Positions 1-64,000 of a stretch of DNA of 64,000 nt are shown here, in pieces. The stretch covers positions 1 through 64,000 of the forward strand of contig JABCZC010000009.1 of NCBI GenBank assembly GCA_013289875.1, given 5' to 3'. The number at the start of each line of letters is the position of its first letter. The first letter of the stretch is position 1. The position numbers were made by a program, and so were the translations under genes. The stretch is from Acidobacteriota bacterium. Lineage in GTDB: Bacteria; Acidobacteriota; Terriglobia; Terriglobales; Acidobacteriaceae. Under the pieces are notes generated by a model that ran no database searches, was not told the origin of the DNA, and worked only from the letters and a program-made list of their open reading frames with translations.

Positions 1-236
1 ACGATGCGCTCTCGGTGGCAATTGCCCTCGAAGATCACTGTTGCCGCTGCGGCCGTTGCGCTATCCTACGGCTCGATTATTTTTCCACGGCTCGTTTGAA
101 TCTCACTATCGCAGGGGATTGCCTCATCGCATCCAACAAATCGAGGCAGCGCCTAATGAGCATGAGCACTCAGACAACATTTATGGCAGTGCGATCTGTC
201 CAGCAGGGCGGCGGCTCGACACTGGAAGGAACTCTG

Positions 237-416
237 ATGCATCACTTCGACGTATCTTGTGCCAAGTGTCGAGAGACCTACGCTGTATGGGGTCCGGCAC
301 CAGAGATGGATGAGAGTCTTCGTCAAGACCGAGAGAAATGGCTCGCTGAGCTTTTACCCAACGTGTGCCCTTTCCATAGAGACTCGTTTCCAGTTCCGCC
401 TCTCGAAGAGGATTGA
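237..416 (+). CDS. small hypothetical protein with CxxC and CxxH motifs (possible zinc ribbon)
   Basis: ATG at 237 preceded by GGAAGGA; MHHFDVSCAKCRETYAVW...LPNVCPFHRDSF, paired CxxC/CxxH spacing. Confidence 0.45.
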   Translation: MHHFDVSCAKCRETYAVWGPAPEMDESLRQDREKWLAELLPNVCPFHRDSFPVPPLEED

Positions 417-571
417 GGTTTCACCAAACTCAGCACAGGTCTCTCCGCAAACCCATTCTGCGCAGCCGCTCTTGCGAAAGTGCAAGGGGACTAATCGCGC
501 CTTGTGTCCACGACGAGTGTGATCTTCGACTTTGCCCTGCCTCTCAAACCCGGCATGGCAGCCCGGTTGGT

Positions 572-769
572 TCACGCATCCTGTATCGCGCTACAGACCG
601 AACAACGTGCTTCATGCTTCTGGAGAGCCTCGAGGACGATTCGGGCGAGCGTTCTCAGATATTCCCGATCCTCGCTTGACTGCGGATTGTTATCCGCGAT
701 GACAACCTTTCCAAAAGCGGCTTGGTGAGCCGTCCGCAGGGAAACGCCATGCCTGCAGTCACGCGCCAT
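572..769 (-). CDS. small hypothetical protein
   Basis: ORF MARDCRHGVSLRTAHQ...REYLRTLARIVLEALQKHEARCSVCSAIQDA looks protein-like; no family recognised. Confidence 0.25.
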   Translation of the reverse strand: MARDCRHGVSLRTAHQAAFGKVVIADNNPQSSEDREYLRTLARIVLEALQKHEARCSVCSAIQDA

Positions 770-1063
770 AATCTTGCCCCCAAATGTGGACACTGATGAT
801 GTAACACGAGGAGGGAACTTATGTTGTGCCGGCCGCGAAGTGCAGCTAAGTAAGAACGGAACCTCGTCCCATGGCTAGTCGTAGTGATCCGGCTCCAACT
901 AGCTCGGCCAAAGCGATCAGCACGGAGCCAACCGGACCCCTTTATCGGGTTGATTCCATTCCGGCGCGTCCACAATTTCGCGGTGAGATCGAAAACCTTG
1001 GAAATCTTAGAATTGGAAATCTTGGAAGAGGTTATCCAAAACGAGAGTTGGACGTGGCGAGCA

Positions 1064-1222
1064 CTATGGCGTCACGCTCTCTCCTCTGCAACTCGCATGT
1101 CCGCACTGGCACGTAATCTCCACTGATCCCTTCATCGCCTCGCAGTGGGCGCTGCAAAATTTCTCCTTATCCGGTGGTACACATGCACAAGCTGGGTTGC
1201 CGCATTTCCTTATTTTGTCCAT
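1064..1222 (-). CDS. metallothionein-like small Cys-rich protein
   Basis: 52 aa MDKIRKCGNPACACVPPDKEKFCSAHCEAMKGSVEITCQCGHASCRGESVTP; 8 Cys and 2 His in BmtA/SmtA-like order (CxCxC...FCSxxC...CxCGHxxC); RBS AAGGAG upstream of ATG at 1222. Confidence 0.8.
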   Translation of the reverse strand: MDKIRKCGNPACACVPPDKEKFCSAHCEAMKGSVEITCQCGHASCRGESVTP

Positions 1223-1318
1223 AAATTCTCCTTTATGCATCTCCTGTGCGTTTGACCCCGATGGCCCAGTTCCAAAGTAGGATGCGGATCGGCGCTGATC
1301 GGTAAGCACCTGCGCCAT

Positions 1319-1350
1319 AAAAAGGCTGCCGAAGGCGACCGGCAGCCTTC
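1319..1350 (-). terminator. intrinsic terminator-like hairpin (minus-strand polarity)
   Basis: AAGGCTGCC (1322-1330) and GGCAGCCTT (1341-1349), perfect 9-bp inverted repeat with 10-nt loop; A5 at 1319-1323 gives a U-tract on the minus-strand RNA. Confidence 0.7.
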
Positions 1351-1410
1351 TTCAACGCGCCACTCGTCTGAGGCAGGCATCAAACCAATCGTTAAGACGG
1401 GATTAGGACA

Positions 1411-1917
1411 ATGTCTCAGAGCCATGTACAGGAACATATCGATCTAATTGCGAAGCACGAACAAGATTTCCTGGTAAGACGAACATTGGCGGAGAAACTT
1501 GGCGACTCCATAGCGGGTATCGCCGGAAGTCTTTCCTTCGTTTGTATTCATCTGTTCCTGTTCGCTGGCTGGATAATGATGAACACTTTTTCAGTCGCCC
1601 ACATCCGGCACTTTGATCCCAAGCCCTATTCGCTGCTTGGAACCCTGGTCGCGCTTGAAGCAATCCTGCTGGCAAGTATCATCCTCATGCGGCAGTCGCG
1701 TATGAGCCGACGTGCTGAGGAACGCGACCATCTGATGCTTCAGATCCTGCTCCTGACTGAGAGGGAAATTACCGCGGTTCTCGGCATGGAGCGACAGGTC
1801 GCGGGCAGAGTCGGCCTTAAGAAGATTGCCAATGATCGGGAGATTGAGCAGCTGAGTCAGCACACGTCCATCGACGATGTCGCACAAACCATCAAGGATA
1901 GCCTGCCTTCGGAATAG
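1411..1917 (+). CDS. DUF1003 domain-containing membrane protein
   Basis: FVCIHLFLFAGWIMMN...FDPKPYSLLGTLVALEAILLASIILMRQSRMSRRAEERDHL motif. Confidence 0.85.
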   Translation: MSQSHVQEHIDLIAKHEQDFLVRRTLAEKLGDSIAGIAGSLSFVCIHLFLFAGWIMMNTFSVAHIRHFDPKPYSLLGTLVALEAILLASIILMRQSRMSRRAEERDHLMLQILLLTEREITAVLGMERQVAGRVGLKKIANDREIEQLSQHTSIDDVAQTIKDSLPSE

Positions 1918-2122
1918 TCAGATCTCGCTGCGCGCGCCTGCGGGAGAAGGCGGGACGACAATTCCCGGCACCTCACGAAATGCATCTCATCCTGTTGTCC
2001 TCAATCGAACCCGCATGCTCGGGCATGGCAGACTACATCGAATTCGTCTTGCAACACGCATTCCCCGCATGAGGTCGTCACTGATCACCCAGTCCACGAC
2101 GTGATATGCTCACCAGTCGTCT

Positions 2123-2551
2123 ATGACTATGACTACGCGCACCACGCCAATTCGTGTCCTTGTTGCCAAGCCCGGGCTCGACGGCCATGATCGCGGGGCC
2201 AAGGTGATTGCCCGGGCATTGCGCGACGCTGGAATGGAGGTCATCTACACCGGTCTGCGCCAGACGCCGGAGATGATCGTCAACGCCGCCTTGCAGGAAG
2301 ATGTGGACTGTGTAGGCCTGAGCATTCTTTCCGGCGCGCACAACGCCATCGTGCCCCGGGTGACTTCGATGCTGAAAGAGCGCGGTGCCTCGGACATCCT
2401 GGTCGTTCTCGGCGGAACCATCCCGCACCAGGACATCGACTTTCTCAAGGCACAGGGCGTAGCCGCGATCTTCGGCCCCGGAACCTCGCTCGACGCGACT
2501 GTGAAATTCATCCGCGAAAACGTCAAGCCTCGCGGCCTCGTCATCGCGTAA
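2123..2551 (+). CDS. cobalamin B12-binding domain protein, methylmalonyl-CoA mutase C-terminal-domain type
   Basis: [43 protein letters not shown]; DxHxxG cobalamin-binding motif. Confidence 0.9.
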
Positions 2552-2566
2552 GCAACCCGTATAGAC

Positions 2567-2902
2567 TTACTGCCGCTCGAAGCTGTCCTTTGCCTGTTCC
2601 GCCGGAGGGGTTGCGGACCCATATTCAGCACCCTCACTCGACCGTGCATAGGCGCTATCGTAGGGCTGGTTGCCGTCCGCACCGGCGGCTGTGGGAGAAC
2701 CCGGAACCGGCGGTTGCCCTTCGCCGTTGCCCACATAGCTCGGATCCTGCTTGCCGGTCGTCGTCTCATCGGAAACGCTTGCCGCCAGGCTGTGCTGCTT
2801 GGTTGTCCGGCCAGTCTCGCATCCGGTCACCAGCAGCCCTGCAACTGCAGCAGCCAGACCCAATCCGGATACCTTCGCCATAAACTTCGTAGACACTCGC
2901 AC
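2567..2902 (-). CDS. hypothetical lipoprotein
   Basis: signal peptide with lipobox LLVTGC; GTG start after GGAGGG; disordered C-terminal part. Confidence 0.55.
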   Translation of the reverse strand: MRVSTKFMAKVSGLGLAAAVAGLLVTGCETGRTTKQHSLAASVSDETTTGKQDPSYVGNGEGQPPVPGSPTAAGADGNQPYDSAYARSSEGAEYGSATPPAEQAKDSFERQ

Positions 2903-3033
2903 TCTGATCCCTCCGGACAATCTCACAATAAAAAGAATTCAAAATGCCAATGTACCATTTCTGCGCGACCGGAGCCCCGAACCGGTCACACCTTTCAAAT
3001 CCAGCTCCGCAGCGATACTGTAGACATTACGAA

Positions 3034-3990
3034 ATGCCATCCAATACCGTCTTAGGCCGCGTTTCCATCCTCGACTCTCACACCGCCGGAGAGCCGACCC
3101 GCCTCGTCATCGATGGTGGACCCGATCTCGGCAGTGGGCCGCTCGCCGATCGCAGAGATCGCTTCCAGTGTCTGCATGATGATTTCCGCACAGCGATCGT
3201 CAATGAGCCGCGCGGTTCGGACGTAATCGTCGGCGCGCTCCTCTGCGATCCCGTCGATACCACCTGCGCCGCCGGTGTGATCTTCTTCAACAACGTCGGC
3301 TATATCGGCATGTGCGGCCATGGAACCATCGGGCTCATCGTCTCCCTCGCGCATCTCGGCAGAATCGGCCCTGGCATCCATCGCATTGAAACCCCCGTCG
3401 GAGTCGTCGCCGCCGCCCTGCATTCATCCGGCAAAGTCACGGTCGAAAACGTTCCCAGTTTTCGCGCCGGCGTTTCTGTCCCCGTCGACGTGCCGGGTCA
3501 CGGGCAAATCTACGGAGATATCGCCTGGGGCGGCAACTGGTTTTACCTGGTGGAAGAGCGCGGAAAAGTGCTGTCACTCGAAAACGTTGCCGAGCTGACG
3601 GAGTACACCTGGGCCATCCGGCAGGCTCTCGCTGCGCAAAGCATCACCGGACTGAACGGCAAGGAGATTGACCACATCGAACTCTTCAGTTCTTCGCCAG
3701 TCCCCGATGCTCACAGCACCAATTTCGTCTTGTGCCCTGGAAAAGCCTACGACCGCTCGCCCTGCGGCACCGGAACCAGCGCCAAGATGGCCTGCCTCTA
3801 CGCAGAAGGAAAACTTGCGCCCGGCGAAGTCTGGAGACAGGCAGGCATCCTCGGCACGGTCTTCGAAGGAAGCATCCGCGTGGACGGCGACAAAATCATC
3901 CCTAGCATAACTGGAACCGCATATGTAACTTCGGAAGCCACGCTCTTGCTCGACCCGAACGACCCCTTCTGTATGGGGATCCCGAAATGA
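3034..3990 (+). CDS. proline racemase family protein, 4-hydroxyproline 2-epimerase
   Basis: [53 protein letters not shown] catalytic motifs. Confidence 0.92.
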
Positions 3991-5111
3991 GCACAGCTTA
4001 CGACGTCGTGATTCTCGGCGCGGGCATTGTCGGCGCGGCATGCGCTCTCGAATGCGCACGCGCCGGGATGACCGTTGCGGTGATCGAGAAGAATGCCGTC
4101 GCCAGCGGAGCGACGGGTGCGGCGATGGGCCACGTTGTCATCACGGATGACTCTCCGGCGCAGTTCGCACTCACAAAGTATTCGCAATCCCTCTGGGGCG
4201 CTCTGGCCCCGGAGCTGCCGCTCTCCGTCGAGTACTATCGCCCCGGAACCATCTGGATTGCCGCCGATGAAGAAGAAATGGCCGAGGCCCGGCGAAAATT
4301 CGATAACTTTACCGAACAAGGCGTTCCTTGCGAGACGCTCGACAGCGATGCACTTGCCGCTGCCGAGCCGAACCTGCGCCGCCCACTCACCGGTGGCCTT
4401 CTCGTGCCAAACGACGCCGTGGTTCACGCTCAAAGCGCGGCGGAATATCTCATGGCCGAGGCACGGAAGCTTGGAGCATCCCTCATCACAGGCCACGCGG
4501 TCACCAACGCATCGTATGGCCGCCTTTACCTCGACGACGGAACCATGCTGCCGACAGGCATCCTCATCAACGCTGCAGGAGCGTTTTCACCTGAACTAAC
4601 ACCGGGCATCCCGATCAGGAAACGCAAGGGCCATCTCATCCTCACCGATCGCTATCCGGGCTACGTGAACCATCAGCTCGTCGAGCTGGGCTATCTCAAG
4701 AGCGCGCACTCGTCGGACGGCGACTCTGTCGCCTTCAACATCCAGCCGCGAATCTCCGGGCAATTGCTTATCGGCTCATCGCGACAGTATGACGCAGACG
4801 AACCCGGTGTCGACCAACACATCCTTCGAGCCATGATGGATCGCGCCACGCTCTACATGCCCGGCTTGCCGTCCCTGACTGCTCTTCGGTCCTGGACCGG
4901 ATTTCGCGCCGCAACGCCTGACAAACTGCCGCTTATCGGACCAACCGAAGACCCGACCGTCTTCCTGGCTACCGGCCATGAAGGACTTGGCATCACGACT
5001 TCTCTGGGTACTGCGCGCCTGCTGGTCGACCATCTACTCGGGAGACGCACGGCGATCCCCATCGATCCCTATCTGCCTTCACGGATCAAAACCCTTCAGG
5101 AGACACGATGA
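3987..5111 (+). CDS. FAD-dependent oxidoreductase (probable D-hydroxyproline dehydrogenase)
   Basis: N-terminal Rossmann motif [25 protein letters not shown]-type C-terminus; ATGA overlap with the epimerase. Confidence 0.88.
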
Positions 5112-6031
5112 ACTGGTACGGCGTAATGCCCGCAATGACTACCTGTTTTGACGCGGACCTCCGGGTCGACCACGCCTTCATGACCAGGCACGCGCGATCG
5201 CTGCTCGAGAAGGGCTGTACGGGCATCGTCTCGCTCGGCTCCCTCGGCGAAGCCGCAACCCTCGCCTTCGAGGAAAAGGCAGTCATCCTGAAGACCATGG
5301 TCGCCGCCGCAGATGGCCGCGCGCCCATAGTCGCTGCGATCTCGGCTCTCTCCACCTCAGAAGCCGTCGAGCTTGCAAAAACTGCCGCCGATGCGGGCTG
5401 CTCCGGCCTGATGGTTCTCCCGCCGTATGTCTATCGCGGCGACTGGCGCGAGACAAAGGCGCACATGGCCGCCATCTTTAGCGCGACCCCGCTCAGCTGC
5501 ATGCTCTACAACAATCCCGTCGCCTACGGGACAGACTTTCTCCCCGAGCAGATCCATGAGCTCGCGGCCGAACACCCCAACCTGCACGCCATCAAGGAAT
5601 CGAGCACCGATGTTCGCCGCGTCACCGCGATTCGCGCCATCGACGATGCCCGCCTGCGCATCTTCGTCGGGGTCGACGACGCCATCCTCGAAGGCATTGC
5701 TGCTGGCGCGACCGGTTGGATCGCCGGATTGGTGAATGCGTTTCCCGCGGAGTCCGTGGCCCTCTTCGACTACGCCATGCAGGGGCACACAAGAGATGCA
5801 TTCGAGCTGTACCGCTGGTTCCTGCCCCTGCTCCGCATGGATACCGTGCCCAAATTCATCCAGCTCATCAAGCTCGTGCAGGAGGAGCTGGGCGAGGGCA
5901 ACGCGCGCGTGCGCCCGCCGCGCCTTCAACTTGTCGGCGAGGAATTGAAGGCAGCCCGTAAGATCATCCGCGAGGCTCTGGAGAATCGGCCCGCTGTCGC
6001 CGTTCCATACCCGTTTGCTATCGCTGACTAG
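5108..6031 (+). CDS. dihydrodipicolinate synthase family protein (probable 1-pyrroline-4-hydroxy-2-carboxylate deaminase)
   Basis: DapA-family TIM barrel: GCTGIVSLGSLGEAATL, YNNPVAYGTD, HAIKESSTDVRRV; ATGA overlap with upstream gene. Confidence 0.88.
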   Translation: MNWYGVMPAMTTCFDADLRVDHAFMTRHARSLLEKGCTGIVSLGSLGEAATLAFEEKAVILKTMVAAADGRAPIVAAISALSTSEAVELAKTAADAGCSGLMVLPPYVYRGDWRETKAHMAAIFSATPLSCMLYNNPVAYGTDFLPEQIHELAAEHPNLHAIKESSTDVRRVTAIRAIDDARLRIFVGVDDAILEGIAAGATGWIAGLVNAFPAESVALFDYAMQGHTRDAFELYRWFLPLLRMDTVPKFIQLIKLVQEELGEGNARVRPPRLQLVGEELKAARKIIREALENRPAVAVPYPFAIAD

Positions 6032-7608
6032 CCTTTCACCCACGCTCCGTCAATGGACCGCCACGTCGACGGATTGGCGATTTTGTCCCTAAGGATATCC
6101 GGCAGACGCTCCTGCCAGACTCCGTCGTAGCAACGCAACGCGGCAAAACGAACCATGGACGCGGGTATACCAACGGCAGTAAAGCCGGGATGCGAAGTCG
6201 CCGGATACGGTCCGCCATGGTTCATCGCCGGGCTAACGGCGACTCCCGTGGGCATCTTGTCATTGAGGAGCCGCCCCACCTTTCGGCTCAGTCCCGGGGC
6301 GATATCGGCGTACAAAGCATCGTCGGACCTCGACTTGGCCGAATAGATGCTCCCCGTCAAATTTCCTTCGAGCTGCCCGACAATCTCCTGAAGCTCTTCC
6401 GGTGCACTGGCGACGACAGCCAGAGTGGCGTTCCCGAAGACTTCCCTCTGCAGCGCCTCCCCTGTGACGAGAAACTGCCTTGCCGTCGCCCGCAGTAATG
6501 TATTTTCGTGACGGTAGCCGGCCCCCTGGGCTACGCCTCCTCCCGTCACCAGCGCTGCGCCGGCCTTCACCAGCGACTGCACGCCAGAGTGCATCTGGCT
6601 CAATCCGAATGACGAAAGCAGCGGCTGAGGCGACCGTTCCTGAAACACCTTCGCAACCCGATCGAGCAATTCTTCGGCCGAAGAATTTTCCAGCATAAGG
6701 ATCAGATTCGGGCTGGTGCAGAATTGGCCTGCTCCGGCGAGGCAGCTGTCGATCAGCTCCTGCGCAATCTCCGCCAGACGCTCGGCAAGGGCTCCCGGCA
6801 GAAGAACAACCGGATTGATGCTGGACATCTCAAGATAAATCGGTTTCCCTGCATCCTCTGCTGCCCGTTTCAGATGCAGACCCGCAGTGCGGCTTCCTGT
6901 AAAAGCGACTGCCCCCACGCCGGGGTGCGAAACGAGCTTCAGGCCGTCTTCATTCGCGAGATGGTAGATCATCTGCACGGTGGCCGGCGGCAGTCCTGTC
7001 TCGACGACCGCCTTGCGCGCTTCTTCCGCGAGCAGGCGGCTGGTCTCCGGATGCAGCGGATGAGCCTTCGCGATCACCGGATTGCCCGAGGCGATGGCGG
7101 CAGCAAAGTCTCCTCCGCTGATTCCGTTGAAGGCGAAAGGAAAGTTGTTGGGCCCGAAAACCACCACCGGACCGATCGGCTCAAAGCATGACCGGATATT
7201 TCGCTCCAAATCCAGCGTCGCGCGCGCCCAGGACCCCTCCCGCGCAGCCGCCGCGGCCTGCCGCAGCTGATTGACGGTTCGCGGCAGCTCCACATCTTTC
7301 AGCCTTGGAGCGATAGGCAGCCCGGTCTCTTCGTGGGCTGTTCGGGCAATCTTGTCGGCCGACGCTTCAATGTTCCGCGCATAGGCCTCTAGAAAGTCTG
7401 CAATCCGCTCCGGAGCCATCGTTCTTAGCTTCTCTGCGGCCTCACCTGCTGCAAGCACTGCCGCTTCGCAGTCTGCCCATTCGCTGACAGGGAATGCCTG
7501 CGCCAGCGTCTGTCCGGTCGCCGGATTCTGCGCGTGAAATGTCGTCTTGAAATTCGCCTCGCGCCACTTTCCCCCGATCAACACCTGCGCCGCATCCATA
7601 GTCTTCAC
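6028..7608 (-). CDS. aldehyde dehydrogenase (2,5-dioxovalerate/alpha-ketoglutarate semialdehyde dehydrogenase type)
   Basis: VVVFGPNNFPFAFNGISGGDFAAAIASGNPVIAKAHPLHPETS, VAFTGSRTAG, AGQFCTSPN. Confidence 0.9.
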   Translation of the reverse strand: MKTMDAAQVLIGGKWREANFKTTFHAQNPATGQTLAQAFPVSEWADCEAAVLAAGEAAEKLRTMAPERIADFLEAYARNIEASADKIARTAHEETGLPIAPRLKDVELPRTVNQLRQAAAAAREGSWARATLDLERNIRSCFEPIGPVVVFGPNNFPFAFNGISGGDFAAAIASGNPVIAKAHPLHPETSRLLAEEARKAVVETGLPPATVQMIYHLANEDGLKLVSHPGVGAVAFTGSRTAGLHLKRAAEDAGKPIYLEMSSINPVVLLPGALAERLAEIAQELIDSCLAGAGQFCTSPNLILMLENSSAEELLDRVAKVFQERSPQPLLSSFGLSQMHSGVQSLVKAGAALVTGGGVAQGAGYRHENTLLRATARQFLVTGEALQREVFGNATLAVVASAPEELQEIVGQLEGNLTGSIYSAKSRSDDALYADIAPGLSRKVGRLLNDKMPTGVAVSPAMNHGGPYPATSHPGFTAVGIPASMVRFAALRCYDGVWQERLPDILRDKIANPSTWRSIDGAWVKG

Positions 7609-7705
7609 TCTTCTCCGAAAAATGGGTCACAACGAAGATATCAAGCCTGACGCTCGCGTCTCTTCGAATCCCTATAATCGAATCAGCAATCACAATTTAC
7701 CCGCT

Positions 7706-8218
7706 ATGACCCGCGTCCGTCCCGCCACGCCGTCCGATGTCCCGCTCATACGCTCGCTCATTCACGAACTCGCCACATACGAGCGCGCGCCGCATTCGGT
7801 TAAGATCACCGATACTCAGTTGCTCGAGGACGGCTTCGGCGCCGTGCGCTACTATGAGTGCCTGATCGCCGAGCACGAGACCGCAAACGGCGTCGCACCC
7901 GCTGGCTTCGCCCTATTCTTCCCCATCTACTCAACCTGGCAGGGCCGCAGCCTGCACCTCGAAGACTTGTTTGTCCGGCCTGAATTCCGCGGACACGGTA
8001 TCGGCAAGGCTCTCCTCAACCGCGTCGCCGCCATTGCCGTCGAGCGTGGCTGCGCCCGCCTCCAGTGGGACGTGCTCAACTGGAATCAGACCGCCATCGA
8101 CTTCTATCTCGGCCTCGAAGCCATCATGCTCGATGACTGGCGGCGCATGCGCGTTACTGGCAGCGCTCTTGCTGCGCTTGCCGCTTCCCCGGAAGCAGCC
8201 ACCGAGACCACGGCATGA
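7706..8218 (+). CDS. GNAT family N-acetyltransferase
   Basis: LHLEDLFVRPEFRGHGIGKALLNRVAAIAVERGCARLQWDVLNWNQTAIDFY. Confidence 0.92.
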   Translation: MTRVRPATPSDVPLIRSLIHELATYERAPHSVKITDTQLLEDGFGAVRYYECLIAEHETANGVAPAGFALFFPIYSTWQGRSLHLEDLFVRPEFRGHGIGKALLNRVAAIAVERGCARLQWDVLNWNQTAIDFYLGLEAIMLDDWRRMRVTGSALAALAASPEAATETTA

Positions 8219-9576
8219 AGATTTGCGTTATTGGCGGCGGCCTAGCCGGGCCCGAAGCTGCCCTCACCCTCGCGCGCCTCGGCCTCGAAGTCGATCTCTA
8301 CGAGATGCGTCCCGTCCGCACCACTCCAGCGCATCAGACCGCCGACTTCGGCGAGCTCGTCTGCTCGAACTCCCTCAAATCCGAGAGCGAAAACACCGCC
8401 CCGTGGCTCCTCAAACAAGAGATGCGCCGCGCCGGATCGCCCCTGCTGCAATGCGCCGATGCGAGCGCTGTGCCCGCGGGCCACGCGCTGGCCGTCGACC
8501 GGGTCGAGTTCTCACGCCTTATCCAGACCGCGATTGAGGCCGAGCCGCGAATCCGCGTCCATCGCGAGGAAGTCACGCAGCTCGATCCAGAGGACGGAAT
8601 CACCATAGTTGCGAGCGGCCCGCTTACATCCTCGGCACTATCGGCGGAAATCGCCCGCCTCACCGGCAGCGAGCATCTCGCCTTCTACGACTCCATCAGC
8701 CCCATCGTCGAAGCCGACACCATCGATATGGCGCGCGTTTACTTTGCCGCCCGCTACGACAAGGGCACAGCCGACTACATTAACTGCCCGCTGTCGAAAG
8801 AGGAATACGACCGCTTCTACGACGCGCTCGTCTCCGCCGAGCAGGTGAAGGAAAAGGAGTGGGAGAAACTCGACTACTTCGAGGGCTGCCTGCCCATCGA
8901 AGAACTGGCTCGTCGCGGCCGCGACACCTTGCGCTTCGGCCCCATGAAGCCCGTCGGCCTGCGCGACCCGCGAACCGGCAAGAATCCCTGGGCCGTCGTT
9001 CAATTGCGCTGCGAAAACCTTCGCGCCGACTCCTACAACCTCGTCGGCTTCCAGAATCATCTGAAATATGCCGAGCAGGCCCGCATCCTGCGCCTCATTC
9101 CTGGCCTTGAAAACGCAAAGTTCCTGCGCTACGGCCAGATTCACCGCAATACTTATATCAACGCGCCGCGCGTCCTCTCCGAGACGCTCAACCTGCGCGA
9201 TTACCCATCCATTTTCTTCGCCGGACAGATTTCCGGCGTCGAAGGATACACCGAATCCATCGCCACCGGCATGCTGGCCGGCCTTTACGCCGCCGCCGCT
9301 GCCCGGGGAACCACGCCAATCCCCGCCCCTCGCCAAACGGCGCTCGGCTCGCTCGTCCACTACATCACGCACTCCGATTCCCGGCGCTTCGACCCAGCCA
9401 ATATCACCTTCGACCTGCTAGCCCCCCTCGACGAAGAAATCCGCCGCCGCATCCGCGACAAAAAAGAGCGGCGCCGCATCCAATGCGATCACGCGCTGGC
9501 CGCATTCGATTCCTGGTGGGCCAGTCAGGAGCGGGCTCAGTCAAATCTGCGTGTCATGGCGGATGTTCAAGCCTAA
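8215..9576 (+). CDS. trmFO: methylenetetrahydrofolate--tRNA-(uracil-5-)-methyltransferase TrmFO
   Basis: CVIGGGLAGPEAALTLARLGLEVDLYEMRP, FGELVCSNSLKSES, GVEGYTESIATGMLAG. Confidence 0.95.
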   Translation: MKICVIGGGLAGPEAALTLARLGLEVDLYEMRPVRTTPAHQTADFGELVCSNSLKSESENTAPWLLKQEMRRAGSPLLQCADASAVPAGHALAVDRVEFSRLIQTAIEAEPRIRVHREEVTQLDPEDGITIVASGPLTSSALSAEIARLTGSEHLAFYDSISPIVEADTIDMARVYFAARYDKGTADYINCPLSKEEYDRFYDALVSAEQVKEKEWEKLDYFEGCLPIEELARRGRDTLRFGPMKPVGLRDPRTGKNPWAVVQLRCENLRADSYNLVGFQNHLKYAEQARILRLIPGLENAKFLRYGQIHRNTYINAPRVLSETLNLRDYPSIFFAGQISGVEGYTESIATGMLAGLYAAAAARGTTPIPAPRQTALGSLVHYITHSDSRRFDPANITFDLLAPLDEEIRRRIRDKKERRRIQCDHALAAFDSWWASQERAQSNLRVMADVQA

Positions 9577-9711
9577 GGCAGCATATCGAGCAGCCAAATC
9601 TCGTCGCACAGGTGTACAATCCCCGACGCGCTCTTGTCGGCTGAAGAAATTGCAGCTACGCTCAGCGAGAAGGTTTTAAGCAGCTTAGCATTCATCTCAC
9701 GGGAGGTTGTT

Positions 9712-10704
9712 ATGCGAACTTTAAAATATGCAGGACTGCTATCCCTTGCAGCGGCCCTGGGTCTTCTTGCAGGTTGCGCTCGGCATTCCAACAAAGAAAC
9801 TTATTACCTCATCTCGAACAATATTGACCTCGCATATTGGAAAACCGCGATTGAAGGCTTCCAGAAGGCGGCGGCGCTATACGACGTAACCGCGAAAGTC
9901 GACGGCCCGAAGGGCTATAACGCTCAGGAAGAGTTGAAGGATCTGCACGACGCAATCGCCACACATCCGAGCGGCATCCTCATTTCCGTGGCTGATGCAG
10001 CGCTGATGCAGCCGGAAATCGACTCCGCGATCGAGCAGAACATCCCGGTCATCACCATTGACTCCGACGCACCACACAGCCACCGCCTCTTCTTTATCGG
10101 CACCAACAATGTCGAAGCCGGTCGCCTCGGCGGCCGGCGCGTGGTCAGCAGACTCGGCGGAAAGGGGAACGTTGTCTTCTTCACCATGCCTCAACCCAAT
10201 CTGGATGAGCGCCTGAAGGGGTACCAGGAGGTCTTTGCCTCGCACCCCGGGATCAAAGTGATGGACGTCTTCAACATCAACGGAGACGCCGGAACCGCTA
10301 TGGACAAAACGCCGCAATATCTCGTCTTGACAGGGGCCGCCCACGTCGATGCCTTCATCTGTCTGGAAGCTTCCGCTGGTCACGAGGTAGCGACCAAGCT
10401 GAAGGAGAACAAGGTAACGGATCGTCTGCTCATCGCCATGGATGTGGATAAGGATACCCTTCAGGACATCAAGGACGGTGTGATCGACGCGACCATTGCG
10501 CAGAAGCCCTTCACCATGGGCTACTACGGCCTGAGACAACTCGACGAGATATATCACTCTCACCCGAAAACATTCAGCCCCGACTATTCCCAGAACACCT
10601 TCTCGCCCTACCCTGTCTTCGTCGACACTGGGACGGCGGAAGTCGACAAGAATAACGTAGACATTTATATGGAATCTGCCGCGGAGGCTCAGCAGCAGAA
10701 GTAA
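9712..10704 (+). CDS. sugar ABC transporter substrate-binding lipoprotein (LacI/ribose-binding type)
   Basis: lipobox LLAGCARHS; periplasmic-binding signatures AYWKTAIEGFQKAA, GILISVADAALMQP, NIPVITIDSDAP. Confidence 0.88.
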   Translation: MRTLKYAGLLSLAAALGLLAGCARHSNKETYYLISNNIDLAYWKTAIEGFQKAAALYDVTAKVDGPKGYNAQEELKDLHDAIATHPSGILISVADAALMQPEIDSAIEQNIPVITIDSDAPHSHRLFFIGTNNVEAGRLGGRRVVSRLGGKGNVVFFTMPQPNLDERLKGYQEVFASHPGIKVMDVFNINGDAGTAMDKTPQYLVLTGAAHVDAFICLEASAGHEVATKLKENKVTDRLLIAMDVDKDTLQDIKDGVIDATIAQKPFTMGYYGLRQLDEIYHSHPKTFSPDYSQNTFSPYPVFVDTGTAEVDKNNVDIYMESAAEAQQQK

Positions 10705-10800
10705 AGCGCCGCAGGCGGGAGCTTCACCCGGAGAACCCGAACACGACGAACAAGGGAGAAAGGTCCGGTTTCCGTAGCACGCGTTACCTTAAAGAAAAGA

Positions 10801-11508
10801 ATGTCTGCTACAGATAGCTTGAACGGAACGCGCCAGCGGGCTGTCGTGTGCCTTTCCGGAGGCATGGATTCTGCGGTCTGTGCTGCCCTCGCCGCCCGCG
10901 ACTACCAGCCCTACGCGCTCCACTTCAGCTACGGACAGCGGACCGAAGGCCGCGAGTTGGATAGCGCGCGCCAGGTTGCACAAGCCCTTGATTTCCGCGA
11001 CTTCCTGCACCTCAAAATCGACATCTTCCGGCGCATCGGCGGCTCTGCGCTCACCGACCCGGCGATTGCCGTGCCCAAAGCGCCGGAGCACTCCCCAATT
11101 GGCCAGTCAATTCCCGTCACTTATGTCCCTTTTCGCAACGCGCACTTCCTGGCCGCTGCCGTCAGTTGGGCTGAAGTGCTGGGGGCTGGAACTATCTTTA
11201 TCGGTGCCGTCGAGCAGGATAGCTCCGGCTATCCCGACTGCCGTCCCGCATATTACCAGGCCTTCCAGCAGGTCATTCGCACTGGTACGCGCGAGGGAGA
11301 CATCGAAATCTCGACGCCCCTCATCCATCTTCGGAAGAGCCAGATCGTAACCCTGGGCCTTGAATTAAATGCGCCATTCAATTTAACGTGGTCGTGCTAT
11401 TCAGGCGCGGAAGAAGCGTGTGGCGAATGTGATAGTTGTATTCTGCGTCTGCGTGCCTTCGACGAGGCTGGCACGCCAGATCCGATTCCCTACGTAAGAC
11501 CGATCTGA
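10801..11508 (+). CDS. queC: 7-cyano-7-deazaguanine synthase QueC
   Basis: VVCLSGGMDSAVCAALAARDY PP-loop; C-terminal CYSGAEEACGECDSCILRLRAF zinc site. Confidence 0.95.
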   Translation: MSATDSLNGTRQRAVVCLSGGMDSAVCAALAARDYQPYALHFSYGQRTEGRELDSARQVAQALDFRDFLHLKIDIFRRIGGSALTDPAIAVPKAPEHSPIGQSIPVTYVPFRNAHFLAAAVSWAEVLGAGTIFIGAVEQDSSGYPDCRPAYYQAFQQVIRTGTREGDIEISTPLIHLRKSQIVTLGLELNAPFNLTWSCYSGAEEACGECDSCILRLRAFDEAGTPDPIPYVRPI

Positions 11509-11590
11509 ACCGGCACGGAACGAACGCCGGAGCAAAAAAAGAAAGGACCGTGTCAGCAACTCACACACGGATTCCAGGGAGACAAAGACA

Positions 11591-12685
11591 ATGCGAAAGA
11601 CAAAATTCTGGCTGGTACTAACGTTCGCGGCTGTGGTTTCTGCCGCTCTGCCGGCAATGGCGCAGCAGACCGCCAAGATTCACGGACATGTACAGGATCC
11701 GGCCGGAGTTGCATTAAAAGGGGGCACCGTCAGCCTTTCTGATGACGGAGGTAAGACGAGCAGATACTCCTTCAAGACCGACGATAACGGAAACTACACC
11801 GGCGACGGTATTGCTCCCGGCACCTACAGCATTATTTATCGCAATGCCGATACCCCCCCGGACAAGATTGTGGATGAGTTCAACGAGGTCAAAATTGCGG
11901 CCGGCGCCGACATAACCCAGGACTTCGACATGTCCCGCCCCGAATACCTTTCGAAATTGTCGCCTGAACAAAAGAAAGCTCTTGAGGACATTAAGGCGAA
12001 GAATGCGGAAGTGCTCAAGGAGAATTCCCAGATCAAGAACCTGAACGCTGACCTCATAAAGGCCCGTCAGGACAACAAAGATAAGAACTATACCGAGGCC
12101 GAATCCCTGATGACCCGGGACACGCAGGCCAAGCCCGACGCCGGCGTGTTGTGGGTAGAGCTTGGCGTCGCCCAAAAGGGCCTCAAGAAATACGACGACG
12201 CAGTCACCTCGCTCAAGAAGGCCGTCGAGCTCGAAGCCGCCAGCAAGAAGCCCAATCCCGAAATTCAGGCTGCCGCGAACGATGCCCTCGGTGAGGTCTA
12301 CGCCACCCAGGGCAAGGTGCCCGAGGCCCAGGCCGCCTATGACGCGGCCGTCCAGGCCGATCCCAAGGGCGCAGCGGTGCACTACACCAACGAGGCCATT
12401 ATGATGGACCGCGCCAATCAGATCGACGCGACCGTCGCCGCTGCCGACAAGGCAATTGCCGCCGACCCCACAAAGGCCATCGCCTACTATCTGAAGGGCA
12501 AGGCGCTCATCAATAAAGCCTCCGTCGATCCCAAGACTGGGAAAATCGTCGCTCCTCCAGGTTGCGCCGAAGCCTACCAGAAATATCTCCAGCTCGCCCC
12601 CGACGGTCAATTCTCTGCTGACGCCAAGGCGGTCCTCGCCGAAATGAGCACCACGGTCACCAGTAGCTACAAGGGCAAGAAGTAG
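11591..12685 (+). CDS. TPR-repeat protein with N-terminal carboxypeptidase-regulatory-like domain
   Basis: signal peptide; KIHGHVQDPAGVALKGGTVSLSDDGG...TDDNGNYTGDGIAPGTYSI; C-terminal TPR units. Confidence 0.82.
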   Translation: MRKTKFWLVLTFAAVVSAALPAMAQQTAKIHGHVQDPAGVALKGGTVSLSDDGGKTSRYSFKTDDNGNYTGDGIAPGTYSIIYRNADTPPDKIVDEFNEVKIAAGADITQDFDMSRPEYLSKLSPEQKKALEDIKAKNAEVLKENSQIKNLNADLIKARQDNKDKNYTEAESLMTRDTQAKPDAGVLWVELGVAQKGLKKYDDAVTSLKKAVELEAASKKPNPEIQAAANDALGEVYATQGKVPEAQAAYDAAVQADPKGAAVHYTNEAIMMDRANQIDATVAAADKAIAADPTKAIAYYLKGKALINKASVDPKTGKIVAPPGCAEAYQKYLQLAPDGQFSADAKAVLAEMSTTVTSSYKGKK

Positions 12686-12705
12686 TCCCCATCAACACAC
12701 TGCAA

Positions 12706-12740
12706 GGGCGTCGTCTCCCAGACGGCGCCCATTGCCTTTT
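12706..12740 (+). terminator. putative intrinsic terminator after the TPR gene
   Basis: GGGCGTCGTCT-CCC-AGACGGCGCCC stem (one G-U-type mismatch) followed by ATTGCCTTTT. Confidence 0.6.
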
Positions 12741-12756
12741 AGCTACAATCGGCTCT

Positions 12757-14019
12757 GTGGAACCCGCTTCGGCTTCGCCCTCTTCCCCTTCGATCGTGCT
12801 GGGCTACAGTGACGCCGCACGCACCGTGCGCGAACAGGCCACCTCCTCCGACGAGCGCCCGCGCGGCACGGAATCTCTCACCCTGCTCGACAGTCTCAGC
12901 CGCATCCTCGCTGCGCCGGTCCTCGCCGACCGTGACCAGCCGCCCTTTCCCCGCTCCACCCGCGACGGATTCGCTTGCCGCTCTGCTGATCTGGCCTCTG
13001 GAGATACCCTACAAATCGTGGGCCAGCTCCGCGCTGGCGAAGTCTGGACCGGCCCCGCGCTCGAACCAGGGCGGGCCATTGAGATCATGACTGGAGCACC
13101 CGTGCCCGCCGGGGCCGATTGCGTCCTGATGGTCGAACACGCTGCGGTTGATGCGAGCAGCATCAGGACAACACGGCAGCTCACCGCGGGCGAAAATGTC
13201 GTCCCCGCCGGAGCCGAAGCACAGGCTGGAGCCACACTCGTCCTAACCGGAACGCGTATCGGCCCGCAGCAGATCGCCGCCGCTGCCGCATGCGGATATG
13301 CAAGCCTGCCCGTCCACACCCGTCCGCGCGTTGCCATCTTGGCTACCGGTGACGAACTCGTTCCCGTGGCCGGCCAACCGCTGCCGCACCAGATTCGTAA
13401 CTCCAACAGTTACTCAATCGCTGCCCAGGTTCTTCAGCATGGCGGCAAACCCGTTCTGCGACCGACCGTGCGCGACAACGTGGCCGCAATCGAATCAGCA
13501 ATTGAGGAAGCCCTCACCTCCGACCTGCTTATCCTGTCCGGCGGAGTCTCCATGGGCAAATACGACTTTGTCGAACAGGCGCTGCTCAACCTTAACGCCG
13601 AATTTTTCTTCACCGGAGTTCGCATGCAACCTGGCCGCCCGGTTGTCTTCGGACGACTGCCCGCCGGTGATGGCTACCGCTATTTCTTTGGACTCCCGGG
13701 CAATCCCGTGTCCACTATGGTCACCTTCGCGCTCTTCGCGGGGCCGCTCATCGGCGCGCTCGCGGGACAAGCCAGCGATCAGCTTGGACCCCGCTTTGTC
13801 GAAGCGCATCTCGCCAGGGACCTGCAGGCGAAACCCGGCCTTACGCAATTCCTTCCCGCGCGAATCGAGAGCGACAGCACCAAAGCCACCGTTCGCCCCA
13901 TCGCATGGCAAGGCTCCGGCGATCAGGCCGCCGCATCGAAGGCAAACTGTTTCCTGGTCGTGCCCGAGCAGGTCGAAAAGCTATCCTTCGGTAGCACCGT
14001 TACAGTGTTTCCGTTTTAA
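12757..14019 (+). CDS. moeA: molybdopterin molybdenumtransferase MoeA
   Basis: PPFPRSTRDGFACRSADL, MTGAPVPAGADCVLMVE, ATGDELV, LSGGVSMGKYDFV, FGLPGNPVSTMVTF; GTG start. Confidence 0.93.
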   Translation: MEPASASPSSPSIVLGYSDAARTVREQATSSDERPRGTESLTLLDSLSRILAAPVLADRDQPPFPRSTRDGFACRSADLASGDTLQIVGQLRAGEVWTGPALEPGRAIEIMTGAPVPAGADCVLMVEHAAVDASSIRTTRQLTAGENVVPAGAEAQAGATLVLTGTRIGPQQIAAAAACGYASLPVHTRPRVAILATGDELVPVAGQPLPHQIRNSNSYSIAAQVLQHGGKPVLRPTVRDNVAAIESAIEEALTSDLLILSGGVSMGKYDFVEQALLNLNAEFFFTGVRMQPGRPVVFGRLPAGDGYRYFFGLPGNPVSTMVTFALFAGPLIGALAGQASDQLGPRFVEAHLARDLQAKPGLTQFLPARIESDSTKATVRPIAWQGSGDQAAASKANCFLVVPEQVEKLSFGSTVTVFPF

Positions 14020-14064
14020 CGAAACCGGTGGGTCAGTCAGGCCATTTTAGCCCAGAGTATACGT

Positions 14065-14110
14065 ACGCCCTACGCGCTACACCCAAACCCCTACACCCTG
14101 TACCCTATTC
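14065..14110. repeat. degenerate CCCTAC-type short tandem tract upstream of moaC
   Basis: cgccctacgcgctacacccaaacccctacaccctgtaccctattc. Confidence 0.4.
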
Positions 14111-14112
14111 CT

Positions 14113-14577
14113 ATGTCCCGGCTTTCGCATTACGACAACGAAGGACAGGCGCACATGGTCGATGTGAGCGAGAAACCCGCCACGCGCCGCGAAGCGCATG
14201 CCTATGCTTTGGTTACACTCTCAGTAGACGTTCTCAACGAACTGCCGCGAAATCCAAAGGGCAATCCCCTTGAAGTTGCCCGCTTCGCCGGAATCCAGGC
14301 CGCCAAACGGACCGCCGACCTGATCCCGATGTGCCATCCCCTGCCGCTGACTTTTGTCGATGTGAAGACCACGATTATCGACGGCGGCATCGAGATTCGC
14401 ACCGTGGCCGCCACCACCGCGGGCACAGGGGTTGAAATGGAGGCGCTCATCGCCGCCTCGATCGCAGCTCTGACCATCTATGACATGTGCAAGGCGCTCG
14501 ACAAGGCCATCGTCATCCGCGAAATACGCCTCGAACGCAAAACCGGTGGCAAAAGCGGAGATTATGTTAGGAGTTAG
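14113..14577 (+). CDS. moaC: cyclic pyranopterin monophosphate synthase MoaC
   Basis: HMVDVSEKPATRREAHAYA, KRTADLIPMCHPLPL, GVEMEALIAASIAALTIYDMCKALDKA. Confidence 0.96.
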   Translation: MSRLSHYDNEGQAHMVDVSEKPATRREAHAYALVTLSVDVLNELPRNPKGNPLEVARFAGIQAAKRTADLIPMCHPLPLTFVDVKTTIIDGGIEIRTVAATTAGTGVEMEALIAASIAALTIYDMCKALDKAIVIREIRLERKTGGKSGDYVRS

Positions 14578-14620
14578 CTATTGGTCTGATCGCTAATGGC
14601 TAATCCCTTATGACGAATGG

Positions 14621-15607
14621 CTACACCGCTGTCGCCAGATACACCCCGAACCACTCACGCTCATCCGTCCAGCACTGGGTGATGGCGAACCCTGCGCGCT
14701 CCAGCATCGACAAGACGCCCTGCCCTGTGAATTTGTAACTGTTCTCGGTATGAATTGTCTCGCCGCGCCCGAACTTCACTTCCATCTCAAGTGCTCCAAT
14801 CGACACATGCTGCGCAATCAGGCTCTCCAGGTGCATCTCGATCCGCGAATGCTCGTGGTTCCACCGAGCCCGATGCTGAAACAATCTCGGATTGAAATTC
14901 GCGCCCAGCTCGCGATTGATCCGCTTCAGCACATTCTTATTGAAGGACGCCGTCACGCCTGCTTCATCGTCATAGGCGCGCACCAGCACCGATCGCTCTT
15001 TCACTCGGTCAACGCCAAGCAGTAGCCGGTCTCCAGGCGAGAGGTGCGCTCGCACATCGCGCAACAACGTCTCCGCGTGGGCGGGCTCGAAGTTCCCGAT
15101 ACTCGATCCGATATAAAGCACCATCTTCCGCTTACCGTCTCCGGGAAAATCCGCGACGCCGGTCGTGTAATCGGCGACTCTGGGAGTAACAATCACACCG
15201 GGAATTTCTCTTTCAATGCGTTCCTTCGCCGCAGTCAGAGGACTTTCCGAGACATCGATCGCCAGGTAATCGACGTCCCCCTGCCTGCGGACCGCGGCTT
15301 CGAGCAGCAGCCCGGTCTTCGTGGCCGTGCCCGCGCCCAGCTCAATCATTGTCAGCGCCTGGCCCGACGGCCCGCCAGCCACGCCCAGAATCTCGTCCGC
15401 ATTGTTTGCAAAAATGGTCCGCTCCGTGCGGGTCAGGTAATACTCCGGAAGCTCGGTGATCGCCTCAAAGAGCCGTGATCCTTCTTCATCGTAGAAAAGC
15501 CAGGGTGAAAGTGTCTTCGGCCGCGCTGTTAAACCCGCAAAAACCTCAGCGCCGACCGGAGTCTGCGCCGCTTCCGGCAGCGTGAGAATCGAGGAAAGAC
15601 TGTGCAT
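14621..15607 (-). CDS. egtD: L-histidine N(alpha)-methyltransferase EgtD
   Basis: TLSPWLFYDEEGSRLFEAITELPEYYLTRTERTIF, ELGAGTATKTGLLLEA, LYIGSSIGNFEPAHA. Confidence 0.93.
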   Translation of the reverse strand: MHSLSSILTLPEAAQTPVGAEVFAGLTARPKTLSPWLFYDEEGSRLFEAITELPEYYLTRTERTIFANNADEILGVAGGPSGQALTMIELGAGTATKTGLLLEAAVRRQGDVDYLAIDVSESPLTAAKERIEREIPGVIVTPRVADYTTGVADFPGDGKRKMVLYIGSSIGNFEPAHAETLLRDVRAHLSPGDRLLLGVDRVKERSVLVRAYDDEAGVTASFNKNVLKRINRELGANFNPRLFQHRARWNHEHSRIEMHLESLIAQHVSIGALEMEVKFGRGETIHTENSYKFTGQGVLSMLERAGFAITQCWTDEREWFGVYLATAV

Positions 15608-15645
15608 AGGGGATCCGGGTGCTCCTAAAAAATGTTGGAAACAAG

Positions 15646-16917
15646 CTAGCGATTCGCCAAACGCATACCGCAAAACTGCCACCGAGTCGCGGACGAGAAA
15701 AAATTCCGGTACGTACTCCGAATATGAGATGCAGGTGTCACGGCCGAACCACCTCGCAGCACCATCTGATTGCACATGAATTTGCCGTTATACTCGCCCA
15801 GCGCGCCCGGCAAAGCCGCAAAGCCGGGATAGCCAAGATACGCGCTGGCCGTCCACTCCCACACATCTCCAAACATTTGCTGCAGACCGCCCTGTTCCCC
15901 GGCCGCCGCCGGATGCAGCAGACCCGACTCAAGCAGATTACCCTCGACAGGCAGCACCGCAGCGGCAACCTCCCATTCCGCCTCCGTCGGCAGCCGCTTC
16001 CCTGCCCAGCGTGCAAAGGCGTCCGCCTCGAAATAGCTCACGTGGCAAACCGGCGTATTCAGAAGCGCCTTCAGCCCCGCCGCTCCGCGCATCGTAAACA
16101 CCCGCCACTCGTCCTCCGCCTGAAACCAGTACAGCGGGGCCCTCCACTGCTGCGCTGTGACCGTGTCCCATCCATCGGACAGCCACAGTTCCGGCCGCTC
16201 GTATCCTCCATCGCGCATGAAGTCAAGATACTCGCCGCACGTCACCAACCGCGAAGCCAGCTCGAACGGCTCCAGGTAAACCTTGTGGCGCGGCTGCTCA
16301 TTGTCGAAGCAGAATCCTTCCCCGCGGTAGCCGATTTCCGCCAGCCCGCCCTGATGGCCTACCCAGATCAGTTCGCCTGCCTTAGATGCGGGCAGTTCCC
16401 CCGTTTCGTATGCCGGATGCATAGGATTCGACCAGAAAGCGTTCTTCATGTCGTAGGCCAGCAGTTCCTGATGCTGCTGTTCGTGATGAAGACCCAGCAC
16501 CACCCGCCGCTCCGCCTCGGACGGCATGCCGCTGTCGATCAACCGCACCATTGCTGTCTCAACATGGCGGCGATACTCCAGGATCTCCGCCAGCGAAGGC
16601 CGGGAAAACGAGCCGCGTAGTTTCTTCAGCGGCTGGTCGGAAACCGCGTTGTAGTAGCTATTGAAAAGCCAGATGAAATCGGGATGAAAAGGGCGGTAGC
16701 CAGCCAGAAACTCCGACAGAAGAAAGGTTTCGAAGAACCACGTCGTATGCGCCAGATGCCATTTGGCTGGGCTGGCTTCCGGACACGACTGCACCATCAT
16801 GTCCTCCGGGGTCAGCGGCTCGCAGAGCTCTTCCGTCTGCTGCCGCACACTACAAAACCTGGGTCCTAACTCCGTGTCCCGTCCCGCGGACCGGTCCAAC
16901 CCGCTGAGAGTACCCAT
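15646..16917 (-). CDS. egtB: ergothioneine biosynthesis protein EgtB
   Basis: DinB-like N-terminus (SPAKWHLAHTTWFFETFLL, HEQQHQELLAYD) fused to FGE-sulfatase domain (GDVWEWTASAYLGYPGF, VLRGGSAVTPASHIRSTYRNFF). Confidence 0.94.
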   Translation of the reverse strand: MGTLSGLDRSAGRDTELGPRFCSVRQQTEELCEPLTPEDMMVQSCPEASPAKWHLAHTTWFFETFLLSEFLAGYRPFHPDFIWLFNSYYNAVSDQPLKKLRGSFSRPSLAEILEYRRHVETAMVRLIDSGMPSEAERRVVLGLHHEQQHQELLAYDMKNAFWSNPMHPAYETGELPASKAGELIWVGHQGGLAEIGYRGEGFCFDNEQPRHKVYLEPFELASRLVTCGEYLDFMRDGGYERPELWLSDGWDTVTAQQWRAPLYWFQAEDEWRVFTMRGAAGLKALLNTPVCHVSYFEADAFARWAGKRLPTEAEWEVAAAVLPVEGNLLESGLLHPAAAGEQGGLQQMFGDVWEWTASAYLGYPGFAALPGALGEYNGKFMCNQMVLRGGSAVTPASHIRSTYRNFFSSATRWQFCGMRLANR

Positions 16918-17150
16918 CGATCCTCCTCCTCTACCTTAGAGAGCGGCCGCCGTTTCGTGTTGCCCGTGAGACTACCAGTAGATGTATCGCCGCCCTAAGA
17001 AGTTCCAGCCTTTTTACCGCTTCCCTTCGCCGCGTCCCTGCCCGCCTGCGTCTTCGACCTGTCTCCGGGCGTCTATCCTGTGAATCCCGTCCTCGCACGA
17101 ACTTACCGGCGGGGTTCGCGTCAGTCTAATTGAGAGATACTTATCTGGTC

Positions 17151-17939
17151 ATGAAATCTTTGCTGCTCGTATTCGTCCTAATCCTCGCCTCGGCTATCTT
17201 TTTGCCCTCCGCTGGCGGACAGGATGCGTCTGCGACGCCGGAGCCTCAAGGCCAGGGGCAAGGCATGGGCGGAGCCTTCGTGGATCATGGTGTCCGTGGG
17301 ACCGTCACGGCGGTCACTGGCGGCAACATCTCGGTCAAAACCGAGCAGGGCGACGTTTACAAGATCGAAACCGGATCCAATACACGCTTCCGCAAGCAGC
17401 GTGATCGCCGCCAGGCCGGGTCCACCGGAACGGCCGATACAAGCTCTGAGAATGCTCAGGTCAAGATCTCGGACATCCACGTCGGCGACATGATTATGGC
17501 TGCCGGCGACAAGGACGACAAAGCCAAAACCGTCGGTGCCGTGATCGTCATGATCATCGACAAGGAGCAGTACGAGAAGGCTCGTGCTGACTTCGGCAAA
17601 ACCTGGACCACCGGCGCGATTCAATCCATCAACGAGACGAAAATCACCATCAAGCGTCCCGACAACGTCATTCAGACCATCATCGTCGACGAAAACACCT
17701 CCTTCCGCAAGCGGCGCGACAGCATCACACTGGCAGACATCAAGGTTGGCGACAACGTAAGCGCCCGAGGCGCACTCCAGAACGGAAGCTTCGTCGCCAC
17801 CGTACTAAGTGTTGGCGGACCCGGCCAGGGAGGCGGACCCGGAGGTGGTCCAGGCGGCTTCGGCGGTGGCGGAGGCAGCCAGAGCGTCACCGGCCCTCAA
17901 CCCGCTAACTCCACGAGCCCTGCCCCGCCGAACCGCTAG
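17151..17939 (+). CDS. secreted DUF5666 domain-containing protein with Gly-rich C-terminus
   Basis: signal peptide; two repeats of GxVxxVxxxxIxVKTxxGxxxxIxxxxxTxFRKxRD; C-terminal GGPGQGGGPGGGPGGFGGGGG. Confidence 0.8.
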   Translation: MKSLLLVFVLILASAIFLPSAGGQDASATPEPQGQGQGMGGAFVDHGVRGTVTAVTGGNISVKTEQGDVYKIETGSNTRFRKQRDRRQAGSTGTADTSSENAQVKISDIHVGDMIMAAGDKDDKAKTVGAVIVMIIDKEQYEKARADFGKTWTTGAIQSINETKITIKRPDNVIQTIIVDENTSFRKRRDSITLADIKVGDNVSARGALQNGSFVATVLSVGGPGQGGGPGGGPGGFGGGGGSQSVTGPQPANSTSPAPPNR

Positions 17940-17952
17940 CTTTCGCACTCTT

Positions 17953-20900
17953 ATGACGCGCCGTCGCATCTCGATCTCGCTTCTGCTGGCCGTGTCGCAA
18001 CTCACCGCGCCGGTCTTTAGCCGCGCCCAGCAGCCCGCCGCGCCCGTTCCAACGCAGCAACCTGCCGCAGCCACGACAGCCCCGCAATCCGGAGCGATCT
18101 TACAGGCGGGCGGCACCATCCATGGCACCGTCAAGTCTGGAACCATTCCCCTCCCTGGCGTAAGCATCACCGCCACCAATACCCTCACTGGGAAAAAATA
18201 TTCGAGCGCCAGCGATGCCCGCGGCAACTACAGCATGACCATTCCGCAGAATGGCCGCTACGTTCTGCGAACCGAACTCGCTGCCTTCGCCCCCACTACC
18301 CAGGAAGCGCTGCTTAATGCCACGTCTCGCGACCAGAAGATCGATTTCACTCTCACCCTCGCCTCGCGCGCCGTCCAGGAAGAGCAGCAGCAGGCCGCTT
18401 CGACGCGTCAATACTCCGGCCGCGGGACACAGAGCCTGTCCCTGGCCGATGCCGCCACTGGTTTGATCGCAGCTGCCGGTGGAGACTCATCCACCGCAAC
18501 CACCGCTCTTCCCTCGCTTGCGTCGAATCCCGACGTCTCCAGCGAATCTGTCGCTGTCGCCGGCCAAAACGGCTCCACCAATCCTTTCGCCGGAATCAAC
18601 TTCGGCGACGGACCGCCGCCCCCGGGCGCTGCCGACGCAAGCTATGGCGGACCCGGAGGAGGCGGCCCAGGTGGCGGAGCTCCAGGTGGCGGAGGTCCAG
18701 GTGGTGCCGGCGGAGGGGGTGGCGGTGGCTTCGGTGGAGGAGGCGGTTTTGGAGGTGGCGGGGGCGGCGGACGCGGCTTTGGTGGCCGCGGCAACTTCCG
18801 CAATTTCAACCCAAATCAGCCCCACGGCGCTTTCTTCTGGAACGGTGGCAACTCCGCCCTCAACGCCCAGCCGTACGCACTGCGCGGCCAACCCCTCGCC
18901 CAGCCCAGCTACGCCTCCAACCGCTTCGGACTCACCTTCATTGGCGCGCCCTACATCCCGCACCTGATCACGCATGACACAAAGGACTTTATTTTCTTCA
19001 CCCTCTCCGGCCAGCGGTCGTCATCGCCCTTCGACGAGTACGGAACCGTGCCCCTGGCTGCCGAGCGCATGGGGAACTTTCAGGATCTGACCACGCCCGA
19101 GGGTACGCCTATCACTATTTACGATCCCGGCTGCTACCCCGGCGACCCCAACAAGGGCAAGCCCTTCCCGCAGAACACCGTCCCTGCACAATGCATCTCT
19201 CCGCAAGCCACAGCTCTGCTGAATTACATCCCCCCGGCCAATTTGCCCGGTGCGTCTCAGAACTACCGCCGCCTGGCCACTGCCCAGACCAACACCACCA
19301 CCATCGGGGCGCGTCTGATTCACAACTTCGGAGCGGGCGGAAACAACGCCGCCCTCGGCAACTTCGTCCGCCAGCGACTCGGCCAGGGCGGCAGCCCCGG
19401 TCTGCACCAGAACATCAATTTCAACTTCAACTACAGCCACACAGCTTCCGACAGCCTCAACCTCTTCCCCGACCTCGGAGGCGCCACCCAGAGCACCCAG
19501 TACTCCCTCCAGGCTGGATACTCGCTGAGCAAGGGCCACCTCGCCAACAGCCTGAACGTCAACTGGAACCGGACGAATTCCCAGACGCGCAACTATTTCA
19601 CGAACACAACCGACGTCGCCGGCCAGATCGGCCTCAACGGACTCCCCACCAATCCACTCCTCTACGGCCTGCCCGATATCACTCTCAACCAGTTCACCAG
19701 CCTTGGCGAGGTGCAGCCAGCCTTCCAGATCAACCAGACCATTTCGCTCTCTGAGTCTCTTTCCTGGATTCACAAGAAGCACAACGTCCGAGTGGGCGGC
19801 GACTACCGCCGCGTGCACCTCGACATGGTTGGCCTGACCAACTCCACCGGGAGCTACACCTTCACCGGCGTCTACACCGAGGCGCCCGGAACTAGCTCGA
19901 GCGCTCCTGGCGGAACCTCGACCTCCGGCTCCTCCCTTGCCGACATGCTCCTCGGCTTCCCCCAGCAGACCAGCCTGCAGGCGCCATACCAAAAGGCCTA
20001 CCTCCGCGAAAATGTCATCGACGCGTACGCTCAGGACGACTGGCGGGCGCTGCCCAATCTGACCATCAACGCCGGCCTGCGCTATGAATACTTCTCGCCT
20101 TATTCGGAAAAGAACAATCGTCTCGCCACACTGGACACCGGCCTCGATTACACCCTGGCCACGACCGTCCTGCCCAACACCGACGGACCCTACACCGGGT
20201 ACTATCCGAACACTCTGGTCTACCCCGAAAAGAATGATTTCTCCCCGCGCATCGGCATCGCCTGGCACCCGATCAAGGACACCGTCGTCCGAGCCGGGTA
20301 TGGCATTAACTTCGCCATCGGCCAGTACGTGAAATTCGTGCAGGACTTCGCCTTCCAGCCGCCGTGGGCCAACGTCCAGACCAACAGCAACGAGCTCACC
20401 GGCCTGCCCACCTACACTCTCGTCAATGGCTTCACCGCAACGCCCCCCTCGGAAGGCAACTACTCGGTCAACAAGAATTACCGCCTGCCCTACGTGCAGG
20501 TCTGGAACCTCGACGTTCAACGAACACTCCCCATGGGCATCGTCCTCAACGTTGGCTACAACGGCTCGAAGGGCACACGGTTAGACATCGTCGACGCCCC
20601 GGGCCGTTTCGGCACCAGTGTGCCGAACGTTCTTTACGACTACGAGAACGATGTGGCCTTCTCCAACTTCAATGCCCTCGCCGTGCGCCTGCGCAAGCGC
20701 ATGCAGAACGGCGTCGCCCTCGGCGCGACCTATACTTACTCCCACTCCATCGACGACGCCAGCTCCATTGGCGGCAACGGAGGAACTGGCGTCACCGTCG
20801 CCCAGAACTGGCAGGATCTGCTCGCCGAAGAATCGAACTCCAGCTTCGACATCCGCCAGCAGCTCAAAGGCGACTTCGTCTATGAGCTTCCCTTCGGCCC

Positions 20901-21396
20901 CGACACCCACCTGCTCACCAGCGGTAATTTTCTCTCGCACGCTGTCAGCGGTCTGTCAGTATCCGGCACCTTCGATTTCGCCACCGGATCGCCGCTCACT
21001 CCACATTACGAAGCTGCTATCGCCGACGTCGCCCGCGGCAGTACAGGCTCTCTGCGCCCCAACCGCGTGCCTGGTGTCTCTTTGACGGCGGGTGGAGGCT
21101 CGCTCGACAACTGGTTTAACAAGGCGGCCTTTGAAAATCCGCCGAGCGACGGTTACGGAACTGCTTCGCGCTTCTCGATTCCCGGCCCCGGAACCGTCTC
21201 GGTCAACATGTCGCTTTCGAAAACCCACCGCTTCTCGGAAATGCGCACGTTCGAAGTCCGGGCCACTGCCAGCAACGTCTTCAACACCGTCCAGTATTCG
21301 GGCGTCGACACCACACTCGGCTCCGCAACCTACGGCGAGGTGATTTCGGCCGCCAGCATGCGGCAGTTCACCTTCCTGGCTCGCTTTCGCTATTAA
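17953..21396 (+). CDS. TonB-dependent receptor, Oar-like, with N-terminal carboxypeptidase-regulatory domain and Gly-rich insert
   Basis: signal peptide; GTIHGTVKSGTIPLPGVSITATNTLTGKKYSSASDARGNYSMTIP; long Gly-rich stretch; beta-barrel sequence ending in aromatic TFLARFRY. Confidence 0.87.
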   Translation: MTRRRISISLLLAVSQLTAPVFSRAQQPAAPVPTQQPAAATTAPQSGAILQAGGTIHGTVKSGTIPLPGVSITATNTLTGKKYSSASDARGNYSMTIPQNGRYVLRTELAAFAPTTQEALLNATSRDQKIDFTLTLASRAVQEEQQQAASTRQYSGRGTQSLSLADAATGLIAAAGGDSSTATTALPSLASNPDVSSESVAVAGQNGSTNPFAGINFGDGPPPPGAADASYGGPGGGGPGGGAPGGGGPGGAGGGGGGGFGGGGGFGGGGGGGRGFGGRGNFRNFNPNQPHGAFFWNGGNSALNAQPYALRGQPLAQPSYASNRFGLTFIGAPYIPHLITHDTKDFIFFTLSGQRSSSPFDEYGTVPLAAERMGNFQDLTTPEGTPITIYDPGCYPGDPNKGKPFPQNTVPAQCISPQATALLNYIPPANLPGASQNYRRLATAQTNTTTIGARLIHNFGAGGNNAALGNFVRQRLGQGGSPGLHQNINFNFNYSHTASDSLNLFPDLGGATQSTQYSLQAGYSLSKGHLANSLNVNWNRTNSQTRNYFTNTTDVAGQIGLNGLPTNPLLYGLPDITLNQFTSLGEVQPAFQINQTISLSESLSWIHKKHNVRVGGDYRRVHLDMVGLTNSTGSYTFTGVYTEAPGTSSSAPGGTSTSGSSLADMLLGFPQQTSLQAPYQKAYLRENVIDAYAQDDWRALPNLTINAGLRYEYFSPYSEKNNRLATLDTGLDYTLATTVLPNTDGPYTGYYPNTLVYPEKNDFSPRIGIAWHPIKDTVVRAGYGINFAIGQYVKFVQDFAFQPPWANVQTNSNELTGLPTYTLVNGFTATPPSEGNYSVNKNYRLPYVQVWNLDVQRTLPMGIVLNVGYNGSKGTRLDIVDAPGRFGTSVPNVLYDYENDVAFSNFNALAVRLRKRMQNGVALGATYTYSHSIDDASSIGGNGGTGVTVAQNWQDLLAEESNSSFDIRQQLKGDFVYELPFGPDTHLLTSGNFLSHAVSGLSVSGTFDFATGSPLTPHYEAAIADVARGSTGSLRPNRVPGVSLTAGGGSLDNWFNKAAFENPPSDGYGTASRFSIPGPGTVSVNMSLSKTHRFSEMRTFEVRATASNVFNTVQYSGVDTTLGSATYGEVISAASMRQFTFLARFRY
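18646..18795 (+). repeat. Gly-rich low-complexity coding tract
   Basis: encodes GGPGGGGPGGGAPGGGGPGGAGGGGGGGFGGGGGFGGGGGGGRGFGGRG. Confidence 0.85.
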
Positions 21397-21408
21397 GGAG
21401 ACTCGAAC

Positions 21409-23640
21409 ATGACAAGCCGTCTCCAGACCCTCACCCTCGCAGCAGCCATCGCGTTCGCTGTCGTCCCCGGGCTCTTCGCCCAGCAGCCCCCGGCCCAGCA
21501 ATCGGCTCCCCTGCAATCAATAGACCAGCAGCAGCAGCCCAGCCAGTCGTCATTCTCGCTGAAGATCAACAGCGACATAGTGCTCACCAATGTCGTTGTG
21601 CGCGACAAGAAGACGGGCGAAGTCGTTCGCGGACTCACCGCCAAAGACTTCACCATCCTCGAAAACGGTAAGGCGCAACAGCTTTCCAGCTTCGATTTTG
21701 AAAGCGTCGACCAGGCCGCTCCGCTCAACGAAGCCACCATCACCGGACAGTCCGGCACCAGCATCTTCAACGCCAAAAACGGCGTTGCCAAACCCGAAGA
21801 GCTCCGCAACCACCGCCTCATCGTGATGTTCTTCGACATCACCTCCATGCAGCCCGAGGACCTCGATCGCTCGCAGAAAGCCGCCCGCAACTACATCAAC
21901 CGCCAGATGCAGCCCGCCGACCTGGTCGCCGTCGTCTCGCTTGATACTTCTCTGTCACTCGACCAGGACTTCACCCAGAACAAGCAGCTCTTGCTCGCCG
22001 CCGTTAATTCCTACTCCGGCGATCAAAGCTCTGGCTTTCAGGCCGGAGCCACCAGCACTACCAACCAGGTCGAGGACACTACCTCCTTCACCGCCGACGA
22101 GCAGGAGTACAACGACCTCAACACCGACCGCGAACTCTTCGCCATTGCGTCTGTCTCCAAATCGCTCGCCTACATCACCGAAAAGAAATCCATGCTCTAC
22201 TTCTCCGGCGGAATCCAGCGTGATGGCATCGAGAATCAGGCGTCATTGCGCTCCGCCATCAACGCCGCCGTGCGCGCCAACTTATCCATCTACAGTGTCG
22301 ATACGCGTGGCCTGCAGGCCATCTCGCCGCTCGGTGACGCCACCACCGGCAGCCTGCGCGGCACCTCCGGATACAACGGCGCGGCCCTCCAGAACAATCT
22401 CGACGCCAACTTCAACACCCAGGAAGTCATGGCCACACTCTCGTCGGACACCGGCGGCAAGGCCTTCTTCGACTCGAACGACTTCTCACCGGCCTTCGAA
22501 CGCATCCAGCATGACACCTCGGCCTACTACGTCCTCGGTTTCCGCTCCACGGATACGAGAAGAGACGGCCGCTATCGCAAGCTCACCGTTAAGATCAACC
22601 GAGCTGACGTGAAGCTCGAATACCGCCCCGGCTACTACGCCCCAGCCGACTACCAGCACTCCACACACGAAGATCGCGAGCGTCAGCTCGAAGACCAACT
22701 CGCCAGCGACCTGCCCGCAACCGACGTAGCCGTCTACATGGAGACGCTCTACTTCCGCACTGACGACACGCACTATTACGTCCCCGTCTCCATCGTCGTG
22801 CCCGGCTCGCAGATTCCCTTCGTCAAGGGCGGAGACAAGGACAAAGCCACTCTCGACATCATCGGCCAGGTCAAAGATCTGCAGGGTCACTCGATCGGTC
22901 AGGCGCGCGAGACCGTGAAGCTCTCCATCGACCAGGCCCAGCAGGTCCGCCAGAAAAACGTGCAGTACTCCACCGGATTCACTCTTCCCATTGGCAAGTT
23001 CCATCTCAAATTTGTCGTGCGCGAAAACGAAACCGGCCGCATGGGTTCCTTCGAGACCGACATCAATGTCCCCGACCAGCGCAAAATCCCTCTCAAGATG
23101 AGTTCCATCGTCCTCGCCAGCCAGCGCATCCCGGCTGCGAAGCATGCCGACAGCCCCCTCGTCCATGATGGTGAGCAGCTTGTTCCCAACCTGCCGCACG
23201 TCTTCCGCCAGGACCAGCACCTTTACTTCCTATACGAGGTTTACGCCCCCTCGCACGCCACGCCGGCTGCTGATCCCGCGGCCAAAGACCAGAAGCCCGC
23301 GGCAAAAGGCCCCAATGCACCCGTCCGCGTCCTCACCAGCATTGAATTCCTGAACGGAAGCACCAAAGCCTTCGAAACTCCGCTTGTCGAAGCCAAAGCC
23401 CTCAACGTGCCTGCGCGCGATGCCGTCGCCTTCCAGTTCGACGTGCCCCTCACCAGCCTCAAGCCGGGTCTATATACGTGCCAGGTGAACGTGATCGACG
23501 ACGCCGGAGGCAGCTTCAGCTTCCCCCGCACCGCCGTGCTGATTCGCGAGGCCGCGCAGGCGACCACTCCGCCCTCGACCCCAACATCACCCAGTTCGCC
23601 TGCGCCCGCCGCAGGCAGCCCCGCTGCACCCGGGCGGTAG
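21409..23640 (+). CDS. secreted VWFA-related (von Willebrand factor A) domain protein
   Basis: signal peptide; VLTNVVVRDKKTGEVVRGLTAKDFTILENGKAQQLSSFDFE, IVMFFDITSMQPEDLDRSQKAA, SVDTRGL, YYVLGFRSTDTRRDGRYRKLTVKINR. Confidence 0.87.
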   Translation: MTSRLQTLTLAAAIAFAVVPGLFAQQPPAQQSAPLQSIDQQQQPSQSSFSLKINSDIVLTNVVVRDKKTGEVVRGLTAKDFTILENGKAQQLSSFDFESVDQAAPLNEATITGQSGTSIFNAKNGVAKPEELRNHRLIVMFFDITSMQPEDLDRSQKAARNYINRQMQPADLVAVVSLDTSLSLDQDFTQNKQLLLAAVNSYSGDQSSGFQAGATSTTNQVEDTTSFTADEQEYNDLNTDRELFAIASVSKSLAYITEKKSMLYFSGGIQRDGIENQASLRSAINAAVRANLSIYSVDTRGLQAISPLGDATTGSLRGTSGYNGAALQNNLDANFNTQEVMATLSSDTGGKAFFDSNDFSPAFERIQHDTSAYYVLGFRSTDTRRDGRYRKLTVKINRADVKLEYRPGYYAPADYQHSTHEDRERQLEDQLASDLPATDVAVYMETLYFRTDDTHYYVPVSIVVPGSQIPFVKGGDKDKATLDIIGQVKDLQGHSIGQARETVKLSIDQAQQVRQKNVQYSTGFTLPIGKFHLKFVVRENETGRMGSFETDINVPDQRKIPLKMSSIVLASQRIPAAKHADSPLVHDGEQLVPNLPHVFRQDQHLYFLYEVYAPSHATPAADPAAKDQKPAAKGPNAPVRVLTSIEFLNGSTKAFETPLVEAKALNVPARDAVAFQFDVPLTSLKPGLYTCQVNVIDDAGGSFSFPRTAVLIREAAQATTPPSTPTSPSSPAPAAGSPAAPGR

Positions 23641-23969
23641 AAGTAGAGTTCCGGAGCAAATTCATTTAGTCCTTCGGTTTGCGGAGACATCGTTGCTGCT
23701 GCCACAGGATGAGGCGGCTGTTGCCCGATGGACGAACCCGCTGCAACTGGCAGAGATGCTGTTCATGCTGTGGCTTCTGATCAGAGGAGCCACCCCTCAA
23801 GACGCAACGAAGCAGGTTGGACAAGATACTGGCCCGGTCCCGCACTCAGCGCTCGTCGCTTGGCAGCAGACGCTTTCTTCTCGAAGGCCGCGGTCTCTGA
23901 TCTGAAGTCATGAATCCCTTCGCTTCTCGGACGAATCTGTAACTTGGTAGCTGTCGAGGAGAAATAGAG

Positions 23970-24413
23970 ATGGCTGTCATCCTGTCCTCAACGATTGCTG
24001 TTCTGCTATTGATCGGTTTCTGGGTCAAAAGCAGGAAAAACCGGCGTGAATTGGAAGAACACAGCATCACGCCAGAAGCCCTTTACGCACTGCTGGCCTC
24101 ACATTCGGATGTGCTTGTCTTCGATGTCCGTCAACCGCTCGATTTGCTTGCCGACTCGGAGATTATTCCGGGCGCAACCAGGCTATCGCCAAAGGAAGTC
24201 ATACAAAATCCGTCGCTGATCCCGAAAGAGAAGGACTCGGTCGTCTACTGTACGTGTCCAAGCGATGAGACAAGCCAGACTATCTTGCATCGAGCTCTCG
24301 CCTTGAAGTTTTTCCAAATCAAATTTCTCAAAGGCGGGCTGGAGGCATGGAAAGCAAAGGGTTATCCCGTGGAGCCATACAATAAGCCCTTCCGGCTCGA
24401 CACTGGCACCTGA
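23970..24413 (+). CDS. membrane-anchored rhodanese-like domain protein
   Basis: N-terminal TM; VFDVRQPLDLLADSEIIPGATRLSP, VVYCTCPSDETS active-site loop, LKGGLEAWKAKGYPVEP. Confidence 0.88.
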   Translation: MAVILSSTIAVLLLIGFWVKSRKNRRELEEHSITPEALYALLASHSDVLVFDVRQPLDLLADSEIIPGATRLSPKEVIQNPSLIPKEKDSVVYCTCPSDETSQTILHRALALKFFQIKFLKGGLEAWKAKGYPVEPYNKPFRLDTGT

Positions 24414-24465
24414 GCTCTGCCCTTCGCGGAATTTCGCCACCGACACGCGCTATCCACCGACCGCG

Positions 24466-24831
24466 CTATAAGGAGCAGTGATGCCACGCCCTCCAGAGCC
24501 GTCGCGCATAGACTCCAAGATTGAAGACGCACACTGTCACTCCAAAACCCGTGACCACCCACGCCGGAAGATCCGGATAGATCGTCGCCTCCAGATAGTG
24601 CACCAGAAACCCGCCCGTCCATGTATGCATTCCTGCTCTGGCTTCGAGCCACTGCTCGACCAACGTCAGTGGACACGGCCACGGACCAACCTCAACGATA
24701 ATTCCCCAGATCAGCGACGCCACATGGAACGCCGTCCACCAGGGGCGCCCGCGCGTCCACAGCGCTCCCGCGATCGCCCAGAGAATCCAGGCCAGATGCA
24801 GAACAAGCACCGCTGCCGCGAGCGCGTCCAT
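24466..24831 (-). CDS. DUF2784 family membrane protein
   Basis: VLVLHLAWILWAIAGALWTRGRPWWTAFHVASLIWGIIVEVGPWPCPLTLVEQWLEAR. Confidence 0.85.
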   Translation of the reverse strand: MDALAAAVLVLHLAWILWAIAGALWTRGRPWWTAFHVASLIWGIIVEVGPWPCPLTLVEQWLEARAGMHTWTGGFLVHYLEATIYPDLPAWVVTGFGVTVCVFNLGVYARRLWRAWHHCSL

Positions 24832-24899
24832 CGTGCGATCCCATTTGCGATCTTACTTCCGACTTCCTCCATCGTGTAAAGTACCTTCGAGGTACAGCA

Positions 24900-26159
24900 G
24901 TGATCGCAACAAAACCGATGGCCTCCCGCCGCTCCCACCTGTTCCTGCTGATCGGCGCGCTGGCTCTCGCCATCTCTGCCCATGCCGCGGCAAATGGCTT
25001 CGTCCACACCAACGGATCGCAGCTCGTCGATGGCCAAGGCCATGCGCTGAACCTGCGCGGCACCAGTCTCGGTAACTGGATGGTCCCCGAAGGCTATATG
25101 TTTCGTTTGGAGCAGGGCCCGCAATCAGGACGTGAGATTGAAGCCCTCGTCAATGAACTGTTAGGCCCGACGGCAGCCACGCAATTCTGGCATGATTACC
25201 GCGACCGCTACGTCACCCGCGCCGACATCCAGTTCCTCCATCACGCCGGATACAACTCCATCCGCATACCCATCGACTACAGGTTCTTCACTCCCGGCAA
25301 CGAAGAAGGCTTCACCCTCCCCGAGGGCTTCACTCTTTTAGACCGCGTCATCGGATGGGCCCAAGAAGCCGGCCTCTACGTCGTGCTCGACATGCACGCC
25401 GCTCCGTGTGGCCAGACCGGCACGAATATTGACAACAGCTGGGGATATCCCTGGCTCTTCGAAAGCCCCGAGTGCCAGCAGCAGATCATCGATATCTGGA
25501 AGAGTATCGCCGCTCACTACCGCGACTCGAAAACCGTCCTCGGCTACGACCTGCTCAACGAACCGATCCCGCATTTTCCACAGCTTCAGATCTACAACGC
25601 GCGCCTTGAACCGCTCTACCGCCGCATCGTGGCAGGCGTCCGTGAGGTCGACACCCACCACGTAGTCATTCTCGGCGGAGCCCAGTGGGACACCAACTTC
25701 AGCGTCTTCGGGCCGCCTTTTGACTCCAACGTGATGTACACCTTCCACAAATACTGGACGCCGCCCGAACAGCCCGCCATCCAGCCCTATCTCGACTTCC
25801 GTGATCGCTATCACGTGCCCCTCTGGCTGGGAGAATCCGGAGAAAACACTGACGCCTGGGTCAGCCAGTTCCGGCAGCTGCTCGAAAAGAACCAGATAGG
25901 CTGGGCCTTCTGGCCATACAAGAAGATGGAAAGGACCTCGGCGCCGGTTTCTTTCAACCGCCCCCAGTACTGGGATGAGATTGTCGCCTTCGCCAAAACC
26001 CGCGGCAGCACGGGAGATGCTGAAAAGCAGATTGCACGCCGCCCTCCCATGGATCACATCCGCGCGGCCTTTGCCGACCTGCTCCAAAATATCGAGTTCC
26101 AGCATTGCACGCAGAACGCGGACTACCTCGCGGCGCTCGGGCTCTCCTCCGTAAACTAA
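24900..26159 (+). CDS. secreted glycoside hydrolase family 5 (cellulase-like)
   Basis: LNLRGTSLGNWMVPEGYMF, HHAGYNSIRIPIDYRFF, LGYDLLNEPIPHF (acid/base E), PLWLGESGENTDAWV (nucleophile E). Confidence 0.9.
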   Translation: MIATKPMASRRSHLFLLIGALALAISAHAAANGFVHTNGSQLVDGQGHALNLRGTSLGNWMVPEGYMFRLEQGPQSGREIEALVNELLGPTAATQFWHDYRDRYVTRADIQFLHHAGYNSIRIPIDYRFFTPGNEEGFTLPEGFTLLDRVIGWAQEAGLYVVLDMHAAPCGQTGTNIDNSWGYPWLFESPECQQQIIDIWKSIAAHYRDSKTVLGYDLLNEPIPHFPQLQIYNARLEPLYRRIVAGVREVDTHHVVILGGAQWDTNFSVFGPPFDSNVMYTFHKYWTPPEQPAIQPYLDFRDRYHVPLWLGESGENTDAWVSQFRQLLEKNQIGWAFWPYKKMERTSAPVSFNRPQYWDEIVAFAKTRGSTGDAEKQIARRPPMDHIRAAFADLLQNIEFQHCTQNADYLAALGLSSVN

Positions 26160-26166
26160 GAGTCCT

Positions 26167-26502
26167 CTATTTATCCGTATCGTCGAACGCAAACCTTCCC
26201 AGCACGATTGGGCGCGATGTCGGCGGCTTGGTGCTTGCCACATCCACCGGATAGGGCTGCTGTCCATACGTCGGAAAGCCCCAGATCCTTCCTGTCCGCA
26301 TGTCCACCGCCACCTTCCCGTAGATCTGGCTGGTGCCGTCTGGAGCACGCAGCATAAAGACGCCCGGCTCAAAATACAGCGGATAATCCGCCATGACCTG
26401 CGCCTGCGCGGGCCGCGGCGTAACAAATGGTTCGATGGCGATCGCCAGCAGCGCAATCGCAATCAGCAGCAACAGAACATTGGTTGTAGCGGCACTCTTC
26501 AT
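26167..26502 (-). CDS. hypothetical protein with N-terminal TM/signal anchor
   Basis: MKSAATTNVLLLLIAIALLAIAIEPFVTPRPAQAQ then structured region VFMLRAPDGTSQIYGKVAVDMRTGRIWGFP. Confidence 0.7.
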   Translation of the reverse strand: MKSAATTNVLLLLIAIALLAIAIEPFVTPRPAQAQVMADYPLYFEPGVFMLRAPDGTSQIYGKVAVDMRTGRIWGFPTYGQQPYPVDVASTKPPTSRPIVLGRFAFDDTDK

Positions 26503-26596
26503 TTCGCTCCTTCTTTGGGCGGCATTGCGACATTCAACCCCGCCACCAATCTAAACCCGGCAATGCTAGTCTTGGTTTTCAGTCAGGGAGAAGCCT

Positions 26597-26941
26597 ATGG
26601 CCGACGAACCGCCCGAAAGGCCGCGTGTTCCACTGCCCGCCGGATATCGCCCGGGCATTATTACCGCCATTACCGTACTGCTGGGCTTCTCGCTCCTCTT
26701 CTTTCGCTACTTTGACTTCGAACTCCCTGGCGAATGGACCCCCGCCTCAACCGTCGCTGCCATCCTCATGGGTCTATCGATCCTCATGCAATTTGTCTCC
26801 CTTTGGAGATCACTCCAGGTCAAGGATGACGACGAGGCCGAGTACGCCATTACCCTCCGCTGGTTTCTTTCTTCCGCCATCGTTCTCCTCGCCAGCCTGG
26901 CGCTGGCCGGGCTCTCAATCTCTCATATCTTCAATTTCTGA
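26597..26941 (+). CDS. hypothetical three-TM membrane protein
   Basis: three hydrophobic segments; GGGAGAAGCC upstream of ATG. Confidence 0.65.
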   Translation: MADEPPERPRVPLPAGYRPGIITAITVLLGFSLLFFRYFDFELPGEWTPASTVAAILMGLSILMQFVSLWRSLQVKDDDEAEYAITLRWFLSSAIVLLASLALAGLSISHIFNF

Positions 26942-27029
26942 TCATCCATCGATCGCCCGGAAGTGACAGGCTCGCCACGCATCCTGCAAAATGTCTTTTG
27001 CTCTTTTCCAGCTATTCAAGGACCGAACC

Positions 27030-29165
27030 GTGAAACGTTTTCTCAGTAAGCTCTTCGTTGCATCCACCTCCTGCTCGCTCGCCTTTTGCGCAACGGCGCA
27101 AACCGCGCCCCCGCCGGTCACGCAGGCTCCGCACTTCTCCACCATCCTTTACGGAGCCGCCTACTACAGCGAATACAACCCCTACGAGCGCCTGGATAAA
27201 GACGTCGCCCTCATGCAGCAGGCCGGCCTCACCGTCGTGCGCATGGGCGAATCCACATGGAGTCTCTGGGAGCCCGAAGACGGCCACTTTGAATACGCCT
27301 GGATGGATCACGTCGTCGAGGCCATGGGCAAGGCCGGGATCAAGGTCATCATGGGCACCCCGACCTACTCCATTCCCACCTGGCTGTACCACGAGCATCC
27401 CGAAATCCTCGCCCGCCCTCTCGGCGGCGCTGAAACCTTCTACGGCATGCGCCAGAACATGGACATCGACAGCCCCGTCTATCGCTATTACGCCCAGCGC
27501 CTCATTCGTAATATGGTCGAGCACTACCGCAACAATCCCACTGTCATCGGATGGCAGATCGACAACGAAACCCACTCCTACGACGCCTCCAACAACGACG
27601 TCTTCGTTGGCTTCGTCAATCACTTGAAAAAGAAGTTCGGCACCACCGACGCCCTCAATAAAGCCTGGGGACTCAACTACTGGGGCCAGGACGTCAACGG
27701 CTGGGAGAACATGCCCACCCGCGACAGCACCATCAGCACCGGATACAAACTCGAGTGGTCGCGCTGGCAGCAGATGCGCGTCACCGACTTTCTCGCCTGG
27801 CAGGCCGCCCTCGTCCGCGAATACCGCCGCCCCGACCAGTTCGTGATGCAGGATTTCGCCGGAGCCATGCATACAGACGTCAACGAATTCGAGATCGCCA
27901 GATATCTCGACGTCTCCGGCACTAACCCCTATCACGGCACGCAGGACCACATGGATGGAGCGGCACAGGCGCTCGTCGGCGATTACATCCGCTCGCTCCG
28001 GCACCAGAACTATCTCGTCACCGAAACCAACGCCCAAACCATCGGCTGGGATTCCGGCTTCCAGTATCCGCCTTATGACGGCCAGATCCGCCTCGACGTT
28101 TACACTCACATCTCCAGCGGAGCCAACATGGTCGAGTACTGGCACTGGTCTTCGATCCCTTCAGGGCAGGAAGTCTACTGGAAGGGCGTTCTCGGCCACG
28201 ATCTCGAGCCCAACCGCGTCTACGCCGAAGTCTCGCGCACGGCGCACGAGCTCCAGAAGATCGGCCCACAGCTCGCGAACATGAAGATCACCAACCAGGT
28301 CGCGATCCTCTACAGCATCGACTCCTGGAATGGCCTGAATGCCATGCCCTTCGCGCACCAGCCTCCGGTAGCCTGGCACTCTGACCTCGCCACGGCAGAC
28401 TACGTCGGCCTCGTCCGCCAGTTCCACCACGTGCTCTACAACGCCAACATCGGCTGCGACTTCGTATTTCCCGAAGATCCCGACTTCTCGCGGTACAAGG
28501 TCCTCATCGTCCCCGCGCTCTACGTCGCCGACGACGCGCTGCTCCAGAAAATCTCCGACTACGTCAAGCAGGGCGGCCACGTCCTCATGACCTTCAAGAG
28601 CGGATTCACCAACGAGAACAACGCCATCCGCTGGGTGCGCGCTCCCGGACCGTTGCGCGAAGCCGCCGGCTTCAGCTACCAGGAATTCTCCAATCTCGAA
28701 AAGCCGCTCGCACTCAAGGGCGACCCCTACAAGGCCGGCGATGAAAACCAAGTCATGTACTGGGCCGAGTTCCTCATGCCCAACCATGCCAAGACCCTCG
28801 CGACCTATGACCATCCTTTCTATGGACAGTGGCCCGCAATAACACAGAACCAGTACGGTTCCGGCACCCTTACCTATGAGGGAACATTCCTCTCCAACAC
28901 GCTGCAGAAGGCCGTCGTCCTTGACGTACTCCGTCAAGCCGGCCTCACCGGACCTGCCCAGCAGTTACCGCCGGCCGTACGCGAGAAAGATGGCGTGAGC
29001 GCCTCCGGAAAGAACATTCACTATTACCTGAACTACTCCGGCAATCCGCAGACGTTTGCGTACTCACACGGCTCCGGCTCCGATTTGCTCACTGGCAAGA
29101 CGGTAGCTTCGTCCGACCAGCTCACGATCGGACCCTGGGACCTCGCCATCATCGAGGAGCCTTAG
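27030..29165 (+). CDS. secreted beta-galactosidase, GH42
   Basis: YGAAYYSEYNPYERLDKDVALMQQAGLTVVRMGESTWSLWEPEDGHFEYAWMD, VIGWQIDNETHSY, LVTETNAQTIGW; GTG at 27030 after AAGGA (ORF also open from ATG 26991). Confidence 0.9.
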   Translation: MKRFLSKLFVASTSCSLAFCATAQTAPPPVTQAPHFSTILYGAAYYSEYNPYERLDKDVALMQQAGLTVVRMGESTWSLWEPEDGHFEYAWMDHVVEAMGKAGIKVIMGTPTYSIPTWLYHEHPEILARPLGGAETFYGMRQNMDIDSPVYRYYAQRLIRNMVEHYRNNPTVIGWQIDNETHSYDASNNDVFVGFVNHLKKKFGTTDALNKAWGLNYWGQDVNGWENMPTRDSTISTGYKLEWSRWQQMRVTDFLAWQAALVREYRRPDQFVMQDFAGAMHTDVNEFEIARYLDVSGTNPYHGTQDHMDGAAQALVGDYIRSLRHQNYLVTETNAQTIGWDSGFQYPPYDGQIRLDVYTHISSGANMVEYWHWSSIPSGQEVYWKGVLGHDLEPNRVYAEVSRTAHELQKIGPQLANMKITNQVAILYSIDSWNGLNAMPFAHQPPVAWHSDLATADYVGLVRQFHHVLYNANIGCDFVFPEDPDFSRYKVLIVPALYVADDALLQKISDYVKQGGHVLMTFKSGFTNENNAIRWVRAPGPLREAAGFSYQEFSNLEKPLALKGDPYKAGDENQVMYWAEFLMPNHAKTLATYDHPFYGQWPAITQNQYGSGTLTYEGTFLSNTLQKAVVLDVLRQAGLTGPAQQLPPAVREKDGVSASGKNIHYYLNYSGNPQTFAYSHGSGSDLLTGKTVASSDQLTIGPWDLAIIEEP

Positions 29166-29263
29166 GACAGACCTGCAGAAAAATTCAGGATGAATACTGT
29201 AGTTCCCGGGGTGTGTGAGAGCCGGGCAGAAGCCTATGGTGTAACTAGCCGAAAGGAGACACC

Positions 29264-29731
29264 GTGACCATCCGCCCGCCCCTCCCTCCCTTCACCCGCG
29301 AGACCGCGATTCAGAAAGTACGCCTGGCAGAAGATGGCTGGAATTCTCGTGATCCGGAAAAAGTGGCCCTCGCGTATGCGCTCGATTCCCGCTGGCGAAA
29401 CCGCGCCGAATTCGTGAACGGAAGGCAGGACATCATCGCTTTCCTTACGCGCAAGTGGGCAAAGGAGCTCGATTACCGTTTGATCAAGGAGCTTTGGGCC
29501 TTTGACGGAAATCGCATCGCAGTGCGCTTCGCGTATGAATGGCACGATGACTCAGGCAATTGGTATCGGTCGTACGGAAACGAAAACTGGGAATTCAACG
29601 ATGACGGACTGATGCGAACGAGGCACGCATGCATCAACGACCTGCCGATCAAGGAATCTGACCGCAAATATCATTGGCCGCTTGGACGCCGCCCGGACGG
29701 CCATCCCGGATTAAGCGACCTCGGACTCTGA
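29264..29731 (+). CDS. DUF1348 / nuclear transport factor 2-like protein
   Basis: [78 protein letters not shown]. Confidence 0.9.
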
Positions 29732-29779
29732 ATTCTCACCACGCCTTTACGTCAACTTGACAGCAGTAAGGACAAATCT

Positions 29780-30175
29780 ATGACACTCGGGAAAGACAAC
29801 GGAATAGTTCAGATACACAGCAATCACTCGGTCGATCAGACAGTAGAGAAGCTCAAGGCGATTCTGCAAGCCAAGGGAGTCACTCTCTTCGCCCTTGTCG
29901 ACCACAGCGGAGAAGCGGAAAAGGTGGGAATGACGATGCCTCCCACGAAGCTGCTGATCTTCGGGAGCCCTAAGGCCGGCACTCCATTGATGTTGGCTGC
30001 TCCCAGCATCGCGATCGATCTGCCGCTCAAGATCCTGGTCGCAGAAGATAGCCACGGAAAGGTCTGGATTTCCTACAACAGTCCGGAATATCTCCAGGAG
30101 CGGCATAACCTGCCGAAGGATCTGCTGCAAAACATCACAGTCGTGGGTACATTGGCAGCAAAAGCGGGCGAATAG
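29780..30175 (+). CDS. DUF302 domain-containing protein
   Basis: SVDQTVEKLKAILQAKGVTLFALVDHSGEAEKVGMTMPPTKLLIFGSPKAGTPLM. Confidence 0.92.
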   Translation: MTLGKDNGIVQIHSNHSVDQTVEKLKAILQAKGVTLFALVDHSGEAEKVGMTMPPTKLLIFGSPKAGTPLMLAAPSIAIDLPLKILVAEDSHGKVWISYNSPEYLQERHNLPKDLLQNITVVGTLAAKAGE

Positions 30176-30195
30176 CTCACGCAAATCAACGGTCG

Positions 30196-30831
30196 ATGGT
30201 ATCAACTCAAAACGGAGAATCATCTGTGAGAAAGGTTGCCGAGCACATCGACGGATACACCTATGGAGCGGCCGAAGTTGCTGTCTCGCCCGTCTCGACG
30301 CAAGAACTCGAAAACTTAAAAGTCAGCGTGGGATTTACCGACGAAGACCAGCGATATTTAAAACTTGCCGGCGAGGTACTCGCGCACCAGACTCAGCAGA
30401 TCGTTCACCATTGGCGCAGTGACATCATTGCCGGCATTCCGAACCTCGCCCGGCACTCCCGCACGCCCGAAGGAGACGCAATCCCCGACTACCTAGCAAA
30501 GAGCAATCTCCGCTTTGAGCAATGGATTCTGGATACATGCCTGCGATCGTACGATCAGGACTGGATCAACTATCAACAGGAAATTGCGTTGCGGCACACG
30601 AGCCTCAAAAAAAATAAGGTCGACGGCGTTCGGTCGACACCGTATGTTCCGCTGCGGGACATCATCGCCTTTACTGCAGTGATGAACGAGACCATCAAGC
30701 CCTATCTCGCGGCCAAAGGACATTCGGTCGAAGAGGTGGACAAGATGCATCGAGCCTGGTGTAAGTCCTTGCAATTGCAGGTAGCACTCTGGACCCGGCC
30801 GTATACCAACTCCGGGCTAGAGGAGTGGTAA
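30196..30831 (+). CDS. protoglobin family (globin-sensor-like) protein
   Basis: TDEDQRYLKLAGEVLAHQTQQIVHHWRSDIIAG...WINYQQEIALRHTSLKKNKVDGV...VPLRDIIAFTAVMNETIKPYL; GTG at 30226 is an alternative start. Confidence 0.85.
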   Translation: MVSTQNGESSVRKVAEHIDGYTYGAAEVAVSPVSTQELENLKVSVGFTDEDQRYLKLAGEVLAHQTQQIVHHWRSDIIAGIPNLARHSRTPEGDAIPDYLAKSNLRFEQWILDTCLRSYDQDWINYQQEIALRHTSLKKNKVDGVRSTPYVPLRDIIAFTAVMNETIKPYLAAKGHSVEEVDKMHRAWCKSLQLQVALWTRPYTNSGLEEW

Positions 30832-30858
30832 TGCGCCCGGACGCCAAGCTTCGCGTAG

Positions 30859-31062
30859 CTAAAGCTGGGTGAGGCCTGATCCCTGTTTCCTGCTCCCTGA
30901 CCCCTCTTCCGTGTTCCGCCATGGACAATGCCGGCAACCCGACCCGCAGCAGTATCCTCGCTTTCGGTGATAGGCCTCGGTAAAAACCAGGTAGGGACCA
31001 TCCATGTAATAGTCTTCGCCTTCCACCAGCGGCTGAGCGTTTTCAGGCAAGCGCGCCACCCT
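30859..31062 (-). CDS. DUF5522 domain-containing small Cys-rich protein
   Basis: LVEGEDYYMDGPYLVFTEAYHRKRGYCCGSGCRHCPW; overlaps the 3' end of lhr; start uncertain (ORF open to 31098). Confidence 0.75.
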   Translation of the reverse strand, partial: RVARLPENAQPLVEGEDYYMDGPYLVFTEAYHRKRGYCCGSGCRHCPWRNTEEGSGSRKQGSGLTQL

Positions 31063-34000
31063 CAATCGTCGGCGGCAACGCAAACAGGCGGCTTGCAATC
31101 GGAGTCTCGTCAGGCACGGCAGTACTCGCCGGTGCAGCAGGCAATGGATATGTCACCGTCTTGCCCGGAATGCATGCAACGCGCTCACCCGGAATCACCA
31201 CCGCAACCAGGTTCATCGGATCGGCAGCGGCAAACGTAATCGGCGCTCGCTGCCCCGCGTCTTTCAGACGCAGTTCACGCAACGACTCCAGCGCCTCCGG
31301 CAGCGCGAACTGCTCGCCGCCAAACCCCGACACAAACCGTCCGCCGCGCACTACGCCCCGCGCTTCCAGTCGCCGATACATCCAGAGCAGGTCCCTCCAG
31401 CGCGGCATCGCGGTCTCGCGCTCCATCAAATCGCGAAAGACTACGCCGTAGCGCCGCAGCAGCGCCATGCACGCCGACTCCACCTGCGCCTCGCGCCGCA
31501 CCGCGGCCTCGCCCACCGTCTCCTGCACAGGATTCGACATACACAACATGCTCCAGCGCCCCGCCGCGTTGCGGGAATGTGCCGCGGGCTTCACCCGGGC
31601 CGGGCTTGCGAACATTTGCTTCCTGCGCGGATCGACCAGCATACGCAGGCAGTCGAATCCATCCGCCGTCACCAGGCCCGCTGCGACCAGTTCCCAAAGC
31701 GCATGGCTGACGTCATCTGCTGGCGCGCCCAGCACCCGGGCAATATCGCCCGGAAACATCGCGCCGCGCTCTCCCAGATGTGATCGCAGCTTGTTGGCAA
31801 GCTCGCTGAGCGAGACTGTGAGATTCGCCTCCGGAATTTGTCTCTGTGACAGGCACAAATCCATCCACAGTGCCTCCTCCCTCAGGAAAAACGTAATCGG
31901 AGCCATGCCCGTGGGGATAATCCTCTTCGGCCCCCCGCTCTCAACCGAGGCAAATGCGGGATGCGGCGAAATGCGTCCCCAGCCGACCACGCCCGTCAGC
32001 GTGAGGGTATCCAGCCAGCGCGGATCGTAATTTGCCACTCTCTGCGGAAAAATCGACCGCTCCCACTCAACCGCCGGAGCCTCAAAGCCCTCCAACCCGC
32101 GAATCGTTTCGAGCAATCCCGGCTCGCCCGTGAGCTGCCTCTGTGCGCCGAGATGCTGCCAATCGAGCACCCACCGCATGTAGTCTGCCGGACTTACGGG
32201 AGCCACCTGCTTGCGCAGCGAGTGCAGCGTGCGTTTGTGGATGCGTTGCAGCAATCGCCGCTCGCACCACTCCACATCTTCCTCCGCAATCGCACCCGCC
32301 GTCGGCGAAGTCTCGAAGCAACCCCGCAGAATCGTTCCCGACATCTCCAGACGCAGCATCTGCTTCCATATATCGCCAGCACGCACGCCCAGCCGGTCGC
32401 CGAGACAACGCGAAGTCACCGGCCCGAGCAGCGCCATCCATCCCCGAACGGCTGTGCGCAGAACATCTTCAGCAGTGGTGTGAACAGCGGCAATCGCCGC
32501 TACCTCGTGAGCGAAGCCAGCCTCCGGCCACAGCATGCGAAGATCTTCTACCCGTTCCACCGCGACGAAATAATTCCGATTACCCGCCCAGGCAAGCGTC
32601 CCACGCCCCTGGCGCTCCAGCCGCGCGTACCACTCTCCCCACTCAGCCGTGCGCGCATCGGCCGCAATCTCGTCCGGAACAATAATCAACGAACACAGCA
32701 GATCGTGAAACTCGTGCTCGTCCCGCGAATCCGGCCACACCTGCTCGCGAACCTCCGCAATCGCGTCGGGAGAGAGCCGTCCCGCCTCGCCCAGTTCCTT
32801 ATCCGGAAGCTGACCGCGCATCGCCACCGCCCGCGCACGTCGCTCCTCCAGCGGCGCATCGTCAAGATAGGCATACGGATTCGCGTTCAGCAGCTCATGT
32901 GAAAACACCGACGGCGTGGTCGTATCCACCGCCAGGCAGCGGATGCGTCCATCGTGCATCGCCTCGAGAACTGCCTTCAATCCTTCGAGGTCCATTGCCT
33001 CGCCGAGCACATCTCGCATTACTTCGCGCACCAGAAGATGGTCCGGGATTTGAATATCGCCCTCAATGTTCTCTTGGCACGCCGCAACCTGTGGAAAAAC
33101 GCTGGCCAGCAGATCGTCCGAGCGCATTCTCTGGATTTGCGGAGCCACCTTCTTGCCCTTTTGAAACCGTAACAGTTGCAAACTGCGGCTGGCATCCCAG
33201 CGCCATCGCGCCTTGAAGATCGGCGAGGCCAGCGAAGCCTGCTCCAGCAGTTCCGTCACTGTATGCGTGGTCAGGAAGTGAAATACATCACTGAGCGGAA
33301 AGCTGTGCTGCTCGGCCAGCGAGATATTTAGCCCGTTATCCGTGGCCGCCGCCTGCAATTCAAAATTGAATCCCCGGCAGAAGCGTTTGCGCAGCGCGAG
33401 ACCCCAGGCCTTGTTGATCCGCCCGCCAAATGGCGCATGCAGAATCAACTGCATGCCGCCGCCCTCGTCAAAAAATCGTTCTGCAACAATGGTAGTTACA
33501 GATGGAACCGTCCCCAGCACAGCCCGCCCCGCAGCGACGTACCCAATCATCTGCTCCGCGGCGCAATCGTCGACCGCGCATGCCTCTTTCAACCAGGCCA
33601 CCGTCTCCGCAACTTCCGGATCCGATTGACTGATATATCCCGGCGCAACTTCTTTCGTTCTGTGGTCAATCTCCTCACGCAGCTCCGACACGAACTCCGA
33701 CAGCTCCATCGTCCGCTGCGGAGCCTCGCCCGTCCAGAACGGTACCGACGGCGGCTGCCCATGCGCATCTTCAACCAGCACTCGCCCGCTGTTGGACTCG
33801 ACCCGCTGAATGCGCCAGCTAGTATTGCCCAGCAGAATGATGTCGCCCGGCGATGACTCGACGGCGAAATCCTCGTCGAGCGTCGCAATCTGAACCCCCT
33901 CCGGCTGCATGATCACCTGAAACAGCGGTGTATCCGGAATCGTTCCCCCATTTGTCACCGCCGCCAGCCTCGCTCCGCGTCTCGCCTGGATGCGCCCATG

Positions 34001-35497
34001 CACCCGGTCGCGCAGCAGATACGCGCCATGCCGTCCCCGGCTCGACTCGATACCCTCCGTCAGCAGGAACAGCGCCTCTTCAAACTCCTCCCAGCACAAG
34101 TCGCGATAGGGCTGCGCGCGCCGGAAAAGCTCGAACAGCCGCCGCTCCTCCCACGGCTCCGCCGCGCACGCCGCAACGATCTGCTGCATCAGCACATCCG
34201 CAGACTTTTTAGGAATCTCCAACCGGTCGAGCACCCCGCTCCGCATCGCTCGCACTAGCGCCGCCTGCTCCATCAGGTCGTCGCGTGTCGTCGCAAATAA
34301 TCGTCCCTTTGGAATCGCCCCGCGCCAGTGTCCCGCACGCCCCACCCGCTGCATGGCCGTGGCAATGGCTCGCGGTGTATTGATCTGGCACACCAGGTCC
34401 ACCGTCCCGATATCAATACCCAGCTCCAGCGACGCAGTCGCCACCAGGATGCGAATCTCGCCCGCTTTCAGCTTCCGCTCGGCCTCGTGCCGCAGCTTGC
34501 GCGAGAGACTCCCATGATGCGCCGAGACATTCTCCTCACCCAGCCGCTCAGCCAGCGCAAACGCCAGCCGCTCCACCATCTTTCGCGTGTTCACAAACAC
34601 CAGCGTGGAGCGATGCTCCAGCGCTAGCTCCGCCAGCCGCGTATGGACACTCTCCCAAATTGATTGCGTGGCCACTGCGCCAAGTTCATCTGACGGCACC
34701 TCTACGCGTAAATCCATCGCACGCCGCTGGCCCGCCTGCACAATCTCTACCTCGCCTGCGCGCTCCCCGGCCAGAAACTCTGCGACTAATTCAATGGGAT
34801 TTTGCGTCGCCGACAGACCAATCCTCTGCGGCGCATCATGCCCGCCTACAAAATCCGCCGCGTTCAGAGGATTCTCCCCGCACACCAGCGCGTCGAATCT
34901 CTCTAGCGTCAGCGCCAGATGCGAACCCCGCTTGTCATCGGCCACCGCGTGGATCTCATCCACGATCACCGTGCGCACCCGCCGCAGATTCTGCCGGCTC
35001 TTCTCTGACGTCAGCAGAATGTACAGCGACTCGGGAGTCGTCACTAGGATGTGCGGAGGCTGCTTCAGCATTGCCCTTCGCTCAGCGGGCAGCGTATCGC
35101 CAGTGCGAACCGCCGTCCTTATCGGCGCGCATAGATATCCCCGCTCCAGTGCGAGTTGCTGAATCTCGCGCAGCGGCGTCTCCAGATTCTTCTGCACGTC
35201 GTTTGAAAGCGCCTTCAGCGGCGAGACATACACGACCTCTGTCGCGCATTCCAGTCTGCCGTCAATTGCCTTTCTCAGCAGCCCATCGATCGCAATCAGA
35301 AACGCCGCGAGCGTCTTGCCCGAACCCGTAGGCGCGGAGATCAGCGTCGGCTTGCCCGCCAGAATATGCGGCCAACCCTGCTCCTGCGGCTCCGTTGGAG
35401 TTTGGAAGCGCCGCACAAACCACTCCCGCACCACCGGGTGCGCCCATTTGAGGCTCTCGGCAACAGCGTCGCGGAGAGGCAGCACAGGAGAAAGCAT
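31043..35497 (-). CDS. lhr: Lhr-family large DEAD/DEAH-box ATP-dependent helicase
   Basis: APTGSGKTLAAFL, VDEIHAVADDKRGSHLALTLERFDAL, LVATASLELGIDIGTVDLVCQINTPRAIATAMQRVGRAGH; 1484 aa. Confidence 0.95.
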   Translation of the reverse strand: MLSPVLPLRDAVAESLKWAHPVVREWFVRRFQTPTEPQEQGWPHILAGKPTLISAPTGSGKTLAAFLIAIDGLLRKAIDGRLECATEVVYVSPLKALSNDVQKNLETPLREIQQLALERGYLCAPIRTAVRTGDTLPAERRAMLKQPPHILVTTPESLYILLTSEKSRQNLRRVRTVIVDEIHAVADDKRGSHLALTLERFDALVCGENPLNAADFVGGHDAPQRIGLSATQNPIELVAEFLAGERAGEVEIVQAGQRRAMDLRVEVPSDELGAVATQSIWESVHTRLAELALEHRSTLVFVNTRKMVERLAFALAERLGEENVSAHHGSLSRKLRHEAERKLKAGEIRILVATASLELGIDIGTVDLVCQINTPRAIATAMQRVGRAGHWRGAIPKGRLFATTRDDLMEQAALVRAMRSGVLDRLEIPKKSADVLMQQIVAACAAEPWEERRLFELFRRAQPYRDLCWEEFEEALFLLTEGIESSRGRHGAYLLRDRVHGRIQARRGARLAAVTNGGTIPDTPLFQVIMQPEGVQIATLDEDFAVESSPGDIILLGNTSWRIQRVESNSGRVLVEDAHGQPPSVPFWTGEAPQRTMELSEFVSELREEIDHRTKEVAPGYISQSDPEVAETVAWLKEACAVDDCAAEQMIGYVAAGRAVLGTVPSVTTIVAERFFDEGGGMQLILHAPFGGRINKAWGLALRKRFCRGFNFELQAAATDNGLNISLAEQHSFPLSDVFHFLTTHTVTELLEQASLASPIFKARWRWDASRSLQLLRFQKGKKVAPQIQRMRSDDLLASVFPQVAACQENIEGDIQIPDHLLVREVMRDVLGEAMDLEGLKAVLEAMHDGRIRCLAVDTTTPSVFSHELLNANPYAYLDDAPLEERRARAVAMRGQLPDKELGEAGRLSPDAIAEVREQVWPDSRDEHEFHDLLCSLIIVPDEIAADARTAEWGEWYARLERQGRGTLAWAGNRNYFVAVERVEDLRMLWPEAGFAHEVAAIAAVHTTAEDVLRTAVRGWMALLGPVTSRCLGDRLGVRAGDIWKQMLRLEMSGTILRGCFETSPTAGAIAEEDVEWCERRLLQRIHKRTLHSLRKQVAPVSPADYMRWVLDWQHLGAQRQLTGEPGLLETIRGLEGFEAPAVEWERSIFPQRVANYDPRWLDTLTLTGVVGWGRISPHPAFASVESGGPKRIIPTGMAPITFFLREEALWMDLCLSQRQIPEANLTVSLSELANKLRSHLGERGAMFPGDIARVLGAPADDVSHALWELVAAGLVTADGFDCLRMLVDPRRKQMFASPARVKPAAHSRNAAGRWSMLCMSNPVQETVGEAAVRREAQVESACMALLRRYGVVFRDLMERETAMPRWRDLLWMYRRLEARGVVRGGRFVSGFGGEQFALPEALESLRELRLKDAGQRAPITFAAADPMNLVAVVIPGERVACIPGKTVTYPLPAAPASTAVPDETPIASRLFALPPTIEGGALA

Positions 35498-35640
35498 GCC
35501 TCATTCTAGTCCGATTTTCGTTTCCTCTTCGCCTGAACCTGTCCGCATTCTTAACAAAACCCTTACAACCCGCTTCCCCCATCTTTATGTCCGCCGCGCT
35601 CGAATAAGAGATGCCGGTTTCAAAGGCCGGCGGAGGAATC

Positions 35641-35874
35641 ATGGGTTCATTTCGTACATGCCGGCCGCTGCTCGTCGACGCCACGCAGTGCAAGGAAGAT
35701 CAAACCATCACCACCGATCTCGGCTTCCGCCACGTTAAGCCTGGTGACTGGGTCGTTCGCGGAGAAGACGGCGAGTGCTACATCGTCGACGACGCCTTTT
35801 TTCAGCGCACATTCACCCCGCTCCAAACCTGGCCCTGGGAAAACAACCAGGAGGCCCGCAACTACGGCTGCTGA
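35641..35874 (+). CDS. PGDYG-like small protein
   Basis: HVKPGDWVVRGEDGECYIVDDAFFQRTFTPL; GGAGG RBS before ATG. Confidence 0.65.
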   Translation: MGSFRTCRPLLVDATQCKEDQTITTDLGFRHVKPGDWVVRGEDGECYIVDDAFFQRTFTPLQTWPWENNQEARNYGC

Positions 35875-35916
35875 AGCCATCCGCTATCCCCGCGCCGGAA
35901 CGTAAGATGTGGAGAT

Positions 35917-37272
35917 ATGCCCACACCCGGCGCGCGACAATCTACACTATCCGCCTTCCGCGCCCCACTCACCATATTCTGGACCGGCCTCCTTATCCGC
36001 GTCCTCTACATCACCATCGCGCACACCTACCGCTTCAGCCCTTTTGAAGACCACTTCACCTTCGGCTACGAGATGGCTCGCGTCGCACGCGCCCTGGTCA
36101 CCGGCTATGGCTATGCCGACCCCTTCAGCGGACACACCGGCCCCACCTCCTGGGTGCCCCCACTCTATCCGCTGCTCATCGCCGCCGTCTTCAAGCTCAC
36201 CGGCGTCTACGCGCCGCTCTCCGCCTGGATTCTCCTCACCCTCAACAGCGTCTTCTCCGCAGCCACCGCGCTCGCCGTCTATGAAATCGCAGCGCGCTGT
36301 TACAACCGTAAAGTCGCCCTCTGGTCCGCGTGGATCTGGGCGCTCTATCCCGCGGCCATGCAATACGCCACACGCTGGGTGTGGGAAACATCGCTCACCA
36401 CCTTCCTCTTCACCGCCGTGCTCGTCCTGGCCCTGCGCATGCGCGCTGTCGGCGAAGCCGCTCCCGAACCCAAACGGCAAACCACCAGCCAATGGCTGCT
36501 CTTCGCGCTGCTCTGGGCGCTCATCGCGCTCTCCAACTCCACGCTGCTCCTCTTTCTCCCTGTCTGCGGCATCTGGCTCATCGACTCGAACAAACTGGGT
36601 GCCCCACCTTCGCGGGGCAAAGCGGAGCTAAAGTGGGTTCCTAGATCCGTGTACCTCGTCCGCGCTATCCTCGCCGCCATCCTCTTCCTCGCCTGCATCG
36701 CACCCTGGATCTACCGTAACTGGATCGCCCTGCACGCCTTCATCCCCATGCGCTCGAACCTCGGCGCAGAGCTCTATGCCGGAAACGGCCCCGGCTCCTA
36801 TGGATTTCGCTATGGAGCGCTCATCGGCCTGCCCGAGCAGGACGCGCAGCATCGCCTCTACGTCCGGCTCGGCGAGATCGCCTACGTCAAACAGCGCGGC
36901 GAGTTGGCCAAGGCCTGGATTCGCGCCCATCCCGAACGCTTCATCACCCTCTCGCTCAAACGCTTCTATTTCTTCTGGGCCAGCGTCCCGCATCCCTCGG
37001 ACAAGCACTGGCTCCTCGACTTCGTGCGGCAGGTGAACTACTGTCTGCCCTCAATCACCGGCATCCTTGGCCTTGTTCTCTCGCTTAGACAACGAATCCC
37101 AGCCTCAGGCCTCTTCACCTGGGCATTTGTGCTTCTCCCGGTTACGTATTACTTCGTCACCGTGGAAGCCCGCTTCCGCCATCCACTCGAACCGCTGATC
37201 GTCATCTTCTCTGTATATCTCTTCCAATCGGCAACGTCACACCCTCGCGCAAAAACATTGTTGTCATCCTGA
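35917..37272 (+). CDS. GT39-like (ArnT/PMT-type) membrane glycosyltransferase, paralog 1
   Basis: multi-TM; GHTGPTSWVPPLYPLLIAAVFKLTGVY, RSNLGAELYAGNGPGSYG; strongly similar to next gene. Confidence 0.82.
   Translation: MPTPGARQSTLSAFRAPLTIFWTGLLIRVLYITIAHTYRFSPFEDHFTFGYEMARVARALVTGYGYADPFSGHTGPTSWVPPLYPLLIAAVFKLTGVYAPLSAWILLTLNSVFSAATALAVYEIAARCYNRKVALWSAWIWALYPAAMQYATRWVWETSLTTFLFTAVLVLALRMRAVGEAAPEPKRQTTSQWLLFALLWALIALSNSTLLLFLPVCGIWLIDSNKLGAPPSRGKAELKWVPRSVYLVRAILAAILFLACIAPWIYRNWIALHAFIPMRSNLGAELYAGNGPGSYGFRYGALIGLPEQDAQHRLYVRLGEIAYVKQRGELAKAWIRAHPERFITLSLKRFYFFWASVPHPSDKHWLLDFVRQVNYCLPSITGILGLVLSLRQRIPASGLFTWAFVLLPVTYYFVTVEARFRHPLEPLIVIFSVYLFQSATSHPRAKTLLSS
36597..36650. repeat. intragenic palindromic repeat (copy 1)
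   Basis: gggtgCCCCACCTTcgcggggcaaagcggagctaAAGTGGGttcctagatcc, aligns with copy 2 in the paralog. Confidence 0.7.
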
Positions 37273-37320
37273 GTGGAGTTTGACGCGCTTCTTGCGTCAA
37301 ACGCAGTCGAAGGACATGCT
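37261..37320. repeat. intergenic palindromic REP-like element
   Basis: ttgtcatcctgagtggaGTTTGACGCgcttcttGCGTCAAACgcagtcgaaggacatgct; perfect 9-bp arms at 37278-37286 and 37294-37302. Confidence 0.75.
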
Positions 37321-37368
37321 TTTTTCCAGCCTCGCCCGGCCTCGACTCCACCTCAGCTAAACTGACCT

Positions 37369-38742
37369 TTGCCTGCTTCTAAAACCATTCCGCCCGATCC
37401 CGCCTCGAAACATTTTCGCGCCCCCTGGCTCATTTTCTGGACGGCCTTCATCCTCCGCGTCCTCACCATCACCCTCGCCCACACCTACCGCATCCGCCCC
37501 TTTCAAGATCACTTCCAGTTCGGCTGGGAGATGGGCCGCATCGCGCGTTCTCTCATCGGCGGCTACGGCTACGCCGACCCCTTCGTTGGCCACACTGGAC
37601 CCACCGCCTGGGTCCCGCCGCTTTACCCCCTGCTCATGGCCGCGGTCTTCAAGCTCTTCGGCGTCTATACGGCAATGTCCGCGTGGGTCCTGCTGACCAT
37701 CAACAGCGTCTTCTCCGCCGCCATCGCCCCGGCCGTCTATGAAATCGCCGCCCGCTGCTACAACCGCACGGTGGCGATATGGTCGGCGTGGCTCTGGGCG
37801 CTGTATCCGGCTGCGATGCAGTACGCCGTGCACTGGGTGTGGGAGATGTCTCTCACCACTCTGCTCTTCACCTGGACACTCATGCTGGCGCTGCGCATGC
37901 GCGGCATCGGCGAACCCGCCCCCGAGCAAAATCCGGCCAACACTCGGCGGTGGCTGGGGTTCGGAGTTTTGTGGGGTCTCATCTCCCTTTCAAATGCGAC
38001 CCTGCTCCTCTTTCTCCCCATTTGCGGTATCTGGATCTTCATCGCGCCCCCGAGCGAGCCGGGTGCCCCACCTTCGCGGAGCGAAGCGAAGCTAAGGTGG
38101 GTTTCCAGATCCTTGCATCTCGCCCGTGCCGCTGTCACCGGTCTTCTCTTCTTCGCGTTTCTCTTTCCCTGGATCTGGCGGAACTGGACCGTCTTCCACG
38201 CCTTCATCCCGATTCGCTCCAACCTGGGAGCGGAGATGTACGCGGGCAGCGGGCCCGGATCAAACGGCTTCGCCTTCATCGCGACCCTTCCTCTGGTCGA
38301 GCGCGATCCCGAGACCCTGGCCTATAAGTCTCTGGGCGAGATCGCCTATGTGAAGCAGCAGGGTGAGAAAGCGAAGGCCTACGTCGCCGCGCACCGGTGG
38401 CACTACGCCCGCATCTCTCTCAAGCGTTTTTACTTTTTCTGGGTCGGCGTACCGCACCCGGCCGAGAGCTCTCCGTGGGGCGAGTACTTCCGCGAGCTGA
38501 ACTATTGTTTTCTGAGTATCACCGGCTGCCTCGGCCTCGCCTTGTCTCTAAAAAACCGCGTGCCCGCCGCGGGACTATTTGCCTGGGCCTTCCTGCTCTT
38601 GCCACTCACCTACTACTTCATCACCGTCCAGGCCCGCTTTCGACACCCGCTCGAACCACTCATCGCTATCCTTACGGTCTATCTCTTCCAATCGGCCCGC
38701 CCCAGCCGCCCTTCATCCGCTTCTGCGCGTCCCACGCCTTGA
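37369..38742 (+). CDS. GT39-like membrane glycosyltransferase, paralog 2
   Basis: GHTGPTAWVPPLYPLLMAAVFKLFGVY, RSNLGAEMYAGSGPGSNG; collinear with preceding gene; TTG start. Confidence 0.82.
   Translation: MPASKTIPPDPASKHFRAPWLIFWTAFILRVLTITLAHTYRIRPFQDHFQFGWEMGRIARSLIGGYGYADPFVGHTGPTAWVPPLYPLLMAAVFKLFGVYTAMSAWVLLTINSVFSAAIAPAVYEIAARCYNRTVAIWSAWLWALYPAAMQYAVHWVWEMSLTTLLFTWTLMLALRMRGIGEPAPEQNPANTRRWLGFGVLWGLISLSNATLLLFLPICGIWIFIAPPSEPGAPPSRSEAKLRWVSRSLHLARAAVTGLLFFAFLFPWIWRNWTVFHAFIPIRSNLGAEMYAGSGPGSNGFAFIATLPLVERDPETLAYKSLGEIAYVKQQGEKAKAYVAAHRWHYARISLKRFYFFWVGVPHPAESSPWGEYFRELNYCFLSITGCLGLALSLKNRVPAAGLFAWAFLLLPLTYYFITVQARFRHPLEPLIAILTVYLFQSARPSRPSSASARPTP
38061..38112. repeat. intragenic palindromic repeat (copy 2)
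   Basis: gggtgcCCCACCTTcgcggagcgaagcgaagctAAGGTGGGtttccagatcc; 8-bp arms at 38067-38074 and 38094-38101. Confidence 0.75.
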
Positions 38743-39478
38743 CATATTTCCAGTGGATATACACCGAGTGATTCAGGTGGTACACCAGCCCTTCCAGTCC
38801 ATCGAGAAATCCCAGCCGAAAGAAGTAATTCTTAACAAACGTCGCGACAGGATTCACCACCGCCAGCCACAGCATCGCCGCCGGCGACCTGGCCTTCCGC
38901 TTGTTCACCAGCGCATAAACATTCTCTGAGCTGTAGTCGTTCATGTGGCTCAGGTAAAGCTCAAAGCTGGGATAAGCGTAGTGAATCAGGTCGCGCCTCA
39001 GCTTCCCCTTCGGCCCGTCGAACTGCGGAGTCCCGTGCGGGCCCACGTTCGTCTCCATCTGCGCGCTGCCCCGGCGCCACAGCCGCAGTTTGTGGTCGGG
39101 ATAGAACCCTCCATGCCGGATCCATCGCGTCATGAAAAGGTTTAGCCGCGGAACCCAGTAGGCTTCGTATTCCGGATTCTCGATCGTTTGCCGAATTTCC
39201 TCCGCCAGCTCCGGACTCACCAGCTCATCCGCGTCCAGCAGCAGAATCCAGTCGCTCGTACACTTGCCGATGGCAATCGCCTTCTGCTCGGGATGCCCAC
39301 GAAAATCTCGATTGAACGAATGCTTCGCCCCGAACGACTTCGCGATCTCCGGCGTCCGGTCCACCGACCCCGAGTCGACGATGACGATCTCATCTGCCCA
39401 CTTTACCGCTTCCAGCGTCCTGGGCAGATTCTTCTCCTCGTTCGTAGCGATCATCGCCACCGAGAGCGTTACTGGCAT
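38672..39478 (-). CDS. glycosyltransferase family 2 (WaaE/KdtX-like)
   Basis: LSVAMIATNEEKNLPRTLEAVKWADEIVIVDSGSVDRTPEIAKSFGAK, WILLLDADELVSPELAEEIR. Confidence 0.92.
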   Translation of the reverse strand: MPVTLSVAMIATNEEKNLPRTLEAVKWADEIVIVDSGSVDRTPEIAKSFGAKHSFNRDFRGHPEQKAIAIGKCTSDWILLLDADELVSPELAEEIRQTIENPEYEAYWVPRLNLFMTRWIRHGGFYPDHKLRLWRRGSAQMETNVGPHGTPQFDGPKGKLRRDLIHYAYPSFELYLSHMNDYSSENVYALVNKRKARSPAAMLWLAVVNPVATFVKNYFFRLGFLDGLEGLVYHLNHSVYIHWKYVKAWDAQKRMKGGWGGPIGRDRP

Positions 39479-39588
39479 GCTTACTGTAGACCTCACTTCC
39501 TAACATCTACTTTGCCATGCCTCAAACGCAACCTGCCGAAACCTCAGTCCACTTCGACGAATGAAAGATCTGATGGGGGAGGGGTACC

Positions 39589-41544
39589 TCACCCGCGCGC
39601 AAACACTACTACTCCGTTGGCCGGAATCACCACGTTCGCCGATGTCCCGAAGCCATGCATGGGAGGTCCTGACGCCCACACGCCTCCTCCATTGCCCGCC
39701 ACCTGGGGATTTACCCAGTTGTCGTAGACATCGCTGTTGAAGACTTCCGTCCAGAATCCGCCTGAAGGAAAGCCGATCTGGTAGCCCCACCAGGTTGAGT
39801 CCGAAAGCGTCCCCACGACGATCACGTCATACCCCGAGTCCAGCCAGCGATGGTAGGCGATCACCCGGTTCTGGTCGTGGACATGAAATGGATTCACGTT
39901 GTCGCCGCGGATCGCGGGCTGGTTCCACCGCAACCGGATCAGGTCCTGAGTGAAGCGCAGATGGTTGACCATGGCTTGGTCAGCCCCATCCACGCCGGCC
40001 CACCAGATCAGGTTGGGAGATGTGGGGTCCCAGTTCCACTGCTTGTCTTCAAGAAACTCCTGCCCCATGAAGATGTGAGGTATCCCCGGAGCAGTCATCA
40101 GCAGCCCCGTCGCAAACCGCGAACGGCTCCGCGCATACCAGGAGCGCGAGTTCGAACCGTCGGACAGAGCGGGAATACGGGGCTCTCGCCCGATTGCCAC
40201 CAGGTCGTGGTTCTCCACGCAGGGAACCGCCATCCAGCCGTGGCCGAGACCCTGCGGATAGAGATTGCCGGCGATCGAATCGAAGTCGACGTTAGCCCAC
40301 CCACCCTGCGAGGCCTGTGCGATCGCGTTGCGGACGGCGGTTCGCAGCCCGTCAGCTTGCGCCACATCAAAGCCAGTCCCGCCCCAGCTCGTCGGCGTCA
40401 GGATCTGTGATGTCGTCCGAAAATAATCGGGATTATCGCCCTCCCAGTATTCGGCGTTCAAGATCAGCCGAGGCTTGAGATAGTGAACCGTGTTCGTGAA
40501 ATTGCAGCAAAAGCTCCAACCCGAATCCTGGTTCATCGCCAGAAGATCGCTGATCTCGTCGCAGCGAAATCCGTCGGCGTGGAACTCCTGAATGTAGTGG
40601 CTGGCGTTATTGATGAGGAACTGGCTCACCGCCTCATTCCACAGGGCAAACGACAGCCCTCCAGCGGTCGATTGATCGGTAAAGTACAAGCTCTGATTCG
40701 GATTGTAGGGATCGTCGGCGCGATCGGCGAAGTAGATACTGTCGTCGTCGCCTTCAAACCCGCCCGCGTGGTTGTACACCAGGTCGAAGGTCACGGCGAT
40801 GCCGTAGAGGTGGCACAGATCCACCATCGCTTTCAGCTGCGCCGGTCCCGTGCTGATGTCGTTGAACGATAAGGGTGAACATCCTTTGTTCCCCAGCATC
40901 CGATTGATATTCCCGAGGTATCCATTGAGAGCGTTCGGATCAGTCACAACGAAGGGAAAATCCGGCGAGAAGAGGTCGGCGCCCTTATAGCCCATCGAGA
41001 CATCGGACTCCATTTCGTCCACGGGTAGGGGTTGCAGCACGTTGATGCCGAGCGCCTGCAGATACTCGATCTTCCCGATGACATCAAGGAAGGTGGAGGC
41101 TTTCCCCGGCGCACTCGGTGCATATGTCCCGATATGCAGCTGGTAGATGATCATGTCCGAGAAGTTGGGTGTGACGAACTGTGCGTCGTGCCACGGATAG
41201 GCGTCACTGGAACGGATCAGGCAGCAGCAGATCGGGAACGGCTGGTCGGTCGCCATCTCTCGCGCATAGGGATCGCGCTTGTAGCCGCTTGAGCCACTGC
41301 CTACAACCCAGTAATGATAGGGGTCGCTATCCTTCGCGTCAGCAATGAATCCCGTCCAGTACCCGTTGCCATCCTTGGCCATGAGCAAATCGTCGGTCTG
41401 GCCGGATTGCCACGTTCCTCCGAAGGAACCGTTGACATAGACGGCACTCGCTCGCGGCGCCCACAAGCGGAAGGTGGCGCCGCCGCCGTCCACGAGATTT
41501 GCTCCCATCGGAGTCGTAGGAAGGATATTCGCCTGAGAAAGCAT
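39589..41544 (-). CDS. alpha-amylase family glycoside hydrolase (GH13) with N-terminal CBM48-like domain
   Basis: ATFRLWAPRASAVYVNGSFG, DLVYNHAGG, ADGFRCDEISDLL, ILNAEYWEGD, CVENHDLV. Confidence 0.9.
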   Translation of the reverse strand: MLSQANILPTTPMGANLVDGGGATFRLWAPRASAVYVNGSFGGTWQSGQTDDLLMAKDGNGYWTGFIADAKDSDPYHYWVVGSGSSGYKRDPYAREMATDQPFPICCCLIRSSDAYPWHDAQFVTPNFSDMIIYQLHIGTYAPSAPGKASTFLDVIGKIEYLQALGINVLQPLPVDEMESDVSMGYKGADLFSPDFPFVVTDPNALNGYLGNINRMLGNKGCSPLSFNDISTGPAQLKAMVDLCHLYGIAVTFDLVYNHAGGFEGDDDSIYFADRADDPYNPNQSLYFTDQSTAGGLSFALWNEAVSQFLINNASHYIQEFHADGFRCDEISDLLAMNQDSGWSFCCNFTNTVHYLKPRLILNAEYWEGDNPDYFRTTSQILTPTSWGGTGFDVAQADGLRTAVRNAIAQASQGGWANVDFDSIAGNLYPQGLGHGWMAVPCVENHDLVAIGREPRIPALSDGSNSRSWYARSRSRFATGLLMTAPGIPHIFMGQEFLEDKQWNWDPTSPNLIWWAGVDGADQAMVNHLRFTQDLIRLRWNQPAIRGDNVNPFHVHDQNRVIAYHRWLDSGYDVIVVGTLSDSTWWGYQIGFPSGGFWTEVFNSDVYDNWVNPQVAGNGGGVWASGPPMHGFGTSANVVIPANGVVVFARG

Positions 41545-41721
41545 TATGACCTCCTGAATAACTGATATCTGAATCTGAATTGGGATGAAATCGAAAGCTG
41601 GAACAGCGACGCAGTGGGTTGAGAGTAGCCTACCTCAGATTTGCGCACTGTCTGATGAAATGTCGAAATTCTCAACCGAGTCCTCAGGCCGGTTGGCGTG
41701 AAATCATGGCAGAATAGCGCG

Positions 41722-42573
41722 ATGGCAAGCATCCAGCCCCCACCCATCCCGGACTTTCTGTACGGTACCGCATGGAAGGAAGAACGCACCGCAACTCTGA
41801 CCGAGCTTGCCATTGGCATGGGATTTCGGGGCATCGACACAGCCAATCAGCGACGGCATTACTTCGAGGCCGGAGTTGGCCAGGGGCTTGCCACTGCCTA
41901 TCGCACAGGAGTGGCACGCCGCGGGGATCTCTTTCTGCAGACGAAATTCACGTATCAACGCGGTCAGGACCAACGGTTGCCTTACGATCCTGCGGCCCGC
42001 GTCTCCCTTCAGGTTGCTCAGTCGATGACCAGTTCGCTCGAACATCTGGGGACAGACTACGTCGACAGCTACATATTGCATGGACCCTCCTCCAGCTTCG
42101 AGTGGACAAATGCGGACGCGGAGGTCTGGGAGGCGATAAGAGACGAGCGCGATGCCGGCCGTACCCGTCTCATCGGCGTAAGTAATGTTTCACTCCGACA
42201 TCTTGAACAGATGGCGCGCATCCACAACGAAGCTCCTGCATTCGTGCAAAACCGCTGCTTCGCCCGCCTTGGCTGGGATCGCGACGTGCGCATCTTCTGC
42301 CAAAAGCGAAAGATCGTCTATCAGGGATTCTCATTGCTGACTGCGAACCTGGAGGTGCTGCACCATCCAGTGATCGCCGGCATCGCCTCGCACTCTGACG
42401 TTACTCCGGCGCAGGTGGTATTCGCTTTCGCTCGCGCGGTCGGGATGTTGCCAATGACCGGGACCTCCAATGCCGATCACATGACCCAGGACCTGGCCAG
42501 TCGCGACTTGGTCCTCTCGCCGGACACGGTGAGGAAGATTGAGTTCCTGAGTGCCAACGGGCAAGACGCATGA
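41722..42573 (+). CDS. aldo/keto reductase
   Basis: MGFRGIDTANQRRHYFEAGVGQGL, LFLQTKFTYQRG, DYVDSYILHGPSS, RLIGVSNVS, MLPMTGTSNADHM. Confidence 0.9.
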   Translation: MASIQPPPIPDFLYGTAWKEERTATLTELAIGMGFRGIDTANQRRHYFEAGVGQGLATAYRTGVARRGDLFLQTKFTYQRGQDQRLPYDPAARVSLQVAQSMTSSLEHLGTDYVDSYILHGPSSSFEWTNADAEVWEAIRDERDAGRTRLIGVSNVSLRHLEQMARIHNEAPAFVQNRCFARLGWDRDVRIFCQKRKIVYQGFSLLTANLEVLHHPVIAGIASHSDVTPAQVVFAFARAVGMLPMTGTSNADHMTQDLASRDLVLSPDTVRKIEFLSANGQDA

Positions 42574-42678
42574 CTGGCGATTTGACGGTGATTGCTAGAA
42601 TAATCCGACTCTCGATTTGTAACCTGGATGATTAACCGGGTGATTCGGCGATCCTCATCTTCCGCATCGGAGAACTGC

Positions 42679-44673
42679 ATGCACCCTTTTCGCGTAGCAG
42701 CGTTTTCTATGGCCTTCGTTTTTTTTCAGTTCGCCCAGGCGCAGGCACCTCAACAAATCGTTCCGTCTTCTCCGACTGCGCCGGCTCAGTCGATGGATGA
42801 CAAGACGCCTCAGGCGATTCCGTCGTCTAGGCATGCGCTCGAATCCCTCGATCTGGAAGCCTTCTTTGACGGAATCGTTCCTCTGCAGATGGAGCGCTCC
42901 GACATCGCGGGCGCGTCCGTGCTGGTTATGAAAGATGGACAGCTCCTGCTGCAGAAAGGTTACGGATACTCCGATGAAAAGAAAAAGACTGCAGTGGATC
43001 CGGTAACCACGATCTTTCGCCTGGCATCGATCTCTAAGCTCTTCACATGGGTCTCCGTGATGCAGCTTCAGGAACAGGGTAAGCTCGACCTCGATACCGA
43101 TGTGAATCGCTATCTGGACTTCCAGATACGGCCCGCATTTGGCAAGCCGATTACCCTGCGCAACCTGATGACGCACACGGGCGGCTTCGAAGAGGAGAGC
43201 CGGGACATCATAATTACGAATCCGAAGCAGGTCGTTTCGCTGCGCGATTTTCTGATTGCCAATCAGCCCATGCGCTTGTTTCCTCCCGGTAAGATACCGG
43301 GATATTCGAACTATGGGGTGGGCCTCGCGAGCTATATCGTTCAGAGGGTAAGTCAGGAACCGTTTGAGCAATATGTAGAAGAGCATATCTTCGCGCCACT
43401 GGGCATGACACACTCGACGTTTTATCAGCCGCCACCGAAGGCGCTGGCGAGCTTGCCGTCGGAAGGGTACCGCGGCGATACGGAGAAACCGCCGGTGGGA
43501 TTCGAGATTTTCAACCCTGTGGGCGCGGGTGGACTGTCGTCGACCGCTACCGACATGGGACGGTTTGGGCTCGCGCTGCTCAACGGCGGCGAGTTGGATG
43601 GAAGCCGCATCTTGAAGCCGGAGACATTGGCGGCGATGTGGACTCCGCAGTTTCGCGCCAGCGATCAGATGCCGGCGCAGTGCATGGGCTTTTACCAGAC
43701 CTGGCGCAACAATCTGCGCTGGATCGGCCACGAAGGCGACCTAATTGCGTTTCACAGCCTCTTCTTCGTTGAGCCGAAAGAGAAGCTTGTGCTCTTCGTC
43801 TCCTACAACTCCGCCGGCGGTGGTAACAAGCCGCGACCCGAGATCATCGATATGTTTTCGGATCGCTACTATCCGAGCGACAGGAAGCAGGCCTTTATCA
43901 GCCTGCCTCGCAAGGAGGTCGCCGCCATCGAAGGAACCTATCAGTCAACACGACGTTCGGAGAGCACCCGACTGGCTTCCGGCAATCTCTTCGAACAGCG
44001 CAGTGCGACGGTCGATAAAGATGGCATCCTTCACATTGAGGACGTCAAGGATCTGCGCGGGCATCCGATCAAGTGGAAGCCGATCGGCAAGGACCTCTGG
44101 CAGGAGGTCGATGGGCAGCAGCGGCTGTTCGCTATCCGCGATGACCAGGGAAAAGTCGTCCGGCTCGCTATTGATTTCCCGGGAATACAGGCGGAGCGCG
44201 TGCCATGGTACGAGAATGGCAGACTGCTGCTGAGTGCCGTCGGAGGCAGTCTGGCTATACTGGCGGCGGTCGTACTGGCCTCTTTGGCGCGTACCGGTAT
44301 GAGGATGTTTCTACGCAAACGCCCACGTCCCGCGCCACAACCCGGGACCCGCTGGCTGCCCTTCATATCCAAGCTGGCCGCGTGGATCTGGGTATCGCTT
44401 CTCTCGACGATCTTTATCTTCTTCGCAATGGCCGGCGACGACCTGAACCCGCCGACGCCAGCGTGGGATAAATATTCTTACCTCATCAACGGAGTCACGG
44501 CGCTGGCGCTGTTCATAAGCCTGTTTGCGATTGTTTCAGGAATTCGCATATGGCGCCGGACTGAACTAAGAAAGATCACGAAGGTAAAGTTCTCGCTCGT
44601 GGCCCTGGCATGCCTGATCCTGAGCTGGTTTGCAATCCAATGGCATGTGATTGGACCGGTGACGCGGCTCTGA
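42679..44673 (+). CDS. serine hydrolase, class C beta-lactamase-like, with C-terminal TM segments
   Basis: signal peptide; FRLASISKLFTW (SxxK), PGYSNYGVGLASYIVQRVS (YxN), NLMTHTGGFEE; several C-terminal TM helices. Confidence 0.9.
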   Translation: MHPFRVAAFSMAFVFFQFAQAQAPQQIVPSSPTAPAQSMDDKTPQAIPSSRHALESLDLEAFFDGIVPLQMERSDIAGASVLVMKDGQLLLQKGYGYSDEKKKTAVDPVTTIFRLASISKLFTWVSVMQLQEQGKLDLDTDVNRYLDFQIRPAFGKPITLRNLMTHTGGFEEESRDIIITNPKQVVSLRDFLIANQPMRLFPPGKIPGYSNYGVGLASYIVQRVSQEPFEQYVEEHIFAPLGMTHSTFYQPPPKALASLPSEGYRGDTEKPPVGFEIFNPVGAGGLSSTATDMGRFGLALLNGGELDGSRILKPETLAAMWTPQFRASDQMPAQCMGFYQTWRNNLRWIGHEGDLIAFHSLFFVEPKEKLVLFVSYNSAGGGNKPRPEIIDMFSDRYYPSDRKQAFISLPRKEVAAIEGTYQSTRRSESTRLASGNLFEQRSATVDKDGILHIEDVKDLRGHPIKWKPIGKDLWQEVDGQQRLFAIRDDQGKVVRLAIDFPGIQAERVPWYENGRLLLSAVGGSLAILAAVVLASLARTGMRMFLRKRPRPAPQPGTRWLPFISKLAAWIWVSLLSTIFIFFAMAGDDLNPPTPAWDKYSYLINGVTALALFISLFAIVSGIRIWRRTELRKITKVKFSLVALACLILSWFAIQWHVIGPVTRL

Positions 44674-44745
44674 GCTGGCAGTTAAAGAAACACGAAGACA
44701 CAGATGGACTTTTTCAATCGGTCGGGTAGCCCGACGGGAGCGAGC

Positions 44746-46353
44746 ATGACGGTTCAACGCAGAGAGTTGTTGAAGTTGGCGGGAAGCGGCCTGGGCCTGG
44801 CAGCGGTGCCGCTGGCGGCGGTGGCGGCGAACCATCCAGGGACGGGTGCGGATAGCCAGGGAAGCCTTGCGGGTTGGCTCAACGTTCGCAGCTTTGGAGC
44901 GGTGGGCGATGGCCAGACTCCGGATACAGCGGCCATCAACAAGGCCATTGACGCAGCAGCGGTGGCCGGCGGAGGAACAGTCTTTTTCCCGGCAGGCGTC
45001 TACGCGAGTTACTCGATCCACCTCAAGAGCAATGTCTGCCTCTACCTCGATCAGGGCGCAGCCATTCTGGCGGCCTCTACGCCGTTCGAAGGCATGACAA
45101 CCGGCGGGTACGACGCCGCCGAGCCACAGGGGGCGTGGGAGCCGTATCAGGACTATGGGCACAACCACTGGCACAACAGCCTGATCTGGGGCGAATCGAT
45201 CCATGATGTGTCGATCCTCGGGCCAGGGCTGATCTGGGGCAAAGGGTTGAGCCGCGGCCATGATGAGAAGGCGTTGCCCGACACCACCAAACCGGGGGTG
45301 GGCAACAAGGCTATCGCACTCAAGAATTGCTACAACGTGATCCTCCGCGATTTTTCGATTCTGCAGGGCGGGTGGTTCGGCATTCTGGCTACGGGCGTGG
45401 ATAACCTGACCATCGACAACCTGAAGATCGATACGAACCGCGATGGTATGGACATTGACTGCTGCCGGAATGTCCGCGTGTCGAACTGCACGGTGAATTC
45501 GCCGTGGGACGACGCCATCTGCCCGAAGAGCTCGTTTGCCCTGGGCTATGCGCGGCCGACGGAAAATGTGACGATCACCAATTGCTACGTGACCGGCGAC
45601 TACGAGCTTGGCTCGCTGCTGGATGGCACCTGGAAGCGCAGGCCGCCAGGCCCTAAGAATTGGGCGACTGGACGCATCAAGCTGGGAACCGAATCGAACG
45701 GCGGCTTCCGCAACATCACCATTTCAAACTGCGTCTTTGAGAACTGCCGCGGTTTCGCGCTCGAGACCGTGGATGGCGCATTGTGCGAAGACATCACGTT
45801 TACCGGCATCGCCATGCGCGGGGTCGGGTATGCGCCACTCTTCCTGCGCCTGGGAACACGGATGCGCGGGCCGCAGGGCACGCCGGTCGGCATACTGAAG
45901 CGCGTGATCCTGAGCAACATCGTTAGCTCGGGTGCCGGCATCATTCCATCGATTTTGAGCGGAGTGCCGGGACGCAATATCGAAGACATCAAGATCAGCG
46001 ATGTGTATTTCGAGCAGGTCGGAGGTGGTTCGGCGGCGCTGGCCGCGATTGAGCCGCCTCTGAAGGAAAATGCCTATCCCGAGCCGAATATGTTCGGCGA
46101 TCTGCCTGCAAGCGGAATCTTTATTCGCCATGTGCGCAACCTCGAGGTGAGTAACGTGGAGATTGCGACGGCGCAGGCCGATGCGCGACCGGCCTTCTGG
46201 CTGGCCGATGTAGATGGAGCGGACTTCTTCCGTGTGCGCGTACCGGGCGGGGCACCGGCCTTCGATCTGCGGCGGGTGAAAAACTTCCACAGCTTCGGCA
46301 GTCGCTCGATTGCGGACGTGTCGCTGGACAACGTGGAGACGAAAAAGATATAG
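44746..46353 (+). CDS. glycoside hydrolase family 28 (polygalacturonase-like), Tat-type signal
   Basis: MTVQRRELLKLAGSGLGLAAVPLAAVAA; LNVRSFGAVGDGQTPDTAAINKAIDAAA; NRDGMDIDCCRNVRVSNCTVNSPWDDAICPKSS. Confidence 0.88.
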   Translation: MTVQRRELLKLAGSGLGLAAVPLAAVAANHPGTGADSQGSLAGWLNVRSFGAVGDGQTPDTAAINKAIDAAAVAGGGTVFFPAGVYASYSIHLKSNVCLYLDQGAAILAASTPFEGMTTGGYDAAEPQGAWEPYQDYGHNHWHNSLIWGESIHDVSILGPGLIWGKGLSRGHDEKALPDTTKPGVGNKAIALKNCYNVILRDFSILQGGWFGILATGVDNLTIDNLKIDTNRDGMDIDCCRNVRVSNCTVNSPWDDAICPKSSFALGYARPTENVTITNCYVTGDYELGSLLDGTWKRRPPGPKNWATGRIKLGTESNGGFRNITISNCVFENCRGFALETVDGALCEDITFTGIAMRGVGYAPLFLRLGTRMRGPQGTPVGILKRVILSNIVSSGAGIIPSILSGVPGRNIEDIKISDVYFEQVGGGSAALAAIEPPLKENAYPEPNMFGDLPASGIFIRHVRNLEVSNVEIATAQADARPAFWLADVDGADFFRVRVPGGAPAFDLRRVKNFHSFGSRSIADVSLDNVETKKI

Positions 46354-46372
46354 CTGGACGAGACTCCCCGAA

Positions 46373-47362
46373 CTACTTATCCCTTGCGACGACGAAGTCT
46401 GGAACCCACAGCAGGGCCCGCTTGAAATCGGAGTCGGGGAGATCGGCGAGGGCTGCGCGTGCGGCTTCGGCGTACTGGAAGGCCGTGTTCATCGCGTAGT
46501 CGACCGATCCGTGGCGAGTGAGGATGGCGAGAATCTCGGCGTGCGTAACGACCTCGAAATTCTGGTCGATGAGGACGGTTTGAATCGCGGCGCGCTCGGC
46601 ATCGCTGCCGTTTTCAAGGGCGTGGATGACCGCGAGCGTCGCCTTGCCTTCGCGCAGATCGCTGGCTACAGGTTTGCCCAGCACTTCTTCCGTCGCAGTG
46701 AGGTCGAGCACGTCGTCGACGATCTGAAACGCCATTCCCAAAGAACGGCCATAGTCGCCCATCCGCTCCTCTGTGACGTCGGTGGCCAGCGCCAGGACGG
46801 AACCGAGCCGCATGGAGACTTCAAACAGGCAGGCCGTCTTGCGATAGATAAGCGAGTTGTACTCGTCCTCTGAGATCGACTGGCCGAGCTTCTCCATCTG
46901 CAGCAGTTCGCCTTCGACCATCTGCTGGGTGAGTCCGATGAGCAGGTCGAGAACCCGAAAATTGCGCTCGTCAAGAGCGACCTTGAAGGCCTGCATGTAC
47001 AGCCAGTCGCCGGCGAGCACGCACTTGGCATTGCCCCAGGTGGTGTTGGCTGAGGGGCGGCCGCGGCGGGTGTCGGCGGCGTCGATAATGTCGTCGTGGA
47101 CGAGCGTGGCGCTGTGCACCATCTCGACAACCGCGCCCAGGCGGATCATGCCATCGCCGCTGTACCCCTGGGACTTAGCGGAGAGCAGCAGGAGCGATGG
47201 GCGGATACGCTTGCCGCCGCCTTCGCGCAGGTAGCCGGAGATTTCAGTAATGGCCGCGACGGAGGAAACAGCGTCGGAGCAGAATTCGCGCTCGATGGCG
47301 CGCAGATCATCGCTGAGGAGATCGAAGACTTCTTTCGCCGTCGCTATGGCCAGTGTGCTCAC
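46373..47362 (-). CDS. polyprenyl diphosphate synthase
   Basis: GKRIRPSLLLLSAKS, LVHDDIIDAADTRRGRPSANTTWG, FQIVDDVLDLTATEEVLGKP. Confidence 0.95.
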   Translation of the reverse strand: MSTLAIATAKEVFDLLSDDLRAIEREFCSDAVSSVAAITEISGYLREGGGKRIRPSLLLLSAKSQGYSGDGMIRLGAVVEMVHSATLVHDDIIDAADTRRGRPSANTTWGNAKCVLAGDWLYMQAFKVALDERNFRVLDLLIGLTQQMVEGELLQMEKLGQSISEDEYNSLIYRKTACLFEVSMRLGSVLALATDVTEERMGDYGRSLGMAFQIVDDVLDLTATEEVLGKPVASDLREGKATLAVIHALENGSDAERAAIQTVLIDQNFEVVTHAEILAILTRHGSVDYAMNTAFQYAEAARAALADLPDSDFKRALLWVPDFVVARDK

Positions 47363-47389
47363 TCGGGCTGGTTGGGTTCCGGGCCTTTC

Positions 47390-47890
47390 CTAGTTTGAAC
47401 GATAATTCGTGAATTGCATGTCGATGCCGAAGTCGTGACCCCTCAAAAGAGCAATGACCTCTTGTAGAGTATCGCGATCCTTGCCGCTGATGCGCACCGT
47501 ATCACCCTGAATCGACGCCTGAGCCTTTTTCTTCGAGTCTTTGACGAGCCGGACAATTTCTTTCGCCTTCTCCGAAGCGATGCCCTGCTGGAGGGTGATC
47601 TTCTGGCGGACGCTGGAGCCGGAGGCCGGTTCGACCTTGCCGTAGGTCAGGTTCTTGAGCGAGATGCCGCGCTTGACCAGCTTCTGTTGAAGGATTTCTG
47701 TTACGGCCTTCAGCTTGTATTCGTCGGCGGAGGCGAGCTGAATGGCGTCGTCGCCTTCGAGCCTGATCTCGGAGTGCGTGTTCTTCAGGTCGAAGCGATT
47801 GTGGACCTCTTTCGAAGCCTGGTCGATCGCGTTGCGGACCTCCTGGATGTCGACTTTGGAGACAATATCGAAGGAATTATCAGCTGCCAT
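47390..47890 (-). CDS. YajQ family nucleotide-binding protein
   Basis: MAADNSFDIVSKVDIQEVRNAIDQASKEVHNRFDLKNTHSEI...QVQ-like DTVRISGKDRDTLQEVIALLRGHDFGIDMQFTNYR. Confidence 0.96.
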   Translation of the reverse strand: MAADNSFDIVSKVDIQEVRNAIDQASKEVHNRFDLKNTHSEIRLEGDDAIQLASADEYKLKAVTEILQQKLVKRGISLKNLTYGKVEPASGSSVRQKITLQQGIASEKAKEIVRLVKDSKKKAQASIQGDTVRISGKDRDTLQEVIALLRGHDFGIDMQFTNYRSN

Positions 47891-47939
47891 GGGTTGTTCC
47901 TCCTGCTTAGATTATCCGCTTCCCGCATTCGTCCCGGGG

Positions 47940-48770
47940 TCAACGAGCATTATCCGTTACCACTGTTGTACCGAAAAACCGGTGAAAGTTTTCAGTCGTA
48001 CGGAAAGCGACCTCGTACGGCGCAATTGATTTCACCTCGGCGACCTTGGTGGCGACCTCGGCGACCCAGGCCGGTTCGTTACGTTTGCCGCGGTTAGGAA
48101 CGGGGGCGAGAAAGGGCGCGTCTGTCTCGATCAGGACGAGATCGAGTGGGACCTGCGCGAGCACATCGCGGATGGGCTTCGCTTTGGGAAAAGTGATGTT
48201 ACCGGCAAAGGAGATGAGGAAGCCGAGGTCCATCGCGCGGCGTGCGTGCGTCCACTCGCCGGTGAAGCAGTGCAGGATGCCACCGAGCGCAGTGGAAGAC
48301 CACTCGGATTCGATCGTCGCGAGCGTGTCGTCCCAGGCGTTGGTTGAATTGTCCGAAGGCCGGCAGTGGATGATGATCGGCTTCCTGTGTGCCGCAGCGA
48401 TCTCCATCTGCCGCGTGAAGACGGCTTTCTGCACCTCGCGGGGGGAGTGATCGTAGTAATAATCAAGACCGATTTCGCCACAGGCGACGACTTCGGGTTC
48501 GTCCAGAAGGCCGTCCAGCTTGGCATAGGCAGCGTGATCGGCGAGTCGCGCCTCGTGAGGATGGACTCCAGCGCTCGCGTAAATGGCCGGGATGCCAGGC
48601 CGATTTGCGTACTCCCGGGCAAGGTCGAGTGCCTGGTGCATGGTGTCCGGTCCATCTCCGATGCCGATGGAGAGAATGGTTCGAACGCCGGCGTCCCAGG
48701 CGCGGGCGAGCAATGCGTCACGGTCCTCGGAATAGCGCGGGCTATCGAGATGAGCGTGGGAATCGATCAT
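47940..48770 (-). CDS. TatD family hydrolase
   Basis: MIDSHAHLDSPRYSEDRDALLARA, GEIGLDYYYDHSPREVQKAVFTRQMEIAAAHRKPIIIHCR, LVLIETDAPFLAPVPNRGKRNEPAWV. Confidence 0.95.
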   Translation of the reverse strand: MIDSHAHLDSPRYSEDRDALLARAWDAGVRTILSIGIGDGPDTMHQALDLAREYANRPGIPAIYASAGVHPHEARLADHAAYAKLDGLLDEPEVVACGEIGLDYYYDHSPREVQKAVFTRQMEIAAAHRKPIIIHCRPSDNSTNAWDDTLATIESEWSSTALGGILHCFTGEWTHARRAMDLGFLISFAGNITFPKAKPIRDVLAQVPLDLVLIETDAPFLAPVPNRGKRNEPAWVAEVATKVAEVKSIAPYEVAFRTTENFHRFFGTTVVTDNAR

Positions 48771-48789
48771 TATCTGAAAGTGCTCACCA

Positions 48790-50883
48790 TTACTTGAGCC
48801 GTGCGCCGATCTCGATCTCTTCAAGGAAGCCCGCGAGGACGGGTTTGCCCGCTTCGCCAAGGGATGCAGCAACGATCATCCCGTTCGATTCGAGGCCCCG
48901 CAGCTTGCGGGGCGCGAGGTTGGCGACGATGACCACCTTGCGGCCGATGAGCGTCTCGGGCGCGTAGGCCTCGGCGATTCCGGCCAAGATCTGACGTGTT
49001 TCGTAACCGAGATCGACTTCGAGACGCAGAAGTTTGTCGGCTTTGGGGACACGCTCCGCGACCTTAATCTGCGCAACGCGGAGTTCGACCTTGAGGAAGT
49101 CGTCGATGGTGATTTTTTCGGGGACCGGCGTAGTTGCCATGGGTGCGGCGGTGGCCGGACCGGACGCGGCGGGAGCGATGGAAGGAGGCGCGGATTCTTC
49201 TCCGGCTGCGGCGGCGAGACCGTCGGTCTCAGCAGGCGCGGGAACGGCGGTCTGGGTAGTTTCGATGGGCGCTGATGCGCTTAGAGGAATCTTGCTTTCA
49301 GTGACAGTGGCGTTGGCTTGTTCGATTTCCTGCATACGAGTAATTGCGTCCTTTTCTGCGCGTGGGAAGACGGGGCCGATTTCGCCAAGCTGTGTTCCGG
49401 GTTTCAGGCCGCCCCAGGTTAGATTCTTCAGGTCGGCCTTTTGGATGTCGCCGAGGCCGAGCTGAGTCCAGACTTTAGATGCCGCGTCGGGAATGACCGG
49501 ATAGACAAGCGCGGTGATGATGCGGATGGCTTCGGCGGCTGTGTATAGAACAGTGGCGCGGAACGCGCGCTGCTGTTCGTCGGTGATGCTGTCGGGCTGC
49601 TTCCATGGAGCGCTCGCGGTGAGGTAGCCGTCGACCGCGGCAACCATCGTCCATGCGCTTTCCAGCGCGCGTGAGAAGTCCAGCGCGTCGATGGAACGGT
49701 TGAAGGCTGCGATTGCATTCGGAGCCTCGGTCGCGATCGAATCCGCCTGAAGGCCTGTTGCCTCCGGAACAACCCCATCGAAATACTTCCCGATCATGGT
49801 TAGCGTGCGGCTGACGAGATTTCCATAGCCATTGGCGAGGTCGGAGTTGTATCGCTGCACGAGCGCGTCGAAGGAGAAGCTGCCGTCCTGTCCGAAGACG
49901 ACCTCGCGCAGCAGAAAGTAGCGAAGCGCATCGGCTCCAAGGACATCGAGGATGGTTTCCGCGCGGACGATGTTGCCGCGCGACTTCGACATCTTGCTCT
50001 CTTCAAACAGCAGCCAGCCGTGAGCGACGATACTTTTGGGCGGCGGTAGTCCTGCGGCCATCAGAAACGCAGGCCAGTAGACGCAGTGGAAGCGAGTGAT
50101 CTCTTTGCCGACGATGTGCAGGTCGGCGGGCCAGTATTTCTCAAACTTTGCCTTGTCTGCCGGGTCGTCGCTGCCATAGCCGATGGCACTGATGTAGTTA
50201 ATCAGTGCGTCCATCCAGACGTAGATGACGTGCTTCTCGTCGCCGGGAACGGGGATGCCCCACTTGAAGCTGGTGCGGCTTACGGACTGGTCCTTGAGGC
50301 CGGCTTTGACGAACGAGATGACTTCGTTGCGGCGCGTCTCGGGCCGGATGAATTCTGGGTGGGCCTCGTAGTATTCGAGCAGCGTGCGCTCGAAGGCCGA
50401 TAGCTTGAAGAAATAATTTTCCTCGTTGACGGTCTCGGTGATGCGGCCGCAGTCGGGACAGGGCGCGCCCGGCGGAACGTCGACAAAAGCCTCGTCGGAG
50501 ACGCAGTACTGGCCGGTGTAGGAGCCCTTGTAGATGTATCCGCGTTCCCTGAGCAGCGTGAAGAGCTTTTCTACTCCGCGCTTGTGGCGCGGCTCTGTGG
50601 TGCGAATGAAGTCGTCATAGGTGAGGCCCATGCGATCCCAAAGGGCCCGGAACTGCGCCGCTACCTGGTCGGTAAACTCCTGCGGGCTGCAGTTTGCCTT
50701 CTCGGCCGAGCGCTGAATCTTCTGTCCATGCTCGTCGGTTCCGGTGAGGAAGAAGGTGTCGACGCCCTGGGCGCGTTTGCGCCGCGCGATCACATCCGCA
50801 ACAACCGTGGTGTAGGTGGTTCCGATGTGCGGGCGCGCGTTGACGTAATAAATGGGAGTGGTGAGATAGAACTTATTTGACAT
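48790..50883 (-). CDS. metG: methionyl-tRNA synthetase
   Basis: FYLTTPIYYVNARPHIGTTYTTVVADVIARRKRAQG, KMSKSRGN, C-terminal tRNA-binding (EMAP/Trbp111-like) domain. Confidence 0.97.
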   Translation of the reverse strand: MSNKFYLTTPIYYVNARPHIGTTYTTVVADVIARRKRAQGVDTFFLTGTDEHGQKIQRSAEKANCSPQEFTDQVAAQFRALWDRMGLTYDDFIRTTEPRHKRGVEKLFTLLRERGYIYKGSYTGQYCVSDEAFVDVPPGAPCPDCGRITETVNEENYFFKLSAFERTLLEYYEAHPEFIRPETRRNEVISFVKAGLKDQSVSRTSFKWGIPVPGDEKHVIYVWMDALINYISAIGYGSDDPADKAKFEKYWPADLHIVGKEITRFHCVYWPAFLMAAGLPPPKSIVAHGWLLFEESKMSKSRGNIVRAETILDVLGADALRYFLLREVVFGQDGSFSFDALVQRYNSDLANGYGNLVSRTLTMIGKYFDGVVPEATGLQADSIATEAPNAIAAFNRSIDALDFSRALESAWTMVAAVDGYLTASAPWKQPDSITDEQQRAFRATVLYTAAEAIRIITALVYPVIPDAASKVWTQLGLGDIQKADLKNLTWGGLKPGTQLGEIGPVFPRAEKDAITRMQEIEQANATVTESKIPLSASAPIETTQTAVPAPAETDGLAAAAGEESAPPSIAPAASGPATAAPMATTPVPEKITIDDFLKVELRVAQIKVAERVPKADKLLRLEVDLGYETRQILAGIAEAYAPETLIGRKVVIVANLAPRKLRGLESNGMIVAASLGEAGKPVLAGFLEEIEIGARLK

Positions 50884-51046
50884 GCGAGGCAGTAGATGCG
50901 CGCTCTTGCGATTGAATTCTTCTTTCACAATCTTAACAGGATGTATGGGTTGGCCGAGCGGCGGTGGGTCAACGGATGGAGGGAAGAGTGTGTAGAATCA
51001 GCCAAGAAAATCAGAGAATTTTGAGAAGCGTGCAGGTGTTGCGAAC

Positions 51047-53071
51047 GTGTATCTAAGAGAGCAGAAAAAGCTTGAAGAGCGGCTACGCGCGGTCCTGCGC
51101 AACTTGTATCAGATCGAGCCCGAGAACCTGGTGATTGAGCAGCCTCCCGAGATTAAATTCGGCGAGTATGCCCTGCCGGTAGCATTTGAGCTCGCGCGCA
51201 AGCTGCGAAGGGCTCCCCGCAAAATCGCCGAGGAACTGGTCTCAGCGCTAGGCTCGGTCGAGGGCTTTGCAGGCTTCGAGGTCGCCGGCGCGGGATATAT
51301 CAACGCGCGCCTGGATCGCGGCGCGGCGATGCAGGAGATTGCCGCAAGCAGCGAGCTTGAGACGTCGAGCGAGCATCTGCATTCGCTGGTCGAGCACACC
51401 AGTATCAATCCCAACAAGGCCGCCCACGTGGGGCATCTGCGCAATGCGATTCTGGGCGACACGTTTGTGCGGCTACTGCGCGCGGCGGGACAGAAGGTGG
51501 ATGTCCAGAATTACATCGACAACACCGGCGTGCAGGTGGCCGATATCGTTGTCGGCCTAATGCATCTGGAAGGCTTGTCGCTAAGCGGTGTGCAGGCGCT
51601 GATGGCGCGGCTCTCCGATGCCGGCGAACGGATCGATTTCTACTGCTGGGATCTGTATGCGCGCGCATCGCAGTGGTACGAGGCGGATCCCTCGCAAAAA
51701 GAGGCACGGAAAAAGATTCGGCTGGACACGCTGCACGCGATCGAGCAGGGTGGAAACGACGCCGCGCAGATCGGCGAGCTGATTTCGACGGCGGTACTCC
51801 GGCGGCATCTGGAGACGATGTTGCGGCTGGATATCGAGTATGACTTTCTGCCGCGTGAGAGTGAGATTCTGCGTCTGCACTTTTGGGAGAGCGCATTCGA
51901 GCAACTGAAGGCCAAGGGCGTGCTCTACTTCGAGACTGACGGCAAGAACAAGGGCTGCTGGGTGATGAAGCGCGGCACTGGCCGCACGGGCAACGCGCTT
52001 CGCGATGAAGCGGTTGATGACCTTGAAGAGCCAGCTGCTTCCGACGGTCCCGACGAAGACGCCAAAGTCATTGTTCGCTCAAACGGCACGGTGACCTACG
52101 TCGGCAAGGACATCGCCTATCATCTTTGGAAGTTCGGGTTGCTGGGGCGCGACTTCGGATACCGGAGATTCTTCGAATACCCCGACCGCGAGTGCTGGAT
52201 ATCGGCGGAGAGCAGCGAAGACGATCATCCGCACTTTGGCGAAGCCCAGGCCATCTACAACGTGATCGATTCGCGACAGGCCGATCCGCAGGCGAATGTG
52301 ATCGAGGCACTGCGCGGTCTCGGATACTCCGAGCAGGCCGCACACTACACCCATTTCTCTTACGAGATGGTTGCATTGACGCCGCGCTGCGCGCTCGAGC
52401 TGGGCTACGAGGTTTCTGAAGAAGATCAGGGGCGGCCTTATATCGAGGTTTCGGGGCGCAAGGGCTTCGGAGTAAAAGCCGACGACCTCATCGACAAGCT
52501 GATCGCCGCCACGCAGCAGGAAGTAGACGAGCGGCATCCGGAACGGGACGCAGGGAAGCGGGAGCAGATCGCGAAAGAAATCGCCGTCGGCGCGCTGCGC
52601 TACTTCATGCTGAAGTACACGCGAAATTCGGTGATCGCCTTCGACTTCAAGGATGCGCTCAGCTTTGAAGGCGAGACCGGGCCGTACATACAATACGCGG
52701 TGGTGCGGACGCGCAGCATCTTTCGTAAGGGCGAGACGACTCCCGAACAAGCGCTCGCTGACGTGGCCGGCGTGGATGCAGCGCCCTATCTGGCTGGCGA
52801 GGACGCAGACAGTATCTGGCAGCTATGGCTGCGCGCGGCGAAAACCTCTCTGCTGCTCGAGCAATGCATCGCCACGGCTGAGCCTGCCTATCTCGCGAGG
52901 CATGCATTTCAGCTGGCGCAGGACTTCAGCAACTTCTACCGCAGGCACCACATTCTGACCGAGGGCGATCCGGCCAAGAAAAAGCTTCTCCTGGCAACGG
53001 CGGCGGTGGCGCAGCGAGAGCTAATCCGGTCGCTGAGTCGGCTGGGAATCAGTGCTCCCGAAGTGATGTAG
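51047..53071 (+). CDS. argS: arginyl-tRNA synthetase
   Basis: VEHTSINPNKAAHVGHLRNAILGDTFVRLLRAAG; C-terminal DALR domain; GTG start. Confidence 0.96.
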   Translation: MYLREQKKLEERLRAVLRNLYQIEPENLVIEQPPEIKFGEYALPVAFELARKLRRAPRKIAEELVSALGSVEGFAGFEVAGAGYINARLDRGAAMQEIAASSELETSSEHLHSLVEHTSINPNKAAHVGHLRNAILGDTFVRLLRAAGQKVDVQNYIDNTGVQVADIVVGLMHLEGLSLSGVQALMARLSDAGERIDFYCWDLYARASQWYEADPSQKEARKKIRLDTLHAIEQGGNDAAQIGELISTAVLRRHLETMLRLDIEYDFLPRESEILRLHFWESAFEQLKAKGVLYFETDGKNKGCWVMKRGTGRTGNALRDEAVDDLEEPAASDGPDEDAKVIVRSNGTVTYVGKDIAYHLWKFGLLGRDFGYRRFFEYPDRECWISAESSEDDHPHFGEAQAIYNVIDSRQADPQANVIEALRGLGYSEQAAHYTHFSYEMVALTPRCALELGYEVSEEDQGRPYIEVSGRKGFGVKADDLIDKLIAATQQEVDERHPERDAGKREQIAKEIAVGALRYFMLKYTRNSVIAFDFKDALSFEGETGPYIQYAVVRTRSIFRKGETTPEQALADVAGVDAAPYLAGEDADSIWQLWLRAAKTSLLLEQCIATAEPAYLARHAFQLAQDFSNFYRRHHILTEGDPAKKKLLLATAAVAQRELIRSLSRLGISAPEVM

Positions 53072-53101
53072 AGCGTCTTTTGTGCCGGTGACAGTTACGT
53101 G

Positions 53102-54151
53102 CTACTGGATCGGCTGACCAGCGGCTGTCATTTGATTGATCTGTTGCTGATCGAACTGCTTCATCCCGTCGGGCAGCGGCGCGTAGTTGAGCGATCCAGC
53201 GGTAGGTTGGCCGTCGGTAATGATGTATTGAACAAAGTTCTTGAGCGCAGCCCGCTTGGCCTTGTCCGGCCCATCCTTCGGGATGATGAGAAATGTCAGC
53301 GTCGAGATCGGATAGGCATCGATTGCCACTGCCGGCGGATTGACGATCGGTTGCCGGGGGTCCTGGGAGAGCTGGGCGGTAAAGGCGTTGATGGCCGCGG
53401 TCGTACTCTGCGCGGTTGGGGCAATGTAATTGCCGGCTTGATTCTTGATCTTCGCGACGGGAAGGTGATTCTGCTCTGCGTAGGTCAGTTCCACGTAACC
53501 GATGGCGCCTGGAGACTGGCGAAGCTGGCCGGTAACACCTTCGCTGCCCTTGCCACCGAGTCCGAGCGGCCACTGCACGCTGTTGCCCTTGCCGACCTTC
53601 GATTGCCAGTCAGGGCTGACGGCAGAGAGATAGGTCGTGAAGGCATCGGTGGTTCCGCTGCCCTCGGCACGATGGACGACCACAATGGGCATTGAAGGAA
53701 GCGTCACGCCCGGGTTGTCCTTGGCGAGGCGCGGGTCATTCCACGTTTTGACGGTCCCGAGAAAGATTCCGGCGAGGGTTTCGGGGGAAAGCTGGAGCGG
53801 TTGCGTCACCTCAGTCATGTTGTAGGTAATGCAGACCGGACCGGCCGTCTCCGGTATCTGGATGACCGGGGTCATGCCCGATAGCTGTTGGTCGGAAAGA
53901 GGCGCGTCGGAGGCGCCGAAGTCCACTGTGCCGGCCTTCACTTGCTGTACTCCTCCACCGGAGCCGATGGACTGGTAATTGATTTGGACGCTGGGGTGGG
54001 CTTGGGAGAAATCATTGATCCAGCGGGTCATGACAGGATAGACAAAGCTGCTGCCGGCTCCAGAAAGCTGGACATTGCTGGAGGATTTGCAGCCGGTGAG
54101 GGCCAGTGCGGCGAGGACGAGCAGGGATGCGGCACGAATTCGGCTATGCAT
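53102..54151 (-). CDS. pstS: phosphate ABC transporter substrate-binding protein PstS
   Basis: LSGAGSSFVYPVMTRWINDFSQAHPSVQINYQSIGSGGGVQQVKAGTVDFGASDAPL; VVHRAEGSGTTDAFTTYLS. Confidence 0.95.
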   Translation of the reverse strand: MHSRIRAASLLVLAALALTGCKSSSNVQLSGAGSSFVYPVMTRWINDFSQAHPSVQINYQSIGSGGGVQQVKAGTVDFGASDAPLSDQQLSGMTPVIQIPETAGPVCITYNMTEVTQPLQLSPETLAGIFLGTVKTWNDPRLAKDNPGVTLPSMPIVVVHRAEGSGTTDAFTTYLSAVSPDWQSKVGKGNSVQWPLGLGGKGSEGVTGQLRQSPGAIGYVELTYAEQNHLPVAKIKNQAGNYIAPTAQSTTAAINAFTAQLSQDPRQPIVNPPAVAIDAYPISTLTFLIIPKDGPDKAKRAALKNFVQYIITDGQPTAGSLNYAPLPDGMKQFDQQQINQMTAAGQPIQ

Positions 54152-54376
54152 TCTTTCCTCCAGGGCAGGAGATCTTCAGGCGAATGCGATGAGCAGATGC
54201 GGGCCTGGGTTGGTTCTACAGGCTCAACGACTTGATCTCGCCACTCAATTTAGCATTCTGTAGCTTTGGATTCGACAGAGCAATCCCGGCTCGCAAAGAT
54301 TCACCGGATTTTTGCTTACCCGCCGGCTCGTGCTGTCCTGGGATGGTGTTGAGTAAACCGATCTCTATGGCTAAGG

Positions 54377-55069
54377 CTACACTTTGAAGGGGAGCACGTC
54401 GCGACAGGTGTCGTAAATATGGCGGTGTGCATCCTGGGGGGATTCCATTAGCTGGACCGCACTCGATGATTTGCCGCCCAGATGCGTGCATGCGACGCCG
54501 ACAAGGCGGATGCGATATCCCTGCCGCCGGACTTCGCAACTCAGCCAATAGTCGTAGCAAAAATACCCGATCGGCGTTCCGACCGGCCATCCGCCGGTCT
54601 TCTCGAGAATTTCGCGCCGGACGAACATGGCGAACCCATCCAGCACCGCAACATCGCACGCTCTTGTGAATCTCTTTCCGTGGCGTTCCGCGTCGAACAT
54701 ATTCGAGCGGAAGTCGGAGCGCCCGAGTTGAGTCAGGCGATATGGCGTCTGATAGAGACTCTCCGACCCATGCCGGAGAGCGCCGCCAAATCCGACCATC
54801 CCCACCTCCGGATCGTCGAACTCCTTGATCACCCGGGCAAACCATTCTTCGTCTCGCACTATGACATCGTCGTGAACATATCCGAGGATGGAAGATGAAG
54901 TGGATTCCAGTCCCTGCTGATAGGCCTGAAGAATGCTGAGATGACCCTGCGCGCTGTGGATCAGGTGAAGGTGCGCTCCCGAAGTCACGTCTTCGGTGGG
55001 AAACCAGGAGCGGACGCACTTCTCCCATCCGGACCACTTCAGCGTCGCGACGATGAGTGTCAGATCCAT
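54377..55069 (-). CDS. glycosyltransferase family 2-like protein
   Basis: LLIVAT-type start, ILGYVHDDVIVRDEEWFARVIKEFDDPEVGMVGFGGA, DVAVLDGFAMFVRREIL. Confidence 0.82.
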   Translation of the reverse strand: MDLTLIVATLKWSGWEKCVRSWFPTEDVTSGAHLHLIHSAQGHLSILQAYQQGLESTSSSILGYVHDDVIVRDEEWFARVIKEFDDPEVGMVGFGGALRHGSESLYQTPYRLTQLGRSDFRSNMFDAERHGKRFTRACDVAVLDGFAMFVRREILEKTGGWPVGTPIGYFCYDYWLSCEVRRQGYRIRLVGVACTHLGGKSSSAVQLMESPQDAHRHIYDTCRDVLPFKV

Positions 55070-55102
55070 GAAGCCGCCTCGGGGAGCCGCCTCGGCGGAC
55101 AG

Positions 55103-55942
55103 TTAGCCCGCGGCGAGTTCTTTTGCTCGCTGCGTGGCACGCATGACAGCTTTGATGAGGGTGACGCGCAGGCCACCTTCTTCGAGCTCCAGGATGCCGT
55201 CGATGGTGCATCCGGCAGGCGTGGTTACCGCGTCCTTGAGCAGCGCGGGATGGTAACCCGTTTCCAGCACCATGCGGGCTGCGCCGTAGGTGGTCTGGGC
55301 GGCGAGTAGCGTGGCGATGTCGCGGGGCAGTCCAACCTTGACTCCGGCCTCGGCGAGCGATTCGAGAATGATGTAGATGTAGGCTGGACCGCTGGCTGAG
55401 AGGCCGGTGACAGCGTCCATGTGCTTCTCGTCGACGATGACGGTGCGGCCAATGGTCTCGAAGATGCGGGTGGCGAAGGCCATTTGCGGCTCGGTGACGT
55501 AGCGGCCGCGGCAGAGCGCGGAGATGCCCGCACCCAGCATGGATGGTGTGTTGGGCATGGAGCGGATGACGGGAATTTCGATGCCTGCGGCCTGTTCGAT
55601 GGCAGCTGTTTTTACGGAGGCGGCGAAGGAAATGAGTAGTTTGCCGGTGGTGAGCGCCGGGCTGATCTGCGCGATCAGATCGGGGATCTGGAAGGGTTTG
55701 ACGCCGAGCAGGATAACATCGGCCTGCTCGACTACGGCGCGGTTGTCGGTCGAGACTTGGACACCCCACTGCGCGGAGAGCGCCGCGGCGCGGTCGGCGT
55801 GGGCGACGGTGGCGAGAAGTTGGTCAGGGTGCAGGATCTGTTGTTTGAGGAAGGCCTGGATGAGAATTCCGCCCATCTTGCCGGCTCCGAGCACGGCGAC
55901 ACGTAACTTTGAGAGATCCTGGTCGATTGCTGCGGTGTTCAT
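55103..55942 (-). CDS. proC: pyrroline-5-carboxylate reductase
   Basis: VAVLGAGKMGGILIQAFLKQ, VIRSMPNTPSMLGAGISALCRG, VTGLSASGPAYIYIILESLAEAGVKVGLPRDIA. Confidence 0.96.
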   Translation of the reverse strand: MNTAAIDQDLSKLRVAVLGAGKMGGILIQAFLKQQILHPDQLLATVAHADRAAALSAQWGVQVSTDNRAVVEQADVILLGVKPFQIPDLIAQISPALTTGKLLISFAASVKTAAIEQAAGIEIPVIRSMPNTPSMLGAGISALCRGRYVTEPQMAFATRIFETIGRTVIVDEKHMDAVTGLSASGPAYIYIILESLAEAGVKVGLPRDIATLLAAQTTYGAARMVLETGYHPALLKDAVTTPAGCTIDGILELEEGGLRVTLIKAVMRATQRAKELAAG

Positions 55943-56007
55943 GGTCTTTCCAGAGTACAGGAGCGGGTGTTTTGAGGCTGACTGTCCAGTACCTATAAAA
56001 TGGGCAG

Positions 56008-57840
56008 CTATTTGGATTTCTGGGCGGCGATCCAAGTGTCGATACGCCCTTCGAGGATGTCCATGGGCAGAGCGCCAGAGTCGAGGACCTGGTCGTGGAA
56101 GGCGCGGATGTCGAATTTTGCGCCAAGGGTTTGCTGGGCGCGAGTACGGAGTTCGAGGATTTTCAGCTGGCCGATCTTGTAGCCGAGCGCCTGACCCGGC
56201 CAGGCGACGTACCGGTCGACCTCGGCCTGGATGTTGGTGTCGTCCATTGAGGAATGGTCGCGGAAGTAGGAGAGCATCTCGTCGCGCTTCCAGTGCATGG
56301 AGTGAACCCCGGTGTCGATGACCAGGCGGATGGCGCGCCAGGTGTCGGCTTCGAGGCGTCCGTAGTCGGACCATGGGTCCTGGTAGAAGCCGATCTCTTT
56401 GCCGAGGCGCTCGGAGTAGAGAGCCCAGCCTTCGGTGTAGGCAGTGTAGTAGGTGTAGCTGCGGAACTCGGGAAGACCCGTGAGCTCCTGCGCAATGGAG
56501 ATCTGCAGGTGATGGCCGGGAATCCCTTCGTGATAGCTGATGGATTCTACGTTGGTGAGCGCGCGGTCCTTGAACTTGTAGAAGTTGACGTAAACGGTTC
56601 CGGGACGCTTGCCGTCCGCGGTGCCCTGCACGTAGTAGGCCTGGGTCTGGTCCTGCTGCATGTATTCGGGAACGGGCAGGACGACGAGGGGAGCCCTGGG
56701 TAACGTTCCGAAGAGCTCAGGTAGCTTCGGCCGCATCTGGTCGAGATAGTGGCTGTAAAGTCCGATGAGCTGATCGGTCGACTGCGCGTGCAGTTTGGGA
56801 TTGGACGGAATGGAAGCGCGCAGGGACGCGAGATCTTTAAAGCCGAGCTTCTGCGCGATGACCAGCATCTCGGCTTCGTCGCGCTTCACCTCGTCGAGCC
56901 CGAGCTGGTGGATGGCGGCCGGCGCGAGGCTGGTGGTGGTGCTCTGGCGTACGAGGAAGGCGTAGTACTTGTCTCCGTCGGGGAGGGACCAAAGGCCGGG
57001 ATCGGCCCGGCCTGCAGGGATGTACGACGCCGTGAGAAAGCGTCCGAATTGCGCGTAGGCGGGCAGGACCTGCTTCTGGATCGCTTCGAGAACGGCGGCC
57101 TTGATGCGGGTCTGGTCTTCGGCAGAGATGCTTGCCGGGAATTTTTGCAAGGGACGCGCGAAGGGCGAGTCCTCAGGCTTCTGCTGTGCGATGGCATTGA
57201 CCTGAACGAGGACCTTTTCGAGAAGATATTTCGGCGGGACGCGGTTATCTTCGACGCCGGTCATCATGTTGGTGCTGATCTGCTGAAAGACGGTGGGGAT
57301 TTTCGAGAGACGCGAGGTGTAGTCGTCGTAATCTTTGACGGTTTCGAAGGTGAGGAGCGGAACCAGCTGGGGCAGCTCGATGTGCGGGCCCCACATCTGC
57401 GTGACGGGCATCTCCCACGGCTTGAATTCGGCTTCCTCCTGCTGCTCGACGAGCTTGCGCACCATCAAATCGTGGCTGAGGATCTCCTGATCGGTCAGGC
57501 CGGTGGTATCGATGGCGGCGAGTCGAACGATGTAGTCGCGGCCGCGAGCAAGCTGGTCGTTGTAGGCGGCGACAGAGTAGTCGGAGAGCTGGTCGTTGTA
57601 GCGCTTGTCGCCGATGGAGGATGCAAACTCCGGGGAGTGGCGGAGTTGCTCCTCCCACATCTCGGCGAAGAGCGCATTGAGCGCGGCGCGGCGGTCTTCG
57701 AGGGTGAGGGGGATAGCTGGTGACGTTGGGCCGGGCAATCTCTGGGTTCCGGCTGATTTGCTGACGGATTTGGGAAAGGTTTGAGCGAGGAGCGGCAGCG
57801 AAAGGAAGGCGGCGAGGCCGAACGCAAAGAGTTTCTTCAT
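56008..57840 (-). CDS. secreted DUF885 domain-containing protein (putative zinc peptidase)
   Basis: signal peptide; SISYHEGIPGHHLQISIAQE, YTEGWALYSERLGKEIGFYQDPWSDYGRLEADTWRAIRLVIDTGVHSMHW. Confidence 0.92.
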   Translation of the reverse strand: MKKLFAFGLAAFLSLPLLAQTFPKSVSKSAGTQRLPGPTSPAIPLTLEDRRAALNALFAEMWEEQLRHSPEFASSIGDKRYNDQLSDYSVAAYNDQLARGRDYIVRLAAIDTTGLTDQEILSHDLMVRKLVEQQEEAEFKPWEMPVTQMWGPHIELPQLVPLLTFETVKDYDDYTSRLSKIPTVFQQISTNMMTGVEDNRVPPKYLLEKVLVQVNAIAQQKPEDSPFARPLQKFPASISAEDQTRIKAAVLEAIQKQVLPAYAQFGRFLTASYIPAGRADPGLWSLPDGDKYYAFLVRQSTTTSLAPAAIHQLGLDEVKRDEAEMLVIAQKLGFKDLASLRASIPSNPKLHAQSTDQLIGLYSHYLDQMRPKLPELFGTLPRAPLVVLPVPEYMQQDQTQAYYVQGTADGKRPGTVYVNFYKFKDRALTNVESISYHEGIPGHHLQISIAQELTGLPEFRSYTYYTAYTEGWALYSERLGKEIGFYQDPWSDYGRLEADTWRAIRLVIDTGVHSMHWKRDEMLSYFRDHSSMDDTNIQAEVDRYVAWPGQALGYKIGQLKILELRTRAQQTLGAKFDIRAFHDQVLDSGALPMDILEGRIDTWIAAQKSK

Positions 57841-57862
57841 GAGGAGCTACGGCGATGGCCGC

Positions 57863-58903
57863 TTAGCGCAGTGTAGATGATGCCGGAGGGAGTGGGTAGC
57901 TGGAGGCGCCCGGAGCACTCGCGCTGGTGGAATTGGAGCTGCCGGTTTCGAGCAGTCGATAGAGGGTGGAGCGGCTGATGCCGAGCATACGTGCTGCGCG
58001 AAGCTTGTTGCCGGCCACGCGGGCGAGCACAACATTGATGTGGCGCAGGATGGCGCGATCGAGGTTGGGGTCATCCTCGGCGGGCACGGAGACGAATGTC
58101 TGGGACAAAGGTGTTGGGGAAAGCACCGGGACATCGATGGGCCGAATCCACTGGCCTTCGCACTCGAGGGCCGCGCTGTGGATGACGCTCTGGAGTTCGC
58201 GCACGTTGCCCGGCCACAGATGCGAACTAAGGCGAGGCAGGGTGAGCGGGGCAAGTCCGCGGACCGGCTTGCCGTGCGTGGCGGAGAAGCGTTGCGCGAA
58301 GTAATCGGCCAGCAGGGCGACATCGTCGCGCCGATCGCGCAGGGGCGGGATGGCAAAGCGAATGGCGGTGAGGCGGTGGCACAGATCGGCCCGGAAAGCG
58401 GGGGAAGCGGAGAGCTTACGCAACGGATGGTTGGAGCTGAAGAAGAGTTGCCGGGGAATGGAGTCCACAGTATGGCGCGCGTGCTGATGATCGAGCCACT
58501 GCAGAAGGGCGAGCAGACGTGCCTGCTGTTCGAGTGAGAGCTCTTCGACGTGGGTCAAGAAAAGGGTGCCCCCGCGGGCGTCTCTCATTACTGGCATGAG
58601 CGGGACGAGCGAGGGGCCGTGTTGGAAGAACTGTACTGCGGGACACGGAACGAGGGGCGCCGCGGACACCGGGCCGAGATCATGGAGCGTCTGCGCGGCG
58701 AGTGCTTTGCCCGCGCCGCTCTCGCCTTCCACCGTAGCAATGCGCAAATGGCGCGAGGTGGTGCGCATCTGTGAGAAGAGCCTCTGCATGACCGGGCTGC
58801 GCCCGACCATAGCTCCGAGGGTCCACTCGGGATGATCGGCAATTACATGCGGCGTAGACGCAGCGGGGGCCGACACTTCTTCTATGCGTTGCGGTGAATA
58901 CAA
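57863..58903 (-). CDS. AAA+ (NtrC-like) regulator with Fis-type HTH, degenerate: no GAFTGA
   Basis: MVGRSPVMQRLFSQM, GESGAGKALAAQTLH, GGTLFLTHVEELSLEQQARLLALLQ, PPLRDRRDDVALLADYF, LWPGNVRELQSVI, C-terminal HTH GNKLRAARMLGISRSTLYRLL; TTG start. Confidence 0.88.
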   Translation of the reverse strand: MYSPQRIEEVSAPAASTPHVIADHPEWTLGAMVGRSPVMQRLFSQMRTTSRHLRIATVEGESGAGKALAAQTLHDLGPVSAAPLVPCPAVQFFQHGPSLVPLMPVMRDARGGTLFLTHVEELSLEQQARLLALLQWLDHQHARHTVDSIPRQLFFSSNHPLRKLSASPAFRADLCHRLTAIRFAIPPLRDRRDDVALLADYFAQRFSATHGKPVRGLAPLTLPRLSSHLWPGNVRELQSVIHSAALECEGQWIRPIDVPVLSPTPLSQTFVSVPAEDDPNLDRAILRHINVVLARVAGNKLRAARMLGISRSTLYRLLETGSSNSTSASAPGASSYPLPPASSTLR

Positions 58904-58969
58904 GGCCCTGTTCCTCTGGGATATGGTCCCCTGCGAATACAGGGCTTATCGGCAGAGGCGCGGGAAAAT

Positions 58970-59812
58970 TTAGGGAGTCAGGATCTGTTCGCCCCTGCCA
59001 TGCCCGCTCTTGGTGGAGTGCCCTGCCTGCCCGGGATGACGGATGCGGGAGGATGGCTCGTCGGAGAAAATCTTTCCGTCGCGAATATGGACGATGCGGT
59101 GGGCGAACTCGGCGATATCCGGTTCGTGGGTCACGAGCACGATCGTGTTGCCTTTGGAATGCAGATCGTCGAACAGGGCCATGATTTCATCGCCCGTCTT
59201 CGAATCGAGGTTGCCAGTGGGCTCGTCGGCCAGGATGATGGATGGCCGGTTGATGAGCGCGCGGGCGATGGCCACGCGCTGGCGTTGTCCGCCGGAGAGC
59301 TCGTTCGGCTTGTGGTGCATGCGTCCGTCAAGATTGACCGCTCTCAGAGCCGTTTGAGCGCGCTCCAGACGCTGCGCGGCAGGCGTGCCGTTGTAGATCA
59401 GGGGCAGTTCAACGTTATGCAGAGCGGTGGCGCGGGCCAGAAGGTTGAAGGTCTGGAAGACGAAACCGATTTCTTTATTGCGGATCCGGGCGAGCTCGTC
59501 GTCGTTCAGCTCGCTGACCAGATGTCCATTGAGCCAGTACTTGCCCTGACTGGGAGAGTCGAGGCAGCCGATGAGGTTCATGAGCGTCGATTTGCCGGAG
59601 CCTGAAGGGCCCATGATCGCGACGTATTCATTGTGCCGGATGCTGAGCGAGATGCCTTGAAGAGCATGCACCTGCTGCTCCGAGCCCATGTCGTAGGTCT
59701 TCCAGATATCCTCGACAACGATCACGTCACCCTCGGGCACAGCCGAGCGGGTCTTCTCTTCCGCGTAAGGGGCCGTAATGGGATTCGTATCGGTGGTGGT
59801 CTCGGTCGTCAT
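58970..59812 (-). CDS. ABC transporter ATP-binding protein (MacB/LolD type)
   Basis: [65 protein letters not shown]. Confidence 0.95.
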
Positions 59813-60036
59813 CCGGTGCTCCTGTTCAGCCCGTGGGATTAAGCAACTTCAGGGTTTTTCGTGCCATACGCTAAGAATACAGGGTGGCGGTTTCCCAGGG
59901 GGAAAAGCCGCCTGATTTTGTCAACCGCATCCAGTGACCATGATTTTGCTGTAGGCGCTGTAATTTCGCATTGGCGCACATCTCTGTACGCTTTGGACGC
60001 GCACGCGGTTCCAACGGTAATCCGCGCACCCGAGAA

Positions 60037-61401
60037 CTACGATCCCGAGGACTCGCTATCCTTGGGAGGCGCGACAGGCGTAGTGTCACGCTTCACCAGG
60101 GCGTTATTTTTGAGGTCGCGCAATACATGGAAGGTTCCGGTGACAATTTCGTCGCCGGGCTTCACGCCGCTGGTGACTTCGATGTCGGTCGTGCCGGTGA
60201 TGCCGGTAGTGACGGGGACGAAGTGGGCGCGCAATTTGCCCTTTTCATCTGCCAGAACGAAGACGCCCTGAACCTGCTTCTGCGTGGGATCGGGGGCCGC
60301 GTCTGGCTTTGCTCCCGGCACATCAGGAGCGCGCATGGCAAGCGCCTGAATGGGAATGGCGATTACGTCGTTTTTCCTGGCGGTCTCGATTTTCGCGGTG
60401 GTTGAAAGGCCCGGACGAAGTTCGTCAGAGGGATTGTCCAGAGTGATGACAACCTTGAAATCCTTGGCTTCTTCCTGACCGCTGGTGGACTGGCTGGTGG
60501 CCACGCCTGTCGACCGCAGCAGAGCCTGGTCTCCGACCTCGGTGACGTGCCCTTTGAAGACCTTTCCCGGGAGTGCATCTACGGTGACGTCGGCAGTCTG
60601 GCCTAGGGCTACGTTGACGATGTCAGTTTCGTCGACCTTGACCTCGGCGGTGATGACCGACATATCGGCCAGCGTCATCAGGGTCGAGCCCTGGGCGTTC
60701 TGAATGCCTTCAACGACGGTTTCGCCTTCGCGGACAGGCAAGTTGGTTACGATGCCATCAAACGGGGCGACGGCCACAGTTTTGCCGAGGAGATCGATGT
60801 TGGCGCGCAGCGTGGCCTGCTGGGTATTCAGATGGCCGCGTCCGGATTGCGTCTGGGCCTTGGCCTGGGCGAGCGCGGCGTTGGATTGCGAGACGGTAGC
60901 GACAGCCAGATCGTAGGCCGCCTTCTTCGCGTCATAATCCTGCTTGGACATGACCTGGGCATCGAAGAGTCCCTTGGCGCGATCGTAGTCGAGCTTTTTC
61001 TGCTCCAGATCGGCTTTGGCGTGCTCGACGTTGGCCTCCTGGGTTTTTTCGGCGGCAATGTCAGCGGCGATATCCGTCTCAGCGGCGGCAATCGAGGCCT
61101 TCTGGCCTTCGACATTTGCGCCCTGCTGAACGTTTTCAATGCTGGCGACTTCCTCGCCTTTCGTGACCTTGTCGCCTTCCTTTACATAGAGATGCGTGAG
61201 GCGGCCAAAGGCAGTGGCTCCGAGGTTGACGTAAGTCTTGGGCTTGATCTGCCCCGTGCCGCTGACCGTCGAGACGAGGTCTTTGCGAACAGCCTTCCCG
61301 GTGATCACTTTGGTGTATCCGGATTGGGCGCGGACCACGGTGAATCCAACAATGGCTGCCACGGCGAGAACAATGACAACAACCACAATAATTTTCTTCA
61401 A
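60037..61401 (-). CDS. HlyD/MacA-like periplasmic adaptor (membrane fusion) subunit
   Basis: single N-terminal TM; VKEGDKVTKGEEVASIENVQQGANVEGQKASI, coiled coil, APFDGIVTNLPVREGETVVEGIQ. Confidence 0.93.
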   Translation of the reverse strand: MKKIIVVVVIVLAVAAIVGFTVVRAQSGYTKVITGKAVRKDLVSTVSGTGQIKPKTYVNLGATAFGRLTHLYVKEGDKVTKGEEVASIENVQQGANVEGQKASIAAAETDIAADIAAEKTQEANVEHAKADLEQKKLDYDRAKGLFDAQVMSKQDYDAKKAAYDLAVATVSQSNAALAQAKAQTQSGRGHLNTQQATLRANIDLLGKTVAVAPFDGIVTNLPVREGETVVEGIQNAQGSTLMTLADMSVITAEVKVDETDIVNVALGQTADVTVDALPGKVFKGHVTEVGDQALLRSTGVATSQSTSGQEEAKDFKVVITLDNPSDELRPGLSTTAKIETARKNDVIAIPIQALAMRAPDVPGAKPDAAPDPTQKQVQGVFVLADEKGKLRAHFVPVTTGITGTTDIEVTSGVKPGDEIVTGTFHVLRDLKNNALVKRDTTPVAPPKDSESSGS

Positions 61402-61699
61402 GCTCGTTTCCCTATAGGCGGATTTGCCAGCATCGCCTTTGGGGGGGAACTACGCAAAATCGGGACCAACGGTTCCCGACCTGGTAGTGGAGCGCCAGCG
61501 ACGCCGATGAAGTTCACACGGCGAATTCAACCCTAATGATATCAGGCTGACAGTGAAATTCAGTCGATCGGCGGTTTTGTTTCGGACGTCACAGAGAAAG
61601 ACGCGATGGTCCGGATGGTTCAAGAATGCAACAGAACGCTTGTATCTGACGTTACGAGTCCGTAAAATCAGAGAGCTGTATAGGAGCAGTAAGCGGCGT

Positions 61700-63415
61700 A
61701 TGTCAAAGGGACGTTTTTCCTTCATTCTTGCGGTTGGGTTCGGTGCGCTCGCGGCAATTCCTTGTGTACAGGGTCAGCAGCCTGCCCAGACCAATGCGCA
61801 GGCTACGCCGGACTCGCAGAATCAAGATCCTTTGAACCGGCAGCTTTCCGACAAGGAGCGCTTCAAGCAGCAAAAGGAACTCAAGAAGGAGCTGCACGGA
61901 ACTTACAAGAAATGGGTGGACGAAGATGTCCACTGGATTATTACTGACCAGGAACTGAAGGCTTTCAAGAGCCTGAGCAACGACGAGGAACGAGACGCTT
62001 TCATCGAGCAGTTCTGGCAGCGGCGTAATCCGAGTCCGGATTCTCCGGAGAACGAGTTCCGCGAAGAGCACTATCGGCGCATCGCTTATGCGAACGAACA
62101 TTTCGCTGCCGGCAAGCCGGGCTGGAAGACGGACCGCGGCCACATGTACATCGCTTTTGGCAAGCCGGACAGCATCGACTCCCACCCCAGCGGCGGGATG
62201 TACGATCGGCCGATGTCTGAAGGCGGCGGCCAGACTTCGACCTTTCCTTTTGAGGTATGGCATTACCGCTATCTGGAAGGCGTTGGCGACAACATCGACA
62301 TTGAATTTGTCGATACCTGCATGTGCGGCGACTACCACATGACAATCGACCGCTCGGAGAAGGACGCACTGCTGCATGTTCCGGGGGCAGGCGCGACGCT
62401 CTACGAGCAGATGGGAATGGCCAAACAGTCGGAACGCTTCCAGGGGGGATTGGAGAACCTCGGGAAAGGCCCGGATAGTGCAATGACTCAGGGCAAGGAG
62501 TTCGATCGTCTGGAGCAGTTTGCGAAGCTGCAAGCTCCGCCGCCGGTCAAGTTCAAGGATCTTGAATCGTTCCTGTCCAACCACAAACTATTGACGGGTC
62601 CAATTTTCCCATTCGATGTGCGGACGGATTTCGTGAAGGTGACTGACGACACGGTACTGGTGCCGGTCACGCTGCAGATAAAGAATCGCGATATCACTTT
62701 CAACACGAAGGATGGCGTTGCGAAGGGCCAGGTGAACATCCTGGGCCGGGTTTCGACGATCACCGACCATATCGTGCAGACCTTTGAAGAGACGGTGGAA
62801 GTTGAACAGCCTGCGGAGTTGCTGCCGCAGACCCTTGACCGCTCCGAGCTTTACTGGAAGGCCCTGCCATTGCGGCCGGGACGTTACCGCATCGACGTGG
62901 CGATCAAGGATGTAAACAATGTCGACCACGTTGGCATATGGGCGCAGGGAATCACAGTACCGAAGTACGACGATGATCGTCTGTCGGCCTCGTCGCTGAT
63001 ATTGTCGGACAAGATGTATCGAGTGCCCTCGAAGGAGATCGGCACGGGCAACTTCATCATCGGCAACACCTACATCCGTCCCCGGGTAACGGCCAACGCG
63101 GCGACGCCGGTCAGCTTCCATCGCGACCAGAAGTTGAGCTTCTGGATGCAGGTGTACAACCTGGGCATCGACGAAAAGAGCAAGCAGAATTCAGCGAAGA
63201 TCACGTATCAGATCATCGATACTGCGACGAATAAGCCGCTTCTTGATACAGAAGAAGATTCGAAGACTTTGAGCGCAAATTCCGACCAGGTGACGGTGGA
63301 GAAAAGCGTCCCCCTTGCCAGCCTTCAGCCTGGGAAGTACCTTGTGAAGATAATGGTGAACGACAGCGTCTCGAAGCAGGAGATTGCTCAGACCGCCCCC
63401 TTCACCGTAGAGTAG
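61700..63415 (+). CDS. GWxTD domain-containing protein
   Basis: signal peptide; KPGWKTDRGHMYIAFGKPDSIDSHPSGGMYDRP, EQFWQRRNPSPDSPENEFREEHYRRIAYANEHF. Confidence 0.92.
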   Translation: MSKGRFSFILAVGFGALAAIPCVQGQQPAQTNAQATPDSQNQDPLNRQLSDKERFKQQKELKKELHGTYKKWVDEDVHWIITDQELKAFKSLSNDEERDAFIEQFWQRRNPSPDSPENEFREEHYRRIAYANEHFAAGKPGWKTDRGHMYIAFGKPDSIDSHPSGGMYDRPMSEGGGQTSTFPFEVWHYRYLEGVGDNIDIEFVDTCMCGDYHMTIDRSEKDALLHVPGAGATLYEQMGMAKQSERFQGGLENLGKGPDSAMTQGKEFDRLEQFAKLQAPPPVKFKDLESFLSNHKLLTGPIFPFDVRTDFVKVTDDTVLVPVTLQIKNRDITFNTKDGVAKGQVNILGRVSTITDHIVQTFEETVEVEQPAELLPQTLDRSELYWKALPLRPGRYRIDVAIKDVNNVDHVGIWAQGITVPKYDDDRLSASSLILSDKMYRVPSKEIGTGNFIIGNTYIRPRVTANAATPVSFHRDQKLSFWMQVYNLGIDEKSKQNSAKITYQIIDTATNKPLLDTEEDSKTLSANSDQVTVEKSVPLASLQPGKYLVKIMVNDSVSKQEIAQTAPFTVE

Positions 63416-63509
63416 GCGAAAATACTGGACAAGCTGCCGGAGAGCAGCAACTCCAAACGTTGACCGTCATTTGGAGCAAAGGGCCAGGGAGCAATAAACG
63501 ACTGACTAA

Positions 63510-64000
63510 GTGAACCGAAGGTTTTCCATTTCCGCCCCTGTTCTTGCGCTGCTTCTCGCGGCCCTGTCACTGCCCGCCTACGCCGGTACAGATGGATCGG
63601 TGAGCGGTGTGGTGCGAGATGGCAAAGGCACCCCGCAAATCGGAACCCTGGTTCAGCTGCTGCGTCCCGATCTTTCCGTCATCGCACAAACATTTACGGA
63701 CGATCATGGACGGTACGAACTGGCCAGCGTGCTACCCGGTGTGTATGGAGTCAAGGCCACAGGGTCGCTTTTTCTGCCTACGCTTCGCGAGAACCTGCAC
63801 ATTACGGCCAGTTCCAAAGTCGTCGTCAACCTGACGCTGAGCACCCTGTACGAGGCGTTCCGCTGGCTGCCGGCGCAGCCGCGCCAGGCGGATGAGCCTC
63901 AGGATGACTGGACCTGGACGCTTCGCTTGTCAGCCAACCGGCCGTTGCTCCGCCTGCTTGAAGATGGTCCCCTGGTGGTAGTGACGGAAGCAGAAGGTCA
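63510..64000 (+). CDS. carboxypeptidase-regulatory-like domain protein, 3' truncated by window end
   Basis: my own translation from GTG 63510: MNRRFSISAPVLALLLAALSLPAYAGTDGSVSGVVRDGKGTPQIGTLVQLLRPDLSVIAQTFTDDHGRYELASVLPGVYGVKA...; frame open to position 64000, absent from ORF track because no stop. Confidence 0.8.
   Translation, partial: MNRRFSISAPVLALLLAALSLPAYAGTDGSVSGVVRDGKGTPQIGTLVQLLRPDLSVIAQTFTDDHGRYELASVLPGVYGVKATGSLFLPTLRENLHITASSKVVVNLTLSTLYEAFRWLPAQPRQADEPQDDWTWTLRLSANRPLLRLLEDGPLVVVTEAEG

Follow-up and report, generated by a model that had tools for sequence, protein, structure and literature searches.

What does a regulator built like a sigma-54 activator do once the parts that touch sigma-54 and hydrolyze ATP are gone? 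The question is raised by a gene on contig JABCZC010000009.1 of an Acidobacteriota bacterium of the family Acidobacteriaceae, of which we analyzed the first 64,000 nucleotides (the window). The gene encodes an NtrC/PspF-like protein, here called REG. A preliminary description of this DNA had proposed that the protein probably no longer activates sigma-54 promoters and may instead be an ATP-binding sensor, a repressor, or a dominant-negative subunit. Using the motifs of REG, its orthologs, its predicted structure, and its genomic surroundings, we arrived at a reading that we hold to be probable: REG would be a nucleotide-binding, nonhydrolyzing, sigma-54-independent DNA-binding regulator that sits behind a flagellar-type promoter.

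Results

REG is a 346-amino-acid open reading frame at positions 57863 to 58903 on the minus strand, as are all window features given below. It has a TTG start codon with the sequence AGAGGA 8 nt ahead of it. The protein matched the Pfam families Sigma54_activat, AAA_lid_14, and HTH_8 above the cutoff (34.3 bits for HTH_8), and its closest relatives of solved structure by sequence were ZraR and NtrC1. With no more than about 30 residues ahead of the AAA+ domain, REG has no receiver, GAF, or PAS domain. Several features of sigma-54 activators are present. The Walker A motif (GxxGxGK) reads GESGAGK at residues 60 to 66 (58706 to 58726), the arginine-finger positions R171 and R177 (FRxDLxxR; 58373 to 58393) and the sensor II arginine R235 (WPGNVREL; 58199 to 58201) are kept, and the HTH_8 match and the structural model place a Fis-type helix-turn-helix (HTH) at 57926 to 58063. 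The recognition helix of this HTH, GISRSTLYRLL, is common to the canonical syntenic orthologs. Walker A and the HTH are therefore intact, as first described.

Two other features of sigma-54 activators were absent. The L1 region, the usual place of ELFGHEKGAFTGA, is shortened (about residues 88 to 112; 58568 to 58642); in alignments to ZraR, NtrC1, and others, REG has about 15 fewer residues from Walker A to Walker B and no GAFTGA among them, which bears out the deletion noticed earlier. The hhhhDE pattern of Walker B is also missing, with REG reading GGTLFLTHVEEL where canonical EBPs have GGTLFLDEIGEL, so that T117 and H118 (58550 to 58555) stand where the Asp-Glu pair is expected. As read from the sequence, the parts that hold nucleotide and read DNA are kept and the parts that hydrolyze nucleotide and touch sigma-54 are gone.

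Orthologs of REG were found in eight of the nine genus genomes, the window's own counted. The genus includes Silvibacterium bohemicum S15 and Acidobacteriaceae bacterium ZG23-2, and the one genome in which no ortholog was found (G006) is 74% complete. GAFTGA and DE are both missing from all seven other congeneric orthologs, which are 56 to 65% identical to REG, and from all 37 sampled rows of the window's Acidobacteriaceae clade (clade A). At the position of the catalytic Glu, clade A carries Arg in 28 rows, His in 7, Asn in 1, Gly in 1, and Glu in none; the Walker B Asp is kept in 6 rows and the sensor I Asn in 2. Thus, when orthologs were checked for TH in place of DE, loss of the Glu proved general in the clade but loss of the Asp did not. 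Across the same 37 rows, neither the sensor II Arg nor the Walker A residues G, G, G, and K vary. The recognition helix GISRSTLYR is essentially identical in clade A, in a second clade likewise without the loop (clade B), and in three canonical orthologs. A profile search read by eye recovered the same short protein from 114 of 398 sampled family genomes, in about 17 genera.

These residues bear on the proposal of a dominant-negative subunit, in which the arginine fingers and nucleotide pocket of REG would let it assemble with a canonical sigma-54 activator and poison the mixed ring. REG keeps its arginine fingers as well as sensor II and Walker A, its own genome holds about a dozen other EBP matches, sigma-54 was found in eight of the nine genus genomes, and mixed rings combining PspF with Walker B mutants have been engineered (PMC4132715). 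However, the arginine fingers are relaxed in clade A (Arg in 28 and 24 of the 37 rows), the EBPs of the same genome are only about 29 to 34% identical to REG and differ from it in the HTH in the four cases examined, and the strong conservation of the HTH argues for DNA binding by REG itself. We therefore consider poisoning of a mixed ring improbable.

Purifying selection was evident in the dN/dS ratio of REG, which was about 0.1 to 0.22 overall, an approximate range because the more distant pairs have nearly saturated synonymous sites. Within the genus, pairwise values were about 0.2 for the domain as a whole and about 0.14 to 0.17 for the Walker A region, lid, and HTH; further close pairs ranged from 0.08 to 0.17. 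An AlphaFold2 model built from a 50-sequence alignment had a mean pLDDT of 88.9, with the AAA+ domain, lid, and HTH confidently modeled, and its best Foldseek fold matches were NtrX, ZraR, and NtrC1. The dN/dS values and the intact predicted fold indicate that REG is not a pseudogene, and ortholog conservation together with dN/dS ruled out a sequencing error or pseudogene. That REG is a decaying gene or the relic of an activator would agree with the stepwise loss of its catalytic residues and with the absence of the gene, at detectable similarity, from some lineages. Set against this are the low dN/dS (about 0.1 to 0.2), frames intact across about 17 genera, an invariant P-loop and HTH, and a conserved promoter, and we regard decay as very unlikely.

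To order the losses, we used a maximum-likelihood tree built without the L1 and Walker B columns. Some Walker B strings taken by regular expression from the 105-ortholog set were mis-hits or read "?", and state changes were counted on corrected motif states. Clades A and B are both loopless, and the only syntenic orthologs that retain GAFTGA and DE (L090, L092, and L106) lie beside clade B. Parsimony gives two events of loop loss, and a single event is not rejected (AU test, P = 0.26). The states of the Glu change seven times on the tree, as do those of the Asp. Some loopless members still have DE (e.g., L109, L147, L162, and L181), and no tree member combines an intact loop with a broken Walker B, which implies that the loop went first and that catalysis decayed later. 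Orthologs retaining GAFTGA and DE had been named as a sign that REG is a decayed gene; the three that do so are distant and preserve the ancestral condition instead of pointing to recent decay. Taken together, the loss of the loop and hydrolytic residues in all close orthologs, the purifying selection, and the presence of sigma-54 in most of the genus give good support to the view that REG probably no longer activates sigma-54 promoters.

The gene order in clade A is HlyD-ABC-REG-DUF885-ProC. In the window, the conserved upstream neighbors are a HlyD/MacA-like periplasmic adaptor (60037 to 61401) and a LolD/MacB-like ABC transporter ATPase (58970 to 59812). The DUF885 gene (56008 to 57840) begins 22 nt past REG and is the downstream neighbor of canonical orthologs too, and ProC, a pyrroline-5-carboxylate reductase (55103 to 55942), is also a conserved downstream neighbor. 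Clade B and the canonical orthologs have a bacilliredoxin-like gene ahead of REG-DUF885-ProC, with the downstream genes recovered for part of the members. This gene is of the Disulph_isomer type (L100:5854-6333; also L106, L090, and L092), and clade A has hlyD-abc in its place. The HlyD-ABC ATPase pair (58970 to 61401) has no recognizable FtsX/MacB permease alongside it in the window, and the genes in the abc-REG gaps of L064, L079, L085, and L087, viewed by eye, included no obvious permease. The gap between REG and DUF885 is about 670 to 750 nt in the canonical loci L092 and L106 and, where measured, less than about 85 nt in clade B (L093, L096, L100, and L112); the short clade B gap suggests that a separate DUF885 promoter was lost.

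Alignments of the regions upstream of hlyD, between abc and REG, and upstream of REG were searched for operators; they held mainly promoter elements and no conserved palindrome visible by eye. Ahead of hlyD-abc lies an ECF-type promoter, GGAAC-N17-CGTA (61451 to 61476), and GGAAC-N15-18-CGTA occurs in 24 of 26 syntenic loci versus 0.5% of shuffles. This hlyD upstream motif had been a candidate REG site and was rejected once recognized as an ECF-type promoter. Another match to GGAAC-N17-CGTA occurs in the gap from hlyD to the ABC gene (59987 to 60012).

A further possibility is local control, in which REG would repress or activate the DUF885-proC or hlyD-abc genes next to it by way of sigma-70 or ECF promoters. 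Consistent with such a role, DUF885-proC lies downstream in canonical and degenerate loci alike, and a separate, conserved ECF-type promoter precedes hlyD-abc. However, the upstream partner is not the same between the clades, and inspection of the aligned upstream regions by eye revealed no conserved palindrome; we judge local control to be unlikely.

No convincing -24/-12 site was seen at the window or at most clade A loci, and none was consistent among canonical loci. Because the canonical loci likewise lack a consistent site, its absence near the locus is weak evidence. The search bears on whether REG, though devoid of GAFTGA and the catalytic Glu, could still activate sigma-54 promoters by means of a different surface. 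A precedent is PspF E108Q, mutated in the catalytic Glu, which binds ATP more tightly, is a constitutive hexamer, and can remodel with ATP binding alone (PMC4132715). That activity itself still requires an intact GAFTGA (PMC4132715), however, and the vicinity of the window locus yielded no -24/-12 site. We give this alternative hardly any credence, and regulation by REG independent of sigma-54 remains our reading.

The new finding at this locus is a sigma-28/FliA-type promoter just upstream of 102 of the 105 orthologs. In the window it reads TAAATTTT-N11-GCCGATAA (58946 to 58972), about 43 nt ahead of the start codon, with its -35 element overlapping the stop codon of the ABC gene. The interval from 58904 to 58969, named earlier for footprinting, contains most of it. 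The site matches 15 of 16 positions of the Escherichia coli sigma-28 consensus TAAAGTTT-N11-GCCGATAA (PMC2859248). A GCCGATA(A/T) box was seen in the upstream alignments, and in the 102 orthologs a GCCGAT box was paired with a scored -35 element at a spacer of 10 to 12 nt, compared with 6.9% of shuffles. In genus g9 (29 loci), this promoter forms the chief block of conservation upstream of REG. Weaker versions of it also stand before the canonical orthologs, so the promoter is probably older than the loss of GAFTGA.

Flagellin genes of the window's genus are preceded by the same type of promoter (TAAAG-N-GCCGATGA), and in near-complete genomes, several motif matches adjoin flagellin or a flagellar cluster. 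In the window's genome, flagellin and FlbD genes lie at L127 (G000:C124), and a divergent promoter pair of the same type as in that genome occurs at G093:C10:46150-46274. FliA was found in five of the nine genus genomes. Of the 114 genomes with REG, 94 have FliA, compared with 158 of the 284 without REG (odds ratio of 3.7, from a hand tally that ignores kinship). Genome-wide counts of the sigma-28 pattern did not differ between FliA-positive and FliA-negative genomes. Many FliA-negative, REG-bearing genomes are incomplete assemblies. Neither FliA nor FlhA was found in the window's metagenome-assembled genome (90% complete), where flagellin is present, or in G093, G360, G299, and G296 (97 to 100% complete), where the GCCGAT box is kept. 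Promoters in such near-complete genomes may be relics after a recent loss of FliA, or another sigma factor may read the site. Although the sigma factor is thus a matter of inference from the motif, the promoter suggests a role for REG late in the motility program.

Discussion

TyrR, DhaR, HupR, and Rhodobacter capsulatus NtrC have sensory or receiver domains, and FleQ, FlrC, and FlgR are best known for their role at sigma-54 promoters. REG shares the AAA+ core, lid, and Fis-type HTH of the canonical EBPs PspF, ZraR, and NtrC1, and like PspF it has no N-terminal sensory domain; unlike these proteins, it lacks GAFTGA, the catalytic Glu, and the sensor I Asn, and the Walker B Asp is lost in most of its clade. 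FleQ, FlrC, and FlgR are motility-linked members of the EBP family, whereas REG lacks the GAFTGA loop and is tied to motility only by the type of its own promoter.

Loopless EBP homologues that act at sigma-70 promoters, such as TyrR, DhaR, and HupR, are already known (PMC3162934). In E. coli TyrR and DhaR and in R. capsulatus HupR and NtrC, the GAFTGA region is deleted or defective, the rest of the AAA+ fold is kept, and activity is described as depending on sigma-70 (PMC3162934, PMC10274813). REG is also a loopless EBP fold but, unlike these four, has neither a sensory or receiver domain nor a Walker B pair and has a sigma-28-type promoter upstream. According to PMC10274813, R. capsulatus NtrC requires ATP binding and not hydrolysis, and VpsR of Vibrio cholerae, which has no GAFTGA and acts at sigma-70 promoters, reportedly does not require ATP. 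VpsR was a fold match to the REG model (7v2b); it binds c-di-GMP and has a receiver-like domain, which REG lacks. In Caulobacter NtrC, a deletion of L1 removes GAFTGA, as in REG, and the protein regulates sigma-70 promoters, but its function requires Walker A and Walker B residues (PMC10274813), and Walker B is broken in REG. Beside TyrR, HupR, and VpsR, REG would be a sensor-less and probably hydrolysis-dead loopless descendant.

We propose that the ancestor of REG was a PspF-like, sensor-less sigma-54 activator (AAA+ domain plus HTH) upstream of DUF885-proC in Acidobacteriaceae and that it probably already had a sigma-28-type promoter. One or two events would have removed the L1/GAFTGA loop. 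The catalytic Glu and sensor I Asn, and in many cases the Walker B Asp, would then have decayed because hydrolysis no longer served the remodeling of sigma-54 RNA polymerase. The P-loop, sensor II Arg, fold, and HTH would still be under selection. REG would be produced when the sigma-28-type promoter fires. By analogy with the loopless homologues, we infer that it binds nucleotide without turnover, that the bound nucleotide fixes its oligomeric state, and that the unchanged HTH then binds DNA, so that the targets of REG would be promoters other than those of sigma-54. As to the sign of regulation, repression by occupancy seems slightly likelier than activation. Of the earlier term "ATP-binding sensor," the first half fits, given the retained Walker A and sensor II; "sensor" is weaker because REG is without a sensory domain. 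REG has probably been taken over into a new circuit as an ordinary DNA-binding regulator.

A broader proposal is that this sigma-28-controlled, catalytically dead EBP is a late-flagellar regulator throughout Acidobacteriaceae and that the family preserves a stepwise series (the loop and then the catalytic Glu and Asp) leading from a sigma-54 motor to a nucleotide-gated DNA-binding switch. We think this possible but doubtful.

The losses, as ordered here, would make one conserved locus a natural evolutionary series from a sigma-54 remodeling motor to a sigma-54-independent regulator. Their order, the contact loop and then hydrolysis, is a testable statement on what keeps an ATPase under selection. 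It would be a mistake to count as sigma-54 activators the many Acidobacteriaceae genes of this kind that match "Sigma-54 interaction domain," and the link to a flagellar-type promoter suggests where a phenotype of REG might be sought.
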